A stretch of DNA of 64,000 nucleotides from Salinicola avicenniae. Its GTDB lineage: Bacteria; Pseudomonadota; Gammaproteobacteria; Pseudomonadales; Halomonadaceae. This document shows positions 1 through 64,000 of the stretch, piece after piece. Below the pieces are notes generated by a model, which was not told where the DNA came from, ran no database searches, and worked only from the letters and a program-made list of their open reading frames with translations. Numbering within the stretch: position 1 is the stretch's first letter; each line of letters starts with the position of its first letter. The DNA lies in the NCBI RefSeq assembly GCF_023736115.1, contig NZ_JAKQZC010000001.1, positions 558,001-622,000 of the forward strand, given 5' to 3'. A program made the translations under genes and the position numbers.

Positions 1-975
1 GGCGTGTTGGCCGCGCTCGAGGTGATCCGCACGCTCAACGCCCAGGATATCGAGACCGAACGGCCGATCGAACTGGTCTCCTGGACCAACGAGGAGGGCT
101 GCCGGTTCGCCCCCTGCATGATGGGCTCCGGTGTCTTTACGGGACAACTCTCGCTCGAGGCAGCCCGCGCGCGTGCCGATGTCGACGGCATCACCGCCGG
201 CGAGGCGCTGGATGCCATCGGCTATGCCGGCCGTGATGCCGATTGTCCGCGACGTTTCGCCGGCTACCTCGAAGCCCATATCGAGCAGGGGCCGATCCTC
301 GAGGATGAAGGCAAGACCATTGGCGTGGTGACCGGTGCCTTGGGGCTCAAGTGGTTCGACGTGACGCTGACCGGCATGGACGCGCATGCCGGACCGACAC
401 CGATGCATCTGCGTCGAGACGCGCTGCTTGGCGCCACGCGGGTGGTCGAGGCGGTCAACCGCATCGCCACCGCGCAGGCCCCCGACGGACGCGGTACCGT
501 CGGCGCCTTCCAGGTCTCGCCCAACTCGCGCAACGTGATTCCCGGACAGGTCACGCTGAGCGTCGATTTCCGCCATAGCGACGACAAGACGCTGGCCGCG
601 ATCGTTGACGAGTTTCGCCGTACGCTCGATGGCATCGCCGCCGAGACCGGTCTCGGGATCGAGATCACGCCTACCGCCGACTACCCGCCCCAGCATTTCG
701 ACCGCGCCTGCATCGACGCCGTGCGCCGCGGCACCGAGGCGCATGCGTATGCCCATCGAGAGATCGTCAGCGGCGCTGGACACGATGCCGTATTCGTCGC
801 TGACGTGGCACCGACGGCGATGATCTTCATCCCTTGCGAGAACGGTATCAGTCACAACGAGAGCGAGTACGCTACGCCCACGGACGTGACCGCCGGTGCC
901 AACGTGCTGCTGCACGCCACGCTCGAGTTGGCCGGTCAGACGGCTAAAGTCACGGCGGCGGAGACTGATGCATGA
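1..975 (+). CDS. M20-family N-carbamoyl-L-amino-acid hydrolase / allantoate amidohydrolase, 5' end outside the window
   Basis: The reading frame is already open at base 1, so the N-terminus lies outside the window; the GTG at base 4 is internal. The visible 324 residues carry family features: a WTNEEG metal-ligand segment near residue 30, an EAHIEQGP motif that provides the next ligand, the dimerisation-domain DAHAGPTPM segment, a GAGHDA motif and a C-terminal SHNESE metal-binding motif. Such enzymes are cytosolic dinuclear metallohydrolases that split N-carbamoyl amino acids or allantoate into ammonia, CO2 and the amino compound. The stop overlaps the next start (ATGA), so it is translationally coupled to an amidase. 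The exact substrate cannot be told from sequence. Confidence 0.85.
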   Translation, partial: GVLAALEVIRTLNAQDIETERPIELVSWTNEEGCRFAPCMMGSGVFTGQLSLEAARARADVDGITAGEALDAIGYAGRDADCPRRFAGYLEAHIEQGPILEDEGKTIGVVTGALGLKWFDVTLTGMDAHAGPTPMHLRRDALLGATRVVEAVNRIATAQAPDGRGTVGAFQVSPNSRNVIPGQVTLSVDFRHSDDKTLAAIVDEFRRTLDGIAAETGLGIEITPTADYPPQHFDRACIDAVRRGTEAHAYAHREIVSGAGHDAVFVADVAPTAMIFIPCENGISHNESEYATPTDVTAGANVLLHATLELAGQTAKVTAAETDA

Positions 976-2417
976 GTCATAACATCGATACGCCAGCAAC
1001 CGCGCTGCACGCGCTGCACGCGCTGACCGCGCAGGAAGCGTTGGAAGGCTTTGCCAGCGGCGCATTCTCTCCGGTCGAGCTGACCGCCGACTGCCTGTCG
1101 CGGATCGAGCGCTTCAATCCGGTGGTCAACGCCTTCTGCCATGTCGATGCCGACGGCGCGATGGCCGCAGCGCGCGAAGCCGAAGCGCGCTGGCAGCGTG
1201 GGGCACCGAAGGGGCCGCTCGACGGTGTTCCGGCGACGATCAAGGACCTGACGCTGACGGTCGGCATGCCGACCCGCAAGGGCTCGACGACAACGGCTGA
1301 ACTGACCATGGCGACCGGCCCGTGGGAGATCGATGCGCCCTTTACCGCGATGATGCGCGAGGCGGGCGCCGTGCTGCTGGGCAAGACCACCACGCCGGAG
1401 TTCGGCTGGAAGGGCGTCACCGACAATCCGCTCTACGGCATCACCCGCAACCCCTGGAACCCCGAGCTGACCGCCGGTGGTTCCTCCGGTGGTGCTGGGG
1501 CGGCGGCCGCGCTCAATCTGGGGCTTCTGCATCAGGGCAGCGATGCCGGCGGCTCGATCCGCATTCCGTGCGGCTTTACCGGGACCTTTGGCCTCAAGCC
1601 GACCTTCGGCTTCATTCCGCAGTGGCCGGCCAGCGCGATGACTACGCTCTCGCACCTGGGGCCGATGACGCGCAACGCCGCCGACAGCGCGCTGATGCTG
1701 TCGGTCATCGCGCAGCCGGATCCGCGCGATGGCTACGCGGGGCCGGCATGCTCGCTCGACTGGCTGGCAGCACCGCCGGCCGATCTCACGGGCATGCGCA
1801 TCGCCTACAGCCGGGATCTCGGCTATGTATCGGTGGCACCGGATATCCTGCGGGCAGTCGATGCGGCAGTGGCGCATCTGCGCGCGCTGGGTGCCGAGGT
1901 CATCGAGTGTGACCCGGGCTTCGACTCGCCCCAGCAGACCTTCGACACCCTCTGGCACGCCGGCGCCTCGCGGCTGCTGGATGGCCTCGACGACGCGCAG
2001 ATCGAGGCGCTCGATCCGGGTCTCCGGCGGATCGCCGAGCACGGTAAGACGCTCTCGCTCACCGACTACCTGATCGCCCGCGAGCAGCGTGCGGCGCTGG
2101 TGGCACGGATGGCCGAATTCCACCGCGAATTCGATCTGCTCGTCACACCGACGCTGCCGTTGGCGCCCTTTGCCGCCGGCCACGAGACTCCCCCCGGCAG
2201 CGGCTACGTCGATTGGGTCGACTGGACGCCGTTCAGCTATCCGTTCAACCTCACCCAGCAGCCCGCCGCCTCGTTGCCCTGCGGCCTCGATGACGCTGGC
2301 TTGCCTGTTGGTCTGCATCTGGTCGGCCCGCGCTACCGCGACGACCGCGTGATGGCCGTGGCCCAACTGCTCGAAGCGCAACTGCCGAGGCTAGTACCGC
2401 CGATGGCCGCGACGTGA
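972..2417 (+). CDS. Amidase signature family enzyme
   Basis: This 481-residue protein has the amidase-signature Ser-cisSer-Lys triad: Lys about 91 in the VPATIKDL segment, the cis-Ser in GGSSGG near residues 169-174, and the nucleophile Ser about 195 in DAGGSIR. Length is normal for the family. It would hydrolyse a linear amide, carbamoyl compound or allophanate-like substrate in the cytosol. The ATG overlaps the stop of the upstream M20 hydrolase by four bases, so the two probably act in one pathway, for example ureide or carbamoyl-amino-acid breakdown. The specific substrate is not determinable. The long open frame on the opposite strand is a GC-rich shadow. Confidence 0.88.
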   Translation: MSHNIDTPATALHALHALTAQEALEGFASGAFSPVELTADCLSRIERFNPVVNAFCHVDADGAMAAAREAEARWQRGAPKGPLDGVPATIKDLTLTVGMPTRKGSTTTAELTMATGPWEIDAPFTAMMREAGAVLLGKTTTPEFGWKGVTDNPLYGITRNPWNPELTAGGSSGGAGAAAALNLGLLHQGSDAGGSIRIPCGFTGTFGLKPTFGFIPQWPASAMTTLSHLGPMTRNAADSALMLSVIAQPDPRDGYAGPACSLDWLAAPPADLTGMRIAYSRDLGYVSVAPDILRAVDAAVAHLRALGAEVIECDPGFDSPQQTFDTLWHAGASRLLDGLDDAQIEALDPGLRRIAEHGKTLSLTDYLIAREQRAALVARMAEFHREFDLLVTPTLPLAPFAAGHETPPGSGYVDWVDWTPFSYPFNLTQQPAASLPCGLDDAGLPVGLHLVGPRYRDDRVMAVAQLLEAQLPRLVPPMAAT

Positions 2418-2520
2418 TCCGGCGCGGGCCCGCCCCGAGCGGTGTACGAGGCCCGAACGCCGTCCGCGGGAAGACATCCGCATGAGTCAGGCGTCCTCTT
2501 GGGGAAGAGAAGGGAGAACC

Positions 2521-2883
2521 ATGATCGCCGAGACACCGGAACCGCCTTACTACGCCGTGATCTTTACTTCGCTGATGACCGAGGAGGTCGATGGCTATGC
2601 GGCCATGGCCGAGCGCATGGTCGCGCTGGCGTCGCAGCAGCCCGGCTTTCTCGGCATGGAATCGGCACGCGAGGAAGTCGGGGTCACCGTTTCTTACTGG
2701 AGCAGCCTGGAAGCGATCAGGGCGTGGAAGGCGCAGCTCGATCACCGGGAGGCGCAGCGGTTCGGTCGAGAGCGTTGGTATGCCGCTTATCGAACGCGTA
2801 TCGCGCGCGTCGAGCGGGAATATGGCACCTCGATTCCGCCCCCGTCTGATGGCCCGCTTTCACCGACACAGGAGTATTCATGA
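2521..2883 (+). CDS. Antibiotic biosynthesis monooxygenase (ABM) fold protein
   Basis: A 120-residue protein with the dimeric ferredoxin-like ABM pattern: a YYAVIFTS strand, then helix residues with MVALASQQPGFLGMES, then VTVSYWSSLEAIRAWK. The last two segments are typical of small monooxygenase or heme-degrading-like proteins of the YqjZ type. The ATG at 2521 is chosen because GGGAG lies just upstream; an in-frame ATG at 2482 has no such site. It ends in an ATGA overlap with the MFS transporter gene, so it belongs to the same operon. Its biochemical role is unknown; many relatives are of unproven function. Confidence 0.75.
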   Translation: MIAETPEPPYYAVIFTSLMTEEVDGYAAMAERMVALASQQPGFLGMESAREEVGVTVSYWSSLEAIRAWKAQLDHREAQRFGRERWYAAYRTRIARVEREYGTSIPPPSDGPLSPTQEYS

Positions 2884-4184
2884 CCGCCGCACGCCCGACA
2901 ACGCTATCCGCCGCCTGGAGCCTCTGGACCCTGCTGCTGGGCGTCGGGCTTCTGATGATGGGCAACGGTCTGCAGGGGTCGCTACTCGGCGTGCGCGCCT
3001 CGGCAGCGGATTTCGGCAATACCGTCACCGGGCTGGTGATGTCTGCCTATTTCGTCGGATTCCTCGCCGGCTCGGTACTAACGCCACGCAAGCTCAGGGA
3101 GGTGGGGCACGTTCGCGTCTTTGCGGCGCTAGCGTCGATCACCTCGGTCGCGATCCTGATTCATGCGTTGTTCGTCGATCCACTGATGTGGGCAGCGATG
3201 CGGTTTGTCACCGGGTTTGCCTACGCCGGGCTCTATGTCGTCGCGGAGAGCTGGCTCAACGGCTATGCCAGCAACCGCCTGCGTGGTCGCCTGCTCGCGA
3301 TCTACATGGTGATCAGCTATCTCGGCATGGGCGGCGGCCAGCTGCTGCTGGGTAGCGCCGATCCGGACGGCATGGCGCTGTTTCTGCTGGTCTCGATTCT
3401 GGTCTCGCTGGCACTGGTGCCCATTCTGATCAGCTACACGCCGCAGCCGGAGATCACGCAGGCGGAGTCGATGAGCCTACGGGCGCTCTACCGTCTCTCG
3501 CCGCTCGGCACGGTAGGCTGCTTCATGACCGGTGTCACCAACGGCGCCGTGTTCGGCATGGGCGCGGTCTTCGCCAACGGTAGCGGGCTAGACGTGGGTC
3601 AGGTCTCGGTGTTCATGGGCGCGTTCATCTTCGGCGGTGCCGTAACACAGTGGCCGCTGGGCAAACTGTCCGACAAGGTCGATCGGCAATGGGTGATCGT
3701 GGTGGTCGCGCTGATCGCTGTCGCGCTGTCGCTGTTCGGTGCGATCTCCAGCGGCGGGTCGCCGACCTCGCTGACCGTACTGGGGGCACTGCTGGGGGCG
3801 ACCACGCTGACGCTCTATTCGATCTTTCTCGCCTGTGCCAACGACTTCCTGACCGATCAGCAGACCGTCGCGGCGAGCGCCAGCCTGGTGCTGGCGCTGG
3901 GGATCGGGGCCATTCTCGGGCCGGTGAGTGCCGGGTTGCTGATGGAGTGGCTGGGGCCGGATGGCTTTCTGTGGGATCTCGCGGCGATGCACGTGGTGAT
4001 GGTGCTGTTTGGCCTTTACTGCATCCGCATGCATCCGACCAGCGCGTCCGACGAGCAGGGCCACTATGTGATGGTGCCCTCGGAGACGGCGCCGCTGGGG
4101 ACGGCATGGACCGAGGAAGCCGCAACGGAGCTCGGGCAGCTGGAAATGAACTTCGACGAGGCCGACACCGAGGCGGCAACGTGA
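2880..4184 (+). CDS. MFS transporter, YcaD-like
   Basis: A 434-residue inner-membrane protein with about twelve hydrophobic segments, starting with a LLLGVGLLMMGNGLQGSLLG helix. The residues after helix 2 and the general pattern resemble E. coli YcaD-type MFS proteins, a group without a settled substrate. A hydrophilic, acidic tail of roughly 50 residues follows the last helix (rich in E, D and T). Its ATG overlaps the stop of the ABM-fold gene, so it is the last gene of the amidohydrolase-amidase operon and could export or import an intermediate. It converges with the AraC gene, 12 bases apart, and no clear hairpin is seen there. Confidence 0.8.
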   Translation: MTAARPTTLSAAWSLWTLLLGVGLLMMGNGLQGSLLGVRASAADFGNTVTGLVMSAYFVGFLAGSVLTPRKLREVGHVRVFAALASITSVAILIHALFVDPLMWAAMRFVTGFAYAGLYVVAESWLNGYASNRLRGRLLAIYMVISYLGMGGGQLLLGSADPDGMALFLLVSILVSLALVPILISYTPQPEITQAESMSLRALYRLSPLGTVGCFMTGVTNGAVFGMGAVFANGSGLDVGQVSVFMGAFIFGGAVTQWPLGKLSDKVDRQWVIVVVALIAVALSLFGAISSGGSPTSLTVLGALLGATTLTLYSIFLACANDFLTDQQTVAASASLVLALGIGAILGPVSAGLLMEWLGPDGFLWDLAAMHVVMVLFGLYCIRMHPTSASDEQGHYVMVPSETAPLGTAWTEEAATELGQLEMNFDEADTEAAT

Positions 4185-4196
4185 CGAGGCAACGCC

Positions 4197-5177
4197 CTAG
4201 ATGGTCGGCGTGTCGTCTCGCGAGGCAGTGCGGGGGTGACGCACCGCCCCCGGCGTCTGCCCGGTTTCGCGCTTGAAGGCGCGGGAGAAGGCGGCCTGCG
4301 AGCCGTAGCCGAGACGGTCGGCGACCTGCTCGATGGAGAGCCCTTTCTCGCCGATCCACTGGCTGGCCAGCTGCATGCGCAGCTGCGTGACGTAGCCGAG
4401 CGGGGAAACGCCGAGCGCGGCACGGAATTTCTCGGCGAAGACGGAGCGCGAGCTGCCCATCGCCGATGCCATCTCAGCGACCGTCCAGTCGTGGCCCGGG
4501 GCACGGTGAATGGCGGCGATCACGCGGCCGAGGCGCGGGTCGTGCAGTGCCTCGACCCAGCCGCCGATATCGCTGCACCCGCACTCGACCCAGCCGCGCA
4601 CGATGCTGGCCGCCACCACGTCCGCCAGTCGCGAGAGAATCCCCGCGGCGCCGGCGCGTTCCAGTCTCGCTTCCCGTGCCATCGCTTCCAGCATGGGCAG
4701 GATCTCGGGATAACGGGAGAGCAGCGTGCCCACATGCATCACCGTCGGCATCATCGAGATCAGCGGCTGCATGCCGCCGAGATCGAATTGCATGCAGCCA
4801 CTGAAGAGGTGGACGGCTTCGCGCTTGTCGATCGGATCGCGGCAGGTATCGACATGGCTGACGCTGTCGCAAAGCGGGATGGCGTCGATCTGCTCGATGT
4901 CGCGGCTTTCGACGTCGGGCGAGGAGAGCAGGTGATGGTCGCCGCCGCGCGGCAGCAGGACGGCATCGCCGGTCTGCAGCCACTGGTGGTCGTGGCCGAC
5001 CGTCAGCAGGACCGGCCCCTGGGTGACGAAGTGGAAATGCGCGAATTGCCTGGCGTTATCGAAATGAATGCCGAACGGCGGCGCAACTTGAACGCAGCGG
5101 TAGCTGAGGCCCGAGAGCCGCATGCCGAGCAGCAGCTCGTTGATCCATGCGTTGGCGGTGACGCCGATCGTTGTCAT
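4197..5177 (-). CDS. AraC-family transcriptional regulator with cupin-type sensor domain
   Basis: About 326 residues if translation starts at the ATG ending at 5177 (MTTIGVTANAW); in-frame starts at 5207 or 5270 are possible, but they would run into a repeated operator, and none has a strong ribosome site. The first half is an AraC-binding cupin domain (NARQFAHFHFVTQG, then a GDAVLLPRGGDHHL turn). The last 100 residues hold the two helix-turn-helix motifs, ending with the conserved VADRLGYGSQAAFSRAFKRE segment. It is transcribed away from a NepI-like exporter and very likely controls it through the repeats at 5191-5221. The ligand is unknown. Confidence 0.85.
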   Translation of the reverse strand: MTTIGVTANAWINELLLGMRLSGLSYRCVQVAPPFGIHFDNARQFAHFHFVTQGPVLLTVGHDHQWLQTGDAVLLPRGGDHHLLSSPDVESRDIEQIDAIPLCDSVSHVDTCRDPIDKREAVHLFSGCMQFDLGGMQPLISMMPTVMHVGTLLSRYPEILPMLEAMAREARLERAGAAGILSRLADVVAASIVRGWVECGCSDIGGWVEALHDPRLGRVIAAIHRAPGHDWTVAEMASAMGSSRSVFAEKFRAALGVSPLGYVTQLRMQLASQWIGEKGLSIEQVADRLGYGSQAAFSRAFKRETGQTPGAVRHPRTASRDDTPTI

Positions 5178-5190
5178 CAGACGGAATCCG

Positions 5191-5221
5191 GAGTATCGAT
5201 CAATCATTCGAGAGTATCGAT
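5191..5221 (+). promoter_or_regulatory. Putative AraC-type operator: GAGTATCGAT direct repeat, 21 bp apart
   Basis: The decamer GAGTATCGAT occurs at 5191-5200 and again, exactly, at 5212-5221. A 21-bp step (two helical turns) between direct half-sites is the usual geometry for AraC-family activators. The second half-site ends just before the expected -35 region of the exporter promoter. A TAGTCT hexamer at 5247-5252 could be the -10 element, with no good -35 hexamer 16-18 bp upstream, as expected for an activator-dependent promoter. Confidence 0.55.
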
Positions 5222-5287
5222 GATAGATTATCCTGTCTTGCGACTTTAGTCTAAGCGGCATTCTCGACACCGACAGGATCCTTCGCG

Positions 5288-6556
5288 ATGCCGACCCAAG
5301 ACTCTCGAGACGCCGCTTCGGCGTCTACCTCACCACCTTCTGCCACGACGTCTGCCCCGGCCACGCCCAAGGCTGCCTGGAGCGCCGTATTTTCGCTGAC
5401 GCTGGGCGTTTTCAGCCTGGTCATGGCGGAATTCCTGCCGGCCAGCCTGCTGACGCCGATGGCCGAATCGCTCGCGATCAGCGAGGGGCAGGCCGGTCAG
5501 GCAGTGACCGCGACCGCTATCCTGGCGCTGCTCTCGGGGCTGCTGGTGACGGCGGCGACCCAGCGACTCGATCGCCGTCACGTCCTGCTGGGCTTCTCCG
5601 TGTTGATGATCATAGCCAACCTGCTCGTCGCGCTGGCTCCTCATCTGGCTTGGCTGCTGGCCGGCCGCATGCTGCTGGGCGTCGCGCTCGGCGGGTTCTG
5701 GGCGCTGTCGGCCGCCACCGTGATGCGGCTGGTACCGGAGCACGACGTGCCGCGAGCGCTGTCGCTGATCTTTACCGGTGTGCCGATCGCTACGATCAGT
5801 GCCGCGGCGCTGGGTAGCTATCTCGGCGATCTGGTCGGGTGGCGCAACGTGTTCCTGCTGGCGACGGCGCTGTCGGCGGTTACGCTCCTGGTCCAGGCGG
5901 TCACGCTGCCGAAGATGACGCCGGAACGTCCGACCCCGTTGAGCACGCTGATCAGCGTGGTCAGGCGCCCCGGCATCGGGGTCGGTATCGTCGCCATCGT
6001 GCTGGTCTTCTGCGGCCACTTTGCGCTCTTCACTTACGTGCGGCCGTTTCTGGAGACGGTTTCCGGCATGGGCATCAACGGTATCTCCTCGACCCTGCTG
6101 GCATTCGGCGTGGCCAACTTCGTCGGTACGCTGGTGGCTGGCTATCTGCTCGAGCGCAGCCTGCGCCTGACGCTGCTGTCGATGCCGTTGATCATGGGCG
6201 TCATGGGCTGGCTGCTGTCGACGTTCGGCGGTATTGCCATCAGCACCGATGCCGTGATGATCGCGCTCTGGGGCTTCGCCTTCGGTGCCGTGCCGGTGGC
6301 GTGGTCGACCTGGATCACCAGGGTGGTGCCGGATGAAGCCGAGAGCGGTGGCGGCCTGATCGTGGCCTCGATCCAGCTGGCGATCGCGCTGGGCGCGGCC
6401 ATCGGCGGCGTGGTCTTCGGCGTCGGTGGTGTCCTCGGTGTCTGCGCCACGGCGGGCACGCTGCTGCTGGCGGGCGCGGCGTTGGTGACGGTTGGCGTGC
6501 GAACCCGGGCGCGGTCGTCCATGGATGCGTGCGCGGGAGTCGCGGACGGTCATTGA
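5288..6556 (+). CDS. MFS efflux transporter, NepI-like (purine ribonucleoside exporter type)
   Basis: A 422-residue, twelve-helix MFS protein. It aligns by eye with E. coli NepI over its whole length, including EFLPxSLLTPMA, ISEGxAGQxVT, LGLALGGFWA-like and VPVxWSTWITR segments. NepI exports purine ribonucleosides such as inosine. The N-terminal 35 residues are a Ser/Thr/Ala-rich cytoplasmic leader that is longer than in E. coli. It is divergent from an AraC regulator rather than in a metabolic operon, so induction by a specific toxic compound is likely. Substrate assignment is by resemblance only. Confidence 0.8.
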   Translation: MPTQDSRDAASASTSPPSATTSAPATPKAAWSAVFSLTLGVFSLVMAEFLPASLLTPMAESLAISEGQAGQAVTATAILALLSGLLVTAATQRLDRRHVLLGFSVLMIIANLLVALAPHLAWLLAGRMLLGVALGGFWALSAATVMRLVPEHDVPRALSLIFTGVPIATISAAALGSYLGDLVGWRNVFLLATALSAVTLLVQAVTLPKMTPERPTPLSTLISVVRRPGIGVGIVAIVLVFCGHFALFTYVRPFLETVSGMGINGISSTLLAFGVANFVGTLVAGYLLERSLRLTLLSMPLIMGVMGWLLSTFGGIAISTDAVMIALWGFAFGAVPVAWSTWITRVVPDEAESGGGLIVASIQLAIALGAAIGGVVFGVGGVLGVCATAGTLLLAGAALVTVGVRTRARSSMDACAGVADGH

Positions 6557-6562
6557 CGGACT

Positions 6563-6600
6563 CGTCGGGCATCCGTACGGGTGCCCGACGTCTCTCTCCT
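6563..6600 (+). terminator. Rho-independent terminator after the NepI-like gene
   Basis: CGTCGGGCA at 6563-6571 pairs with TGCCCGACG at 6582-6590, and the loop itself can pair (CCGTACGG), giving one long hairpin. It is followed by a pyrimidine-rich TCTCTCTCCTTC tract. It sits 6 bases after the stop codon of the plus-strand gene. Confidence 0.6.
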
Positions 6601-6612
6601 TCGGGGCGGTTT

Positions 6613-7104
6613 TTAGAAAGAAGCCACCAGATTAGCAAAGGCGTACTGACCGGCAGCAAACGCGATATGGGCGATGATGACGTAGACAATAAGCACCGCC
6701 TGGTTGGGTAGCTTGCGCCCCAGAACTCCGCCGCCGAGTCCTGGCATCAGGATGAGCAAACCGGCCAGCGAGCTGATCACGACTCCGACCCAGAACACCG
6801 GCATGACCTGTGGATCGGCGATATAGTCCACGCCCCAGATCAGCAGTATGAGCATTGCGTAGGCCAGGCCGACGAGATAGTGGAAGAGCCAGCCGACGAT
6901 CTTTTCGCGACCGCCTGGAGCCGGCCGATCGGGACGACTGTCCAGTACCAGACGTCCTTTGGGAATATCGAGCAACCAGCGGCCAACTACACCCCAATCG
7001 GTGCCCGCCATGCCCGTGGTTTTTGCTACGAGCCATGCCCAAAGGTCGAGAACGATCGTCGAGCCGACGCCGACGACCAGTATGAAAACCACGACTCCAT
7101 CCAT
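6613..7104 (-). CDS. DUF2938 family integral membrane protein
   Basis: A 163-residue protein with four to five hydrophobic segments and the DUF2938 pattern: an N-terminal VGSTIVLDLWAWL helix, a short DWGVVGRWLLDIPKG loop, then an HYLVGLAYAMLILLIWG helix. The ATG ending at 7104 is chosen because AAGGAGG lies about 6 bases upstream on the minus strand; the frame is open for 27 more codons but without a comparable site. The family has no proven function. It stands alone, between the NepI-like exporter and the OsmC gene. Confidence 0.75.
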   Translation of the reverse strand: MDGVVVFILVVGVGSTIVLDLWAWLVAKTTGMAGTDWGVVGRWLLDIPKGRLVLDSRPDRPAPGGREKIVGWLFHYLVGLAYAMLILLIWGVDYIADPQVMPVFWVGVVISSLAGLLILMPGLGGGVLGRKLPNQAVLIVYVIIAHIAFAAGQYAFANLVASF

Positions 7105-7242
7105 GACGCCTCCTTCGCGACGAGCTTCTGAAACCTCGGCAGCCAGATAAACGGACTGTACAGTCTCACCACCTGCCAAGACCATGATAAAAACGGCCAG
7201 ATATTATCACGCCTGAAGCACTATGACTTCACGGATGTGCGC

Positions 7243-7271
7243 TTGACGTTCAATTATGGATCGATTAGTCT
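7243..7271 (+). promoter_or_regulatory. Putative sigma-70 promoter of the OsmC gene
   Basis: TTGACG at 7243-7248 and TAGTCT at 7266-7271 are 17 bp apart. The same -10 hexamer and spacing recur in front of the TetR gene (10643-10671). It would give a leader of about 100 bases before the start at 7380. Confidence 0.45.
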
Positions 7272-7379
7272 ATAACTATGTGAGGCAGACTCCGTACCAG
7301 TGATTACGAGGCAATCTTGTACTGAAATTCGCCTCATAAAGCTTTGCCAATTTATCGCAAATTCTGTGGAGGAGGTAAT

Positions 7380-7814
7380 ATGGCTGCGTCTACGATCAAT
7401 CTCGAACTTAGCTGGAAAGATGGATTCAAGGGTAGTGGCAAGATCGTCGGTAAGGAATTTTCCACCGATATCAGCATCCCGGCGGAGTATGGCGGCCCTG
7501 GTAAAGGCAGCAACCCGAAAGAGCTTTACACAGCCTCGACGGCGGCGTGCTTCATCTCGACGCTGACGGCGATGATCGGCGGCAAGAAGCTGCCGCTTCA
7601 GCAGCTTTCGGTAGATACCCAGGCCGATATCGATGGTGATGAATTCGTTATCACGCATACTGCCAATGTCGTGCTCGAAAGTGCTGCGAGCGACGAAGAT
7701 GTCGAAAAGACGAAAGAAGTCGTCATCAAGGCAGACGAAAACTGTGTCGTCGGCAACCTGGCCCGCAAGGCTGGCGTAGAAGTGAATGTGAAGCCGGTCG
7801 TCAGCAAAGCCTGA
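7380..7814 (+). CDS. OsmC/Ohr family peroxide-resistance protein
   Basis: A 144-residue protein of the OsmC family, which reduces organic hydroperoxides with a redox-active cysteine pair. The two conserved cysteines are visible in TAACFIST, about one third along, and in ENCVVGN near the C-terminus. The spacing of the fold fits the Ohr/OsmC type annotated in many halophiles. The start at 7380 follows an excellent GGAGGAGGT site. It lies tail to tail with trxB, each with its own terminator, in a thiol-redox neighbourhood. OsmC rather than Ohr is a weak preference. Confidence 0.88.
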   Translation: MAASTINLELSWKDGFKGSGKIVGKEFSTDISIPAEYGGPGKGSNPKELYTASTAACFISTLTAMIGGKKLPLQQLSVDTQADIDGDEFVITHTANVVLESAASDEDVEKTKEVVIKADENCVVGNLARKAGVEVNVKPVVSKA

Positions 7815-7839
7815 TTCGATTTCCGGTAACGCCGAAATG

Positions 7840-7872
7840 AAAATGGCCTGCTGAAAAGTAGGCCATTTTTTA
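7840..7872 (+). terminator. Rho-independent terminator of the OsmC gene
   Basis: AAAATGGCCT at 7840-7849 pairs with AGGCCATTTT at 7860-7869 around a 10-base loop, and the downstream arm runs into a T tract. It lies 25 bases after the stop codon. Confidence 0.85.
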
Positions 7873-7980
7873 TCGATATATTCGCGATTACGTCAGTTTT
7901 ATCCAGGATAATATTCTATCAAGTCATAAAAATCGGTAGAAATACGTCCTTGAAAGAACTCAGTTTTGTCAGTAAACACG

Positions 7981-8018
7981 AAAAAACGGGCGAGTGTTCA
8001 TGTTTCACTCGCCCGTTT
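7981..8018 (-). terminator. Rho-independent terminator of the trxB operon
   Basis: AAACGGGCGAGTG (7984-7996) and CACTCGCCCGTTT (8006-8018) form a 13-bp stem with a 9-base loop. On the minus strand it is followed by six T residues, so it ends transcription that comes from trxB. Confidence 0.88.
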
Positions 8019-8045
8019 GGCATCGTACCGGGGTGATGAACTATC

Positions 8046-9017
<972 letters not shown>

Positions 9018-9338
9018 TCAGATCGAGTTGACGAGATCCACGAGGCCGCGCTCGTTCAAAAGCCCCGTATGGCGCTGGACCTCTTCGCCGTTCTTGAACG
9101 CGACAACGGTCGGGATGCTGCGGATGCCAAGCTTGCGCGCGATGTTCGGGCTGTGATCCAAATTCATTTCAGACAGTAGCGCCTTGTCGCCAATGTCCTT
9201 CGCCGCCTTCTTGTACATCGGCTGCATCATCATGCAGGGCGGGCACCACGGCGCCCAGAAGCGGACCAGCACTACATCGGATTCGCTCAGCGTGCTGTCA
9301 TACTGATTTTCGGTGATCGATTTGATTTGATCGCTCAT
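9018..9338 (-). CDS. Thioredoxin with WCPPC active site
   Basis: A 106-residue thioredoxin-fold protein. The active-site motif is WCPPC rather than the usual WCGPC of TrxA, inside RFWAPWCPPC near residues 25-35; the cis-proline IPT segment and a GLL turn are present. The start at 9338 follows AGGAGTG; the longer open frame upstream has no support. It lies 18 bases before trxB and 40 bases after an MFS gene, so it is probably a dedicated, inducible thioredoxin, with the housekeeping trxA elsewhere. The proline in the CxxC motif is expected to change its redox potential. Confidence 0.92.
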   Translation of the reverse strand: MSDQIKSITENQYDSTLSESDVVLVRFWAPWCPPCMMMQPMYKKAAKDIGDKALLSEMNLDHSPNIARKLGIRSIPTVVAFKNGEEVQRHTGLLNERGLVDLVNSI

Positions 9339-9378
9339 TATCACACTCCTGATTGGGTCGATTGACAGAGATTCGCCG

Positions 9379-10563
9379 TTACGCTGCGGCTGACAACGAT
9401 TTGGCGTGCTTCTTGTCCCAGGCACCGCTCACCAGGGTCAGCAGGATGCTGACACCGACAACGATGGCGGCCGCGGGACCGGTGGCCATCAGGCCAAAGT
9501 GTTCGACGACGATCCCGCCAATCCAGGCGCCGGCGGCGATACCGCCGTTGAAGGCGCCGATATTGATGCTCGAGGAAGCGTCGACCGATTTAGGGGCGTG
9601 GATTTCAGCCTGCTGCACCACGTAGAGCTGCAGGACGGGAATACTGCCGAAGGCGACGGCGCCCCACAGCATCACGACCGGCACCATGAGCACCTTGTTG
9701 ACCGCGACGAGACTGAGAACCGCCATGGCGAACGTGAGCAGACCGAGGATCCAGAGCAGAGCGGCAATGGCGCCTCTCTTGTCTGCCAGGCGTGCGAAGA
9801 AGGTATTGCCCAGCGTGACGGCTATGCCGTAGAAGATCAGCACGGTGCCGACACCGGAAACCGAGAAGCCGGTCACCTCCTGCAGTATCTCGGAGAGATA
9901 GGTGTAGGCGATGAAAGCGCCACCATAGCCGATGCCGGTAATCAGGAAGACGAGCAGCATCTTGGGGACGGTGACGATGCTGAGCTGCTCGATCAGGCTG
10001 GCTGGCTCAGGGCGCTCGACCTTCTTCGGCAGAAAGATCCACAGGGCGATGATCGACAGTGCGCCGAGTACCGTGATGAACAGAAAGGCTGCGCGCCAGT
10101 CGAACAGATCGGTCAGGAAGGTACCGAGCGGTACACCGGCCACGAGCGCCACGGTCAATCCCGTGAACATGATGCCGATCGCCGCACCGGATTTTTCCTT
10201 GGGGACGGAGTTAGCCGCAACCACGGTCGCCATGGAATAGAAAACACCCTGAACTACGCCGGCCAGCACGCGGCCGATCAGCAGCATTGGGTAACTCTGC
10301 GCCTGCCAGGCGAGCCAGTTCGCGGCCACGAAAAGAATCATCAAACCGCAGGCGAGCAGACGCCGGTCGATTCGACTGGTCAACGGTGTGATGATCGGTG
10401 CCGCGATGGCTACGCCCAGCGCGTAAAGACTGACTAGTTGGCCAGCAGTAGGGATATCGATCTGCATGTCGGTCGCGATAGCGGGCAGAATGCCCACGAC
10501 CACGAACTCGGCCATGCCGATGGCAAAGGCGGCTGCGGCCAGTGCATAGAGAGAAATTGGCAT
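9379..10563 (-). CDS. MFS transporter, DHA1 (AraJ/YdhP-like) family
   Basis: A 394-residue protein with twelve predicted membrane segments and the DHA1 signatures: FVVVGILPAIATDM in helix 1, an SRIDRR loop between helices 2 and 3, and a GRVLAGVVQGVFYS motif in helix 4-5. It is the first gene of a minus-strand operon with thioredoxin and trxB, and it faces a TetR repressor gene. This context suggests export of an electrophile or other thiol-reactive compound, but that is inference. Confidence 0.85.
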   Translation of the reverse strand: MPISLYALAAAAFAIGMAEFVVVGILPAIATDMQIDIPTAGQLVSLYALGVAIAAPIITPLTSRIDRRLLACGLMILFVAANWLAWQAQSYPMLLIGRVLAGVVQGVFYSMATVVAANSVPKEKSGAAIGIMFTGLTVALVAGVPLGTFLTDLFDWRAAFLFITVLGALSIIALWIFLPKKVERPEPASLIEQLSIVTVPKMLLVFLITGIGYGGAFIAYTYLSEILQEVTGFSVSGVGTVLIFYGIAVTLGNTFFARLADKRGAIAALLWILGLLTFAMAVLSLVAVNKVLMVPVVMLWGAVAFGSIPVLQLYVVQQAEIHAPKSVDASSSINIGAFNGGIAAGAWIGGIVVEHFGLMATGPAAAIVVGVSILLTLVSGAWDKKHAKSLSAAA

Positions 10564-10601
10564 CGTTTGTCCCGGACCCCGAAAGGGAAGTTAGTGACTT
10601 A

Positions 10602-10670
10602 TGGAATGGTTAGTCCGGAATTTGAGCAGAAGTCGTATTCCCTTGTCAATGAATTGTGGAATGAGTAGTC
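10602..10670 (+). promoter_or_regulatory. Divergent promoter-operator region between the MFS and TetR genes
   Basis: Two 14-mers differing at 2 positions, TGGAATGGTTAGTC (10602-10615) and TGGAATGAGTAGTC (10657-10670), flank the region. For the TetR gene, TTGTCA (10643-10648) and TAGTCT (10666-10671) are 17 bp apart. For the MFS operon on the minus strand, TTGACA (10649-10644) and TCAAAT (10625-10620) are 18 bp apart. One repeat overlaps the TetR -10 element and the other the predicted MFS start point, a good layout for repression of both. Confidence 0.5.
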
Positions 10671-10717
10671 TAATAATGTGTGAAGCGCGGTGAGCAACAC
10701 CCCGCGGGAGGGCGAAA

Positions 10718-11314
10718 ATGGCCAGAACCGGAAGACCCAGAGAGTTCGATCGGGAAAGCGCCGTTCGGCAGGCGATGAATCTTTTTTGGGCGAAAGGGTT
10801 CGAGAGTACGTCTCTCTCGGATCTCAAAAGCACGCTGGGCGGGCTCTCCTCGGCCAGTTTCTACGCGGCCTTCGGCTCCAAGAAGGCTCTGTACGAGGAG
10901 TGTTTGGCGGAGTACATGGGCACCTGCGGAGAGCTCGTCGCGACGCTGCGGGACGAGTCGCTGTCGGCGCGGGAGGCACTTCGAGCGATGCTGTGGCGCT
11001 CCATCGAGATTCAGACTTCGAGAGATTCACCGCTGGGCTGCATGGCGGTGCTGTCAGGCATCGTCTGTGATGATGACAACGCCGATGTCGCGGAGTTGGC
11101 GCGTAACGCCAGGAAGGTCAATCGTGACGCCATCGCCGACTGTATCGCCAGAGGCGTGGCGAATGGGGAGCTCGCCGATGATGGCTCCGCAGAGGCCTTC
11201 ACGCTGACGCTGGACTCCTTTCTCAAGGGGCTCGCCGTTCAGTCGCGAGACGGAATCTCGCGTGAGGCACTGCTGCGCTCGGCCGATCAGCTGCTGTCGA
11301 TCCTGGATCGCTGA
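10718..11314 (+). CDS. TetR/AcrR-family transcriptional regulator
   Basis: A 198-residue protein with the TetR helix-turn-helix at about residues 10-55 (GRPREFD start, then ESTSLSDL and SSASFYAAFGSKKALYEECL). The C-terminal ligand-binding part has two cysteines, in SPLGCM and IVCDD. GGGAGG lies 7 bases before the ATG. It is divergent from the MFS-thioredoxin-trxB operon and probably represses it and itself. Cysteines in the sensor domain would fit sensing of an electrophile, as in NemR, but this is only a suggestion. Confidence 0.88.
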   Translation: MARTGRPREFDRESAVRQAMNLFWAKGFESTSLSDLKSTLGGLSSASFYAAFGSKKALYEECLAEYMGTCGELVATLRDESLSAREALRAMLWRSIEIQTSRDSPLGCMAVLSGIVCDDDNADVAELARNARKVNRDAIADCIARGVANGELADDGSAEAFTLTLDSFLKGLAVQSRDGISREALLRSADQLLSILDR

Positions 11315-11484
11315 ACGCTCCATGCGCTCACCGTCGTCGTCTGGCAAAGGAGCTTGTGAGTCGCGTGCCCGAAAGAGGAGATAATCGGACAACCGGACCG
11401 AGAAGGCTCGTCTTGCCTGGGGTGGTCGATAATGGTCTGCTATAAGTCGGACTACCGACCATGAACATCGAAAAGGACACGACG

Positions 11485-13149
11485 ATGGGTATCTCCCCCC
11501 AAGCAGGACGCTTGCCCGAAGAGAAGACGCTGGCGAATCTGCCGCGTCTCGTCGCACGCTATTACAGCGAGCGTCCCGATCCGAGCGACCCCGGCCAGCA
11601 GGTCGCCTTTGGCACCTCCGGCCATCGCGGCTCGTCGCTCAAGACGAGCTTCAACGAGTGGCACATTCTGGCGACGACCCAGGCGATCTGCGAGTATCGC
11701 GAGGCGCAGGGCATCGACGGGCCGCTCTACATTGGCATGGATACCCATGCGCTCTCCGAGCCAGCGTTCGTCTCAGCGCTGGAAGTGCTCGCGGCCAATG
11801 GTGTCGAGACGCGCATCGATGCCGGCTGCGAGGAGACTGGGGGCGACGTCGGCTATACACCGACCCCGGCGATCTCCAATGCCATCCTGGTCCACAATCG
11901 CGGTCGAGCGCACGGTTTGGCCGACGGTATCGTGATCACGCCGTCCCACAATCCGCCGGTGGATGGCGGTTTCAAGTACAACCCCACCAACGGTGGTCCC
12001 GCCGATACCAGCATCACCGGCTGGATTCAGGATCGCGCCAACGCCCATTTGGCCGACGGTCTCGCCAATGTTCAGCGCGTGAGCTATGCCGACGCGCTGG
12101 CAGCGCCTACCACCCAGCGTTTCGATTTCATCGATAGCTACGTCAGCGGTCTGGATCAGGTCATCGATATGGCCGCGATTCGCGATTCCGGGCTCAAGTT
12201 CGGCGTCGATCCGCTGGGTGGCGCCGGTGTGCACTACTGGCCGCGCATCGCCGCGAAGTACGATCTGCCGCTGGAGGTGATCTCGACCACCGTCGATCCG
12301 ACCTTCCGCTTCATGCGCGTCGATTGGGACGGCAAGATCCGCATGGACTGCTCGTCACCGCATGCGATGGCGGGGCTGATCGAGAACAAGGATCGCTTCG
12401 ATGTCTCCTTCGCCTGCGATACCGACCACGATCGCCACGGGATCGTCGCTCGCTCGACGGGGCTCTTGAACCCCAATCACTACCTCGCTGTCGCCATCGA
12501 GTACCTGTTCACGCATCGCCCGAACTGGGGTGACAAGGCCGCGATTGGCAAGACGCTGGTCTCCTCCTCGATGATCGATTACGTCGCCGAAGGACTGGGA
12601 CGCGAGGTGGTCGAAGTACCGGTGGGCTTCAAGTGGTTCGTCGACGGGCTGATCGAGGGCTCGCTGGGCTTCGGCGGCGAGGAGTCCGCCGGCGCGTCGT
12701 TCCTGACCAAGGATGGCCACCCGTGGTCGACCGACAAGGACGGCATCATTCTCGGCCTGCTGGCCGCCGAGATCACCGCCGTCACCGGCAAGGACCCGGG
12801 CGAGCGCTACCGGGCGCTGACCGAGCGTTTCGGCGCCCCGGTCTACGAGCGGGTCGATGCGCCGGCCAACCGTGAGCAGAAGGCCAAGCTCAAGGCGCTC
12901 TCGCCGGAACAGGTTACGGCCGAGACGCTGGCCGGGCATCCGATTACGCGCAAGCTGACCGAAGCGCCGGGCAACGGTGCCGCCATCGGCGGGCTCAAGG
13001 TCGTCACCGATGCCGGCTGGTTCGCCGCGCGGCCATCCGGCACCGAAGATGTCTACAAGATCTATGCCGAGAGCTTCGAGGGCGACGCCCATCTGAAACG
13101 CATTCAGGAAGAGGCCAAGGCGCTGGTCGACCAGGTCCTCGCCGGCTAG
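11485..13149 (+). CDS. pgm: Phosphoglucomutase (alpha-D-glucose phosphate-specific)
   Basis: A 554-residue protein that matches E. coli Pgm along its whole length. It contains the N-terminal [11 protein letters not shown] segment, the phosphoserine loop [12 protein letters not shown] with Ser about 154, the metal-binding DTDHDRHG loop, the GEESAGASF sugar-binding loop and the C-terminal RPSGTED phosphate-binding loop. It interconverts glucose-1-phosphate and glucose-6-phosphate, which feeds ADP- or UDP-glucose synthesis. The start at 11485 follows AAAGGACAC; an in-frame ATG lies at 11461. An acidic CEETGGD insertion before YTPTPA is slightly different from E. coli. Confidence 0.96.
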
Positions 13150-13359
13150 TTCGTCTCCCGTCGAGGAGATTGTCGCCGACATGGCGCGCCAGCCGTGTCG
13201 GTGCCCTCCTGCCAGATCGCCGACGTCCTGTTGGCGAACATTCACTTCAAGTTTGGCTTCGGTCTCGCCGATATCGCAGGCAGACGGTCACCAGACCGGT
13301 GATGCGATATGCCGCCCACGCGAGGTGGTTTGGTGTCTCATGCCTGCCGAGGTCTTTCC

Positions 13360-15507
13360 ATGCATTTCAAATCCGTACGCACCCTGGTCACGCTGCTGGT
13401 CGGCGGTTGCATCCTGCTGGTGGTGGCCGCGCTGGTCGGCTATTCGCTGTATGCCAGTACACGCTCCCAGGCGCTGGTCGATGCGCGCACCCAGGCCTTG
13501 ATGGAAGATAGCGTGGATCAACGCCTCGACGCGGTCGCCTCGGATCAGGCGGCACGTATCAAGGCGCCACTCGAGCGGGCGCTGACACTAGCCACGCAGC
13601 TGGCCAATACCAATGCCCTGATGGGCGAGACCGATGCAGACGGGCAGAGGCGCCTCTACCTGGGGCGCAACGAGCTTTCGAATCTGGTGCGCCAGACGGT
13701 GGTCGACAACCCTGACCTGCTGGACGCCTTCATCGGCTGGGAGCCGGACGCCTTCGGCAGTGACAGTTACTATCTCGATCGCGAGGATCAGGGCTACGAT
13801 GCCGACGGCCGCTTCATGCCGTGGTGGTACCGTAACGAGAGCGGCGATGTCGCGGTGTACCCGTTGGGCGAGACGCTGGAAAGCGAGACACTGATGGCCA
13901 GCGGCGTGCGCGAGGGAGAGTATTATCTCTGCCCGAAAGAGACCGGCCAACCCTGCATCATCGATCCGGCTCCCTATGACTACAACGGCGAAACGTTGAT
14001 GGTGACCTCCTTCAACGTACCGGTCATGGTGGACGGCGAATTTCGAGGCAGCGCCGGGGTCGACCTCTCCGTCGATTTCATTCAATCGCTGCTGGTCGAG
14101 GCCGATGCCTCGCTCTACGACGGCGCGGGTCGATGGGCGTTGATCGCGCCGGGTGGCGGCGTCACGGCGCTGACCGACAGCAGTGACGTGAGCGCGGCGC
14201 TGGGCGAGCCGGCGACGGCCGTCTTTGACACCGCGCTGGCGCAGCGAATCGACAGCGCCCGCACGGGCAGCCCGGTGCGCGAGACCGTCGACGGCGAAGT
14301 TCAGCTCTATTGGCCGTTCACTGTCGGCGATGCCGAGAGCACGCCTTGGGTCCTGATGATCAGCCTGCCGCAAAGTGCAGTCCTGGCCGGGCTTCACGAC
14401 CTGCAGGGGGCGCTGGAGGCTCGCCGCCACAGCGATACCCTGGCGATGCTCGCGGTTGGACTCGGTGTCGTAGTGCTGGGGCTGATCGTCAGCTGGCTGC
14501 TGGGTGGCAGCTTGTCCCGGCCGCTGCGTCATCTGGCGAATCGCATGCGCGAGATCGCGTCCGGCGACGGCGACCTCACTCGCCGCCTGCCGGTGAAGGG
14601 GCGCAACGAAACCGCCGAACTGGCGCTTCAGTTCAATGCGTTCGCCGACAAGATGCAGGATGTGTTGCATCAGGTTCGCGACAGCAGCGAGAGCGTCAAT
14701 ATCGCTTCGCGCGAGATTGCCAGCGGCAGCGAGGATCTCTCGCGGCGAACCGACTCGATGGCCGCCAGCCTGCAGCAGACGTCGGCCTCGATGGAGGAGC
14801 TGACCAGCACGGTCGAGCATACCGCGCAGTCAGCCCGTCAGGTCGACCAGCTCGCGGTTTCCGCCACCGAAGCGGCGCAGCGGGGCGGCGAGGTGGTCTC
14901 CGACGTGGTACAGACGATGGACGAGATCGAGGCGTCGTCACGCCAGATCACCGAGATCGTCACGACCATGGATGGCATCGCCTTCCAGACCAACCTGCTG
15001 GCGCTCAACGCTTCGGTTGAAGCGGCGCGGGCCGGCGAGCATGGGCGCGGTTTTGCCGTGGTGGCCGAAGAGGTGCGCAAACTTGCCAGCCGTAGCGCCG
15101 AGGCGTCGCATCAGATCAAGGCGCTGGTGGAGACCTCGACCGGCAAGACCCAGCTGGGCGCGCAGCGGGTGCGTCACGCCGGCGAGGCGATGGAAGAGAT
15201 CGTGGCCAGCATCGCACGAGTGACCGATGTGCTGGGCGAAATCAGCGCGGCGACCGGCGAGCAGAGTCAGGGCATCGGGCAGGTCAATCAGGCGGTGGTC
15301 GAAATCGACAACGTGACCCAGAAGAACGCCTCGATGGTCCAGCAGACCGCGGCGGCGGCGGCGGAGCTGCAGCGGCAGTCGCAGCGTCTGGCCGCGACCG
15401 TGGGTGTCTTCCAGCTAGGCGAGCCGCCGGCGACAACGAACGCCGCATCCCGAGAGACCCCCGCCGCACTCTCCTCACCGGTGCGTCGGACGCCTGAGCT
15501 CGCCTGA
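13360..15507 (+). CDS. Methyl-accepting chemotaxis protein with periplasmic dCache-type sensor
   Basis: A 715-residue transmembrane receptor. Membrane segment 1 is at about residues 8-30; a periplasmic sensor of some 330 residues follows, with Cache-type features ([20 protein letters not shown]). Membrane segment 2 is at about 361-383, then a HAMP domain ([20 protein letters not shown]). The signalling domain has the hairpin-tip motif [18 protein letters not shown] near residue 545. The start at 13360 has GAGG upstream; an ATG at 13309 is less likely. The dCache type often binds amino acids or other small ligands, but the ligand is unknown. It ends directly against the stpA-like gene on the other strand. 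Confidence 0.9.
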
Positions 15508-16788
15508 TCAGCGCCGCGCGGCCAGTGCGCAGAAGAAGTCGATGTACTGGCCGTGCCCGTCGGGAAAGATCACGTCCAGCTTGAGGGGATCGTCGGGGTC
15601 GGTGATCCCCTCCAGCGCCGGCCAGATGTCGACCTCCGCTCCCTGAAGCTGCTCGGCCAGGCGGTCGGCATCGACGCCAGGCCGTCTGACCTCGCCGCCG
15701 CTGCTGTCGACGAAGAGCACGCGGTTGCCGCTGTCGAATGTCTCGCCCAGCTGCTGGACCAAGGTCAGGAAACCGCGGTCGCTGCCGCCGCGCAGCCGTT
15801 GGTGCCGACCCTCGGTCGTTTCGGTGAAGGAGGTCACGGTATCGCCGACACCGACGATCGTCGGCATCAGTGCCGGATCGAAGTGATCACGGGCCAGCGC
15901 GAGCAACGCGTCATGGTCGCGCGGCGCCTCGCGGGCGTTGAACGCCTCGCCGAGGGGATAGTGACCGGTATGGCGGTGATAGTAGCGGTTGAGAATCACC
16001 AGCACGCCGACCTCCTTGACCGCTCCGCGGAGCATGAATTGGAAATCCGTGGTACCGGCGCTGGTCGATCGGCCCTCGCGTTCCACGCTTTCCCTTAGCC
16101 GTTCGTTGCCGGCCTCGTCATGGCCGGCGTTGGGCGCATAGTGCACGAAGAAGGCATCGCCGAGCCCGGCCTCGTCGGCGGCCTCGAGCTGGCCCTGCAT
16201 GAACGCGGCCACGTCCTGCTGCAGCTGGCGGTAGCGCTCGGGCGCTGTCTGCCAGTGGCGATGAAAGACGTTGAGATTAAGCGTCGGCGAGGCCAGGTTG
16301 TCGAGCACGGCGGCAGCGATCAGATCGCGGCGGCAGGCGCTGTCGAGCGCGTAAGGCGGCTCGGCGAGTCGTGCATCGAGGAACTGCTCGGCTTTGGCCG
16401 GAAAAGCCGCCAGAAAAGCCAACTCCGCATCGCTGACGCCAGGATGCGAGACATCGCCGAAGCGGTCCTGCCACTGTACGCCTCCAGCGGCCAAACCCGG
16501 CAGATAGCGGCCCTGCTCGCCAGCACGATCCGGCGTCGCGAAATGCGCCTCGACGATGCCGTTTACGCCGCGCGAGCCGATGTGCTCGCCGTTGGTCAGC
16601 ACGAAAAAATGACCGTCGAGTCGGCGCGCCGCGTCGAGGTAGCGGCGTTCGAGCTGGCGGGTCAGCGGATCGCCGACCAGCCCCATGCAGACACCATCCA
16701 GGTCCTGGATGATCAACAGGTTATCGGTCGCGGCCAGGTCGTCCAGCAGCGCGTCGTGGTCGAGCGAAAAAGGGGCGGATCGAGTCAT
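15508..16788 (-). CDS. Glucosylglycerol 3-phosphatase-like HAD phosphatase (StpA/GgpP type)
   Basis: A 426-residue cytosolic protein whose start (FSLDHDALLDDL, then NLLIIQDLDGVCMGLVGDP) resembles cyanobacterial StpA, which removes phosphate from glucosylglycerol phosphate to make the osmolyte glucosylglycerol. The HAD nucleophile pair is D29/D31, followed by FVLTNGEHIG. Length fits StpA (about 420). The ATG ending at 16788 is chosen because a TATACT box lies at 16840-16835; the open frame continues upstream through a tandem repeat. The usual partner, glucosylglycerol-phosphate synthase, is not in this window. Other sugar-phosphate substrates are possible. Confidence 0.72.
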   Translation of the reverse strand: MTRSAPFSLDHDALLDDLAATDNLLIIQDLDGVCMGLVGDPLTRQLERRYLDAARRLDGHFFVLTNGEHIGSRGVNGIVEAHFATPDRAGEQGRYLPGLAAGGVQWQDRFGDVSHPGVSDAELAFLAAFPAKAEQFLDARLAEPPYALDSACRRDLIAAAVLDNLASPTLNLNVFHRHWQTAPERYRQLQQDVAAFMQGQLEAADEAGLGDAFFVHYAPNAGHDEAGNERLRESVEREGRSTSAGTTDFQFMLRGAVKEVGVLVILNRYYHRHTGHYPLGEAFNAREAPRDHDALLALARDHFDPALMPTIVGVGDTVTSFTETTEGRHQRLRGGSDRGFLTLVQQLGETFDSGNRVLFVDSSGGEVRRPGVDADRLAEQLQGAEVDIWPALEGITDPDDPLKLDVIFPDGHGQYIDFFCALAARR

Positions 16789-16851
16789 GGTCGGCAGCAA
16801 GCCATATCGAGACAGTGGAAAGACGTTGGCCTTCAGTATAGAGGTTTGGCA

Positions 16852-16892
16852 CGTTGTAGAGAGTTGACGCGTTGTAGAGGGTTGATGCGTTG
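16852..16892 (+). repeat. 18-bp tandem repeat upstream of the stpA-like gene
   Basis: CGTTGTAGAGAGTTGACG (16852-16869) is followed directly by CGTTGTAGAGGGTTGATG (16870-16887) and a partial third copy, CGTTG. It lies just upstream of the predicted minus-strand promoter and could be a binding array or a neutral duplication. Confidence 0.8.
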
Positions 16893-17031
16893 CCATGGCC
16901 AGCGGGCGCTGATGTCACCGGCCGGTTTGCCGAGGCCCGCCGGGACGACTAGCCTGCAGGGGCGCGCCGTGATAGCGGCGTGCGCCCGTCGCGCCGGGAG
17001 GGCGTGACGCCAGCCACAGGAGGAGGCAACG

Positions 17032-17520
17032 ATGTCCAGTCCCGAACACAAGCAGAAGATCTGGCAACTGATCGACAAGATCAAGGTCGGCATGCTGGTG
17101 ACGCTCGACGATGGGGTGCCGCGCTCGCGGCCGATGCACCTGGTGCAGGATGCCTACGACGGCACGCTCTGGTTCTACACGCGCCGCAGCGCCGAAAAAA
17201 CCTTCGAGGCAGCGGAAGACCGTGACGTCTGCCTCTCGTTTTCCGATCAGAACGATGGCATCTACGTGTCGCTATCCGGGCGGGCACGACTGCGGGACGA
17301 CCAGGCGCTGATCGAGAAATACTGGAACCCGTTCGTTGCGGCCTGGTTCGAGGGCGGCAAGGATGACCCCGATATCACCATGCTCGAGGTCGACGTCGAT
17401 TTCGGCGAGCACTGGAAGGCTCGGGAGAGCAAGACGTTCCAGCTCTACGAGATCGCCAAATCCAATCTCAAGAAAGACCATCAGCCCGATCTCGGCGAAA
17501 ACGAAAAGTTCGGCGAGTAA
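17032..17520 (+). CDS. Pyridoxamine 5'-phosphate oxidase-like general stress protein
   Basis: A 162-residue split-barrel flavin-binding protein of the COG3871 general stress protein type. Early strands KVGMLVTLDDGVPRSRPM and the LWFYTRRSAEKTFE segment are the FMN-site elements, and the C-terminal TMLEVDVDFGEHW is conserved in this subgroup. It is shorter than true PdxH and lacks its C-terminal signature, so it probably binds a flavin or similar cofactor without making PLP. A strong GGAGGAGG site precedes the ATG. It is monocistronic. Confidence 0.82.
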   Translation: MSSPEHKQKIWQLIDKIKVGMLVTLDDGVPRSRPMHLVQDAYDGTLWFYTRRSAEKTFEAAEDRDVCLSFSDQNDGIYVSLSGRARLRDDQALIEKYWNPFVAAWFEGGKDDPDITMLEVDVDFGEHWKARESKTFQLYEIAKSNLKKDHQPDLGENEKFGE

Positions 17521-17553
17521 GAAGCGGCGAGTAAGAAGCGGCGAGTGAGAAGC
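17512..17553 (+). repeat. 14-bp tandem repeat, three copies, spanning a stop codon
   Basis: GGCGAGTAAGAAGC is present at 17512-17525 and 17526-17539, with a third copy GGCGAGTGAGAAGC at 17540-17553. The first copy contains the TAA stop of the PNPOx-like gene, so the array looks like duplication of the gene's own 3' end. Confidence 0.9.
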
Positions 17554-17696
17554 TTGGGTGAGAGGCGGCAAGTGATTCCCACTGCATGATTGCCTGCGCC
17601 GTCGGCACGCGGCCGGCGGCGTCACGGCCGGCCGAGATTGACAGCGACCCGCCAAGTCAGGATAAAGGCTCCTCAACGGTGACATAGCGAATTCCC

Positions 17697-18719
17697 ATGT
17701 TTCTCCTGACGGCGTTTGTCGTTCTCTCCATCGGCTTCTCCTTCATCTGCTCGGTGCTGGAGGCCGCGTTGCTCTCTCTGACGCCCAGCTATATCGCGCA
17801 GTTCAAGGAGTCGCGGCCCAAGCTGCATGACTCGCTCAACGCACTCAAGTCCAATATCGACCGTCCGCTGGCGGCGATCCTGACGCTCAATACCATTGCG
17901 CACACCGTCGGCGCTACCGGCGTTGGGGCGCAGGTCGCGGCTGTCTTTGGCGAAGCGCACGTGGCGATCGCCTCCGCACTGATGACCTTTGGCATCCTCG
18001 TCTTCTCGGAGATCATCCCGAAGACGATCGGCGCGACCTACTGGCGCACGCTGGCGCCGCTGTTGCCTAAAGTGCTGCGAACCATGGTCTGGATGCTGGC
18101 ACCGTTCATCTGGCTCTCCGAAATGATCACCAACCGGATCGCCAAGTCGGAGAACGATGTCGACATGCGCGGCGAGATCAAGGCGCTGGCGCGCATCGGG
18201 CTGGAAGAGAAGGCGCTCGACCCGGACGAGACGCGAACTATCACCAATATTCTCAATCTGCACGAGATTCCGGTGAAGAGCGTGATGACGCCGCGCACGG
18301 TGTGCGAGACCGTCACGCCGGACATGACGGTGGCCGAATTCGACCACCGCTACGGTAAGACGCAGTTCACCCGCTTTCCGGTGATGGACGGCGCTGAGGA
18401 CGCGCTGGGCTACGTGCACAAGGCGGATACCTACCACGCCGACGACGAACAGACGCTGAAGACGTTGATGCACTCGGTGGCCGCGGTCGACGAGAGCGAC
18501 AGCGTGGAGCACGTCTTCACCGCGATGCTCAAGGACCACAACCATATGCGCGTGGTCTACGACGACCATGGAAGCTGGGTCGGCCTGATCACCATGGAGG
18601 ACGTGATCGAGACGATCCTCGGCCAGGATATCGTCGACGAGACCGACAACGTCCAGAACCTGCGCAAGTACGCTAAACAGCGCTGGCTGAAGCGTATTCG
18701 GCGCGACAGCGCCAGCTGA
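17697..18719 (+). CDS. CNNM/DUF21 domain protein with CBS pair (HlyC/CorC-like family)
   Basis: A 340-residue membrane protein. The DUF21 (CNNM) transmembrane domain fills the first 140 residues, starting with an uncleaved LLTAFVVLSIGFSFICSVLE segment and including the LVFSEIIPKTIGA motif. Two CBS motifs follow (VMTPRTVCETVTPDMTV, then VEHVFTAMLKDHNHMRVVYDD) and the linker GLITMEDVIETILGQDIVDE is typical. The C-terminal CorC domain found in larger relatives is absent. Proteins of this type are linked with Mg2+/Co2+ or Na+ transport. No strong ribosome site was found, and the ATG at 17697 is the first in the frame. Confidence 0.87.
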   Translation: MFLLTAFVVLSIGFSFICSVLEAALLSLTPSYIAQFKESRPKLHDSLNALKSNIDRPLAAILTLNTIAHTVGATGVGAQVAAVFGEAHVAIASALMTFGILVFSEIIPKTIGATYWRTLAPLLPKVLRTMVWMLAPFIWLSEMITNRIAKSENDVDMRGEIKALARIGLEEKALDPDETRTITNILNLHEIPVKSVMTPRTVCETVTPDMTVAEFDHRYGKTQFTRFPVMDGAEDALGYVHKADTYHADDEQTLKTLMHSVAAVDESDSVEHVFTAMLKDHNHMRVVYDDHGSWVGLITMEDVIETILGQDIVDETDNVQNLRKYAKQRWLKRIRRDSAS

Positions 18720-18855
18720 TCGACAGCGGTCGTCCCTGCTGGATATCGCTCCCGGTGTAGGCCGGGGCGACCGCGATCGGCTTTCCCGGCTGCTCTTCTC
18801 AACCTGTCGACCGCGGCGGCCATAGCTGTGGACGATAGCGTTTGCTTGGCACATT

Positions 18856-18876
18856 AAATGTTATGATATAACATTG
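18856..18876 (+). promoter_or_regulatory. Zur box upstream of dksA2-zigA
   Basis: The core GTTATGATATAAC (18860-18872), flanked by AAAT and ATTG, matches the gammaproteobacterial Zur operator (AATGTTATAnTATAACATT) almost perfectly. It lies 27 bases before the DksA2-like start codon. Zur with zinc bound would repress here. Confidence 0.88.
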
Positions 18877-18903
18877 TTTATCGCCAGCGCCGAGGAGGTT
18901 GTC

Positions 18904-19338
18904 ATGGCTCGTCAGACACACATCGACAGCAACGCCAAGCTGTTGGCAATGCCAGAGCAGGACTACATGAACGCCGCGCAGCTTGCGTATTTCCGACGTC
19001 TTCTGACCGAGGAGCGCGCATCACTAGAATCGGCACTGGCGCAGACGCGCCAGACCATCGTCGACAGTCGCGGTGCCGGTGACGATGCCGATCTCGCCGC
19101 CAACGAAGAGACGCTGCGTCTGCTGCTGCGGCAGGCAGAACGCGAAACGCGTCTGCTGCGCAAGATCGACGTCACGTTGCGGCGGCTCGACGAAGGTGAA
19201 TATGGCTTCTGCGAGGAGACCGGCGCGCCAATCGGTCTGCAGCGCTTGCTGCTGCGCCCGACCGCGACGCTCTGCCTCGAAGCCAAGGAGCGCCAGGAGA
19301 TGCAGGAACATCATTACGCCAAGCGGCGCAGCGCCTGA
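18904..19338 (+). CDS. dksA2: DksA2-type zinc-independent DksA/TraR regulator
   Basis: A 144-residue DksA-family protein that binds RNA polymerase through its secondary channel and works with ppGpp. The coiled-coil tip motif DxxDxA (D60, D63, A65) is intact. The zinc finger is degenerate: instead of CxxC-X17-CxxC it reads CEET-X17-CLEA (C103, T106, C124, A127), the same pattern described for Pseudomonas DksA2, which works without zinc. The ATG at 18904 follows GAGGAGG. A strong Zur box lies upstream and a COG0523 GTPase gene follows, so it should replace DksA during zinc shortage. Confidence 0.9.
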   Translation: MARQTHIDSNAKLLAMPEQDYMNAAQLAYFRRLLTEERASLESALAQTRQTIVDSRGAGDDADLAANEETLRLLLRQAERETRLLRKIDVTLRRLDEGEYGFCEETGAPIGLQRLLLRPTATLCLEAKERQEMQEHHYAKRRSA

Positions 19339-19377
19339 CACGCAGCGACGCTTGGCCGGACCGTTGGGAGCCATGTC

Positions 19378-20604
19378 ATGAATCCTTTACCCGTCACCGT
19401 GCTCTCCGGCTTTCTGGGTGCCGGCAAGACCACCGTGCTGAATCATCTGCTCAACAATCGCGACGGTCGGCGTATCGCCGTCATCGTCAACGACATGAGC
19501 GAGATCAACATCGATGCCGCGCTGGTCGAGCGCGAAGTCGAATTCAATCGCGCCGAAGAAAAACTGGTCGAGATGAGTAACGGCTGCATCTGCTGCACGC
19601 TGCGCGAAGACCTGCTGGTCGAAGTGAACCGGCTCGCCGACGAGGGTCGCTTCGACTATCTGGTGATCGAATCCACCGGCATCTCCGAGCCGCTGCCGGT
19701 CGCCGAGACCTTCACCTTCGAGGACGAAGAGGGCCGCAGCCTGTCGCAGGTCGCGCGACTGGATACGCTGGTCACCGTGGTCGACGGCGCCAATTTTTTG
19801 TCGCAGTACCATGAGGCCAAATCGCTGGCGGAAGCCGGTGAAAGCCTGGGCGAGGAAGACGAGCGCAACGTCGCCGACCTGCTGGTCGACCAGATCGAGT
19901 TCTGTGATGTGCTGTTGATCTCGAAGTCGGACCTAATTGCGCCGCGCCAGCTCGAGGAGCTCAAGGCGGTGCTGCGAACGCTCAATCCCGACGCCGAGAT
20001 CCTGCCGATCCAGCACGGTGGCGTCGCGTTGGACAAGGTGCTTGATACCGGACTGTTCAATTTCGACAAGGCGCAGCAGGCGCCGGGCTGGCTCAAGGAG
20101 ATGCGCGGCGAGCACGTGCCGGAAACCGAGGAGTATGGCATCTCCAGCTTCAGCTTCGAGGCGCGGCGGCCCTTTCATCCGCAGCGTTTTCACGATGTGC
20201 TCCACGGTGATTGGGGTGGCGGCAAGCTGTTGCGCTCCAAAGGCTTTTTCTGGCTTGCCAGCCGCCCACAGTTCGCCGGCCAATGGAGTCAGGCTGGTGG
20301 CATTGCTCACCACGGTTTTGCCGGGCTGTTCTGGCGCGCGGTGCCGGAATCGCGCTGGCCGCAGGAGCCCGACTATCTCGCCTCGATCCGGGAAAAATGG
20401 GAAGAACCGTTTGGCGACATGCGACAGGAGCTGGTCTTTATCGGACAAGGTCTGGATGAGGCCGAGATCCGTCGTCGCCTTGAAAGCTGCCTGCTCACCG
20501 ATGAAGAACTGGCGGGAGGCAAGGCGGCTTGGTTGAACCTGCCCGACCCCTTTCCCGATTGGGGAGTCGGTGTGCCCGCCGCTGACGACACCGCGCCTGC
20601 CTGA
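19378..20604 (+). CDS. zigA: COG0523 (CobW/ZigA-type) GTPase, zinc metallochaperone
   Basis: A 408-residue G3E GTPase with Walker A GAGKTT (residues 14-19), the metal-binding GCICC motif (Cys 70, 72 and 73), a Walker B-like ESTGISEP motif, and an SKSD base-recognition motif. The CobW C-terminal domain starts near residue 230 and ends in the DPFPDW segment seen in the ZigA/YciC group. Such proteins are thought to deliver zinc to client proteins under starvation. It follows dksA2 by 39 bases and shares its Zur box. A strong terminator follows. Confidence 0.9.
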
Positions 20605-20636
20605 CCTCATTTCCAGTCTGGTCTCCACCAGGGTTT

Positions 20637-20663
20637 CCCCGGTCCTCGGACCGGGGTTTTTTT
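20637..20663 (+). terminator. Rho-independent terminator after zigA
   Basis: CCCCGGTC (20637-20644) and GACCGGGG (20649-20656) form an 8-bp GC-rich stem with a CTCG loop, followed by seven T residues. It lies 33 bases after the zigA stop codon. Confidence 0.93.
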
Positions 20664-20694
20664 GCCTGAAATCGTGATCCGCAGCTCGCGGCGA

Positions 20695-21360
20695 TCAGCC
20701 GGGGTCAATCGCCAACATCAGACGCTGGCCCGGTGGCGAGCGATGGATCAAGCCGCCACCGGCATTGCCGATCCAGCCCGAGCCCTTCATCAATGCCAGG
20801 TCTCCGGCGGCCAGGCGTTGAATCTGGCTGGCGTCGCGGACGATATCGGGTTTGTCCGGAGACGCCGCGCCCAAGCCTCGGCGGTTGGCGGCATGCTCCG
20901 GCAGCCACTCGGTGCCGGGGCCGGCGTAGGTGGTGATAAAGCGAACGCCGAGATTGTCGACGTGGAAGCGGGGGCACATCGCACTGTTCAGCCGGCGCAG
21001 GCGGACACCGATCAGCGGCGCCTCGAACAAGTAGGCGATCGCCTCGGCCAGCAGGCAGACGTCGTCGACCAGGGCGTCCTCCTGTGGCGCTTTCAGCTCG
21101 CGTGCCAGATCGGCGCGCATGGCATCGTTGGGCGCGCCGCGCCAGGACCACTCGAGGGAGCGGGGTTGGCCCATTACGCCGTCGACGCTCGCCGCGATCT
21201 CGTCGGAGAGCGGTCGTCGCATCACGCTCAGCGTCATGCCGTCGTCGAAGATGCATAGGAGACGATCAATCGTGTCGCCGATAGCCCAGTGGGGCATGGC
21301 CGCCAATGGCGGGGAGGGAAGATCAATGGCTGGCATGAAGGCTCCGGTGGCGGTTGTCAT
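20695..21360 (-). CDS. DUF1826 family protein, Zur-linked
   Basis: A 221-residue soluble protein of the DUF1826 family. Conserved-looking pieces include LRRLNSAMCPRFHVDN, the TYAGPGTEWLPE segment and HRSPPGQRLMLAIDPG at the C-terminus. The two His-containing motifs are spaced as in a double-stranded beta-helix (cupin or 2-oxoglutarate oxygenase-like) metal site, which is my inference. The gene is divergent from a Zur-boxed dehydrogenase and beside zigA, a position in which DUF1826 genes are often found. A role in zinc starvation is likely; the reaction is unknown. Confidence 0.8.
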   Translation of the reverse strand: MTTATGAFMPAIDLPSPPLAAMPHWAIGDTIDRLLCIFDDGMTLSVMRRPLSDEIAASVDGVMGQPRSLEWSWRGAPNDAMRADLARELKAPQEDALVDDVCLLAEAIAYLFEAPLIGVRLRRLNSAMCPRFHVDNLGVRFITTYAGPGTEWLPEHAANRRGLGAASPDKPDIVRDASQIQRLAAGDLALMKGSGWIGNAGGGLIHRSPPGQRLMLAIDPG

Positions 21361-21458
21361 GGCGTTATCGTCCTCGTCGCCGCGACGCCAAGGTGACAGC
21401 GCGCGCGGAGAGGGGGCGTAGCGTTTCGGTGGAAATATCAGGGTTGTGCGTCGCCATA

Positions 21459-21479
21459 TTTGTTATGTTATAACATAAT
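21459..21479 (+). promoter_or_regulatory. Zur box between the DUF1826 gene and the alcohol dehydrogenase
   Basis: The core GTTATGTTATAAC (21462-21474) with TTT and ATAA flanks has both GTTAT and ATAAC half-sites intact. It lies between divergent genes, 99 bases from one start and 135 from the other, and may control both. Confidence 0.85.
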
Positions 21480-21613
21480 TAATTGAGCGTCGACGGTCCG
21501 CAGCGATCGTGCAGAGATGCCATGAGCTGGGCGGATGGCCTGCAGCAGGGTGTCCCGCACCGAATGAAACCGGCGACGTCACGGCGTCGTCCCAACGATT
21601 CAGGAGTAGAGTC

Positions 21614-22798
21614 ATGAAGACACGTGCCGCGATTGCCTGGGCGCCGAACCAGCCGCTCGAGTTCGAGGAGGTGGACCTCGAAGGCCCGAAAGCGGGCGAG
21701 GTCCTGGTGCGCATCGTCACCACCAGCCTGTGCCACACCGATATGTTCACGCTGTCGGGCAAGGACCCGGAAGGGCTCTTCCCCTGCGTGCTGGGGCACG
21801 AGGGCGTCGGCATCGTCGAGGAGGTCGGCAAGGGAGTCACCTCCGTGGTACCGGGCGATCACATTATCCCGCTCTACACGCCGGAAGACCCCAACTGCCC
21901 TTACATCCAGTCCGGCAAGACCAATCTGTGCCAGACCATCCGCAAGACGCAGGGCCAGGGCCTGATGCCGGACGGTACCAGCCGTTTCTCCTACAAGGGC
22001 AAGATGCTGCGCCACTACATGGGCACCAGTACGTTTAGCGAGTACACGGTGTTGCCGGAGATCGCCGTGGCCAAGATCAGCAAGGATGCGCCGCTGGCCA
22101 AGGCCAGCGTGATGGGCTGCGCGGTGCCGACTGGCATGGGCGCGGTGCGCAATACGGCCAAGGTCCAGCCCGGCGACACGGTCGCGGTTTTCGGCCTGGG
22201 CGCGGTCGGCATGGCGGTGATCCAGGGCGCCAAGCTGCAGGGCGCGGGGCGAATCATCGGTGTGGACATCAACCCGGCGAAATTCGCCCTGGCCGAGTCG
22301 CTGGGTGCGACCGAGTGTATCAATCCGGATGACTTCTCCGAGCCGCTGCACGAGGTCGTGATCGACATGACCAATGGTGGCGTCGACTTCTCGTTCGAGT
22401 GCGTGGGCAACGTGCGCCTGATGCGCGCCGCGCTGGAGTGCTGTCACAAGGGATGGGGCGAGAGCATCATCATCGGCGTGGCCGGTGCCGGCGAGGAGAT
22501 CGCGACCCGACCGTTCCAGCTGGTAACCGGGCGCGTCTGGAAAGGCTCGGCATTCGGCGGCGTTCTGGGTCGTTCCCAGCTGCCGGGCATGGTCGACGAA
22601 TGGCTCTCGGGGCGCTTCGACGTCGATCCGTACATCACCCACAACATGGCGCACGACCAGCTCAATACGGCCTTCGACCTGCTTCATCGCGGCGAGGCGA
22701 TCCGCTCGGTGATCCACTATCAGCCTCAGGAGACGATGACCGGCGACCTCCCCGGCACCATCGTCGGCCGGCATCAGAAGACATTGGAGCCAGCGTGA
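21614..22798 (+). CDS. Class III alcohol dehydrogenase / S-(hydroxymethyl)glutathione dehydrogenase paralogue with altered structural-zinc site
   Basis: A 394-residue zinc-type alcohol dehydrogenase close to FrmA/AdhC, with the motifs [10 protein letters not shown] and SGKTNLCQ and the NAD fold [10 protein letters not shown]. The catalytic zinc ligands are kept (C40, H62 with E63, C169). The structural-zinc site, four cysteines in normal class III enzymes (97, 100, 103 and 111 in that numbering), here reads D92, C95, I98 and C106, so two ligands are lost. The start at 21614 follows AGGAG. With a Zur box upstream and an ABC importer downstream, it looks like a zinc-sparing formaldehyde or alcohol dehydrogenase. 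The C-terminus runs about 20 residues longer than usual. Confidence 0.88.
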
Positions 22799-22848
22799 TA
22801 TTCAGACAATCCCGATCCCTTCAGCGGCGTCCGGTAAGCGGACGCCCG

Positions 22849-23865
22849 ATGAAGCGCATGCTGTGGCTGTTGGGGCTTGCCGCTGCTCTAGCGGCGCTGC
22901 CCGCGGTTGCCGGCAGTACGCACTACCCGCTGACGATCGATAACTGTGGCACGCCGGTGCGAGTCGCCGCGCCGCCCGAGCGAACCGTGACGGTCGGTCA
23001 GTCGGCGACCGAGACGCTCTATGCGCTCGGCCTCGCCGACAAGGTCGTCGGCACGTCAGTCTGGTTCACGCCGGTCTTGCCGCAGTTTCGCGAGGTCAAC
23101 GCGGGTATCGAGCGGCTAGCCGATAACGACCCAAGCTTCGAGTCGGTGGTCAACCGTCATCCGGATCTGGTGACCGCCCAGTTCGAATGGCATATCGGCC
23201 CGACCGGTAGCGTGGGCACCCGGCAGCAGTTCCGCGATCTGGGCATCGCCACCTATATCATGCCGGCGGATTGCGAGCACAAGGACAATTCGACGGGCGG
23301 CGACGGTACCCGGGCGGCGGCGTTTTCGCCCGACTCGGTCTACCAGGGTATCTCACAGTTGGCCGCGATCTACGACGTCCAATCCGCCGGCGAGCAGTTG
23401 ATCGCCTCGCTCAAGGCGAAAGAGGCCGCAGCGGTTTCGCAAGCCAAGGCGCTCGATCTGCCGGAGGATCTCTCGGCGGTCTTCTGGTTCTCGTCACCGG
23501 ACGATGGTGTAGCGCCCTACGTGGCGGGAAGAAAGGGGGCGCCGGGTTACATGATGAAGACGCTTGGCATCCACAACGTCATCGAGTCGGATGACGAGTG
23601 GCCGACCGTCGACTGGGAGACGATCGCCAGAGCCAATCCGGACATCATCGTGATCGCGCGGATGGATCGCCGGCGCTACCCGGCCGATTCGGTCGAGGCG
23701 AAGCTCGCATTCCTGCACAGCGACCCTGTCGCCAGCCAGATGATGGCGGTCAAGCAGGGGCATATCGTCGAGATGAATGCCCATGCGATGAGTGCCACGA
23801 TGCGCACGATCTATGGTCTCGAGACGTTGACCGACGCGCTGGCGACAATGTCCTTCCCGCGATGA
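22849..23865 (+). CDS. FecB/BtuF-type ABC substrate-binding protein, Zur-linked
   Basis: A 338-residue exported protein (signal peptide LWLLGLAAALAALPAVAG) of the COG0614 helical-backbone binding-protein family. Typical segments are GQSATETLYALGLADKVVG, the PDLVTAQ strand in the N-lobe and NPDIIVIARMD in the C-lobe. The likely start is the ATG at 22849; a GTG that overlaps the dehydrogenase stop at 22795 would give 18 extra residues. It follows the Zur-boxed dehydrogenase by 50 bases and precedes a matching permease and ATPase. A similar Zur-controlled system in Pseudomonas aeruginosa (PA2911-PA2914) suggests uptake of zinc, perhaps as a chelate. Confidence 0.83.
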   Translation: MKRMLWLLGLAAALAALPAVAGSTHYPLTIDNCGTPVRVAAPPERTVTVGQSATETLYALGLADKVVGTSVWFTPVLPQFREVNAGIERLADNDPSFESVVNRHPDLVTAQFEWHIGPTGSVGTRQQFRDLGIATYIMPADCEHKDNSTGGDGTRAAAFSPDSVYQGISQLAAIYDVQSAGEQLIASLKAKEAAAVSQAKALDLPEDLSAVFWFSSPDDGVAPYVAGRKGAPGYMMKTLGIHNVIESDDEWPTVDWETIARANPDIIVIARMDRRRYPADSVEAKLAFLHSDPVASQMMAVKQGHIVEMNAHAMSATMRTIYGLETLTDALATMSFPR

Positions 23866-24926
23866 TGGCGGTGAAGCCACAGCAGGCCAGCCCGCTTCGG
23901 TCTCGCTGGTTTTGGCTGTCGCCGCTGCTTCTGCTGGGCTCCTTGGTGGCGGGCGCGGCGATTGGCGAGACGACGATCCCGATAGACACCGTCCTGAAAG
24001 TCGTCGCCAACCGTTTCGTCGATGCCCATTATCCCATCGATCCCATCGATGCCGGTATCGTCTGGAACTACCGCTTGAGCCGCTCTGTCGTGGCGGGCTG
24101 CTGCGGTGCGGGGCTGGCATTGGCCGGTGTGGTCTTGCAGGCGCTGCTGCGCAATCCGCTGGCCGATCCCTACCTGATGGGGATTTCGGCGGGGGCCTCG
24201 ACCGGCGCCGTGCTGGTGGCCATCGCCGGATGGGGCGGCGGTGTTCTCTCGCTCTCCTCGGGGGCCATGGCTGGGGCGGCCGCTGCCTTCGGTCTCGTCA
24301 CGCTACTGGCCGGCGCGGCAGGTCGCGGAGTCGGTCGCAGCGGCAGTGCTGCGGGGGCGGGGGGCATCATCCTGGCGGGAATCGCCGGCTCGAGCCTGTT
24401 CAATGCGCTAACCGCTTTTGTCATCGCGCGCTCTGCCAGTGCCGAACAGGCACGCGGCATCATGTTCTGGTTGATGGGCAACCTCTCCGGGGTGCGCTGG
24501 GAGGATGCTTACTTCGCGGTTCCCGCCGTTCTCGTCGCGTTGTTGACCTGCCTCTGGCATCGGCAGGCGCTCGATGCCTTCACGTTCGGCACCGACAGCG
24601 CAGCGTCCATGGGAATTGCGGTACGGCCGGTGCGCGCCGTGCTGATCGGTACCGTGGCACTGGTCACGGCGGTGATGGTGTCCATGGTCGGTGCCATTGG
24701 TTTCGTGGGACTGGTTGTTCCCCACGCGATGCGCCTGCTGGTGGGTAGCCGTCACTGGCGCTTGGTGCCGGCTTCCGCTGTTGCTGGCGCTATTTTTCTG
24801 ATCGGTGCCGATGTGGTCTCGCGCATCATCGTCAAGGGGCAAGTGTTGCCGATCGGCGTGGTCACATCGTTGATTGGCGCACCGGTATTCGCGGTCATTC
24901 TGATACGGGGAGCGACATCACGGTGA
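23862..24926 (+). CDS. FecCD-family ABC transporter permease
   Basis: A 354-residue membrane protein with eight to ten hydrophobic segments and the FecCD signatures NYRLSRSVVAGCCGAGLALAG, RNPLADPYLMGISAGA and GAIGFVGLVVPHAMRLLVG (the last one contacts the ATPase). It overlaps the binding-protein stop (ATGATG; the second ATG at 23865 is equally possible) and the ATPase start at its end, so the three form a tight transport operon under the Zur box at 21459. Confidence 0.9.
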   Translation: MMAVKPQQASPLRSRWFWLSPLLLLGSLVAGAAIGETTIPIDTVLKVVANRFVDAHYPIDPIDAGIVWNYRLSRSVVAGCCGAGLALAGVVLQALLRNPLADPYLMGISAGASTGAVLVAIAGWGGGVLSLSSGAMAGAAAAFGLVTLLAGAAGRGVGRSGSAAGAGGIILAGIAGSSLFNALTAFVIARSASAEQARGIMFWLMGNLSGVRWEDAYFAVPAVLVALLTCLWHRQALDAFTFGTDSAASMGIAVRPVRAVLIGTVALVTAVMVSMVGAIGFVGLVVPHAMRLLVGSRHWRLVPASAVAGAIFLIGADVVSRIIVKGQVLPIGVVTSLIGAPVFAVILIRGATSR

Positions 24927-25687
24927 ATCTGACCGTCGACAATGTGGGGTGGCGGATCCGTGGCCGCCCGCTGCTACAAGACGTGAGCTTCGAGGTCCAG
25001 TCTGGTGAGACACTGGGACTCATCGGGCCCAACGGTTCTGGCAAGACCACGCTGTTACGGTTATTGGCAGGACTCGAGAAAACCAAGCAGGGTACCGTCT
25101 ATTTGGGCAATCGGGATATCAGTCGTCTGCCCCGGAGGGAGGTAGCTCGAACGGTGGCTTTCGTCGAACAGCAGGCGAGTACGGAAGAACGCATCAACGT
25201 CTACCAGGCTGTCAGTCTAGGGCGTACGCCGTTTCTATCTCCGCTGCGGCCGTGGGCGCTGGAGGACGAGCAGATCGTTGCCTGCGCCCTGCACGACGTG
25301 GGGATGTCGCAATTGGCCAACCGTGCCTGGCATACGTTATCCGGCGGTGAGCGTCAGCGTGCGCATATCGCCAGGGCACTGGCGCAGCAGCCAGAGATTC
25401 TTCTGCTCGACGAGCCAACGAATCATCTGGATATTCGCCATCAGCTGTCGCTGCTGCAGCTCGTCGATCATTTGCCGGTCACCGTGATCGTCGCACTCCA
25501 CGATCTCAACCAAGCCATGATGTGCGATCGAATCGGCGTCATGGAGGAGGGGCGGCTAGTCGATATCGGAACGCCGCGAACGGTGCTTACCGCGGCGAGG
25601 CTGCGTCAGACCTTCGGCGTACATGTCGATATCTTGCCGGCGCCCGGTGAAGCGAATCCGGTCATGCGCTTCCGCCAGGCGCTCTGA
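24923..25687 (+). CDS. ABC transporter ATPase of the FecE/BtuD type
   Basis: A 254-residue cytosolic ATPase. Walker A is GPNGSGKTT (35-43), the signature is LSGGERQR near residue 140, Walker B is ILLLDEPTNHLD near 160, and the H-loop is VALHDLNQA. It pairs with the FecCD-like permease directly upstream with a 4-base overlap. No outer-membrane receptor gene is found next to it, so if the cargo is a metal chelate, the TonB receptor must be encoded elsewhere. The stop overlaps an unlikely plus-strand frame that is not called. Confidence 0.92.
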   Translation: MNLTVDNVGWRIRGRPLLQDVSFEVQSGETLGLIGPNGSGKTTLLRLLAGLEKTKQGTVYLGNRDISRLPRREVARTVAFVEQQASTEERINVYQAVSLGRTPFLSPLRPWALEDEQIVACALHDVGMSQLANRAWHTLSGGERQRAHIARALAQQPEILLLDEPTNHLDIRHQLSLLQLVDHLPVTVIVALHDLNQAMMCDRIGVMEEGRLVDIGTPRTVLTAARLRQTFGVHVDILPAPGEANPVMRFRQAL

Positions 25688-25719
25688 TGTCCCGGGCGTT
25701 GCCAAGAGAACAAAAGAGT

Positions 25720-25893
25720 CTATTTATCGAGCTGTTTGAGACGTTGTTCAGCTTTTTTCAGAGCGGTCATCTTCTCCGGTCTTTTCATGGACTTCCAATG
25801 GCGTATGTCTTCGAGGGTGCGTCCGCAACCGGTACACAGCCCTCCTTTGAGCTGACAAATGGCAACGCAGGGGCTCTCGATTTTCTTGGCCAT
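25720..25893 (-). CDS. Small DUF1289 protein with four cysteines
   Basis: A 57-residue frame with the DUF1289 pattern: MAKKIESPCVAIC at the start, then GGLCTGCGRT, then IRHWKSM. Cys 9, 13, 20 and 23 could bind a metal or an Fe-S cluster. The C-terminal half is a Lys/Arg-rich helix ending in LKQLDK. DUF1289 is a widely spread small family of unknown function. It is on the same strand as znuB, 123 bases downstream, so it may be the last gene of the znu operon. The overlapping plus-strand frame (25687-25986) has no family likeness and is rejected. Confidence 0.82.
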   Translation of the reverse strand: MAKKIESPCVAICQLKGGLCTGCGRTLEDIRHWKSMKRPEKMTALKKAEQRLKQLDK

Positions 25894-26016
25894 GGGGACG
25901 CGATATCCTGTCGTGTGTTCGTCGCTGCCAAACTTTCGCCATGCTTTGCGGGGAGTTCGGCGCCTCTCGTCCGGCTCGCGGCCTGACAGTCAAGGTCGTT
26001 TGAGCGTCTCGTATCC

Positions 26017-26838
26017 TTACCCCGCAACGCACCGGCGAGATGCTACCCGTGTCAGCCGACTGAGAGCATAGATCCCGAAGCTCAGTCCGGCGATGCAGGA
26101 GGATGCCGGCAGATTGGCGTAATAGGAGAGGATAAGCCCACCCATTGCTTCGCCAAGCGCGAGCAGCGCAGTGAGAGCCAGCCCCATGCCAACACGCCCG
26201 CTCCACGCCTGTGCGGCGCTGGCAGGACCGATGAAGATGGCAAAGCTCAAGAGCGCGCCGATCACCGGCACCGCGATGGCGGAAGCGGCGCCCAGCAACA
26301 GTAAGAACAGCGTATCGATCAGTGAGACCGGGATGCCTCTGGCGCGGGCGGCATCCGGGTTGAGGCTGGCGAAGCGCAGCGGACGGAAGAGGGCAACCAG
26401 TCCGGCCAGCACGACGAGCGAGGTGATCGTGATCCAGCGGATCTGGCTGGCGTCGATCCCGAAGACGCTGCCGAACAGGATGCCGATGGCGGCGTTGGCA
26501 TTGGCACTGTAGAGATTGACGAACAGCGCGCCGAGACCCAGAGAAAACATCAGGATCATTCCCACGCTGATGTCACGCTCGCCGACATGGCGTCCGGTCC
26601 AGGCCATCAACAGTGCCGCCCCCAGGACGAAGACCAGTAACCCGAGCATCGGTTCTGCGCCGATCAGCGAGGCGCCGGCCGCGCCGGCGAAGCCGATGTT
26701 GCTCAGCGCATGCGAACCGAATGCCTGGCGTCGCAGCACTACAAAGTAGCCCACCAGCGAGCCCATCAGCGCGATCAACGTGGTGGCGATGAAGGCGTTC
26801 TGCATGAAGTCGTAGCGCAGAAACCCGGGCATCAGCAT
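26017..26838 (-). CDS. znuB: Zinc ABC transporter permease
   Basis: A 273-residue ABC-3 family permease with about eight membrane segments. It contains the MGSLVGYFVVLRRQAFGSHALSNIGFAG region, the ATPase-contact ALRPLR-like loop FRPLRFASLNPDAARARG, and the GALLSFAIFIGPASAAQ helix. Its start overlaps the end of znuC. Gene order znuA-znuC-znuB under a Zur box supports high-affinity zinc import. It ends with a short basic tail. Confidence 0.88.
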   Translation of the reverse strand: MLMPGFLRYDFMQNAFIATTLIALMGSLVGYFVVLRRQAFGSHALSNIGFAGAAGASLIGAEPMLGLLVFVLGAALLMAWTGRHVGERDISVGMILMFSLGLGALFVNLYSANANAAIGILFGSVFGIDASQIRWITITSLVVLAGLVALFRPLRFASLNPDAARARGIPVSLIDTLFLLLLGAASAIAVPVIGALLSFAIFIGPASAAQAWSGRVGMGLALTALLALGEAMGGLILSYYANLPASSCIAGLSFGIYALSRLTRVASRRCVAG

Positions 26839-27632
26839 TGGCCCACCGCTTGCAGCCGACGCTGGCTCCCCTCGAACACGAAGCGGCGTCCGCCTTCAAT
26901 GATGACGCGCATTGGCGTGCCGTAGAGCTCGCTCAGCGTGCGGTCGCAGATGATCTCGTCGACGCTGCCGGCGCGGCCGCGCCCTCCGGCCAGGTAAAGC
27001 ACCTGATCGCAAACCGGTAGTACCGGGTTGATATCATGAGTGCTGAATATCACCGCGATACCGCGCCGGGTCAGTGCGTTGGCCACCGACACGATACGGT
27101 CACGCGCAGCCGGGTCGAGCTGCGATAGCGGCTCGTCGAGCAGAATCAGGCGTGGCTCGTTGACCAACGCCTGGGCAATCAGCAGACGTTGACGCTGACC
27201 ACCGGATAGCGTCGACAGGCGACGTCGAGCCAGGTCTCGGGCGTCGACCGTCTCCAGGGCCGCATCGACGGCCTGCAACTGCTGCCTGCGACCGCTCGGC
27301 AGCGGCATGCCCCAGCGGTGCGATTGATAGGCGGCGCTCACGAATTCACGGCCGACCAAAGCATCGTCATGGAGCAGTCGGGAGACTTGGGGGACATAAG
27401 CAATCCGACGTCTGGCATGGCATGGACGACCGCCCATCACTGTGAGCGTTCCCGCACGCAAGGCCACTAGCCCGAGCAGGGTGTCGAACAGGCTGGTTTT
27501 GCCGGCGCCGTTGGGGCCGACCAGCGCGGTGAAGCTGCCGGGGGAAATCTCGAACGATAGCGCTTCGAATACGCTCGTCGTGCTTTTGCCAGCAGTGATA
27601 TCCAGGGCTCGAACCAGCGCATTATCCGTCAT
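26832..27632 (-). CDS. znuC: Zinc ABC transporter ATP-binding protein
   Basis: A 266-residue ATPase. Walker A is VGPNGAGKTSLF near residue 38, the signature is LSGGQRQRLLIAQAL, Walker B is LILLDEPLSQLDP, and the H-loop lies in FSTHDINPV. The ATG ending at 27632 overlaps the znuA stop by 11 bases; further upstream the frame is an artefact within znuA. It powers zinc import with the products of znuA and znuB. Confidence 0.9.
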   Translation of the reverse strand: MTDNALVRALDITAGKSTTSVFEALSFEISPGSFTALVGPNGAGKTSLFDTLLGLVALRAGTLTVMGGRPCHARRRIAYVPQVSRLLHDDALVGREFVSAAYQSHRWGMPLPSGRRQQLQAVDAALETVDARDLARRRLSTLSGGQRQRLLIAQALVNEPRLILLDEPLSQLDPAARDRIVSVANALTRRGIAVIFSTHDINPVLPVCDQVLYLAGGRGRAGSVDEIICDRTLSELYGTPMRVIIEGGRRFVFEGSQRRLQAVGQC

Positions 27633-28536
27633 GATTCGCGCTCGGCCCGGCCTCGTCCAGCGCCCGGTCGATGGCGCGGAGCTGTTCGATCTGCCACTCG
27701 ACGTAATTTTCGCCATGCAGCGGAATGGCGCTGACGCCGACGGTCGGGATGCCAGCCTCTCTGGCAATGCCGACCTGATTTTCCGTCAGGCGGTTATGGA
27801 CTTGCAGGTTGTAGATCAACAGGTCGACCTGATGCTGCTTCAGCGCATCCGTAAACGTCGCGACCTGCTGAGCGCTGGGCTGGTGGTTGTCCATCGAGGC
27901 GAACTGGATGTCGTGATAGCGATTTTCGTAGCCGATCAGATCGATCATGTAGCTATAGACCGGGACCGTAGCAGTAATGCTCAGGTTGGGATGATCGGCG
28001 ATCAACTGCTGAACGGCGCCGTAGACCGGCAGCAGCGATTGCTGGAAAGCGGCCAGGTTGGCCTGATAGTCATCGGCGTTGCCCGGGTCGAGCGCTTTCA
28101 GCGCGTCAGTCACACGGCTTGCGGTGGCGAGCATGATCTGCGGTGAGTAGAACAGGTGCGGGTTGTTGTCCGCCATGACCTTATGGCTACCAGCGTCGCT
28201 GGCGCGGACGACCCGGCGCTCATCACCGCCAGTGCTCTCGAGCAGCGGCTCCATCCAGCCATCGAATCCGAGACCATTGAACACCACCAGGTCGGCTTGC
28301 TCCAGATCCCTGGCGATCCTCGGATCGGCTCGGAAAGCGTGTGGGTTGACGTCCGGGCTATCCAGCAGCGAGACGACATCAACATGCTCGCCGCCAATCG
28401 ACTTGACCATACTACCGTAGCTGCTCTCCGCGGCGACGACGTGAATAGCGGCTTGGGCGGAGCTGACACCGGCAACGGACAAAAGCGAGAGCGCGAGAAG
28501 CGTAGAGAGCGAACGGCGAGATAGTGGCATGGCCAT
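27622..28536 (-). CDS. znuA: Zinc ABC transporter substrate-binding protein (divergent ZnuA)
   Basis: A 304-residue periplasmic binding protein with signal peptide STLLALSLLSVAGVSSAQA. It is COG0803 (cluster A-I) like, with His in DVNPHAF and NPHLFYS as the first two metal ligands. It has no His-rich loop, and at the place of the third ligand it has VPVYSYM where ZnuA has a His. A His in MDNHQP may take part instead. So it belongs to a diverged subgroup, and metal preference is inferred from the Zur box 30 bases upstream and the znuC/znuB partners. Confidence 0.82.
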   Translation of the reverse strand: MAMPLSRRSLSTLLALSLLSVAGVSSAQAAIHVVAAESSYGSMVKSIGGEHVDVVSLLDSPDVNPHAFRADPRIARDLEQADLVVFNGLGFDGWMEPLLESTGGDERRVVRASDAGSHKVMADNNPHLFYSPQIMLATASRVTDALKALDPGNADDYQANLAAFQQSLLPVYGAVQQLIADHPNLSITATVPVYSYMIDLIGYENRYHDIQFASMDNHQPSAQQVATFTDALKQHQVDLLIYNLQVHNRLTENQVGIAREAGIPTVGVSAIPLHGENYVEWQIEQLRAIDRALDEAGPSANHDG

Positions 28537-28565
28537 GGTTCCAGATGAAAAGCGGTATAGATATT

Positions 28566-28587
28566 ATACGTTATAACATAACATTGT
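28566..28587 (-). promoter_or_regulatory. Zur box upstream of znuACB
   Basis: The core on the plus strand is GTTATAACATAAC (28570-28582), flanked by TATAC and ATTGT. The two half-sites GTTAT and ATAAC are exact. It lies 33 bases upstream of the znuA start on the minus strand. Confidence 0.85.
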
Positions 28588-28938
28588 AGATTTGGAGGCT
28601 CAATGCCGTCTGCCTCGTTCGCCTCGACCCATGATGGCGGATAGGCAGGACAACAATGCGTCATGGCACCGGTTGTTGCCTATGCTGACAGTCGTTGCGA
28701 TTGGCCATGACCCCGGTTCCGACCCGCATCGAGGGGGATACTGGGACTTCATGACCGCGAGTGCGGCCGGGTTGATGCGATCGTTTGCAGAGGCGTCACG
28801 TCTCCGAGGTTGGTGAGCGTCGCCTTGGCGAGTTTCTCGCTGGCGTCATTGATACCGCGCATTGGTAGATCAATCAGCACCAACTGCGCGTCGGGATCAT
28901 CCAAGTCGATATCGCGGGCCTAATGAGTCGTGTGCAAT
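28588..28938. other. Gene-poor stretch with a possible decayed coding remnant
   Basis: No convincing gene is seen between the Zur box and the OYE gene. On the minus strand a frame open from 28919 to 28749 reads like real protein (ARDIDLDDPDAQLVLIDLP and further), but has no proper start and a stop just upstream. It may be the tail of a lost gene. A plus-strand 74-codon frame at 28592 has no ribosome site or family likeness. Confidence 0.4.
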
Positions 28939-29041
28939 GAACGATGGACGCCTTCGATGATTTCTCCTGTCAAAAAGTTTCCGTTGTCTTGGCCGCTGTC
29001 TCTTTGGCTGAGACGACCGGGCGACGTCGTGTCGCGCCGGG

Positions 29042-29070
29042 TTGCCAATCAATTATTAGCCGGCTACTTT
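29042..29070 (+). promoter_or_regulatory. Weak candidate promoter of the OYE gene
   Basis: TTGCCA (29042-29047) and TACTTT (29065-29070) are 17 bp apart, in a locally AT-richer segment about 45 bases before the start codon. Confidence 0.3.
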
Positions 29071-29114
29071 TGGCGCATACGTCAGTCATACCCTATTCGG
29101 ACCAGGAGACCTTG

Positions 29115-30218
29115 ATGGCTTCCCCAAGACTCTTTCACCCGCTCAAGCTGGGTGGGCTCGAGCTGCCCAACCGTATCGTCATCGCGCCCATGTGCCAGTA
29201 CTCGGCGGATGCCGAGGGCAACATGACCGATTGGCACCATACCCACCTGGGCCATCTGGCGCTCTCCGGTGCCGGACTGCTGATCCTCGAAGCCTCCGCC
29301 GTGGCCGCAGCCGGCCGGATCACGCCGGGCGACGTCGGGCTCTATTCGGCGGACAACGAGGCGGCCATGGCCCGCACGCTCGAAGCCGTGCGGGCACACT
29401 CGCCAATGCCGATCGGCATTCAGCTCGGTCATGCCGGGCGCAAGGCGTCGTGCAAAGCGCCGTGGGAGGGCGGTTCGCAGCTCGGTCTCGACGAGGGCGG
29501 CTGGGAAACCGTCGCGCCTTCCGCCGCGCCCTACGCCGACAGCGATCGCGCGCCCCGCGCCATGAGCCTCGACGATATCGAGCAGCTCAAGGCGGACTTC
29601 GTTGCGGCTGCCGAGCGCGCCGATCGCCTCGGGCTCGACCTGATCGAGCTACACGCGGCCCACGGCTATCTGCTGCACGAGTTCCTGTCGCCGCTCTCCA
29701 ACCATCGTGACGATGCCTATGGCGGCAGTCTCGAGAACCGCATGCGCTTGATCCTGGAAATCTTCGATGCGGTGCGCGCGGCGTTCCCGGCACGCAAGCC
29801 GGTCGGTATCCGCATCTCCGGCAGCGACTGGGTCGAGGGCGGCTGGGATCTCGAGCAGAGCGTCGAGCTGGCCAAGGCGCTGGATGCGCGTGGCTGCAGC
29901 TTCATCCACTGCTCCGGTGGCGGGCTCGATCCGCGCCAGACGCTGAACGTCGGTCCCAACTACCAGGTGCCGTTTGCCCGTCGCATCAAGCAGGAGGTGT
30001 CGATGCCGGTCATCGCCGTCGGCCTGATCACCGAGCCCGAACAGGCCGAGGGGATTCTGGTCGGCGAGGAGGCGGATGCCGTGGCGCTCGCCCGCGGCAT
30101 GCTCTACAACCCACGCTGGCCATGGCATGCCGCGGCGCAGCTGGGGGCGACGGTCCACGCGCCGAAGCAGTACCTGCGCAGTCAGCCGCATACCCTGAAG
30201 GGGCTGTTCGACGCCTGA
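29115..30218 (+). CDS. Old yellow enzyme-family NADH:flavin oxidoreductase (YqjM/XenA-like)
   Basis: A 367-residue FMN TIM-barrel enzyme. The N-terminal NRIVIAPMCQYSA has the Cys that marks the YqjM/XenA class, HAGRKA is the phosphate-binding start, and ELHAAHGYLLHEFLSP plus NHRDDAYGGS are the signature substrate-binding parts; the C-terminal ALARGMLYNPRWPWHAA binds FMN. It reduces activated C=C bonds in enals, enones or nitro compounds with NAD(P)H. AGGAG lies 8 bases before the ATG at 29115. It converges with sodA. Confidence 0.9.
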   Translation: MASPRLFHPLKLGGLELPNRIVIAPMCQYSADAEGNMTDWHHTHLGHLALSGAGLLILEASAVAAAGRITPGDVGLYSADNEAAMARTLEAVRAHSPMPIGIQLGHAGRKASCKAPWEGGSQLGLDEGGWETVAPSAAPYADSDRAPRAMSLDDIEQLKADFVAAAERADRLGLDLIELHAAHGYLLHEFLSPLSNHRDDAYGGSLENRMRLILEIFDAVRAAFPARKPVGIRISGSDWVEGGWDLEQSVELAKALDARGCSFIHCSGGGLDPRQTLNVGPNYQVPFARRIKQEVSMPVIAVGLITEPEQAEGILVGEEADAVALARGMLYNPRWPWHAAAQLGATVHAPKQYLRSQPHTLKGLFDA

Positions 30219-30234
30219 GCCGGCATCCCTGATG

Positions 30235-30909
30235 TCAGCAGTCTTGCGCTCGGCCGAGCGCAAGACTATCGCCTGGGTGACCTCCGGCGCTCGCCTGGTG
30301 ATAGCGTCGGGCGACTTCTCGCCAGTCGATGATTTCAAAGAATGCCTCGATGTAGTCGGGCCGACGGTTCTGGTAAGCCAGATAATAGGCGTGCTCCCAG
30401 ACATCGAGTCCGAGAATCGGTGTCGCCCCGGAGAGCGCGGCGAAATCTCCCATCAGCGGGTTGTCTTGGTTGGCACTGCTTTCGAGGCATAGACGTCCCT
30501 GCTTATCCACGCCGAGCCAGGCCCAGCCGCTACCGAAGCGCCCCTTTGCCGTTGTCGAGAAAGCTTCTCGAAACGCCTGCAATCCCCCCAGCTCACGATC
30601 GATGGCCGCAGCGAGCTCGCCTTCCGGCGCCGTGCTGTCGGGCGTCAGCACCTGCCAGAACAGTGAGTGATTGGTGTGACCGCCACCGTTGTGGCGAACT
30701 GCCGTGCGAGAGGATTCAGGCAAGGCGTCAATGTCGGCAATCAGCCTTTCCACCGGCATGTCGGGAATGTCGGCCGCGGCAACAGCCTCGTTGAGGTTGT
30801 TGATATAGGTCTGGTGGTGTCGGGTGTGATGAATTTCCATCGTCAGACGGTCGATGTGCGGTTTCAGGGCGTCGTAGCGGTAGTTCAGCGTCGGCAGTTC
30901 GTAAGTCAT
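30235..30909 (-). CDS. sodA: Superoxide dismutase, Mn type
   Basis: A 224-residue SOD. Metal ligands are H27 (EIHHTRHH), His in GGGHTNHSLFW, and Asp/His in LDVWEHAYYL; ANQDNPLMG with its Gln and the GGG before the second His are hallmarks of MnSOD. It destroys superoxide in the cytosol. The promoter between sodA and soxR is a textbook SoxR-activated one. About 18 residues extend past the usual end (ASAGGHPGDSLALGRAQDC), and the final ones are encoded by a 28-bp perfect palindrome at 30240-30267. Confidence 0.94.
   Translation of the reverse strand: MTYELPTLNYRYDALKPHIDRLTMEIHHTRHHQTYINNLNEAVAAADIPDMPVERLIADIDALPESSRTAVRHNGGGHTNHSLFWQVLTPDSTAPEGELAAAIDRELGGLQAFREAFSTTAKGRFGSGWAWLGVDKQGRLCLESSANQDNPLMGDFAALSGATPILGLDVWEHAYYLAYQNRRPDYIEAFFEIIDWREVARRYHQASAGGHPGDSLALGRAQDC
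30240..30267. repeat. 28-bp perfect palindrome inside the sodA 3' end
   Basis: The arm AGTCTTGCGCTCGG is followed directly by its reverse complement. It covers the last codons of sodA and sits 22 bases after the converging OYE gene, so it may work as a bidirectional transcription stop hairpin although no T tract follows. Confidence 0.8.
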
Positions 30910-30973
30910 GTCAGGCTCCGTGGCAATGGATAACGTCTGTCGTCCGGCCGGCTTGCCAGACGAGGACGCTGTC

Positions 30974-31004
30974 TTTATAAATCCTCAAGTTAACTTGAGG
31001 TCAA
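30974..31004 (-). promoter_or_regulatory. SoxR box and sodA promoter
   Basis: CCTCAAGTTAACTTGAGG (30983-31000) is a perfect 18-bp palindrome equal to the SoxR consensus operator. On the minus strand it sits between TTGACC (31004-30999) and TATAAA (30979-30974), 19 bp apart. The over-long spacer is typical for promoters that SoxR activates by twisting DNA. Confidence 0.93.
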
Positions 31005-31008
31005 TGCC

Positions 31009-31479
31009 ATGAGCCGTCGAACGTCCTACACCGGTCGTCTGCTGAGCGTCGGGGAAGTTTCCCGTCGCAGCGGGCTTGCCGTCTCAGCCATTCACTTTTA
31101 CGAAACCAAGGGATTGATCGGCAGCGTGCGGAGTCCGGGTAACCAGCGGCGCTATTTCCCCAACGTGCTGCGCTATCTGGCGATCATCAAGGTGGCACAG
31201 CGTACCGGCATTCCACTGGGAGAGATCGGTGAAGCGCTGGGACCATACGAGCCCGGTGCCAGGATGACCGCGGACGACTGGGGGCGGGTCGCCACTCACT
31301 GGCGCTCGGCGTTGGATTCCCGGATTCGCGATCTCGAACGTCTGCGCGATGAACTGGACGGCTGTATCGGCTGCGGCTGTCTCTCGCTCGAGGCGTGCCC
31401 CCTGCGTAACCCCGACGATACCCTGAGCCGAGAAGGCCCGGGACCGCGCATTTTCGAACGCCCTTCGGGTCGCGGATAA
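31009..31479 (+). CDS. soxR: Redox-sensitive MerR-family regulator SoxR
   Basis: A 156-residue MerR-type protein: a helix-turn-helix at about 12-50 (LLSVGEVSRRSG, then FYETKGLIG), a dimerisation helix, and the [2Fe-2S] cluster motif CIGCGCLSLEAC with Cys 119, 122, 124 and 130, the same numbers as in E. coli SoxR. Oxidation of the cluster turns on target promoters. It is divergent from sodA, and the box lies 8 bases before its start, so it is autoregulated. The target in this window is sodA rather than soxS, as in many non-enteric bacteria. Confidence 0.95.
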   Translation: MSRRTSYTGRLLSVGEVSRRSGLAVSAIHFYETKGLIGSVRSPGNQRRYFPNVLRYLAIIKVAQRTGIPLGEIGEALGPYEPGARMTADDWGRVATHWRSALDSRIRDLERLRDELDGCIGCGCLSLEACPLRNPDDTLSREGPGPRIFERPSGRG

Positions 31480-31550
31480 CCTCCGACATTCGTGCCGGTG
31501 GCGCCTGGTCAAGCTGTCGATGATGGACGCTCGACACTGTTTGATAGCGC

Positions 31551-31581
31551 TTGACCTCAACTTTACTTGAGGTCTTAGAGT
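31551..31581 (+). promoter_or_regulatory. Second SoxR box and promoter of the SDR gene
   Basis: CCTCAACTTTACTTGAGG (31555-31572) differs from the consensus at two central positions. It lies between TTGACC (31551-31556) and TAGAGT (31576-31581), again with a 19-bp spacer, and points to the SDR gene at 31661. Confidence 0.87.
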
Positions 31582-31660
31582 GCTCTTCCGATGACCCTCG
31601 TCGCCGTGAGGCGGATGTCGGTCGCCGACGGACACCATCGTCTACTGAAGGAGCCACGTG

Positions 31661-32365
31661 ATGTCGGAGAGTCAAAAAATTGCCCTGGTAACGGGAGCCA
31701 ATCGGGGATTGGGGCGTGCCATTGCCGATTCGCTGGTCGGCCAGGGAGTGCAGGTGCTGGCGGGGTGCCGAAATCCCGAGTCGCTGCGTGACGATGAGCG
31801 TCAGGGGTTCATGCCCGTCGCGCTGGATGTGACCGATCCCGCAACCGTAGATCGCTTGCGCGACGAAATCGCCGAGCGCTTCGGCAGGCTGGATATCTTG
31901 GTCAACAACGCGGGCCTGTTCCTGGATTTCGAGACGTCTCTAAGCCTCGAGGCGCGCTATCGTCGTATGTTCGATGTCAATGTCTTCGGCGCCACGCTGA
32001 TGACCGAGACGATGACGCCGCTGCTGGCGCGTGCCGGCAGCGCGAATGTGGTCAACATCTCCTCCGGTCTTGGCGCCTTTGGTTTGCGGACCGACCCTGA
32101 GTGGGACTATGCGGAAATGAACGTACCGTTTTATGCGGCCTCCAAGGCCGCCTTGAATGCGCTGACGCTCAGTCATTCTCGCGCGTTGGCGCCGCTGGGG
32201 ATTCGTGTCAATGCGGTTTGCCCGGGGCTGACCGCGACCGAAGCGACCCAGTTCCAGGGGCGCGAGGCATGGGAGAGCGCACCGATCGCCGTGGCAATGG
32301 CACTGCAGAGTGCCGACGGGCAGACAGGAAAATTCCTCAACGACGCCGGGGAGCTGCCCTGGTAG
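31661..32365 (+). CDS. Short-chain dehydrogenase/reductase, SoxR-controlled
   Basis: A 234-residue classical SDR: GANRGLG cofactor loop near residues 12-18, NNAG motif near 84, the catalytic Ser in NISSGLG, and YxxxK in FYAASKAALNA, then PG at CPGLTAT. It reduces carbonyls with NAD(P)H. The ATG at 31661 follows AAGGAG. A SoxR-type promoter lies 80 bases upstream, so it should be induced by redox-cycling compounds such as quinones. The substrate is unknown; carbonyl or quinone detoxification is likely. Confidence 0.87.
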   Translation: MSESQKIALVTGANRGLGRAIADSLVGQGVQVLAGCRNPESLRDDERQGFMPVALDVTDPATVDRLRDEIAERFGRLDILVNNAGLFLDFETSLSLEARYRRMFDVNVFGATLMTETMTPLLARAGSANVVNISSGLGAFGLRTDPEWDYAEMNVPFYAASKAALNALTLSHSRALAPLGIRVNAVCPGLTATEATQFQGREAWESAPIAVAMALQSADGQTGKFLNDAGELPW

Positions 32366-32453
32366 GGGATGTGGCCTGATTCACGCGGTCCGAGGTCGAG
32401 CTGATCTTGATCGGGGCTGTGTTCCTGTCCAGCGCCGCGGCCCTTGGGGGCGA

Positions 32454-34349
32454 CTAGGAATCGGCGCCTGGCCGCGCTCGCCCCATTGCGGCGCGGGCGT
32501 CGTCCAGGCTGGTCGGGTCGTCGATCGTGGCGGGGACGTCGAATGGCTCACCGTCGGCGATATGGCGTAGCGCCTTGCGCAGGATCTTGCCGGAGCGGGT
32601 CTTGGGCAGGCGGTCGACCACCAGCACCTGCTTGAGGCAGGCGACCGGGCCGATACGTTCGCGCACCAGTGCGACCAGCTCCTGCTCGAGCGCGGCCTCG
32701 TCGCCGTCGAAACCGTCCTTGGGTATCACCAGCCCCATCGGTAGCTGTCCCTTCAGCGCATCCTGCATGCCGATTACCGCGCACTCCGCAACCGCCGGGT
32801 GGGCGCCCAGTACCTCTTCCATCTCGCCGGTCGAGAGCCGATGGCCGGCGACGTTGATCACATCGTCGGTGCGCCCCATCACGAACAGGTAGCCATCCTC
32901 GTCGAAGTAGCCGCTGTCACCGGTCGTGTAGTAGCCGGGATAAGTACTCATGTAGGCCTCGCGCATACGCTGCGGGTCACCCCAGATACCCACGAGACAG
33001 CCCGGCGGCAGCGGTTGCTTGATCACCACGCTGCCCTGCGTGAGCGGCCCCACTTCCTCGCCGTGGCGGTCGAGAATGCGCACGGCGTAGCCGGGTACCG
33101 GCACGGTCGCCGAGCCGGCGCGGGTCGGCATCGGTGATAGTCCCAGCGGGTCGGCGGCGATCGGCCAGCCGGTTTCGGTCTGCCACCAGTGGTCGACCAC
33201 GGGGACCGAGAGGTGGGCCTTGAGCCAGTGATAGGTCGGCGGGTCGAGGCGCTCCCCGGCCAGAAACAGGGCTCGCAAGGAGCGAATGTTGTGCTCCGCC
33301 AGTAGGCGCGCCTCGGGGTCCGCCTTCTTCACCGCGCGGAAGGCGGTCGGTGCGGTGAAGAAGCACTTTACCTGGTAGTCGTCGATCAGCCGCCAGAAGG
33401 CGCCGGCATCCGGCGTCCGTACCGGTTTGCCCTCGTAGACCACGCTGGTTGCCCCCCGCAGTAGCGGGGCGTAGACGATATAGGAGTGCCCCACGACCCA
33501 GCCGACATCGGAGGCGGAGAAGAACACCTCGCCCGGCGCCGTGTCGTAGATCGCCTCCATGGAGTAGTGCAGGGCCACCGCATAGCCGCCGGTGTCGCGC
33601 ACTACCCCCTTGGGACGCCCTGTCGTGCCGGAGGTATAGAGCACATAGAGCGGGTCGGTAGCCCGCACCGGCACGCACTCGGCTGGCGTCGCGGCGGCCA
33701 GGGCCGAGTGCCAGTCGTGCTCGCCGCGCTGGCAGGCGTCGCGCTGATGTTCGCGTTGCACGATCAAACACGCCTCGGGCTTGTGTGCGCTGCGCTCGAT
33801 CGCTTCTCGCAGCATCGGCGGATAGGCCACGATGCGGTCGATTTCGACACCGCAGGAGGCGGTGATGACCACGCGGGGTGCGGCATCCTCGATGCGTGCC
33901 GCCAGTTCGCGCGGGGCGAAGCCGCCGAACACGACCGAGTGAATGGCGCCGAGGCGCGCGCAGGCGTACATCGCAATCAGCGCTTCCGGCACCATCGGCA
34001 TGTAGATCACGACCCGGTCACCCGGGACGATACCGAGATCGCGCAACGCACCGGCACAGCGGGCCACCTGATCGCGCATCTCTCGATAGCTCAGCCGGCG
34101 GCGGTCGGCGGTGACTGGCGAATCCCAATAGATCGCGATCTGTTCGCCGCGCCCCTGGGCGACATGATGGTCGAGCGCGGCGTGGCAGATATTGAGTTCA
34201 CCGTCGCCGAACCAGCGAGCGTGACCCTCGGCGTCGTAGTCGAGCGCACGGGTGGGGGCTCGGAACCACGGAATGCGCTTGGCCTGCTCTAGCCAGAAGG
34301 CCTCCGGATCCTTGATCGAAAAGCGATATGCATCGTGATATCGACTCAT
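32454..34349 (-). CDS. Acyl-CoA synthetase (propionyl-/acetyl-CoA synthetase type)
   Basis: A 631-residue AMP-forming ligase. Motifs in order: the Acs-type N-terminal cap ending in LNICHAALDHHV, the P-loop VLYTSGTTGRPKG, the adenine-binding WWQTETGWPI, the hinge YTTGDSGYFDEDGYLFVMGRTDD, and the catalytic lysine in KTRSGKILRK. The WWQTETGWPI form and length fit PrpE-like propionate/short-chain acid ligases more than Acs. The ATG ending at 34349 has GGGAGG upstream. It may activate acetate released by the deacetylase encoded upstream on this strand, but it could be independent, with 326 bases between it and the SDR gene. Confidence 0.85.
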   Translation of the reverse strand: MSRYHDAYRFSIKDPEAFWLEQAKRIPWFRAPTRALDYDAEGHARWFGDGELNICHAALDHHVAQGRGEQIAIYWDSPVTADRRRLSYREMRDQVARCAGALRDLGIVPGDRVVIYMPMVPEALIAMYACARLGAIHSVVFGGFAPRELAARIEDAAPRVVITASCGVEIDRIVAYPPMLREAIERSAHKPEACLIVQREHQRDACQRGEHDWHSALAAATPAECVPVRATDPLYVLYTSGTTGRPKGVVRDTGGYAVALHYSMEAIYDTAPGEVFFSASDVGWVVGHSYIVYAPLLRGATSVVYEGKPVRTPDAGAFWRLIDDYQVKCFFTAPTAFRAVKKADPEARLLAEHNIRSLRALFLAGERLDPPTYHWLKAHLSVPVVDHWWQTETGWPIAADPLGLSPMPTRAGSATVPVPGYAVRILDRHGEEVGPLTQGSVVIKQPLPPGCLVGIWGDPQRMREAYMSTYPGYYTTGDSGYFDEDGYLFVMGRTDDVINVAGHRLSTGEMEEVLGAHPAVAECAVIGMQDALKGQLPMGLVIPKDGFDGDEAALEQELVALVRERIGPVACLKQVLVVDRLPKTRSGKILRKALRHIADGEPFDVPATIDDPTSLDDARAAMGRARPGADS

Positions 34350-34675
34350 GGAAGGAGCCTCCCGAAAGGCGAGACGAACGGACTCGCGACGATGGGTAAT
34401 GATTGCCACTGTATGGCGCGGCCACGCCTTCCGCTGTCCGACCATGGGCTAGATTCGACGAACGGACGGCCAGCCAGTGCGGCAAAGCGCTATGCCGCGG
34501 TGAGAGATGACGGGGCAGGAGAACGCGGCAGCGAAGAGCGACAAGAAGTCAAACGAGCCGATGACAGGGCTGATAAGAGGACTGGTGAGAGGACTGATGA
34601 GCGCCTCGACAAGCGAGCGGTGCGGCGGCCGAGTTGGTCTGGAGCCAGCCACGGCCGTGCTTCAAGCGGCCGGCG
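34350..34675. other. Intergenic region with a 12-bp tandem repeat
   Basis: No gene is recognised here. Three near-copies of a 12-mer (GGCTGATAAGAG, GACTGGTGAGAG, GACTGATGAGCG) run at 34568-34603. Short frames across it are low-complexity and match no family I know. Confidence 0.6.
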
Positions 34676-35371
34676 TCAGACGGTCGGTTCGACCTGCCAG
34701 TTGATCGGGATCTCGGCGATACCGGCGGTGGGCGGCAGTTCGAGCACCAGTGTCACGACGCGCGCAATCTCCTCGGGGCGTGTGATATCACCGCCATCCA
34801 GACCGCCCTCGATCGCCATGTCCGTCGCGACCGGGCCGGGACAGATGGCGGTGGCGCGCACGCGGGTCTCTGCGCTGCAGTGGCGCAGGCCGTAGACGAA
34901 GGCCTGGGCGGCGAACTTGCTCATGGCGTAGAGCCCGGAGTGGGCCGACTTCACGCGTTTGCCCGAGAGCGAGACGATCGAGATCACCTTGCCCTGCTCG
35001 GCGGCGACCAGGTGCGGCCACGCCTGCTGGGTCAGCAGCATCGGCGCACGCACGTTGACCGCCATGAGCTGGTCGAACTCCTCGCCGCTGGCGTCCAGCA
35101 CCGTTGAGCGGCTGAGGATGCCGGCATTGTTGACCAGCGCGTCGAGGCGGCCGTATTCGGCCACCGTGCGTTCGACCCAGGCGCGGCCGCTGTCGGCATC
35201 CAGGGCATCGTAATGGCAGACCAGCCAGCCGTCGCGTTCGAGCGGATCCTCCGGGGCAGTGCGACAGCCCAGGCTGACGCGCCAGCCGGCGGCGTGGAGG
35301 GCTTCGGCGATGGCGGCACCGATGCCGCGATTGGCACCGCTGATCATGACGACGGGAGAGGTTGGATCCAT
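34676..35371 (-). CDS. Short-chain dehydrogenase/reductase
   Basis: A 231-residue SDR with SGANRGIG cofactor loop, NNAGIL, catalytic Ser in SIVSLSGK, and the YxxxK motif LYAMSKFAAQAF, then PGPVATDM. It follows the aminotransferase-fold gene on the same strand by 72 bases, so it may oxidise or reduce the aldehyde made by that enzyme. Its cofactor preference and substrate cannot be told. Confidence 0.87.
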   Translation of the reverse strand: MDPTSPVVMISGANRGIGAAIAEALHAAGWRVSLGCRTAPEDPLERDGWLVCHYDALDADSGRAWVERTVAEYGRLDALVNNAGILSRSTVLDASGEEFDQLMAVNVRAPMLLTQQAWPHLVAAEQGKVISIVSLSGKRVKSAHSGLYAMSKFAAQAFVYGLRHCSAETRVRATAICPGPVATDMAIEGGLDGGDITRPEEIARVVTLVLELPPTAGIAEIPINWQVEPTV

Positions 35372-35443
35372 GTCGAACTCCGTAAGTGGGCGAGGCTATC
35401 GGATGACAGCGTCGCGTCAGATTGCCGGCCGCGGCGAGCGCTG

Positions 35444-36727
35444 TCAGTCGGCCAATGCGGCAAGGCTAGCCGCCAGCGCGCCACCGAGAGACTCGACGTG
35501 TTCCGGACCGAACACCAGCGGCGGGCGGATCTTGAGCACGTTGCCGTGCGGTCCCGTGGCGCTGATCAGTATGTGGCGCTCGCGCAGTGCGTCGACCAGC
35601 GCTTGGGCGAAGGCGGCATCCGGCGAGCCCGCCGGGTCGAGCACCTCCACGCCCGCCAGCAGGCCCGCACTGCGCACCTCACCGAGCCTGGGGTGGGCGT
35701 CCGCCAACTGGTTCAAGGCGACATGAAGTTTGCCACCGACCGTTGCGGCGTGTTCCACGAGTCCCTCTTCGGCGATGACCGACTGTACCGCCAGCGCGGC
35801 GGCACAGGCCACCGGGTTGCCGCCGAAGGTGTTGAAGTAGCGTGACGTCTCGCCGAAGTGGTCCATGACGTCGCGTCGGCCGACCACGCCTGCCACGGGG
35901 TGGCCGTTGCCCAGCGGTTTGCCGAGCGTCACCAGATCGGCACTCACGTCATGGCGGGGAAAGCCCCACATCACGCCGGTGCGGCCGAGCCCGGCCTGGA
36001 CCTCGTCGGCAATGTAGAGGCCGCCGGCCCGGCGAATGGCGTCGACCGCGGGACCGAGGAAGCCGCGCGGCCCGGTAATGATACCGTCACTGGAGAAGAC
36101 GCTGTCGAGCAGCAGCGCGGCCGGGCGGATGCCGTGGGCGGCCAGGTCGTCGATCGCGGCCTGTACGCCGGCGGCAAAGCGCGTGCCCATGGCCGCGGCG
36201 CCGTCGCCAAGGTCGACCGGTGCCGGCACGGTGCGCACCGCTTGGCCAAGCCGGACCTTGCTGCCGAGCGAGGGAGAGGCTTCGGCGATGGACTGGGTCA
36301 CGCCATGGTAGGCAAGCTCGGTGACGATGAGCCCGTCGCCGCCGGTGAAGGCCCGAGCCATGCGCACGGCGAGATCGTTGGCCTCGCTCCCCGAACAGGT
36401 GAAGACCATCTGCTCGAGAGGCGGTGGCAGCGAGTCGATCAGGCGCTGTGCGCAGTCGAGAATCGTCTCGTGCAGGTAGCGGGTGTGGGTGTTGAGCGTG
36501 GCCGCCTGGGTGGCAATCGCTTCCACCACGCGTGGATGGCAGTGGCCGACGCAGGCGACGTTGTTGTAGGCATCCAGGTGCGGCGTACCGTGGCGATCGA
36601 AGAGCCACACGCCTTCGCCACGTACGGGATGAAACGGCTGCCGGTAGAACAGCCGGTATGAGGCGCCGAGCAGGCGTCGACGGCGTTCGATCAGTGCCGT
36701 GTCGACGCTATCCTGGTGATCGCTCAT
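35444..36727 (-). CDS. Class III aminotransferase-fold PLP enzyme, possible phospholyase
   Basis: A 427-residue PLP enzyme. HLDAYNNVACVGHCHP at the N-terminus, SGSEANDLAVRMAR, the ADEVQAGLGRTG motif and the PLP lysine in LVTLGKPLGNGHP are class III marks. Its start overlaps the stop of an APH-fold kinase gene. Exactly this pair (kinase plus class III PLP enzyme) makes up hydroxylysine and phosphoethanolamine breakdown in animals, where the PLP enzyme is a phospholyase that removes phosphate and ammonia. I infer the same logic here; a plain transaminase is the alternative. Confidence 0.83.
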   Translation of the reverse strand: MSDHQDSVDTALIERRRRLLGASYRLFYRQPFHPVRGEGVWLFDRHGTPHLDAYNNVACVGHCHPRVVEAIATQAATLNTHTRYLHETILDCAQRLIDSLPPPLEQMVFTCSGSEANDLAVRMARAFTGGDGLIVTELAYHGVTQSIAEASPSLGSKVRLGQAVRTVPAPVDLGDGAAAMGTRFAAGVQAAIDDLAAHGIRPAALLLDSVFSSDGIITGPRGFLGPAVDAIRRAGGLYIADEVQAGLGRTGVMWGFPRHDVSADLVTLGKPLGNGHPVAGVVGRRDVMDHFGETSRYFNTFGGNPVACAAALAVQSVIAEEGLVEHAATVGGKLHVALNQLADAHPRLGEVRSAGLLAGVEVLDPAGSPDAAFAQALVDALRERHILISATGPHGNVLKIRPPLVFGPEHVESLGGALAASLAALAD

Positions 36728-37833
36728 GGCTGGGTTTTTCCTGTTCCTGTGCCCGTCGGGAGGCCGTTCAGCGCCCCCGCCAGGCGGTGCTGGAAAGTGC
36801 TCTCGGGCAGTGCCGTACAGTAATGCAGCGCGCGCCAGGAGGCGGCCGTGTTGCGCAGCAGGTAGTCGGCATTCTCCGGGTAGCGCTTCGCGCGATGGGT
36901 CGAGACGGTGATCGCCATCGCCAGCCGAGTCTCGATCAGCCCGCGCAGCAGCGCGACTTCCGTTGCCTCGAGCGGGGTGCGCGCATGATAGCCGGCGATC
37001 AGCGCCAGCGCGCCGGTCATCGGGTCATCCTGCGCCTTCATCTGGTAGGCGGCGGCGACGGCCAGATCGACGATGCGCGGGGCGAACAGCATGTCGCCGA
37101 AGTCGATGATGGCGGCCGGTCGTTCGGGCGGTGCGTCACGACTCTCCGGGGCGGCCGCGAACAGCACATTGTGGCCGTTGAGGTCGTTGTGGATCGGCTG
37201 GCGCGGCAGGGTTGCCAGGCGTGGACGCAGCTCTTCGGCGAACCGCTGCAGCACGCGCCGAACCGTCTCGCGCGTGGTGTCGTCGGTGAGGCTCTCGGTC
37301 TGTGGCAGCAGGTCGTCCGCGCGCTGCAGATCCCATGGCATCGAGAGCGCACGAACCGGGTGATCGAAATCGGCCAGGGCCGCGTCGAGACGCGCCAGCC
37401 AGTCGCCGAGGGTAGCCTGGAAAGCCGGTGCTGCCACGCGGTCGGCGAGCGGCTCGCCGGGCAGGAAGGTCGACAGGCGTACGCGACTGACCCTGCCGTC
37501 ATCCAGGCGCAGCGGTGGTGCCGGATCGCCATCGCGGTCGCGGAGCACGCGGGGAATCGGCAGCGTCGGATCGCGTTCGGCGAGATGCATCAGCGCGCGC
37601 ACCTGAAAGTCGCTGACCGCCTGGCGCTCGGCCGGGTGGGTGAACTTGAGCAGGTAGGTCTGGCCGTCGGCGGTGGTAGCGCGGAAGTTGCGGTCGCGCT
37701 CCCCGGTCAGCGGCTTGAGCGCGGCATCGAGGCCGAAGCGGGTCGTCAGCAGCCGCTGCGCGGTCTCTGTCGACACCGACAGCGCCGGTGCCTCCAGCAC
37801 GCTGGCGGTGTCGCGTTCCGGCGGCGTGGTCAT
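36724..37833 (-). CDS. APH-fold phosphotransferase, hydroxylysine-kinase-like
   Basis: A 369-residue kinase of the aminoglycoside phosphotransferase superfamily: LTGERDRNFRA near residue 42, an ATP lysine in YLLKFTHP, the catalytic loop IHNDLNGHNVLF and the metal-binding IIDFGDM. It resembles the hydroxylysine-kinase / homoserine-kinase-II branch rather than antibiotic resistance enzymes. Overlaps of four bases with genes on both sides (deacetylase upstream, PLP enzyme downstream) show a tightly coupled pathway. It likely phosphorylates a hydroxyl group of an amino compound. Confidence 0.78.
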   Translation of the reverse strand: MTTPPERDTASVLEAPALSVSTETAQRLLTTRFGLDAALKPLTGERDRNFRATTADGQTYLLKFTHPAERQAVSDFQVRALMHLAERDPTLPIPRVLRDRDGDPAPPLRLDDGRVSRVRLSTFLPGEPLADRVAAPAFQATLGDWLARLDAALADFDHPVRALSMPWDLQRADDLLPQTESLTDDTTRETVRRVLQRFAEELRPRLATLPRQPIHNDLNGHNVLFAAAPESRDAPPERPAAIIDFGDMLFAPRIVDLAVAAAYQMKAQDDPMTGALALIAGYHARTPLEATEVALLRGLIETRLAMAITVSTHRAKRYPENADYLLRNTAASWRALHYCTALPESTFQHRLAGALNGLPTGTGTGKTQP

Positions 37834-38855
37834 TCGAACCCCGACAGGGCGCTGACGAGGTTGTCGCCGAGGGCGTCGGAGAGATAGCCGCCCTCCTGCA
37901 CCAACACCGTCGGCAGCCCGAGCTGGGCGATCTGGCGCGTGATCCGCGCAAAGCCCTCGGTGGTGACCGCGACGCCCTGGTAGGGATCGTGTTCGTAGGC
38001 ATCGAGACCGAGCGAGACCACCAGGGCGCCGGGCGCGAACTCGGCGATGCGCTCGCAGGCGCGGGACAGCGCGCGCAGATAGCCGTCGGTATCGAGCCCC
38101 TTGGGCAGCGGCAGATTGAGATTGTAGCCTTCGCCCGCGTCGCGTCCGGTCTCGTGGGCATGGCCGGTGAAAAACGGTGTCATGAAATGCGGATCGGCAT
38201 GCAGCGAGACCATCAGTACGTCGTTGCGGTCATAGAAGATGCCCTGGGTGCCGTTGCCGTGATGCACATCGATATCGAGGACGGCGACGCGGGCGTGGTG
38301 GCGGCGCAGCTCGCCGACGGCGACGGCGGCGTTGTTGAGATAGCAGAAGCCGTTGGCGCGTTCCGCGTAGGCATGATGGCCCGGCGGCCGGCACAGCGCG
38401 TAGGCGCTACGATGGCCGGCCTGGACATGACGCGCGGCGCTCAGCGCACAGTGGGTGGCGCACAGCGCGGCACGCCAGGTGCCGGCGCCGATCGAGGCCG
38501 CCATGTCGCCGAGATGGAAGCCGACCCGGCCGACCAGATGCTCGGGGTAGGTGCAGGGCTCGCCGGGAAACGGATGCACGTTCGCCACCACTTCGTCGGG
38601 GTTGCGATCCTCGAGGGCCAGCCATCGAGTATGCACGTGTTCGAGGAAGTCGAGGTAGCGTGGCGTGTGCACCCGCTCCAGCGTTTCGCGACCGAGGTCC
38701 GTCGCGGCGTCAACGAGGGTATGACCGGCGCGTTCGGCCGCCTGGCGCAGCCGTTCGGCACGTTCCGGCTGTTCGTTGCTGCGACGGACCTGGCCCCGTA
38801 CGACAAAGAAATGCGGATCATGCTCGCGGTGGGTATCACTGACGAAAACGTGCAC
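37830..38855 (-). CDS. Histone deacetylase-family enzyme, acetylpolyamine amidohydrolase type
   Basis: A 341-residue arginase-deacetylase fold protein. Catalytic features: RPPGHHAY with the His pair, zinc ligands in DIDVHHGNG, a further zinc Asp in LGLDAYEHDP, and an active-site Tyr segment EGGYLSDALGDN. Bacterial members of this class remove acetyl groups from acetylated polyamines or other amines. It is the first gene of an operon with a kinase and a PLP enzyme. A 12-bp palindrome 58 bases upstream could be its operator. Confidence 0.87.
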   Translation of the reverse strand: MHVFVSDTHREHDPHFFVVRGQVRRSNEQPERAERLRQAAERAGHTLVDAATDLGRETLERVHTPRYLDFLEHVHTRWLALEDRNPDEVVANVHPFPGEPCTYPEHLVGRVGFHLGDMAASIGAGTWRAALCATHCALSAARHVQAGHRSAYALCRPPGHHAYAERANGFCYLNNAAVAVGELRRHHARVAVLDIDVHHGNGTQGIFYDRNDVLMVSLHADPHFMTPFFTGHAHETGRDAGEGYNLNLPLPKGLDTDGYLRALSRACERIAEFAPGALVVSLGLDAYEHDPYQGVAVTTEGFARITRQIAQLGLPTVLVQEGGYLSDALGDNLVSALSGFE

Positions 38856-39210
38856 GCGACGACTCCTGGCGGATCACAGAGACAGGGAAAGAGATGTGAT
38901 GTTAATGGATACATGATGCATCATAAGTTGTCGAGAAGAATCCATGCTTGCCGACGCCTCTTCAGCCGGGGCTCGGCAGGAGACATGGCCGCAAAGGCGG
39001 TGATCGTCGGGAGTGAAGCGAGGCCTGACCCACGATCCAGACTGCTGAAAGCGGCCGCGGTATGACTGGGCATCTCGACGCGGCCAAGGTAGCGTTGGCC
39101 CCGACAAGTACGTGTCTTAACGACGCCAGCATTGCGGCGGGGCGTCAGCGCGATTTTCGAGGGACGACAGCGTTTTTAGGGATGACAGCGTTTTGAAGGA
39201 TGACAGAGCC
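38856..39210. other. Divergent control region between the deacetylase operon and the GntR gene
   Basis: This 355-base stretch has no credible gene. It holds the perfect palindrome ATGATGCATCAT (38913-38924), a good size for a GntR/FCD operator, and a tandem repeat next to the GntR start. A 49-codon frame at 38914 lacks any support. Confidence 0.5.
39161..39207 (+). repeat. 18-bp tandem repeat in front of the GntR gene
   Basis: GGGACGACAGCGTTTTTA (39161-39178) is followed by GGGATGACAGCGTTTTGA (39179-39196) and the partial copy AGGATGACAGA. The third copy supplies the AAGGA ribosome-site purines for the GntR gene. Confidence 0.85.
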
Positions 39211-39888
39211 ATGGAACATCGCTTTTCCCATGTCGAGCCGGCGTCGCTTGGCGGCAGCGTCTACACGCATCTGCGCGAGGCGCTGATCGGCGGGCAGCTG
39301 AAGCCCGATGATCGCCTGCGCATTCGCGAGCTGGCGGAGCAGTTCGGCACCAGCGTGACGCCGGTACGCGATGCCATCCTGCGCCTGTGCAAGGAGCAGG
39401 TGCTCGAAATGCGTACGGCCCGCGATATCCGTGTGCCGCTGATCGATGTGGCCCAGTACGACGAGATCTACCGTCTGCGGCTGGAACTCGAGGGGATGGC
39501 GGCGGCACTGGCGGCGGCGGCTATCGACGATGCCGCTGCCCGCCAGCTACGCGAGCAGGTCGGGCAGAACCACCGCGCCATCGTCGAAGGTGACATGGCA
39601 CGGGCGATGAAGCTCAACCAGCAGTTCCATTTCGCGCTGGCGGGACTGGCCGGTTCTCCCATGCTCGAACGCTTCATCGACAGCCTCTGGATGCGCGCCG
39701 GGCCGGTGATCGCACTGGCCTATCGTGCTTTCTCCGAGCGCGTCGCGATTCAGCACCACTGGGAAGTGCTCGAGGCGCTGGAGTCACGCGACGCCGAGGC
39801 GGCACGCCTGGCGATCCGCCGCGACATCGAGGATGGCTACGACATGATGGTGCAGTTCCTGACCTCGCTTCGCCAGGATCGACGCTAG
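39211..39888 (+). CDS. GntR-family (FCD) transcriptional regulator
   Basis: A 225-residue regulator with a winged helix at about 15-75 (YTHLREALIGGQL, LRIRELAEQFGTSVTPVRDAILRL) and an all-helical FCD ligand-binding domain with the metal His pattern (RLRLELEGMAA, then NQQFHFAL, then HHWEVLEALE). The start at 39211 is favoured over a TTG at 39193. It is divergent from the deacetylase-kinase-PLP operon and is the natural candidate for its control. Its last four bases overlap the convergent folE2 gene. Confidence 0.86.
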   Translation: MEHRFSHVEPASLGGSVYTHLREALIGGQLKPDDRLRIRELAEQFGTSVTPVRDAILRLCKEQVLEMRTARDIRVPLIDVAQYDEIYRLRLELEGMAAALAAAAIDDAAARQLREQVGQNHRAIVEGDMARAMKLNQQFHFALAGLAGSPMLERFIDSLWMRAGPVIALAYRAFSERVAIQHHWEVLEALESRDAEAARLAIRRDIEDGYDMMVQFLTSLRQDRR

Positions 39889-40847
39889 CGGGCCATCCGG
39901 TTCGGTCGCGCCGAGGTCGATGGGAAATCGCGCTCGATCCGGGCCACCGCATCGTGAGCGTGCAGGCTCTCGGCGTGCGTGATGTCGATACGATAACCGT
40001 CGACACCGGGCTGCGCGTCGCAACAGCCGCCGAGACGGCGTGCCGCATCCTCGCAGAACAGCAGATTGGCGCCGTTGCGCTCGGCGAAGGCCTGCTCGTC
40101 GAGGCGTTTGACCAGCGTCTGCACCGGTGTCTGCAGGGTCTCCTCGAAATCGACGATGCGAGCGGCGATATCGAGCGATGCTGACGCGCCGAGGCTCAGT
40201 GCGATCTCGGCACGGCTGCGCTGGCTGTGTGGCGTGGGGAAGCTGCCGTCTTGCTCGATCCAGCGGGCCAGTACATCGGGGGCGCGCGCGGCATCCGGGT
40301 GTTCCTCGGCCCAGGCGCGCCAGTCGCGTGCCATGGCGTGTCGCGCCAGCGCCGCCGAGCAGGGGCAGGTCGACGAATAGTCGAGCGACAGCGTCAGTAC
40401 GGTCTGCAGGTCGCCAAGCGTGCCGCAGAGCGTGAGCGTGACCGGATAGTGCCGCCAGCCGCTGGCCTCACTCAACAGCGCCGGCCGCCGTAGCGGCAGA
40501 TCGAAATGCAAGGCGAGTTCGAGACGTTCGCTGATCCCCGCCTGACTCTCGAGCAGCGAAACACCGAGCGCGTGGAAGGTATCGACACTCAGTGGCGTCT
40601 CATCGAGCCGGTCGAGCAGCCGATAGAGCCGCGACATGTGAATGCCACGATGGCCGGTAGCCAGGTCCACGCCGACGTCCACGGTGACAGGCAGTCGCGT
40701 GCCGTCCTCCAGTTGAAGACGCGAGGCGATACCGCGCATGCCGACGTGTTGCAGCGCGCGCGTCTCCGCGCTTGGCGATGACCCGTCTGAGGAGGAAGCG
40801 GCAGCTCGGCTGGCGGCCACATCGGGAAGAGGAGAACGTTGCAGCAT
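39885..40847 (-). CDS. folE2: GTP cyclohydrolase FolE2 (type IB)
   Basis: A 320-residue enzyme that makes dihydroneopterin triphosphate for folate. It has the FolE2 marks: the active-site Cys in a YSSTCPCS segment, preceding LTLSLD, HSQRSRAEI, and the late CEDAARRL region. FolE2 accepts several metals and replaces zinc-dependent FolE (type IA) when zinc is short. A Zur box 25 bases upstream of the start fits this role exactly. It stands apart from the other Zur genes, by 12 kb. Confidence 0.94.
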   Translation of the reverse strand: MLQRSPLPDVAASRAAASSSDGSSPSAETRALQHVGMRGIASRLQLEDGTRLPVTVDVGVDLATGHRGIHMSRLYRLLDRLDETPLSVDTFHALGVSLLESQAGISERLELALHFDLPLRRPALLSEASGWRHYPVTLTLCGTLGDLQTVLTLSLDYSSTCPCSAALARHAMARDWRAWAEEHPDAARAPDVLARWIEQDGSFPTPHSQRSRAEIALSLGASASLDIAARIVDFEETLQTPVQTLVKRLDEQAFAERNGANLLFCEDAARRLGGCCDAQPGVDGYRIDITHAESLHAHDAVARIERDFPSTSARPNRMAR

Positions 40848-40867
40848 AAGAGACCGGGTTTGATAAG

Positions 40868-40888
40868 TTATGTTATTTCATAACAATA
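40868..40888 (-). promoter_or_regulatory. Zur box upstream of folE2
   Basis: The core GTTATTTCATAAC (40872-40884) has exact GTTAT and ATAAC half-sites, with a less conserved centre. It is the fourth such site in the window. Confidence 0.8.
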
Positions 40889-40975
40889 AGGTGCGTGAGT
40901 CGCTGACACAAGCATTGAGATTCTCGACGGGCAGTCCGAGGCCGCCCGCCGCGTACGCCGATGGCAAGAAGCGTG

Positions 40976-42133
40976 TCAGTTGCCGACCACCGCCTTTTCC
41001 AGACGCTGCAGATGCTCGGATCCGATCTTGTCCGGCGAGCTGGCGCCGATCAGGGTCATGGTCACCTTCATGTCGGCGGCGATCAGCTTGAGCAGATTGG
41101 CGACGCCGCGCTGGCCGTCGGTGGCGAGAGCGTACATGTAGGCGCGGCCGAGCAACACGCCCTTGGCGCCGGAGGCGAGCATGCGGACCACGTCGAGCCC
41201 CGAGCGGATGCCGGAGTCGGCGAGCACGGTGAGATCGTCGCCGACCGCTTCGGCGATCTCCGGCAGCACACGCACCGTCGGCGCGGCGCCGTCGAGCTGG
41301 CGACCGCCGTGGTTGGAGACGACGATGCCATCCGCGCCGAGGCGCACCGCGTCGCGGGCGTCTTCCGGGTCGAGAATGCCCTTGATGATCAGCTTCCCTT
41401 TCCACGTCTCGCGAATCCATTCGAGGTCCGTCCAGGCAATGGACGGATCGAAGTTCTTGCCGAGAAAGCCCATGTAGTCGTCCATCTTCATCGTGCGGCG
41501 GGTGTAGGCTTCGATGTTGCCGAACGAGAGCGGGCGTCCCTTGTAGCCGACGTCGTAGGCCCACTGGGGATGCGTGAGGGCCTGTAGATACTGACGACTG
41601 GTGGCGAAGGGCCCGGACATGCCGGAGTGGCGGTCGCGATAGCGCGAGCCGGGCACCGGCATGTCGACGGTGAAGACCAGCGTCTGCATGCCGGCCGCCC
41701 AGGCGCGCTCCAGCGAGTTCTGCATGTAGCCGCGATCCTGCAGCACGTAGAGCTGCGACCACAGCTCGCCGCTGGCGCCCGCGGCGACCTCTTCGATGGC
41801 GCAGACCGAAACGGTGGAGAGCGTCGAGGGGATGCCGGCATCGGTCGCGGCGCGTGCCGCCTGCACCTCGCCACGGCGGGCATACATGCCGCACGCGCCG
41901 ATCGGCGCCAGTGCCGCCGGCATCGACCAGTGGCTGCCCAGGATATCGGTCCCGAGCGTCGGTGCACCGACACCCTGCAGGACGCGCTGACGCAGGGAGA
42001 TGGCGTTCAATGCCGTTACGTTGTCGTTGAGGGTTTTCTCGCTGACGGCGCCGCCGTCGAGATAATCGAACAGGAAGCGGGGCAGCTTGCGTCGGGCGGC
42101 CTCGCGATAGTCGTTCGGGCTGGAAATGATCAT
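40976..42133 (-). CDS. lldD: L-lactate dehydrogenase (FMN, quinone-dependent)
   Basis: A 385-residue alpha-hydroxyacid oxidase family protein, closely like E. coli LldD from the first residues ([18 protein letters not shown]) through FLFDYLDGG, the STVSVC segment, and the active-site [10 protein letters not shown] with catalytic His. It oxidises L-lactate to pyruvate at the inner membrane. The ATG ending at 42133 has AGGACG upstream, and the longer frame (42166) is not needed. It is divergent from a LysR gene that may regulate it. Confidence 0.93.
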
Positions 42134-42192
42134 TGGCGTCCTGTCTGGGGAGGCGAGTATCGGCATGGATCGGTAGCGTTAGCATGCACTCG

Positions 42193-42220
42193 AGCGGTAT
42201 CGGATTTGAATCCGCTATCG
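42193..42220. promoter_or_regulatory. Inverted repeat between lldD and the LysR gene
   Basis: CGGATT-TG-AATCCG (42201-42214) is a perfect inverted repeat, nested in an outer AGCGG (42193-42197) and CCGCT (42212-42216) pair. The site is in the divergent gap and is a likely LysR operator. Confidence 0.45.
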
Positions 42221-42317
42221 CCTAAAGTCGAATGTGTCTTCTTTCTCGAAGGCGGGGCGGCGCTGCCGGGAGAATCCCGTATGCTGTGCGATCCGCGCAC
42301 CGGTTGGAGCCTTGTCC

Positions 42318-43259
42318 ATGCGTATGTCGCCCATGCCCCCGCTCAATTCGCTGATCGCCTTCGAGGCTGCGGTCAGGCATCTGAGTTTCACTCGCGCGGC
42401 CGTCGAACTGCATCTCTCGCAGAGCGCCGTCAGTCGGCAGATCGTGCATCTGGAGGCGTTTCTCGGCCGCAAGCTGTTCGTGCGCCAGCAACGACAGTTG
42501 ACCCTGACGCGCGCCGGCGAGACCTATGCCCTGCAAGTGCGCGCGATCCTGGACGACTGCGTACAGGCCACGGCGGAGGTGATGAAGAGCACCGGCGAGA
42601 ACGAGCTGACGATTGCTTGCACGGCCGGAGTGGCGCAGTTCTGGATGGCCCCGCGTCTCAGTCGGTTTCGTCGCGACAATCCGGACATCAATCTGCGCCT
42701 GGTGGTGCGCGACGGCGTCTCGTTGCTTTCGTCATTCGAGTTCGATATTGCGCTCTACTACCTGAAGACGGCGACGCTGTCGGGTTACGAGACCGCACCG
42801 CTGATTCCCGAGCAGGTCTTCCCGGTCTGCGCGCCGGGCTACCTCGAAGCCTGTCGCGCCCGTCAAGGTCTCGCCGACGAGGCCCGCCTCGAGCCGTCGC
42901 ACCTGCTGGGCGAGACATTGCTGGCGCTGGAAGATGCGCAGAGCCTGTGGATCTCGTGGCGCGACTGGTTTCGCTATCACGATCTGGCGCTGCCGGCGGC
43001 CACGAGTGCGGTGGTCTTCAACAACTATCCGGCACTGGTGGAAATGGCGGTACAGGAGCAGGGTGTCGTACTCGGCTGGCGCCATGTGATCGACAGCCAG
43101 ATCGAACGGGGTCGATTGGTGTGGGCCTGTGACCGCTGGGCGAGCCACGGCGGCGGCTACTACCTGATCACCCCCGAAGAACGACGCGAAAATGCCGCCA
43201 CGCGACGCTTCAAAACCTGGTTGCTGCGGCATGAAAAGGTCGTCGAAGCGGAGGCATGA
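42318..43259 (+). CDS. LysR-family transcriptional regulator (GcvA-like)
   Basis: A 313-residue regulator. The N-terminal winged helix (PLNSLIAFEAAVRHLSFTRAAVELHLSQSAVSRQI in shape, residues 6-40) is of the GcvA/AmpR subgroup, followed by a substrate-binding domain (FDIALYYLK, VFPVCAPGYLE). The start at 42318 has GGAG upstream; nearby in-frame ATGs at 42324 and 42333 are possible. It may regulate lldD, from which it diverges, or the amidohydrolase gene downstream. A hairpin terminator follows. Confidence 0.86.
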   Translation: MRMSPMPPLNSLIAFEAAVRHLSFTRAAVELHLSQSAVSRQIVHLEAFLGRKLFVRQQRQLTLTRAGETYALQVRAILDDCVQATAEVMKSTGENELTIACTAGVAQFWMAPRLSRFRRDNPDINLRLVVRDGVSLLSSFEFDIALYYLKTATLSGYETAPLIPEQVFPVCAPGYLEACRARQGLADEARLEPSHLLGETLLALEDAQSLWISWRDWFRYHDLALPAATSAVVFNNYPALVEMAVQEQGVVLGWRHVIDSQIERGRLVWACDRWASHGGGYYLITPEERRENAATRRFKTWLLRHEKVVEAEA

Positions 43260-43272
43260 TCGATGCCTCCAG

Positions 43273-43294
43273 CGCATGCTGGCATGCGTTTTTT
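43273..43294 (+). terminator. Rho-independent terminator after the LysR gene
   Basis: CGCATG (43273-43278) and CATGCG (43283-43288) pair around CTGG and are followed by six T residues. Confidence 0.75.
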
Positions 43295-43399
43295 GCGCTT
43301 TTCAGGCGTCGGAAGGGCTCAGTAGGCTCGTGATGAATTCGCGTCACTCATCACAAGAGCGCTCGCTTTACCCGAGCGCGTCACAATAGAGTCCATGTC

Positions 43400-44662
43400 A
43401 TGACCGATTCTGCTTCCCAACCAACGTCTCTACTCCTGACTAATGCCGATCTCGTCGATGGGACTTCCCCCGAGCCGCGTCGCGGTGTCAATGTCCTGAT
43501 CGAGAACGGCCGAATCGCCCAGGTCTCCGAAGCGTCGATCGCCGCGCCCGACGCTCGCGTTGTCGACCTCAAGGGCCGCACGCTGATGCCGGGATTGATC
43601 GACTGCCATGTGCACGTCATTGCCACCACGGCGGATCTTGCCGCGAATGCGCTGCTGCCGGATGCCCTAGTCGCGGCACGGGCCACGCCGATCCTGAAAG
43701 GCATGCTTGCGCGCGGTTTCACCACCGTACGCGATGTCGGCGGCGCCGACCGTGGCATCCAGCAGGCCGTGGAAGAGGGGCATTTCGCCGGCCCGCGGCT
43801 GGTGGTGTGTGGCAAGGCGCTCTCTCAGACCGGCGGGCACAGCGACCTTCGTGGCTTCTACGATGAACGTGATGACCAGTACCAGACGCGTCGCCTTGGG
43901 TCGCTGGGCCGGCTCTGCGACGGTATCGATGCCGTGCGGCGCGCCACGCGCCAGGAGATCAAGGGTGGTGCGCAGTTCATCAAGGTGATGGCCAACGGCG
44001 GGGTCTCCTCGCCCAGTGACCCGATCGATTTCCTGAGCTTCTCGGTCGATGAGCTGAAGGCTATCGTCGAAGAGGCCGCCAACGCCCAGACCTACGTCGC
44101 CGCCCACCTCTATACCGACCAGGCCATTCGGCGGGCGGTCGAAGCCGGCGTGCATTCGCTCGAGCACTGCAACCTGATCACGCCGGAAACCGCGAGGCTC
44201 GCGGCCGAGCGCGGCGCCATGGCCTGTCCGACCCTGGTGACCTATGAGCGGCTCAAGATCGACGGTGCCGACTTCGGCCTCAAGCCCGAGTCGGTCGCCA
44301 AGATCGATGACGTGCGCCTGGCCGGCCTCGAGAGCCTGGCGATCATGCGCGAAGCCGGTCTGGAGATGGCATTTGGTACCGATCTGCTTGGTCAGATGCA
44401 CCCGCATCAGTCCGAGGAGTTCGTCATTCGTTCCCAGGTACTGCCGGCCCAGGAGATCATCCGCAGCGCCACGGCCACCGCCGCCAAGCTGCTGCGCATG
44501 GAAGGCGAAATCGGCTGCGTGGCCCCCGGCGCGCGCGCTGACCTGATCGTGGTCGATGGCAATCCGCTCGAGGATCTGCGCCTGCTGGCAGGGCAGGGAG
44601 ACCACCTGTCACTGATTCTGCAGGGCGGCATCGCGGTCAAGGATCGCCTCGGCCTCCAGTGA
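43400..44662 (+). CDS. Metal-dependent amidohydrolase (imidazolonepropionase / Xaa-Pro dipeptidase-like, COG1228)
   Basis: A 420-residue amidohydrolase. Metal ligands: HVH in LIDCHVHV near residue 70, a Lys in QFIKVMANGG, His in VAAHLYT and SLEHCN, and Asp in FGTDLLGQ. This arrangement fits prolidase-type or imidazolonepropionase-like members, many of which split dipeptides such as aryl- or prolyl-dipeptides. A symporter gene follows after 113 bases, so a peptide or cyclic amide may be imported and split. Substrate unknown. Confidence 0.84.
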   Translation: MTDSASQPTSLLLTNADLVDGTSPEPRRGVNVLIENGRIAQVSEASIAAPDARVVDLKGRTLMPGLIDCHVHVIATTADLAANALLPDALVAARATPILKGMLARGFTTVRDVGGADRGIQQAVEEGHFAGPRLVVCGKALSQTGGHSDLRGFYDERDDQYQTRRLGSLGRLCDGIDAVRRATRQEIKGGAQFIKVMANGGVSSPSDPIDFLSFSVDELKAIVEEAANAQTYVAAHLYTDQAIRRAVEAGVHSLEHCNLITPETARLAAERGAMACPTLVTYERLKIDGADFGLKPESVAKIDDVRLAGLESLAIMREAGLEMAFGTDLLGQMHPHQSEEFVIRSQVLPAQEIIRSATATAAKLLRMEGEIGCVAPGARADLIVVDGNPLEDLRLLAGQGDHLSLILQGGIAVKDRLGLQ

Positions 44663-44775
44663 ATCGCTGGTTGCCGGCGGCGGGCCGGCAGCCATTGACC
44701 TGTTCTCGCCCCGTCTGCTGTCGACCCAAGCCTTTTCGACTCGACGTATAACAATCACAATCGGAGGCTGCACGC

Positions 44776-46164
44776 ATGCAAGCACTCTTTGTCATCGCCT
44801 ATCTACTGCTGATGGTCGTCATCGGCTTCTATTTCTCCCGGCGCAAGGTCCACGACGATACCGACTTTATCGTCGCCGGGCGCTCGCTCTCGACGATCGT
44901 CCTGACAGCCACCCTGCTGGCGACCTTCGTCGGCTCCGGTTCCATCGTTGGTGGTGCCAGCTTCGTGTTCCAGCACGGCCCAGGCGCCGCGATCTTCTTA
45001 TTCTCTGGCACGCCGGTCGCTGCGCTGGTGATCTACTTCCTGCTGGCCCGCAAGATGCGCCGCTCGCGGGCAACGACCATTCCCGCGCTGATCGAGGAGC
45101 GTTTCGGCCCGGCCGCACGCGCCATCGCCTCGTTGATCATCCTGCTGGCCTATGTCGGTATCGTCGCATATCAGTTCACCGGTGCCGGGCAGGCGCTCAA
45201 TCTCGCTTTCGGCCTGCCGGTCTGGCAGGGCGTACTGGTGGCAGCGGCGGTGATGATCGGACTGGCGACCATGGGCGGGCTGATCTCGGTTGCCTATACC
45301 GATTACCTCAGCGCGATTCTCATCTTCGGCAGCATGCTGATTGCGTTGCCGCTGGTATTGACGCGGCTTGGTGGACTGGATGGCCTGTTCGAGGCGCTGC
45401 CGGCGACTCAGCAGACGCTGCTGGGCGGGCTCTCGCCGTGGCAGGCGCTCGGCTATTTCCTGCCGTTGTTCCTGCTGATCCTGGGAGATCAGAACCTGTT
45501 CCAGCGCTTCGCCGCCGCGCGCGACCCGGCCACCGCTCGCAAAGCCTCCATGGGTCTGGTGATAGCCTCGATTGCCAGCTCCGCCCTCATCATCTTGCTG
45601 GTCTGCGCCACGCGGGTGATGTTCCCGAACATCACCCCCTCGACGGCGATGATGACGCTGGCCCAGCAGGGCTTACCGACGGTGGTGGGCGGTCTGCTGC
45701 TCGCCTCGCTGGTAGCGCTCTTGCTGACGACCGGCAACTCCTACCTGCTTTCCGCCTCCGCCAGTCTGACCCAGGATATCCTCGGCGGCTGGATGAAGCT
45801 GAAGATCCCCGCTGGCAAGGCGCTACTGGTCAATCGCCTGACCGTCGTCGGTCTCGGCGTGCTGGCGTGGATTCTGGGTGGCTTCTTTCCCAGCGTGCTG
45901 GCGATGCAGATGTACTCCTACGGCATGTACGGCGCGGCCATCACGCCGGTCTTCCTGGCGGCATTGCTGTGGCCGCGTGCGACACCGACAGCGGCCCTGG
46001 CCGCCATGATCGTCGGTGGCATCGTGACCCTGGTCTGGGAAATTCCGCTGGCCAAGCCGATGGGCTGGAATAGCGTACTGGTGGCGATGCCGCTCGCTTC
46101 GCTGACGCTGATCGCGGTCAGTCTCGCTGGCGGGCGCCGCGCAGTGGCCTCGGCCAACGCCTGA
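44776..46164 (+). CDS. Sodium:solute symporter (SSS family)
   Basis: A 462-residue inner-membrane protein with about thirteen hydrophobic segments. SSS features are YFSRRKVHDDTDFIVAGRSL at the start, the TFVGSGSIVGGASF sodium-site helix and ILGDQNLFQRFAAARDP in the middle. GGAG lies before the ATG. It follows the amidohydrolase gene on the same strand and probably imports that enzyme's substrate with Na+, which suits a halophile. Specific substrate unknown. Confidence 0.88.
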   Translation: MQALFVIAYLLLMVVIGFYFSRRKVHDDTDFIVAGRSLSTIVLTATLLATFVGSGSIVGGASFVFQHGPGAAIFLFSGTPVAALVIYFLLARKMRRSRATTIPALIEERFGPAARAIASLIILLAYVGIVAYQFTGAGQALNLAFGLPVWQGVLVAAAVMIGLATMGGLISVAYTDYLSAILIFGSMLIALPLVLTRLGGLDGLFEALPATQQTLLGGLSPWQALGYFLPLFLLILGDQNLFQRFAAARDPATARKASMGLVIASIASSALIILLVCATRVMFPNITPSTAMMTLAQQGLPTVVGGLLLASLVALLLTTGNSYLLSASASLTQDILGGWMKLKIPAGKALLVNRLTVVGLGVLAWILGGFFPSVLAMQMYSYGMYGAAITPVFLAALLWPRATPTAALAAMIVGGIVTLVWEIPLAKPMGWNSVLVAMPLASLTLIAVSLAGGRRAVASANA

Positions 46165-46183
46165 TCGAGCATCGATCGCCGAT

Positions 46184-46219
46184 AGCGCCCGGCGCTCGCG
46201 GATAGCGAGGCCGGGCGCT
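46184..46219. terminator. Hairpin between the symporter and PAP2 genes
   Basis: AGCGCCCGGC (46184-46193) pairs with GCCGGGCGCT (46210-46219) and the inner CTCGC/GCGAG also pair. It lies between convergent genes and could stop transcription from both, though T residues are few. Confidence 0.45.
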
Positions 46220-46242
46220 GTCGTTCCTGGTGCGCGGCGCGC

Positions 46243-46839
46243 TTAACGGGCCAGCCAGCCACGGGCGATCAGCGGTGCGAAGAGACGGCGATGCAGGGTA
46301 CGCGCCAGCGCATGCAGTGGCGGCAGGTAGCGCGACTCCAGCGCGGCGGCGAGGCCGGCGACGCCGAGCGAGACCGCCAACGCCCCGAGCATGTCGAGCG
46401 GAAAGTGGACGCCCAGGTAGACCCGCGACCAGGCGATGCCGACGCCGATCCCCGCCAGCGCGATACCGAGCGTGCGCGCGCCGCGCGACAGCAGCAGGCT
46501 GATCGCGAACGTCGAGATAACGGTCATGTGATCGCTGGGGAAGGAGGCGTTGGGTGCATGCGCGAGATAGGTGTGGCCCACGGGCACCACGAACGGGCGT
46601 GGATGCATCCACACCAGCGTGATCAGCTGGTTGACGGCCAGTGCCGCGATGCAGGCGATGAGTGCGCGCAGGGCGATCTTCTGGCGCTCAAGATCTCTCT
46701 GCAGCCAGCCGACGATCAGCAGCAGCGGTACCAGATAGATGGCGTAGATGGCGAAGGCGTAAGCGAGATCGAGGGTCAGACGCGGGGCGTGAGCCGGGGC
46801 ATTGAGCCAGTCGAACAGACGCAGGTTGAGAGCTTCCAT
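46243..46839 (-). CDS. PAP2-family phosphatase (undecaprenyl-diphosphatase type)
   Basis: A 198-residue membrane protein with five to six membrane segments and the PAP2 phosphatase motifs: MHPRPF (KxxxxxxRP-like), FPSDH near residue 100 and SRVYLGVHFPLD near 137 with the catalytic His. The size and the SFPSDH form are close to BcrC/YbjG, which dephosphorylate undecaprenyl pyrophosphate during wall synthesis. A basic C-terminal tail (RTLHRRLFAP) follows the last membrane helix. It is monocistronic. Confidence 0.85.
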   Translation of the reverse strand: MEALNLRLFDWLNAPAHAPRLTLDLAYAFAIYAIYLVPLLLIVGWLQRDLERQKIALRALIACIAALAVNQLITLVWMHPRPFVVPVGHTYLAHAPNASFPSDHMTVISTFAISLLLSRGARTLGIALAGIGVGIAWSRVYLGVHFPLDMLGALAVSLGVAGLAAALESRYLPPLHALARTLHRRLFAPLIARGWLAR

Positions 46840-46964
46840 GACAGTGAACCGATGACCTCCTGGGTGACGAGCGGCTTATGCTACGCGCCGGCTCGAAGGC
46901 CGACGGCAGCAATTGGTAACGCGATCGTCATCTTTGTGTAGTCGTCGCGGCGCTGGCGTCGTGG

Positions 46965-47807
46965 CTAGCCGACACGGCTGGTCTGCCGGACACTCCGGCG
47001 CAGCGACTGGACAAAGGCGGCGATGAAGACCAGCGAGAAGAGCAGCACGATGGTCGGTGCCGGCGCGCTGTCGAGGAAGAACGAGAGATAGACGCCGAGA
47101 AAGGCGATGACTGCCGACATGATCACTGCCACCAGCAGCATACTGCCGAAACGCCGGGTGAGCAGGAAGGCCACGGCGCCGGGGGCGATCAGGAGGGCAA
47201 TGGCGAGGATGATACCCGCCGCCTTCAAGGCGCCGACGATGGTCAGCGAGATCAGGCAGAGCAGGCCGTAGTGCAGCCAGTTCACCCGCAGGCCTACCGC
47301 GCGGGCCTGTGCAGGATCGAAGGCGTGGAGCAGGAAGTCCTTCCACTTGAGGCCGATGAGGCCGGCCACGATTGCGGCGATGGCGGCCGAGCCGGCGATG
47401 TCCTGCCAGCCGACGCCGAGAATGTCGCCGAAGAGAATGTGATCGAGATGCACGTGGGTCTGGATCCGCACGTAGAGCACCAGCCCCAGGCCGAACATGC
47501 CAGCGTAGACGATCCCCATGATCGTGTCCTGCTTGATGCGGCTGTTCTCCTGGAGAAAGCCGGTGGCGACGGCACAGAACATGCCGGCGGCGAAAGCGCC
47601 GATGGCGTAGGGAAGGCCGAGCATGTAGGCCACCACCACGCCGGGAAAGACCGCATGCGAGATCGCGTCCCCCATCAGCGACCACCCCTTGAGCACCAGG
47701 AAGCAGGAGAGCAGCGCCATGGGGACCGAGACCAGCACGGCGATCAGCATGGCGTTGACCATGAAGTCGAACTGGAAGGGGGCGAGCAGCCAGGCGTGCC
47801 AGCTCAT
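46965..47807 (-). CDS. sitD: Mn/Fe ABC transporter permease, SitD type
   Basis: A 280-residue ABC-3 permease with eight or so membrane helices (LLSCFLVLKGWSLMGDAISHAVFPG near the start). It is the second permease of a SitABCD system, coupled to sitC by an ATGA overlap. The frame is open farther upstream, but the ATG ending at 47807 is the natural start. It should form a heterodimeric channel with SitC. Confidence 0.88.
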   Translation of the reverse strand: MSWHAWLLAPFQFDFMVNAMLIAVLVSVPMALLSCFLVLKGWSLMGDAISHAVFPGVVVAYMLGLPYAIGAFAAGMFCAVATGFLQENSRIKQDTIMGIVYAGMFGLGLVLYVRIQTHVHLDHILFGDILGVGWQDIAGSAAIAAIVAGLIGLKWKDFLLHAFDPAQARAVGLRVNWLHYGLLCLISLTIVGALKAAGIILAIALLIAPGAVAFLLTRRFGSMLLVAVIMSAVIAFLGVYLSFFLDSAPAPTIVLLFSLVFIAAFVQSLRRSVRQTSRVG

Positions 47808-48709
47808 CGTCCCGACTCGCCGTGATGCGTGAGGGCGCCTTCTGCGGGCTCGGGTGGCCGGCGCAGGGTCGCGGCGGCGCGGCGTCTGGCGGCAAGCATG
47901 CCGTGCTTGGGTGCCAGCAGGAAAGCGATGAGAAACAGGAGCGTTTGCAGCACCACGATGACGCCGCCGGTGGCCCCGTCGAGAAAGTAGCTGAGATAGG
48001 CGCCGATGGCGCTGGTCAGCGTGCCGATCGCGACCGCGACGACCAGCAACCGAGGGAATCGGTCGCACAGCAGGTAGGCCGTGGCGCCGGGGGTGATCAC
48101 CAGGCAGATGACCAGAAAGGCGCCAACGGTCTGCAGGGCGGCGACCGTCGAGGCGGACAGCAGCGTGAAGAAGACGATCTTCAGCGCGTTGGGGTTGAGC
48201 CCGATCGAGCGCGCGTGGTGCTCGTCGAAGAAGGTCACCATCAGATCCTTCCACTTCGCCAGCAGCACGAGCAGCGAGACGCTGCCGATCAGCGCCAGCT
48301 GCCAGGTATCACTCGGGCTGATGGCGAGCACGTTGCCAAGCACGATGGTCTGGATGTTCACCGACGTCGGTGACAGGGACACCATGAACAGCCCGAGGCC
48401 GAAGAACGTGGAGAAGATCAGTCCAATGATCACGTCCTCCTTCAGTTGGCTGCGCTGATGCAGAAACAGCATGGCCGCCGAGGCGAGCCCGCCGGCGAAG
48501 AAGGCGCCAAGAGAGAAGGGCAGACCGATCATGTAGGCACCGGCGACGCCGGGCACGATGGCGTGCGATAGCGCATCGCCGATCAGCGACCAGCCCTTCA
48601 GCATCAGGTAACAGGAAAGAAAGGCGCATACGCCGCCGACCAGCGCCGAGACCCAGATAGCGTTGCGCATATAGCCGTAGGCGAACGGTTCGAGCAGCAG
48701 ATCGATCAT
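47804..48709 (-). CDS. sitC: Mn/Fe ABC transporter permease, SitC type
   Basis: A 301-residue ABC-3 permease with the early [25 protein letters not shown] segment and [20 protein letters not shown] in the middle. It carries a hydrophilic tail of about 40 residues ending in [14 protein letters not shown]. It overlaps sitB upstream and sitD downstream by four bases each. Confidence 0.88.
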
Positions 48710-49677
48710 TCGCGCGTTCCCCCGCCGACGTCGTCATCTGCGCCTTGAGTCGGACCAGATGCCGAGGCCGAAGCCGACTCTTGGTCTCGCGTGCGGCGCC
48801 GTGCGGCGATGCCGTTTTGCAGCACCAAGGGGCGTTCGTCGTCGGTGAAGACGCCGACCGGATGCCGTGACGCCGTTTGGCCGGCGTCCTGCTCGAGCAC
48901 GAAGTGGCGCAGTACGCCACCGAAGGTGTGCTCCAGGTTGGCCTGGGTGAACGTCTCTTCGGTCGGGCCATGAGCGAGCACCGTGCCCTTGATCAGCACG
49001 GTGCGGTCGCAGAATTCCGGCACCGAGCCGAGGTTATGGGTCGACACCAGCATGACCCGCCCTTCGTCGCGGAGCTCCCGCAGCAGTCGGATGATCTGGT
49101 CCTCGGTCTTGACGTCGACACCGGTGAAGGGCTCGTCGAGCAGAATGACGCGCCCTTCCTGGGCCAGCGCGCGGGCCAGGAAGATACGCTTCTTCTGGCC
49201 GCCGGAGAGCTCGCCGATCTGACGCTTGCGAAATGCGCTCATGTCGACCCGTGCCAGCGCGGCATCGACCGCCTCGCGATCGGCGCGCTTCGGTAGGCGC
49301 ATAAACCCCATACGACCATAGCGGCCCATCATGACGAGATCCTCGACCCGTACCGGAAAGTGCCAGTCCACCTCCTCGGACTGCGGGACATAGGCGACCA
49401 GATTGCGCTTCAGCGCCTGAGAGACCGGCATGTCGAGCACCCGGATCTCGCCCCTGGCCAGGCGGACGAATCCCATGATCGCCTTGAACAGGGTCGATTT
49501 GCCGGAACCGTTGACGCCCACCAGCGCGGTGATGGTGCCGGTGGGAATCGCGAAGGTCGTGTCGTGCAGCGCGGTGTGGCCGTTGCGATAGGTCACGGTG
49601 GCATCGGTGACGCGAATGCCGCTGCCGTCGGCCGTGTCGGCCACGCCGCGCGGGGCAGCGGACGAGCGGGCGGTCAT
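48706..49677 (-). CDS. sitB: Mn/Fe ABC transporter ATPase, SitB type
   Basis: A 323-residue ATPase: Walker [12 protein letters not shown]-loop [13 protein letters not shown] (the form typical of Mn transporters), signature [15 protein letters not shown], Walker [13 protein letters not shown]. The C-terminus has the [16 protein letters not shown] extension known from SitB/YfeB, followed by a low-complexity SASASAS tail. It overlaps sitA by four bases. Confidence 0.92.
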
Positions 49678-50618
49678 GGCGTCGTCCCCGCGGTCAGACC
49701 GTCGGCAATGGTATCGGCGGTGACGCGCAGCAGGTCGATATAGGTCGGTACCGGCCCCTCGGGCGTGCTCAACGAGTCGACGTAGAGCACGCCGCCATAG
49801 TGGGCGCCGGTCTCGCGGGCAATCTGGCGAGCCGGACGATCGGAAACGGTGCTTTCGCTGAAGATGGTCGGAATATCGTGCTCGCGCACGCTGTCGATGA
49901 CCTGACGTACCTGTTGCGGCGTCCCCTGCTGATCGGCATTGATCGGCCACAGATAGAGTTCGCGCAGCTCGAAATCCCGCGCCAGGTAGGAAAAGGCGCC
50001 TTCGCTCGTCAGCAGCCAGCGGTTCGATTCGGGAATGGCGGCGAGCTTGTCGCGGATCGGGGAGACGGCCGATTCGATCCGCTGCTTGTAGTGCTCGGCG
50101 TTCTGGCGATAGGTCTCTGCATGCGCCGGATCGTGTTCGATGAAGGCGTCGCGGATGTTGTCGACGTAGATCAGCGCGCTGGATGGCGACATCCAGGCGT
50201 GGGGGTTGGGTTTGTCGCGATAGGGTCCGTCCGTGATGCTCATCGGCTCGACGCCGTTGGACACCACGGCGCTTGGCACGTCTTCCAGGTGGCGAAAGAA
50301 GCGTTGGAACCAGAGCTCGAGATCGAGCCCGTTCCATAGAATCAGGTCGGCATCCCGGGCACGCAGGATGTCACCGGGCGTTGGCGAGTAGTTGTGAATC
50401 TCCGCGCCGGGCCGGGTGATCGAGGTGACCGTGGCAGCGTCGCCGGCGACGTTTTGCGCCATGTCCGCGATCACGGTGAAGGTCGTCACTGCCTTGAACC
50501 TGGCAGGCTCGTCATCCTGTGCGTCGGCGGCGGGGGCGATGACCATTCCGAAGAGGGTCAGCAGCGCCACCGCGATGGCATTCACGAGCATCGTATACCG
50601 CGCCATAAAACCGAGCAT
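49674..50618 (-). CDS. sitA: Mn/Fe ABC transporter substrate-binding protein, SitA type
   Basis: A 314-residue lipid-free periplasmic protein with signal segment [23 protein letters not shown]. Metal ligands fit the Mn/Fe cluster A-I group: His in AEIHNYSPT, His in NPHAWMSP, Glu in [10 protein letters not shown] and Asp in ESTVSDRPA. The ATG ending at 50618 is chosen because GGGAG lies 6 bases upstream; 50639 is the longest start. Together with sitBCD it supplies manganese, which would serve the Mn-type SodA of this strain. Confidence 0.9.
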
Positions 50619-50707
50619 GAAGGCTCCCACTTGAGGCATGGCGGAAAGGCTATTGGTGTCACGCTGGCGTGATACTTCGAGCGCGAAACATTAGCGAATC
50701 CGCCTTT

Positions 50708-50722
50708 TTTACCATGGTTAAA
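50708..50722. promoter_or_regulatory. Candidate operator upstream of sitABCD
   Basis: TTTACCATGGTTAAA is a 15-base near-palindrome around the exact ACCATGGT core, about 90 bases before sitA. It might bind MntR or Fur, but does not match either consensus well. Confidence 0.3.
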
Positions 50723-50857
50723 CTGATATCCCTTGGTTTCGATTTATAGCACCGGTTGATTTGACTGTGAAGCCTGTGCGATCCGTCGGAATGCACGGGA
50801 AGGGAAAACCAGAAAGGGAAAACCGGGAAGGCGGTAGCCCCCGGAAGCCGATAGGCG

Positions 50858-51454
50858 TCACGCGTCGCGGGGTAGCCAGGGTGCTGCCAGCGCCAGGCTG
50901 CCATGGCCGCTGCGCTTGAGGCACGAGAGCACCGCGAGCCAAGTCAGGTCGGTCGGGTGAACCTGGGCCGCGGGCACGATCTGCAGGGCGCCCGCCGTCA
51001 GGCCGGCCGAGCCACCATCCGGAATGAAGATCGACGTCCAACCATCCGCGCTGTCGACGATCAGGCAGAACTGCACGACATCCCCATCGATATATAACCC
51101 GACCTGTGTATCGGTATCCTCTTCCATGCCGGTCAGGCGCGCCATCGTGTCCTTGAGCAGGCGATAGCCGGGCACGTTATCGAGCAGCTTGTCCTCGATG
51201 ACATGACGAATGCGCTTCGCTGCTCGGGTCTGGGCCAGCAGGCCGGCCAGAAAGCAGAGCAGGAGCAGGGCCAACAGCGCGGCGAGGGAGAGCAGGGTCA
51301 CGCCGGCCACGCTGTGATGGGCGAAGACGGGCAGCAACTTGGCGATCGGCACGCGCAGGATGCCCACGGCTTTCTGCACGAGGATCGCGATCAATATCAA
51401 CGGCAGGATGAACAGCACGCCGCCGAGTGCCGTCGTCTTGAGAAATCGGAACAT
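50858..51454 (-). CDS. DUF502 family membrane protein
   Basis: A 198-residue protein with two membrane helices (TTALGGVLFILPLILIAILV and LLSLAALLALLLLCFLAGLL) followed by a soluble domain containing FIPDGGSAGLTAGALQIVP, as in DUF502 proteins. The ATG ending at 51454 has AGGAGGGG upstream. The family is widespread and of unknown function. Both neighbouring genes are on the minus strand, but far enough apart that it is probably transcribed alone. Confidence 0.8.
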   Translation of the reverse strand: MFRFLKTTALGGVLFILPLILIAILVQKAVGILRVPIAKLLPVFAHHSVAGVTLLSLAALLALLLLCFLAGLLAQTRAAKRIRHVIEDKLLDNVPGYRLLKDTMARLTGMEEDTDTQVGLYIDGDVVQFCLIVDSADGWTSIFIPDGGSAGLTAGALQIVPAAQVHPTDLTWLAVLSCLKRSGHGSLALAAPWLPRDA

Positions 51455-51742
51455 CGGCCCCTCCTGATGCCCGCGCCGGGGCGGGCGGATACCGCGCACG
51501 AATATCGACAAGCGTCATCGACGTCGGTTGCCCGGCGAGCCTAGGCACGGTTCGGATCCACCTAGTATGGAATCTTCCGATCAGCGCGTCGCGGCCATGT
51601 GGCGAGGCAATGGTCGAATCGGCAAGTCGTCGCGGTGGCGTGCAATAGCCGAGCAGTGGGGGCGCGACCCTCGAAATTGACGAGATTTGGGGGTCTCGAC
51701 AGTCGAGGCTGGCATCAGATGCGCGGCGCGGCAGACGCGACG

Positions 51743-52360
51743 TTATCCCTCACGCGGCAGGGCGCGCAGCAGCGCCTCGCAATCGGCGAGCTGCCAGTCG
51801 ACGTCCGTCGGGTCGCGCATCGTGGGGGCATTGACCAGTACCGTTCGCGTGCCCGCCGCCCGGCCGCAGGCCATGTCCAGATGGCTGTCGCCGACCATGA
51901 CCATCGCCTCGGGCGCGACCTGCCATTGGTCGATGAAATGATCGAGCCCGCCGGGGTGCGGCTTGGGCGGTGCCTCGTCGCGCCCGAGTACGTCGTGCGG
52001 CGCGAAGCAGTCGTCGAGCCCGATTGCTTCGAGTGTGATATGCGCCAGTGCCTTGGCGTTGCGGGTCAGAATGCCGAGCCGACAGTCGCGCCGACACAGC
52101 TCGCGAATCAGCTCGATGGCACCGACCGCTGCGGTGGAGCGCAGCGCCAGCTCACGCTCGTGTGCGAGCAGCCAGGCATGCTTCGCCTCGCGCTCGGCGG
52201 TGGGCAACGTCTCCAGATGGTGGAGGATATCCGCCGATTCGGGAATCTCCAGCTCGCGCCGAATGGCGGGGAAGTCATGCACGCCAACGGTCAGCGTGCC
52301 ATCCATGTCGAAGACCCAGTGGGTCAGCCGAGGAATCGTGGAGCAATTCATTTCAGGCAT
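51743..52360 (-). CDS. HAD-superfamily hydrolase, phosphoglycolate-phosphatase-like
   Basis: A 205-residue HAD subfamily IA phosphatase: motif I VFDMDGTL near residue 16, motif II in GILTRNAKA, motif III Lys in APPKPHPGG, motif IV MVGDSHLDMACGRAAG. A helical cap lies between motifs I and II. Such enzymes hydrolyse small phosphate esters; the substrate is unknown. In-frame ATGs at 52360 and 52351 are equally good. Confidence 0.85.
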   Translation of the reverse strand: MPEMNCSTIPRLTHWVFDMDGTLTVGVHDFPAIRRELEIPESADILHHLETLPTAEREAKHAWLLAHERELALRSTAAVGAIELIRELCRRDCRLGILTRNAKALAHITLEAIGLDDCFAPHDVLGRDEAPPKPHPGGLDHFIDQWQVAPEAMVMVGDSHLDMACGRAAGTRTVLVNAPTMRDPTDVDWQLADCEALLRALPREG

Positions 52361-52467
52361 AGGAGCACGCTAGCAGACGACGAGACCTCATCCTAACCCT
52401 GCCTTGGTGTGCCTTCACGTCTCGCTACGAAATAGCCGAAAGCGATAGGTCATTGACGTTCGTCTAA

Positions 52468-52477
52468 TCGTATACGA
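52468..52477. promoter_or_regulatory. Candidate GntR operator TCGTATACGA
   Basis: A perfect 10-bp palindrome with the GTATAC core seen in many GntR/FCD sites, 51 bases before the RidA gene. TTGACG at 52453-52458 may be a -35 element beside it. Confidence 0.45.
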
Positions 52478-52527
52478 ATATGCAGAAAGACCATTGGTCA
52501 TCATTCCAATAACAATTGAGACTCATC

Positions 52528-52941
52528 ATGGCATCTGTCGTTACGTACCCTGGGCTCGACACGGCCGATCGGCCGATGGGGCCGGCACCACTTTCCCCCG
52601 CGCTTCAGAGCGGTCCCTTCCTTTTCGTCTCTGGCCAGGTTGCCATCGATCCGCTGAGTGGCGAGATCATTGGCGATGACGTCGCCACGCAGACGCGACA
52701 GGTGCTGACCAATATCCAGACACTGGTCGAGGCCGCCGGGCTGACGCTGGCCGATGTGGTCAAGGTCGGCATCTTCCTGACGCGTCCCGAGCAGTTCGAT
52801 GCACTCAACGCGGTATACGCCGAGTTCTTCGGCGCCCCCTATCCGACCCGCGCCACCATTGGCGTCAGCCTCAACAATCCGGCGCTGCTGGTGGAGATGG
52901 ACGCCATCGCCCTGCGCTGGCCCGATGCCACGGCGAGCTGA
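52528..52941 (+). CDS. RidA-family protein (reactive intermediate deaminase)
   Basis: A 137-residue YjgF/YER057c/UK114 family protein with PLSPALQSGPFLFVSGQVAID near the N-terminus, the VKVGIFLT strand and PTRATIGVS with the conserved Arg. Such trimers hydrolyse enamines and imines formed by PLP enzymes and amino-acid oxidases. The ATG at 52528 is used; a TTG at 52516 is possible. It opens a long plus-strand operon, so it probably removes an imine intermediate of the pathway. Confidence 0.88.
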   Translation: MASVVTYPGLDTADRPMGPAPLSPALQSGPFLFVSGQVAIDPLSGEIIGDDVATQTRQVLTNIQTLVEAAGLTLADVVKVGIFLTRPEQFDALNAVYAEFFGAPYPTRATIGVSLNNPALLVEMDAIALRWPDATAS

Positions 52942-52948
52942 GGCCGTC

Positions 52949-53904
52949 ATGCACATTCACGTTCTCAACGGCAGTGGCCCGCTCGCACTGGCGCCGGGAG
53001 AGCTGGACGCCCGGATAGCCGAAGCGGGGCTTGATGCGGGTACCCTGCGGATCACGCAAAGCCTGGGGGCCGAACTGCCTCACGATCTCGGCTCGCCGGA
53101 GGTGCTCTTTACCTGCCACGCGCTCGACCTGAACGCGGCGCGTGCGGTCTATCCGTCGCTGCGTTGGGTGCAGGCGATCTCGGCAGGCGTGGAGACATTC
53201 ACCGCCGACCGCGAGGGCCGCGTGATCCTGACCAATGCGTCCGGCGTGCATGGCGAGAAGGGTGCCGAGTTCGTGCTGACGGCAGTGCTGATGCTCAACT
53301 ACGCCATTCCCAACTTCATCGACGACAAGCGCGAGCGACGTTGGCAGCCGGTCTTCGGCGGCACCCTGGCCGGCAAGACCTGCACACTGCTCGGCGTTGG
53401 CGGTATCGGGCAGGCGGTGGCGGCGACGCTGCGCGAGCGAGGCATTCGAGTGATCGGCGTGACCCGCAGCGGGAACAGCGCCGCGATGCTCGATCGCTGT
53501 ATCGCGACGAGCGAGATCTGGCCGAGACGGACTTTCTGGTCTCGACGCTGCCCTCGACACCGGACACACGCGGGCTGATGAGCCGTGAACGCCTGGCGCG
53601 GCTACCGCAGGGCGCCGGCGTGGTCAACGTCGGGCGCGCCGATGTCTTCGATGACGTTGCGCTGCGCGAGGGACTGGCGGATGGGCATCTAGGCGGCGCC
53701 GTGCTGGACGTGTTCCCGATCGAACCGCTGCCGGCCGCACATCCATTGTGGGAGACCCCGCGTCTGATCATGACGCCGCACTGCAGTCTCGATGACCACG
53801 ACAACTACATGCGCCGCTGTGTGGACATTTTCCTCGACAACCTCGGTCGCTATCGGCGCGGGGATGTTTTGAACAACCGGGTCGATCTCGGTCTGGGTTA
53901 CTGA
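52949..53904 (+). pseudogene. D-isomer-specific 2-hydroxyacid dehydrogenase, frameshifted
   Basis: Two overlapping frames together give a complete 318-residue enzyme of the GhrA-like family. The first part (52949 to about 53497) has the NAD motif LLGVGGIGQAV. The second part, in the frame one base earlier, continues from RDERDLAETDFLVSTLP with the catalytic Arg region NVGRADVF and ends in MTPHCSLDD with the catalytic His. One base is missing near 53495-53500. It could be a true recent loss or a sequencing error. It would reduce 2-oxoacids to D-2-hydroxyacids. Confidence 0.85.
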
Positions 53905-54047
53905 ACCCGTGCTGCCGCAGCACGGGCATCGACAACGAGCAACGGCAAATGGGCGGTGTGTGGCGAGGTCGGTCCCAGGAGCGAGGTGGTCGCTGCACAG
54001 CGTCTCTTAACGAAGAACCAACTTGATTGACCTTTGGAGAACAACAA

Positions 54048-54956
54048 ATGAAGGCAAATGGTTTGAATTCCCGCGCCCTGAAGCCGCTCGCGTTCGCGCT
54101 GAGTGCACTGGGTCTTGCGGCTTTGAGCGGCCCACCGGTGCAGGCCGCCGACGATATCTCGCCGACGGCCGAAGCATTCTCCGACATGCCGGCGTGTCAG
54201 TCGCTGCGCGAGCAGTATCCAGATCTCGGCGACACGTTGAAGGTCGGGCTCGGTGGCTACACCAAGGGGTGGGAGGCGCCCACCGCCGATGACCCCTCTC
54301 AGCTCGAAGGACTGGATCCCTCGCTTTTCGATCGAATCGGCAGTTGTCTTGGCATGACGCCGAGCTATCAGAATGGCTCGTTCAACGTGCTGCTGACCTC
54401 GATCGCCAGCGGTCGCGTCGATATCGGCCCGATGCTCTACGTCACCGATGAGCGAAAAGAACAGGTCTCGTTCGTTGCCTCGATTCAGGTGCGTGACAGC
54501 TCGATCGTCAAGCAGGGAAATCCTGAAGCGCTGACGTCGATGGATGATCTGTGCGGCAAGACCGTAGCTTCGGCGGCCGGTACCTATGAAGCCGCGACGC
54601 TGATCCCGCAGCAGAGCCAAGCCTGTACCGCGGCCGGCAAGCCGGCGGTCAGTCTGTTGTTGGTGCAGAACACTGACAACAGCATTCAGGCGGTGCGCAG
54701 CGGACGCGCGGATATCTATCTGACCGAAGCGGGGTCGGCACGTCAGATCTCGGCACAGGATCCGACTCTGGACACGGCTTTCTCCATCGACCTGCCGATC
54801 ATGGTCGGCTACCCGCTGGCGAAGGACAACACGACGCTGATCAACGCCGTCCATGATGCGTTAGCGGTCATCCAGTCCACCGGGGCCGAGAAGCGACTGC
54901 TCGAGCGGTGGGGGCAGGGCGCCGACGGTGAACGTCCGGTCGCGATTTTCGACTGA
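54048..54956 (+). CDS. Amino-acid-type ABC substrate-binding protein (SBP_bac_3)
   Basis: A 302-residue periplasmic binding protein with signal sequence LAFALSALGLAALSGPPVQA. Two-lobe family-3 features: the FNVLLTSIASGRVDIGPMLY segment, EALTSMDDLCGKTVAS at the hinge and SIQAVRSGRADIYLTEAG. GGAG precedes the ATG at 54048. The following gene encodes a fused permease-ATPase, so this is a complete importer of a polar amino acid or related zwitterion. Two disulfide-capable Cys pairs are present (CQSL/CLGM and CGK/CTAA). Confidence 0.88.
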   Translation: MKANGLNSRALKPLAFALSALGLAALSGPPVQAADDISPTAEAFSDMPACQSLREQYPDLGDTLKVGLGGYTKGWEAPTADDPSQLEGLDPSLFDRIGSCLGMTPSYQNGSFNVLLTSIASGRVDIGPMLYVTDERKEQVSFVASIQVRDSSIVKQGNPEALTSMDDLCGKTVASAAGTYEAATLIPQQSQACTAAGKPAVSLLLVQNTDNSIQAVRSGRADIYLTEAGSARQISAQDPTLDTAFSIDLPIMVGYPLAKDNTTLINAVHDALAVIQSTGAEKRLLERWGQGADGERPVAIFD

Positions 54957-55071
54957 TGTGAGATCCGCCTCGGCCGCTGGCGGTCGGGGCACTGGGCATG
55001 CGCGCTCATGACAGCGGCGCGAGGAGCTGCGGCGAGGGTGCCTTGGACGCAACATATCTCGAGGTTGTGAC

Positions 55072-56601
55072 ATGCAGGATTTCTTGCACTACCTGACCCT
55101 GCCGTATCTGTGGCAGGGCGGGTTGATCGCGGTAGAGCTGCTGATCGGCGCGCTGACCGGCGGCGTGGTGATTGGGTTTTTCCTGGCGCTGGCCAGTCTC
55201 TCCAAGCAGTGGTGGATTCGGCTGCCGGTGCAGACCTACATCTATATTCTGCGCGGTACGCCGGTGCTGCTGCAGCTGATTTTACTTTACAACGTGCTGC
55301 CGCAGTTCGGCGTAGAGTTCTCCGCCTTCTACAGTGCGTTGATCGCGTTGACGATCAACGAGACCGCGTTTTGCGCCGAGATCATTCGTGGCGGCATTCA
55401 AGCCACCGACCGGGAGCAGCGTATGGCGGCACAGGCCTTCGGTTTCTCGCGCACCACCGAGATGGTTCGTGTAGTGATTCCGCAGGCGCTGCGGGCCATC
55501 TTGCCGACACTGGGCAATGAGGCGGTCGGTCTTCTGAAGTCGACCTCGCTGGCCTCGGTCGTGGGCGTCAACGAACTGACCATGCGTGGCCAGACCATCG
55601 TGTCGCAGAACTTTCTGTTCATTCCGGTGCTGGTCGCCTCTGGCGCTATCTATATCGCGCTCTCCTCGGGGCTGGCCGGCATTCAGTGGTGGCTCGAAAG
55701 CCACGTCGGGCTCGAACATCGCGCGCGCCGGGCGCGCCGTCGATATCAGCGATTGAAGGCGAAGATGACCCGCAGCGACGGCACGGCGCTGGTCGCCACG
55801 CCCGAGAGCCGGAAGTCTCGTGTGCTCGAGATCGATGATTTGCATGTGGCCTACGGCGACAGCGAAGTCCTCAAGGGGATCTCGCTGACGGTCAAGCGCG
55901 GCGAGGTGGTGGTCATGCTCGGCCGCTCCGGGTCGGGCAAGAGCACGCTGCTCAAGTCGATTTTGGCGCTGGCGCCGGTCACGGCCGGCTCGATTCAGGT
56001 CGATGGGCACCGCATGGGGCAGACGCGCGGGGGGCGGCCGCTGCGCGCCGGGCAGCTGGCGGACAATCGCGCCCGCTCAGGCGTCGGTATCGTGTTCCAG
56101 CATTTTGCGCTGTTCGACCACATGACCGCGCTGCAGAACGCCATGTCGATCCCGCGGCTGGTGCAGCGGTTGCCGACCGGCGTCGCCTGTGAGCGGGCCA
56201 GTCGGGCGCTCGAACATGTCGAGCTCGGCGCGTTCGAGGCCAGCATGCCGCACGAGCTGTCCGGCGGACAGAAGCAGCGCGTCGGCATTGCCCGCGCGCT
56301 CGCCAGCCACCCCAAGGTACTACTGTTCGACGAACCGACCTCGGCGCTCGATCCGGAGCTGGTGCGTGAGGTCAATCAGACCATTCGCGGGCTGGCGCAT
56401 ACCGGTATCACCATGTTGATTACCACCCACGATATCGCCTTCGCCGAGTCGGTCGCCGACCGCATCGTGTTTCTCAAGGACGGTCATCTGGTCGAGCAGG
56501 GGCCGCCGAGCATTCTGCAGACGCCGCGGACCGAGGCGCTGGCGACCTTTCTACGCCATGAAGAGGCGACGCATTTGAAGACGATGGAGGTCATGTCATG
56601 A
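55072..56601 (+). CDS. Fused amino-acid ABC transporter permease and ATPase
   Basis: A 509-residue fusion. Residues 1-225 form a HisM/GlnP-type permease with about five membrane helices and the ATPase-contact EAA loop (GIQATDREQRMAAQAFGFS). A basic linker (EHRARRARRRYQRLKAKM) leads to a GlnQ/HisP-type ATPase from about 255: Walker A LGRSGSGKST, signature LSGGQKQRVGIARAL, Walker B VLLFDEPTSALDP. A dimer of this one chain would be a complete transporter core. It follows the binding-protein gene by 115 bases and overlaps the next gene by four bases. Confidence 0.9.
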   Translation: MQDFLHYLTLPYLWQGGLIAVELLIGALTGGVVIGFFLALASLSKQWWIRLPVQTYIYILRGTPVLLQLILLYNVLPQFGVEFSAFYSALIALTINETAFCAEIIRGGIQATDREQRMAAQAFGFSRTTEMVRVVIPQALRAILPTLGNEAVGLLKSTSLASVVGVNELTMRGQTIVSQNFLFIPVLVASGAIYIALSSGLAGIQWWLESHVGLEHRARRARRRYQRLKAKMTRSDGTALVATPESRKSRVLEIDDLHVAYGDSEVLKGISLTVKRGEVVVMLGRSGSGKSTLLKSILALAPVTAGSIQVDGHRMGQTRGGRPLRAGQLADNRARSGVGIVFQHFALFDHMTALQNAMSIPRLVQRLPTGVACERASRALEHVELGAFEASMPHELSGGQKQRVGIARALASHPKVLLFDEPTSALDPELVREVNQTIRGLAHTGITMLITTHDIAFAESVADRIVFLKDGHLVEQGPPSILQTPRTEALATFLRHEEATHLKTMEVMS

Positions 56602-57662
56602 GATCCGCCGACAACCTGCCCTTTGCCGAGGCGACGAGGGCAAAGCTGGGCGATACGCTCTATCGCTATCTGCTCGGCGGCGCGCGGGATGCCGGCGGCG
56701 CGGACGGTGATGCCAATGCGGCGGCGCTGAGGCGCTATCGTCTGCTGCCGCGTCTGTTGACTGGGCTCGAGGGCGTCGATACCGGAGTCTCGCTGTGGGG
56801 CCATCGCTTCGGCGCGCCGCTGGCGGTGGGTGCCTTCGCCGGGGATCGAGTATTCCACGCCGATGGCCTGTTGCCGGTCGCGGCGGTCTGTCGCCGGCTC
56901 GCGCTGCCGCTGATCGTCTCCGAGGAGACGGTAACACCGCTGGCCGAGATCACTGCGATCCACGATGCCTGCTGGCTGCAGCTGCGCGGGGCCGGTCCGC
57001 TCGAGCGCGTCGTGCGGCTGCTGGACATGGCCGTCGAAAGTGGGGCGATGGGCGTGATCTTCACCGCCCTGGCACCGACGCACCCGGCGCCGGACATGCA
57101 GCCGGGCGGCTTCTCGATCAGCGAAGAGATCGCCGCGCGCGGCTGGTCGACCATCGGCGCGGCCGCCGGCGTCGAGGCGCTGCCGACTTTTCCCGCCTGG
57201 AGCGCGGAGACTTTTACCGAAGTCTGTCGACTGGCCGACATGCGCGGATTGCCGGTACTGCTCAAGGGCGTGCTGCGCGGCGAGGATGCGGCGCTCGCCG
57301 AGGCGTGTGGGGCGAGCGGCGTGATCGTTTCCAACATCGGACTGCGCCAGAGCGCGCGCTGGGCGCTGGGTGTGGACCGGCTGGCCTCGATTCGGGCGGC
57401 GACCTCGCTGCCGGTCGCTCTCGACGGTGGCGTGCGCTCGGGCACCGATGCGCTGATCGCCCGTTGCCTGGGTGCCGATGTCTCGCTTGCCGCACGACCG
57501 GTGCTCAGCGCGCTGGCGGCTGGCGGTGAAGAGGCGGTGGCCTCGCTGCTGACGAGTTGGTGCGATGACATTCTCGCCATGCTGACCTGGTGCGGCGTGG
57601 ACGGCGTTGACGCGCTCGGTCCCGATTTTCTGGCCTCTTCCCCGTCCGAGGAGCCGTCATGA
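56598..57662 (+). CDS. FMN-dependent alpha-hydroxyacid oxidase homologue lacking the catalytic His
   Basis: A 354-residue TIM-barrel protein of the lactate oxidase family, recognisable in LLKGVLRGEDA (FMN lysine), VALDGGVRSGTDALIARCLGAD (phosphate binding) and the LLGGARD start. The active-site motif SNHGGRQ is changed to SNIGLRQ near residue 245, so the catalytic His is Ile while the following Arg is kept. It likely still binds FMN, but should not oxidise hydroxyacids in the classical way. It overlaps the fused transporter gene and the next gene by four bases each. Confidence 0.8.
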   Translation: MRSADNLPFAEATRAKLGDTLYRYLLGGARDAGGADGDANAAALRRYRLLPRLLTGLEGVDTGVSLWGHRFGAPLAVGAFAGDRVFHADGLLPVAAVCRRLALPLIVSEETVTPLAEITAIHDACWLQLRGAGPLERVVRLLDMAVESGAMGVIFTALAPTHPAPDMQPGGFSISEEIAARGWSTIGAAAGVEALPTFPAWSAETFTEVCRLADMRGLPVLLKGVLRGEDAALAEACGASGVIVSNIGLRQSARWALGVDRLASIRAATSLPVALDGGVRSGTDALIARCLGADVSLAARPVLSALAAGGEEAVASLLTSWCDDILAMLTWCGVDGVDALGPDFLASSPSEEPS

Positions 57663-58624
57663 ATCACAACGATGCGATAGCCACGCACCATTCCGTACTG
57701 CGGCTCAATCTGGGCGATGCCAGCGAATCGCGCATTTACTACTGCGCACACTTCGTCGCCCGCGCACTGGGGCTGTTCGCGCGCCACGGGGTCGAGGTGC
57801 GGTTTCAGATGACCGAGGCGGGTGGGCACACGGTTCGCGGCGGCCAGATCCCGGCGCTGCTCTCCGGCGAGGCAGACCTGGCCGTCGGCGGGCCGATGGT
57901 GATCATGAAAATGCGCGAAGAGAACGAGGCGCATCTGGTCGCGTTCTGCGCCGTCGCCAACGCCAATCCGTGGGTGCTGGCGAGACCGGAGCCCGGTCGT
58001 TTCGCCTCGCTGGCCGAGCTCAAGGGACATCGCGTGCGCGACGTCGCCTGCGTCGGCACCGCGACCATGGCCTTTCGCGACGCGCTGGCGCGGGCCGGCC
58101 TCGCCGAGGAGGATGTCGAGATCGTGGACGGTCCTCCGCCCGGCAACCACTGGTCGGACGAGGAAGTCGTGCTGCATTCGCGTCATGCGCTGGCCGAGCC
58201 GCTGGCTGCCGGCGAGCTCACCGTGTGGTGCGATCTGGCCGAAGAGACCGGCGCCGTGCCGTGGAGCGCCTACATCGCGGCGCCCGAGGTGCTGGCTTCG
58301 CGACCGGCGGCCTTCGAGGCTTTTGTCGGCGCCATTGGCGAGGCGCAGCGTGTCATCGCGAACCAGCCGGCAGCGAAAATCGCCGCGCTCATCGCCGCGG
58401 ACTATCCCGAACTCTCGCCGGCGGCACTGACGGCCGGGATCGAGGGTTACCGCGAGAGCGGTGTCATCGCCACCGAGCCCGCCATTTCCGCAGCTGACTT
58501 CGAGCGCTTCTCGCAGCTGCTCGAGGCGATTGGCTGGCTCTCGGGCGCCGCCGATTATCACCAGCTGGTCGACACACGGCTTTGGCCGGCCCATTCGGCC
58601 GCTGCCACGCAGGAGGTATCATGA
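57659..58624 (+). CDS. NMT1/THI5-like binding-protein-fold protein without signal peptide
   Basis: A 321-residue protein of the NMT1/SsuA-like binding fold: YYCAHFVARALGLFARHGVEVRF, ALLSGEADLAVGGPMVI, SLAELKGHRVRD and PAAFEAFVGAIGEAQ. There is no signal peptide or lipobox; the N-terminus is polar (NHNDAIATHHS), so it should stay in the cytosol. The CCCFC motif of fungal Thi5 is absent. Cytosolic members of this fold include enzymes such as 4,5-dihydroxyphthalate decarboxylase, so it may be an enzyme rather than a transporter part. Overlaps of four bases tie it to its neighbours. Confidence 0.75.
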   Translation: MNHNDAIATHHSVLRLNLGDASESRIYYCAHFVARALGLFARHGVEVRFQMTEAGGHTVRGGQIPALLSGEADLAVGGPMVIMKMREENEAHLVAFCAVANANPWVLARPEPGRFASLAELKGHRVRDVACVGTATMAFRDALARAGLAEEDVEIVDGPPPGNHWSDEEVVLHSRHALAEPLAAGELTVWCDLAEETGAVPWSAYIAAPEVLASRPAAFEAFVGAIGEAQRVIANQPAAKIAALIAADYPELSPAALTAGIEGYRESGVIATEPAISAADFERFSQLLEAIGWLSGAADYHQLVDTRLWPAHSAAATQEVS

Positions 58625-60015
58625 AGCGTTTGATCCAGGGTGGCACGGTCGTCACCGAACAGGGCGCGCAGGCGCTCGACCTGGTGATCGAGTCCGGCCG
58701 TATCATCGGGTTTCACGCCCACGGCACGTTCGCGCCGCGCGACCATGAGGTGATCGATGCGCGCGGACTGATCGTCATGCCCGGCGCGATCGATGTGCAC
58801 ACGCACTTCACCGGGCCGCACGACTCCCCGGAGGAGGAACTGCGCGAGGGCACGCTCGGCGCGGCGATCGGCGGCATCACGACCATCATCGAGATGCCGC
58901 ACTCCGACCCACCGGCCACCACGCCGGCGGCGTTCCGGCGCAAGCGCGAGTTGCTCGAGGCGACCTCGACGCTCGACTTCGGCCTCTGGGCCGGGCTGAC
59001 CAACGACAATGCAGACTCGCTCGCCGAACTCGATTCATTGGGGGCGTCGGCGTTCAAGGCGTTTCTGACCAGCGGCAATCCCAGTGGTGAGGCGCCCGAC
59101 CAGCGCGGCCTGCCGCAGATGAAGGATTCCGCGCTGCTCAAGGCGATGAAGCGTATCCACGGCTTCGACGGCGTGGTTGGCGTGCATGCGGAAAACCACG
59201 AGTTGCTGTTGGAAGCGCGACTGGGCGAGCAGGCCGCCGGGCGCCGTGACGCCCGCGCTCACGCGGCCTCCGCGCCGGAAATCGCCGAGATCGAGGCAGT
59301 CTCGCGACTGATGCTGTTCGCGGCCGAGACCGGCGTGCGCTGCCATGTGGTGCACGTGAGTTCACCGCGTGCGGTCGAACTGATCCGCCAGGCTAGCGCC
59401 AGCGGCGTGCGAGCGACGCTTGAAACCTGCCCCCATTATTTGATTCTCGATGAGGAGGATCTGGTGAGAATCGGCCCGGACGCTCGCTGCGGCCCGCCGC
59501 TGCGCCCGCGGCCGACGGTCGATGCGCTGTGGCGCCATGCGCTCGCCGGGCGTATCGATATGCTCTCTTCCGATCACTGTCCCTACCTGCCGGCGCAGAA
59601 ACGCGTCGGCGACGACTCGATCTGGGAAGCCGGCATGGGGCTGACCGGCGTCCAGACGCTGGGGCCGATGTTCTTCAGCGAAGCGGTCGCCGAGCGTGGG
59701 TTGGGGCTCGAGACCTTCGCGCGTATGACCGCGACGGCGCCGGCGCACCTGATGGGGCTCTACCCGCGCAAGGGGGCGATTCGCATTGGCGCCGACGCCG
59801 ATCTGGCACTTTATGACCCCGAAGCCCAATGGACCGTGCGCGGTGAGGGGTTTCACGGTCTGGCGCCCTGGAGCGCCTTTGAGGGAATGACCTGTCGCAG
59901 TCGTGTCGTGCGTACGCTGCTGCGTGGCCAGGACGTTCAGGTCGACGGCGAACGTCGTCTGGTGCCGGGGCAGGGCCAATTTGTCACGCGTCGCTACGCC
60001 GAGGAGGAGGTATGA
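58621..60015 (+). CDS. Cyclic amidohydrolase (dihydroorotase / allantoinase / hydantoinase family)
   Basis: A 464-residue amidohydrolase: HTH metal ligands in GAIDVHTHFTGP near residue 59, the carboxylated Lys in SAFKAFLTSG, His in VGVHAENHE, His in CHVVHVSSP, and the catalytic Asp in SSDHCPYL. The pattern is that of allantoinase and dihydropyrimidinase, which open cyclic ureides. GGAGG lies before the ATG at 58621, which overlaps the upstream stop. With the RidA gene and the importer it suggests breakdown of a cyclic amide or ureide. Confidence 0.87.
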   Translation: MKRLIQGGTVVTEQGAQALDLVIESGRIIGFHAHGTFAPRDHEVIDARGLIVMPGAIDVHTHFTGPHDSPEEELREGTLGAAIGGITTIIEMPHSDPPATTPAAFRRKRELLEATSTLDFGLWAGLTNDNADSLAELDSLGASAFKAFLTSGNPSGEAPDQRGLPQMKDSALLKAMKRIHGFDGVVGVHAENHELLLEARLGEQAAGRRDARAHAASAPEIAEIEAVSRLMLFAAETGVRCHVVHVSSPRAVELIRQASASGVRATLETCPHYLILDEEDLVRIGPDARCGPPLRPRPTVDALWRHALAGRIDMLSSDHCPYLPAQKRVGDDSIWEAGMGLTGVQTLGPMFFSEAVAERGLGLETFARMTATAPAHLMGLYPRKGAIRIGADADLALYDPEAQWTVRGEGFHGLAPWSAFEGMTCRSRVVRTLLRGQDVQVDGERRLVPGQGQFVTRRYAEEEV

Positions 60016-60725
60016 GCGAAGACAGTTCCAGTGTCTCCAGCGGCTGGGAAGCCGCACGGCCGCGCACGCTGGTCGATCATGCTGTCGATACGATTCTCTC
60101 CGCCGCGGCGCGCGGGGCGCTCTTGCCCGGTGACAGAGTCAGCGAGCCGGAACTCTGTGCACGGCTCGGCATGAGTCGAGTGCCCGTGCGCGAGGCGCTG
60201 CGCATTCTGGAAAGCCAGGGGGTGGTTACCAGCGAGCCCTACAAGGGGATGCGGCTGATGGAGGTCTCGACCCGCCGGCTCGAGCAGATCATCGATGTGC
60301 GCGTGTCGATCGAGAGTCTCGCCTGCTGCCGCGCGATCGAAGCGGGTCGCAACGGACCCGAACAGCTCGCGCGACTCGAAGCGGCCATCCATGAGTTGAC
60401 GCTGATGGCGGAGCGCGGCGACGCCTACGCGTTCGCGATGGCGGACACCGACTTTCATCGTGTGCTGTGCAGCTTTGCCGACAACCCGGTGCTCGATGGT
60501 GTCTGGGAGTCGATCGCCCGCCAGCTCACGGTGCTATTCGGGCTATCCACGGCAACCAAATCGATGACGACCATCGTGGGCGAGCACCGGGCGCTGATCG
60601 ACGTCTTCGCCGCCGGCGACATCGGCCAGATGCAGCGGGAAATCGAGGAGCATATTCGCGTGCAGACGCTCGACATCAACTACGAGGCGATCATCGAGGA
60701 GAAACGCCGCGCGCGCGACGCGTGA
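60012..60725 (+). CDS. GntR-family (FCD) transcriptional regulator
   Basis: A 237-residue regulator: winged helix at about 18-80 (DTILSAAARGALLPGDRVSE, then LCARLGMSRVPVREALRIL) and an FCD domain with Asp/His metal ligands (DTDFHRVLC, then VGEHRALIDVF). Its start overlaps the cyclic amidohydrolase stop, so it is the last gene of that operon and likely controls it, perhaps through the TCGTATACGA palindrome before RidA. Confidence 0.88.
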   Translation: MSEDSSSVSSGWEAARPRTLVDHAVDTILSAAARGALLPGDRVSEPELCARLGMSRVPVREALRILESQGVVTSEPYKGMRLMEVSTRRLEQIIDVRVSIESLACCRAIEAGRNGPEQLARLEAAIHELTLMAERGDAYAFAMADTDFHRVLCSFADNPVLDGVWESIARQLTVLFGLSTATKSMTTIVGEHRALIDVFAAGDIGQMQREIEEHIRVQTLDINYEAIIEEKRRARDA

Positions 60726-60857
60726 TGCCTCTTCGGTCGGCGAACCGCCAGCGTTCGAGCGGATCGTCGGCCAATGCAGTGACCCACTATCGACCGGGCC
60801 AGGCGCCATTTGCGACGTCCGACGCGGTCGTTCATACCAATAACAAGGGCCGTTTTC

Positions 60858-61979
60858 ATGAAAATTACCGATGTCGAGGCGTTCTACCTGCGCCTCCCCG
60901 ACGTGCAGGCGCGGACCGACAGTTCGCAGGATGCCTTGATCATCCGGATCACCACCGACGCCGGCATCATCGGCTGGGGCGAGGTCGACGGCTGTCCGGT
61001 CGTGACCCAGGCGATCATCGAGGCGCCGTACTCTCACACCATGGTGACCGGGCTAAAGTCGCTGCTGATTGGCGAGAATCCGCTCGAGACCACGCGTCTG
61101 TGGGACAAGATGTACCAGGCGACGATCTTTTACGGTCGCGGCGGCGCCGTGCTGCAGGCGATGGCGGGGATCGACATTGCCCTGTGGGATATCAAGGGCA
61201 AGGCGCTGGACAAGCCGATCGTCGAGCTGCTGGGCGGGGCAGTGCGCGATCGCATGCGGGTATACTCTTCAAACATGTTCCAGTTCGAGCTCGCCGACAC
61301 GCTGGATCGGGCGCGCCATGCCGTCGATACCGGGCATACCGGGGTCAAGTTCGGCTGGGAGCCGTTCGGCCGCGATGCCAAGGAGGACCTGCGCATGGTC
61401 GCCGCGGTGCGTGAGGCGATCGGGGACGACATCGACTTCATGCTGGATGTCGGCATGGCGTGGGACGCCAAGACGGCGATCCAGCGCGCGCGCTCGTTCG
61501 AGCCTTTTGATCTCTACTGGATCGAAGAGCCGCTGCATCCGGACGATTATGCCGGCTACGGCAAGGTGTCCCGTACGGCAACTCAGCATATTGCGGCGGG
61601 CGAGGAGGAGTGCTCGCTGACCGGTTTCCGCCGTCTGATCGACGAGGGCGATATCGATGTCGTGCAGGTCGATCTCACCCGCACCGGCTTCACTCAAGCG
61701 ATCCAGATTGCCGATTATGCGCGCGCGCGAGGCAAGAAGGTCTGCAATCACAACTTCACGACCGACATCAATACAGCGGCGTCACTGCACTTCCTATGTG
61801 CCATCGATAACGCGCTGGTGATGGAGTATTGCGTGGAGCCCGGTGAGATCAGTCGTAATCTGGCAAGCAACCCGGTGCGTATCGAGGACGGCTTCGCGCA
61901 TCTGCCGGCTGGCAATGGCCTTGGCGTCGAGCCCAATCTCGACGTGATCGAGAAGTTTCTGGTCAAGCCGGCCCGGTAG
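60858..61979 (+). CDS. Mandelate racemase/muconate lactonizing enzyme family protein (enolase superfamily)
   Basis: A 373-residue enolase-superfamily enzyme with an N-terminal capping domain and a TIM barrel: the base-position GVKFGW, metal ligands Asp in DVGMAW, Glu in IEEPLHPDD and Glu in AGEEECS, and a likely second base His in CNHNFTTDIN. These are acid-sugar dehydratases, racemases or cycloisomerases. The start at 60858 has AAGGG upstream. It follows the GntR gene by 132 bases. The substrate is not predictable. Confidence 0.85.
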   Translation: MKITDVEAFYLRLPDVQARTDSSQDALIIRITTDAGIIGWGEVDGCPVVTQAIIEAPYSHTMVTGLKSLLIGENPLETTRLWDKMYQATIFYGRGGAVLQAMAGIDIALWDIKGKALDKPIVELLGGAVRDRMRVYSSNMFQFELADTLDRARHAVDTGHTGVKFGWEPFGRDAKEDLRMVAAVREAIGDDIDFMLDVGMAWDAKTAIQRARSFEPFDLYWIEEPLHPDDYAGYGKVSRTATQHIAAGEEECSLTGFRRLIDEGDIDVVQVDLTRTGFTQAIQIADYARARGKKVCNHNFTTDINTAASLHFLCAIDNALVMEYCVEPGEISRNLASNPVRIEDGFAHLPAGNGLGVEPNLDVIEKFLVKPAR

Positions 61980-61991
61980 CTGTCGGGCGGT

Positions 61992-62729
61992 TTAGCTTTT
62001 CTCCTCCCCCTTTTTCTTCTCCCCACTTTTACGTGGGGAGGAGCCTTCTCCCCCCTCCCGTTCCCGAAACATCTCCACCACACGCTGCTGGGCGACGCCG
62101 ATGTGGTAGTCGAGCGCGGCTTCGCAAGCGGCTGGATCGCGACTGCGCAGCGCGTCGATGATCGGTTCGTGGGTGTCCGCGACGCGCAGGGCGTCGTCGT
62201 AGAGCTGGCCGATCAGCAGAATGCAGAAGCGCATCTCGTGGCAAAGCTCGTCATAGACCTTGACCAGCCGCTGGTTGCCGCTGAATTCGCACAGCATGCG
62301 GTGAAAGGCGACATCCTCCTCGATCTGCTGGACGGCGGTGCCGCCCCGGGCGACCTGGCGCATCGTTTCCAGCTGTGCCTGCAACTTGGCTTCCATGTCT
62401 GCCGTCAGCGTGCCGGCAAGCTGTCGCGCCGCGTGGCGTTCGAGGCAGAGGCGTAGCTCGTAGACGTCATCGAGCTCGCGGGCGTTGAAGGTGCGCACGA
62501 AGAAGCCGCGACGCGGCTGCGAGACCAGCATGCCGCGGCTTTCGAGCAGTCGTGCGGCTTCTCGCACCGGCGCGCGGCTGACGCCGAAGTCCCGGGCGAG
62601 CTGTGCCTCGGAGAGGTGCGAGCCGGGGGCGAAGTCTCCCTTGAGCAGGGCCTCGGTCAGCATGTCGGCAATCTGATTGACCAAGTCGCGCTGCTGAATG
62701 GCGGCGAACCCGCGTGAGCTCGTGGTCAT
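61992..62729 (-). CDS. GntR-family (FCD) transcriptional regulator with Lys/Glu-rich tail
   Basis: A 245-residue regulator: winged helix (LSEAQLARDFGVSRAPVREAARLL) and FCD domain (EDVAFHRMLCEFSGN, DTHEPIIDALRS). The last 20 residues are low-complexity and basic/acidic (GEKKKGEEKS), encoded by a purine-rich tract that also has an inverted repeat CTCCCCAC/GTGGGGAG (62019-62040). It is divergent from the class II aldolase gene and probably controls it through the inverted repeat at 62832-62850. Confidence 0.87.
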   Translation of the reverse strand: MTTSSRGFAAIQQRDLVNQIADMLTEALLKGDFAPGSHLSEAQLARDFGVSRAPVREAARLLESRGMLVSQPRRGFFVRTFNARELDDVYELRLCLERHAARQLAGTLTADMEAKLQAQLETMRQVARGGTAVQQIEEDVAFHRMLCEFSGNQRLVKVYDELCHEMRFCILLIGQLYDDALRVADTHEPIIDALRSRDPAACEAALDYHIGVAQQRVVEMFREREGGEGSSPRKSGEKKKGEEKS

Positions 62730-62831
62730 GGCGTCCCTGTTCTGTCGTTGCCGGCCGCGATCGCGCGGTAGCCGGTATGGGCGAAGGATCTGGCGATGGT
62801 GAGATCATCGCGTAAATCGTCTTCCGGGTCG

Positions 62832-62850
62832 ACTGTCGAGTGTCGACAGT
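62832..62850. promoter_or_regulatory. Putative operator ACTGTCGA-GTG-TCGACAGT
   Basis: A perfect 8-bp inverted repeat with 3-bp spacer lies midway between the divergent GntR and class II aldolase genes. The size and symmetry suit a GntR dimer site. Confidence 0.6.
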
Positions 62851-62971
62851 TTGAGCGGGGCCTGATAGGTTAGCTTTCAGACATCGGACAAGAACACCGC
62901 TTCGACGGCGACGCTTCTGACGAGCGACAGCCCGGACAAGCGGCAACCGAACCAGTGACAGGAGAATGACG

Positions 62972-63739
62972 ATGGATATGGCGACCGACGCCTCCAAGAC
63001 ACCGGTGATCACCGACGCGCGCCGCGACCTGGCGGCGGCCTATCGGCTGATCGCCCATTTCGGGCTGGATGACAGCATCTATACCCATATCTCGGCGCGG
63101 GCCCAGGCGGACAAGGAAGACTTCCTGATCAATCCGTATGGCTATCGTTTCGAGGAAGTGACCGCCGGGAATCTGGTCACCGTGGATATCGACGGTCACG
63201 TGGTCGACGATCCGGAAGGCGCCGGGATCAACAAGGCCGGGTTTACCATCCACAGCGCAATTCATGCCGCGCGTCCGGACGTGCATTGCGTGCTGCATAC
63301 GCACTCCGTCGCCGGTGTCGCCGTCTCCTGTCTCGAAGAGGGGCTGCTGCCGCTCAACCAGTGGGCGATGGAGTTCCATGGCCGCACCGCTTATCACGAC
63401 TACGAAGGGATCGCGCTGGATCTCGCCGAGCGTGAGCGGCTGGTCGCGGATCTCGGCGACAAGTCGATCATGGTGCTGCGCAACCACGGCATGCTGGTCT
63501 GTGGCCGAACGGTCGGCGAGGCCTTCAAGCGCATGCACAACCTGGAGCGCAGCTGTCAGGCGCAGCTGGCTGTGATGGCGACCGGCATGAAGATCCGCCG
63601 CCCTGACGAGGCGCTGGCCGAACACACCGCCCAGCAGTACGAAAAGTGGGATGCCGACCACGATGTCAGCGATCGCGACCCCGAGTGGGAAGCGTACCTG
63701 CGACTGCTGAAGCGCATCCAGCCCGACTTCGAAGGCTGA
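62972..63739 (+). CDS. Class II aldolase/adducin family protein
   Basis: A 255-residue protein of the fuculose-phosphate aldolase fold: YTHISARAQ at the N-terminus, FLINPYGYRFEEVTAGN, the zinc-binding VLHTHSVAG pair and late RNHGMLVCG His. The catalytic acid position of sugar-phosphate aldolases is not obvious, as in many adducin-like decarboxylases or epimerases. The ATG at 62972 is chosen for its distance from AGGAG; ATGs at 62966 and 62978 are in frame. Regulated by the divergent GntR gene. Confidence 0.85.
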   Translation: MDMATDASKTPVITDARRDLAAAYRLIAHFGLDDSIYTHISARAQADKEDFLINPYGYRFEEVTAGNLVTVDIDGHVVDDPEGAGINKAGFTIHSAIHAARPDVHCVLHTHSVAGVAVSCLEEGLLPLNQWAMEFHGRTAYHDYEGIALDLAERERLVADLGDKSIMVLRNHGMLVCGRTVGEAFKRMHNLERSCQAQLAVMATGMKIRRPDEALAEHTAQQYEKWDADHDVSDRDPEWEAYLRLLKRIQPDFEG

Positions 63740-63942
63740 TCGGGCGGCGCGAGACCGGGATGCGCCACCGCACTGCGAGTGTGAAGACTACGCGAGCGTG
63801 ATGAACGAGGCCGACACCAGAAGGTCAGCGCGAATAGAGCTCAACAAGACGACAAGAGACAATACCGAACGGTAAGAGACAAGACAGAGCGGCGGCGCCG
63901 ACCGCCGCTGTGACAGCGGTTGAAGATTCGACAAATCCAATA

Positions 63943-64000
63943 ATGACGAGATCGACCATGACCCTGCTATCGTCCGTGCCCGGCCGCCTGTCGGTGGCCA
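63943..64000 (+). CDS. Start of a further gene, cut by the window edge
   Basis: An ATG at 63943 or 63958 opens a frame that runs off the window (MTLLSSVPGRLSVA from the second). The 200 bases before it are free of other genes and contain a GC-rich hairpin near 63888-63909. Too little is visible to name the product, and the ribosome site is weak. Confidence 0.3.
   Translation, partial: MTRSTMTLLSSVPGRLSVA

Follow-up and report, generated by a model that had tools for sequence, protein, structure and literature searches.

The principle of zinc sparing is well established and is exemplified by DksA2, FolE2, and the C-minus ribosomal proteins. To our knowledge, most zinc-sparing proteins are zinc-free replacements of a zinc protein. 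Haas et al. (2009) named nine families of Zur-linked paralogues (HisI, PyrC, Cam, HemB, CysRS, ThrRS, an amidase, QueD, and DksA), and the same paper mentions DUF1826 in the legend of a figure showing COG0523 clusters under Zur control (PMC2770081). Alcohol dehydrogenase is not among the nine families, and the word "dehydrogenase" is absent from the main text of that paper, as distinct from its supplements. It is likewise absent from the main text of a study of zinc depletion in Paracoccus denitrificans (PMC5387054).

Alcohol dehydrogenases have been tied to Zur in other bacteria. One review describes Zur-regulated enzymes as often zinc-free paralogues and gives alcohol dehydrogenase as an example, but its table lists two alcohol dehydrogenases, Corynebacterium adhA and Neisseria adhP, with adhP in the activation column (PMC6103462). 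Corynebacterium adhA resembles the gene described here, a putative Zur target, in being an alcohol dehydrogenase tied to Zur. However, C. diphtheriae adhA is reported to be raised by zinc and Zur (PMC6711530), which is the opposite of the direction proposed below. The C. glutamicum enzyme is reported to be zinc dependent, and purified Zur reportedly failed to bind its candidate site.

Here, we describe a class III alcohol dehydrogenase from Salinicola avicenniae that probably is a Zur-repressed zinc-starvation isozyme of FrmA, predicted to carry one (catalytic) zinc per subunit instead of two. Like DksA2 and the C-minus ribosomal proteins, it is a Zur-linked paralogue that has lost structural-zinc cysteines, and a DksA2-type gene is among its neighbors. 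Unlike those proteins, it keeps its catalytic zinc ligands, and so it would spare half of the zinc rather than all of it. As judged from sequence, this site-lost FrmA joins two known kinds of protein, the class III dehydrogenases and the Zur-controlled zinc-sparing paralogues. The original prediction had been made in the belief that no Zur-controlled, structural-zinc-free FrmA paralogue has been described, and a full-text literature search by title and abstract, with subscription papers, supplements, and regulon databases outside its scope, returned no description of a Zur-linked class III form.

A class III dehydrogenase with an altered structural-zinc site

The window, i.e., the whole stretch of 64,000 nucleotides that was analyzed, carries the dehydrogenase gene on the forward strand at 21614..22798. 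The open reading frame listing and its translation give a protein of 394 amino acids (ATG at 21614, stop codon ending at 22798), which scores 639.7 bits against TIGR02818, the NCBIfam equivalog model for S-(hydroxymethyl)glutathione dehydrogenase/class III alcohol dehydrogenase (cut-off, 543.95 bits). The original prediction had placed Asp, Cys, Ile, and Cys at structural-zinc positions 92, 95, 98, and 106 of a class III dehydrogenase and had found the catalytic residues C40, H62, E63, and C169 intact, and alignment bears out both statements. The stretch from D92 to C106, where the structural-zinc site used to be, is encoded at 21887..21931 on the forward strand. With DCIC at the structural site instead of four cysteines, the protein is a variant and not a standard class III member.

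Its best solved relatives, whether ranked by sequence or by fold, are class III/GSNOR enzymes from animals, from plants, and from an alga. A predicted model, built on a 43-sequence alignment (mean pLDDT, 84.1), overlays human GSNOR (3qj5) with a TM score of 0.91 at 1.3 Å; average pLDDT is 76 to 81 in the lobe formed by residues 91 to 110 and falls below 50 at residues 298 to 306 and 384 to 394. The enzyme shares with FrmA and human ADH5/GSNOR a predicted fold, the catalytic ligands, the presumed glutathione positions, and a score above the equivalog cut-off. It differs from them in having lost two (in two lineages, three) of the four structural-zinc cysteines and in its clade-specific catalytic-side residues, C-terminal tail, and link to Zur.

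A search for a second, four-cysteine FrmA in the same genome was successful. This canonical protein (L002; CCCC) is 66% identical to the window dehydrogenase, scores 735.4 bits against TIGR02818, and is encoded beside an S-formylglutathione hydrolase gene on the same strand. Its best 18-mer against the Zur-box consensus within 400 bp matches at 9 of 18 positions, and no Zur-type box with at least 14 of 18 matches occurs in its 19-kb surroundings (L137).

To place the variant among its relatives, 163 loci were reduced, by removing repeats, to 124 distinct proteins, 42 site lost and 82 canonical; loci with a best alignment score below 900 (other dehydrogenases and loci lacking the gene) were excluded. 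The structural positions read DCIC in 40 of the 42 site-lost proteins and DCIS in the other 2, while all 82 sampled canonical relatives read CCCC. D92 and C95 are present in all 42, C106 is present in 40, and position 98 is always Ile. Among the 80 matches listed for our own query, the 7 with at least 79% identity are site lost (6 DCIC and 1 DCIS), and the other 73, all with at most 70% identity, are CCCC. On the tree, the site-lost proteins form one clade (SH-aLRT of 100 by a quick method; long stem, 0.55), and the site-lost label takes a single change across the 124 proteins, compared with a mean of 35 when labels are shuffled. Scattered, convergent losses are not seen in this sample. A degenerate or misread gene was also considered and rejected, since the 41 other clade members are open frames with 79 to 94% identity to the window protein. 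The two proteins that also lack C106, from Erwinia sp. S63 and genome G084, appear on the tree to have lost it independently; in G084, the adjacent dksA-type protein (L132) has likewise lost one more cysteine.

Asp and Cys are common zinc ligands. Because Asp can ligate zinc, the term "half lost" describes the ligands seen in the sequence and not metal content, and the conservation of D92, C95, and C106 leaves room for a weaker three-ligand metal site. It is an unlikely alternative that Asp92, Cys95, and Cys106 still bind metal (zinc more weakly, or Fe or Co) and that the change tunes affinity. Against this idea stand the invariant Ile at position 98, the further loss of C106 in two lineages, and, near the window gene, a DksA paralogue whose former zinc finger also retains just two cysteines.

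Catalytic pocket, C-terminal tail, and spread of the clade

The catalytic Cys, His, Glu, and Cys are kept in all 42 site-lost proteins, as are D51, E53, R110, and K279, which we take to correspond to the residues that bind glutathione in the human class III enzyme. With these presumed glutathione-binding positions intact throughout the clade, the substrate of the site-lost form is probably unchanged. The surroundings of both catalytic cysteines carry residues specific to the clade, namely, T36, L39, M167, A170, and P172 in 42 of 42 proteins and V166 in 40. Farther along the chain, V198 occurs in 41 proteins and M200 in all 42. Also, 41 of the 42 site-lost proteins are 387 to 394 amino acids long, owing to a C-terminal tail, compared with 369 to 376 amino acids for canonical relatives, and LPG is present in 34 of the 42 tails. 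These residues and the tail may adjust how tightly metal is held, how the cofactor binds, or how stable the protein is, and the substitutions next to the two catalytic cysteines hint at a possible shift in activity or substrate.

Such changes fit a second alternative, under which the paralogue is made during zinc starvation mainly for copy number or for a special substrate (e.g., other alcohols, S-nitrosoglutathione, or another thiol adduct), with the loss of structural zinc being tolerated rather than selected. Haas et al. offer copy number as an explanation for those Zur-linked paralogues whose zinc ligands are intact (PMC2770081). We regard this alternative as unlikely, considering that the presumed glutathione-binding positions persist in every member, that D92 and I98 are fixed clade-wide while both replaced cysteines occur in 82 of 82 canonical relatives, and that the change falls on the very clade that is linked to zinc.

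Of 201 genomes searched in the window's family, 20, our own included, have the site-lost form (E value of at most 1e-200). So do 9 of 295 genomes in the family that surrounds Salipiger bermudensis, S. bermudensis included (1e-188), and 2 of 398 sampled across the phylum (1e-188), both from the window's family and one of them our own. Plasmids from Tritonibacter, Paracoccus, Sagittula, and Gluconobacter carry it as well, with 9 matches of at least 78% identity; the 8 examined are all DCIC, the remaining one (H9; 78.5%) having been left out. Canonical FrmA proteins of the window's family group mostly with Halomonadaceae. Within the site-lost clade, members of this family sit at three places, and Erwinia, Pararhizobium, and Gluconobacter sit apart from each other, which suggests, on the basis of the tree, that the form has spread horizontally.

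A second class III gene is present in 33 of 35 carrier genomes, and all of the second copies inspected for their cysteines (L002, L155 to L163, L188, and L189) are CCCC. In G160 and G823, a search at 1e-120 returned no second class III gene, and so in these two genomes the site-lost form is, as far as seen, not an extra copy.

Zur-type sites and zinc-starvation genes

The original prediction had also reported a Zur box upstream of the gene, and one is indeed there. The box, GTTATGTTATAACATAAT, lies at 21462..21479 (no strand assigned), between the dehydrogenase gene and a divergent DUF1826 gene (20695..21360, reverse strand; Pfam PF08856), and is detected both by consensus and by a profile of published sites. 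It has one mismatch to GTTATGTTATAACATAAC, which we take to be the Zur-box consensus. Allowing up to three mismatches, this pattern has 3 matches in the 64-kb window and none in any of 100 shuffles. A chance box was thus rejected, as a control pattern was also absent from the whole of our genome.

The box overlaps a promoter-like match on the forward strand at 21451..21479 (TCGCCA-17-CATAAT; 9 of 12 consensus positions), which is the sole such match in 21340-23000 and a weak one, with 0.3 expected by chance. The distance from the box to the start of the dehydrogenase gene is 134 bp, and that to the start of the DUF1826 gene, at 21360, is 101 bp; given its place between the two, the box may serve both genes. 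No terminator-like site was found in 21340-23000, and so the dehydrogenase and the importer genes downstream perhaps form one transcription unit. These importer genes, all on the forward strand, encode a periplasmic binding protein directly 3' of the dehydrogenase (22849..23865; Peripla_BP_2, EitA-like but below that model's cut-off), a FecCD-type permease (23862..24926), and an ABC ATPase (24923..25687; EitC-like, below that model's cut-off). Similar EitABC/FecCD-type genes lie near the dehydrogenase in three relatives (L023, L025, and L123), and the importer may be a Zur-linked metallophore or corrinoid importer.

The remaining neighborhood has a zinc theme. On the forward strand lie a gene for a DksA paralogue (18904..19338), named DksA2 type from its context, which is preceded by a Zur-type box (18860..18877), and a gene for the COG0523 zinc metallochaperone GTPase ZigA (19378..20604; 697.7 bits against NF038288, cut-off of 600). 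Only two cysteines are left in the former zinc finger of the DksA paralogue (FCEET...TLCLEA), and the L132 copy has only one. On the reverse strand lie ZnuABC-like zinc importer genes (26017..28536), whose binding protein passes Pfam ZnuA and whose ATPase and permease resemble AztA and AztB, both below cut-off, and the gene for GTP cyclohydrolase FolE2 (39885..40847; 248.2 bits against NF010200, cut-off of 215); each has a Zur-type box upstream (28565..28582 and 40867..40884, respectively). COG0523, DUF1826, HisI, and DksA are common to the loci seen here and the clusters of Haas et al. (PMC2770081). A conserved order of the window's genes was considered as an explanation and rejected: the neighbors differ from one relative to another, and what they have in common is chiefly the zinc theme.

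Across relatives, sites were scored with a profile made from five of the six P. denitrificans sites in Table 7 of PMC5387054, norC being left out. Within 300 bp upstream, a score of at least 12 bits is reached by 30 of 42 site-lost genes and 5 of 82 canonical genes, a contrast that kinship among the rows inflates. At thresholds of 6, 8, 10, and 12 bits, the counts are 33, 32, 32, and 30 of 42 for the site-lost genes and 27, 11, 5, and 5 of 82 for the canonical genes. By the 18-mer consensus, at least 14 of 18 positions match within 400 bp in 21 of 43 site-lost loci and 1 of 74 canonical loci. Among the 20 carrier genomes in the window's family, 18 show 12 to 17 matching positions in that interval, the other two being those of L112 and L113. 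In Paracoccus sp. MA (L177), the exact published pden1338 sequence begins 51 bp before the dehydrogenase gene. An ad hoc pattern for the alphaproteobacterial sites, GTTAYNNRTAAC, did not rise above shuffles and was dropped. Two Marinomonas loci (L048 and L066) have a palindrome, GTTATATTATAAC, upstream of a canonical four-cysteine frmA; two Marinomonas genes are among the five canonical ones with at least 12 bits, and L048 is the only canonical locus of the 74 to match at 14 of 18 positions.

Genes of the zinc-starvation response (COG0523, DUF1826, DksA2, znu/azt, and others) occur no more than 6 kb from the dehydrogenase gene in 30 of 43 site-lost loci and in none of 74 canonical loci (Fisher, 5e-18, which kinship among the rows inflates), a count in which the short-flanked canonical loci L155 to L162 were left out, the site-lost loci include a same-protein pair (L175 and L176), and 10 of the 74 canonical and several site-lost loci are shorter than 13 kb, with 6-kb flanks partly missing. 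For instance, the Sagittula stellata locus contains genes for a Fur-family repressor, a zinc ABC transporter, DUF1007, and DUF1826, and that of Paracoccus versutus contains two genes for GTP-binding proteins, one of them ZigA-like (597.8 bits; cut-off, 600), along with DUF1826 and aztABCD. In Gluconobacter, folE, hisI, zigA, the dehydrogenase gene, and a carbonate dehydratase gene stand in a row, with a Fur-family gene nearby. A gene labeled "zur" in L025 encodes a protein with 70% identity to the S. stellata repressor, yet it falls below Pfam FUR. No marker gene lies within 6 kb in 13 of the 43 site-lost loci.

The original prediction had asked whether the Asp/Ile form always has a Zur box. 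This is not shown directly upstream, where 12 of the 42 genes have no 12-bit site (L021, L023, L172, L112, L113, L165, L168 to L171, L175, and L166); it holds almost throughout for a wider link, as a 12-bit site, a marker gene, or both accompany 41 of the 42 proteins. Of those without an upstream 12-bit site, L021, L023, and L172 have weaker profile matches at -46 or -47; L112 and L113 lie behind a dksA-type gene with a box ahead of it (seen in L131 and L132; in L131, the box is at 7992 and the gene at 8078-8497); L165 and L168 to L171 are preceded by a DUF1826 gene (as L181 and L184 to L187 show); and L175 lies behind folE-hisI-zigA. The one exception to the wider link, L166/L182 in G823, has an upstream region that is mostly assembly gap. 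In L182, the dehydrogenase gene adjoins cobalamin-biosynthesis genes, which encode tetrapyrrole-methylase and CbiG domains.

That the window box regulates only DUF1826 or the ABC importer 3' of the dehydrogenase, which would then be a bystander, is highly improbable: the box is indeed nearer to the DUF1826 start than to the dehydrogenase, but a box also precedes the dehydrogenase in seven family genomes with no DUF1826 or eit-like gene in the stretch examined (L118, L124, L126 to L129, and L135), and in 12 alphaproteobacterial rows the best match lies 46 to 51 bp before the dehydrogenase start, 9 of these scoring at least 12 bits.

In many site-lost loci, a gene for a DJ-1/AraC regulator of the GlxA family is divergent from the dehydrogenase gene (L019 to L023, L025, L133, L134, L136, L172 to L174, and L177 to L180). 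The best NCBIfam matches of the L021 regulator are FtrA and GbdR, below cut-off. Such a regulator may add a second input, e.g., the sensing of methylated amines or aldehydes.

Proposed role under zinc starvation

The reading that we prefer, a zinc-starvation isozyme of FrmA, starts from the ligand loss, the intact catalytic and presumed glutathione positions, the single clade, and the tight link to Zur sites and zinc-starvation genes. It would entail that structural zinc is absent, that the substrate is that of FrmA, that Zn-Zur represses the gene, and that the cell benefits. The zinc-sparing interpretation in the original prediction is in this respect supported by the comparison of sequences.

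When zinc is plentiful, Zn-Zur would occupy the box and so cover the promoter, leaving the work to the housekeeping four-cysteine FrmA. As zinc falls, Zur would leave the box, and the paralogue would be made along with proteins for zinc import, zinc chaperoning, and other forms of zinc sparing. The paralogue would adopt the normal class III fold with a structural lobe that needs no zinc, leaving one catalytic zinc per subunit. In this state, the paralogue would sustain the oxidation of S-hydroxymethylglutathione, and possibly the reduction of S-nitrosoglutathione, and its product would feed the S-formylglutathione hydrolase encoded beside canonical frmA.

If this is true, a two-zinc enzyme would exemplify a half-sparing strategy, in which structural zinc is given up and catalytic zinc is kept, and formaldehyde (or S-nitrosoglutathione) metabolism would join the functions defended under zinc starvation. 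Because canonical and sparing forms coexist in one genome, their zinc occupancy, affinity, and fitness effects are directly comparable. A more far-reaching reading, tentative and on balance doubtful, is that the horizontally spread clade of class III dehydrogenases in Gamma- and Alphaproteobacteria is a zinc-starvation FrmA with one zinc and a pocket retuned, through the clade-specific residues around both catalytic cysteines, to remain metallated or to function at very low free zinc, or to use another metal. If so, formaldehyde detoxification would be a protected function of the zinc-deficiency response.

Finally, the S. avicenniae genome encodes two Fur-family proteins. One passes the Fur model, and the other (L191) is closest to the Zur model PRK11639, at 145.8 bits (below the cut-off of 167). 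With up to two mismatches, the box pattern has 10 matches in this genome, corresponding to 7 places once strands are merged, and the control pattern has none. One Zur-like box lies near a gene for a ZnuC-like ATPase (G000:C3:665915; L145), and another lies near an open reading frame resembling, by eye, a His-containing exported protein (G000:C5:463529; L146).
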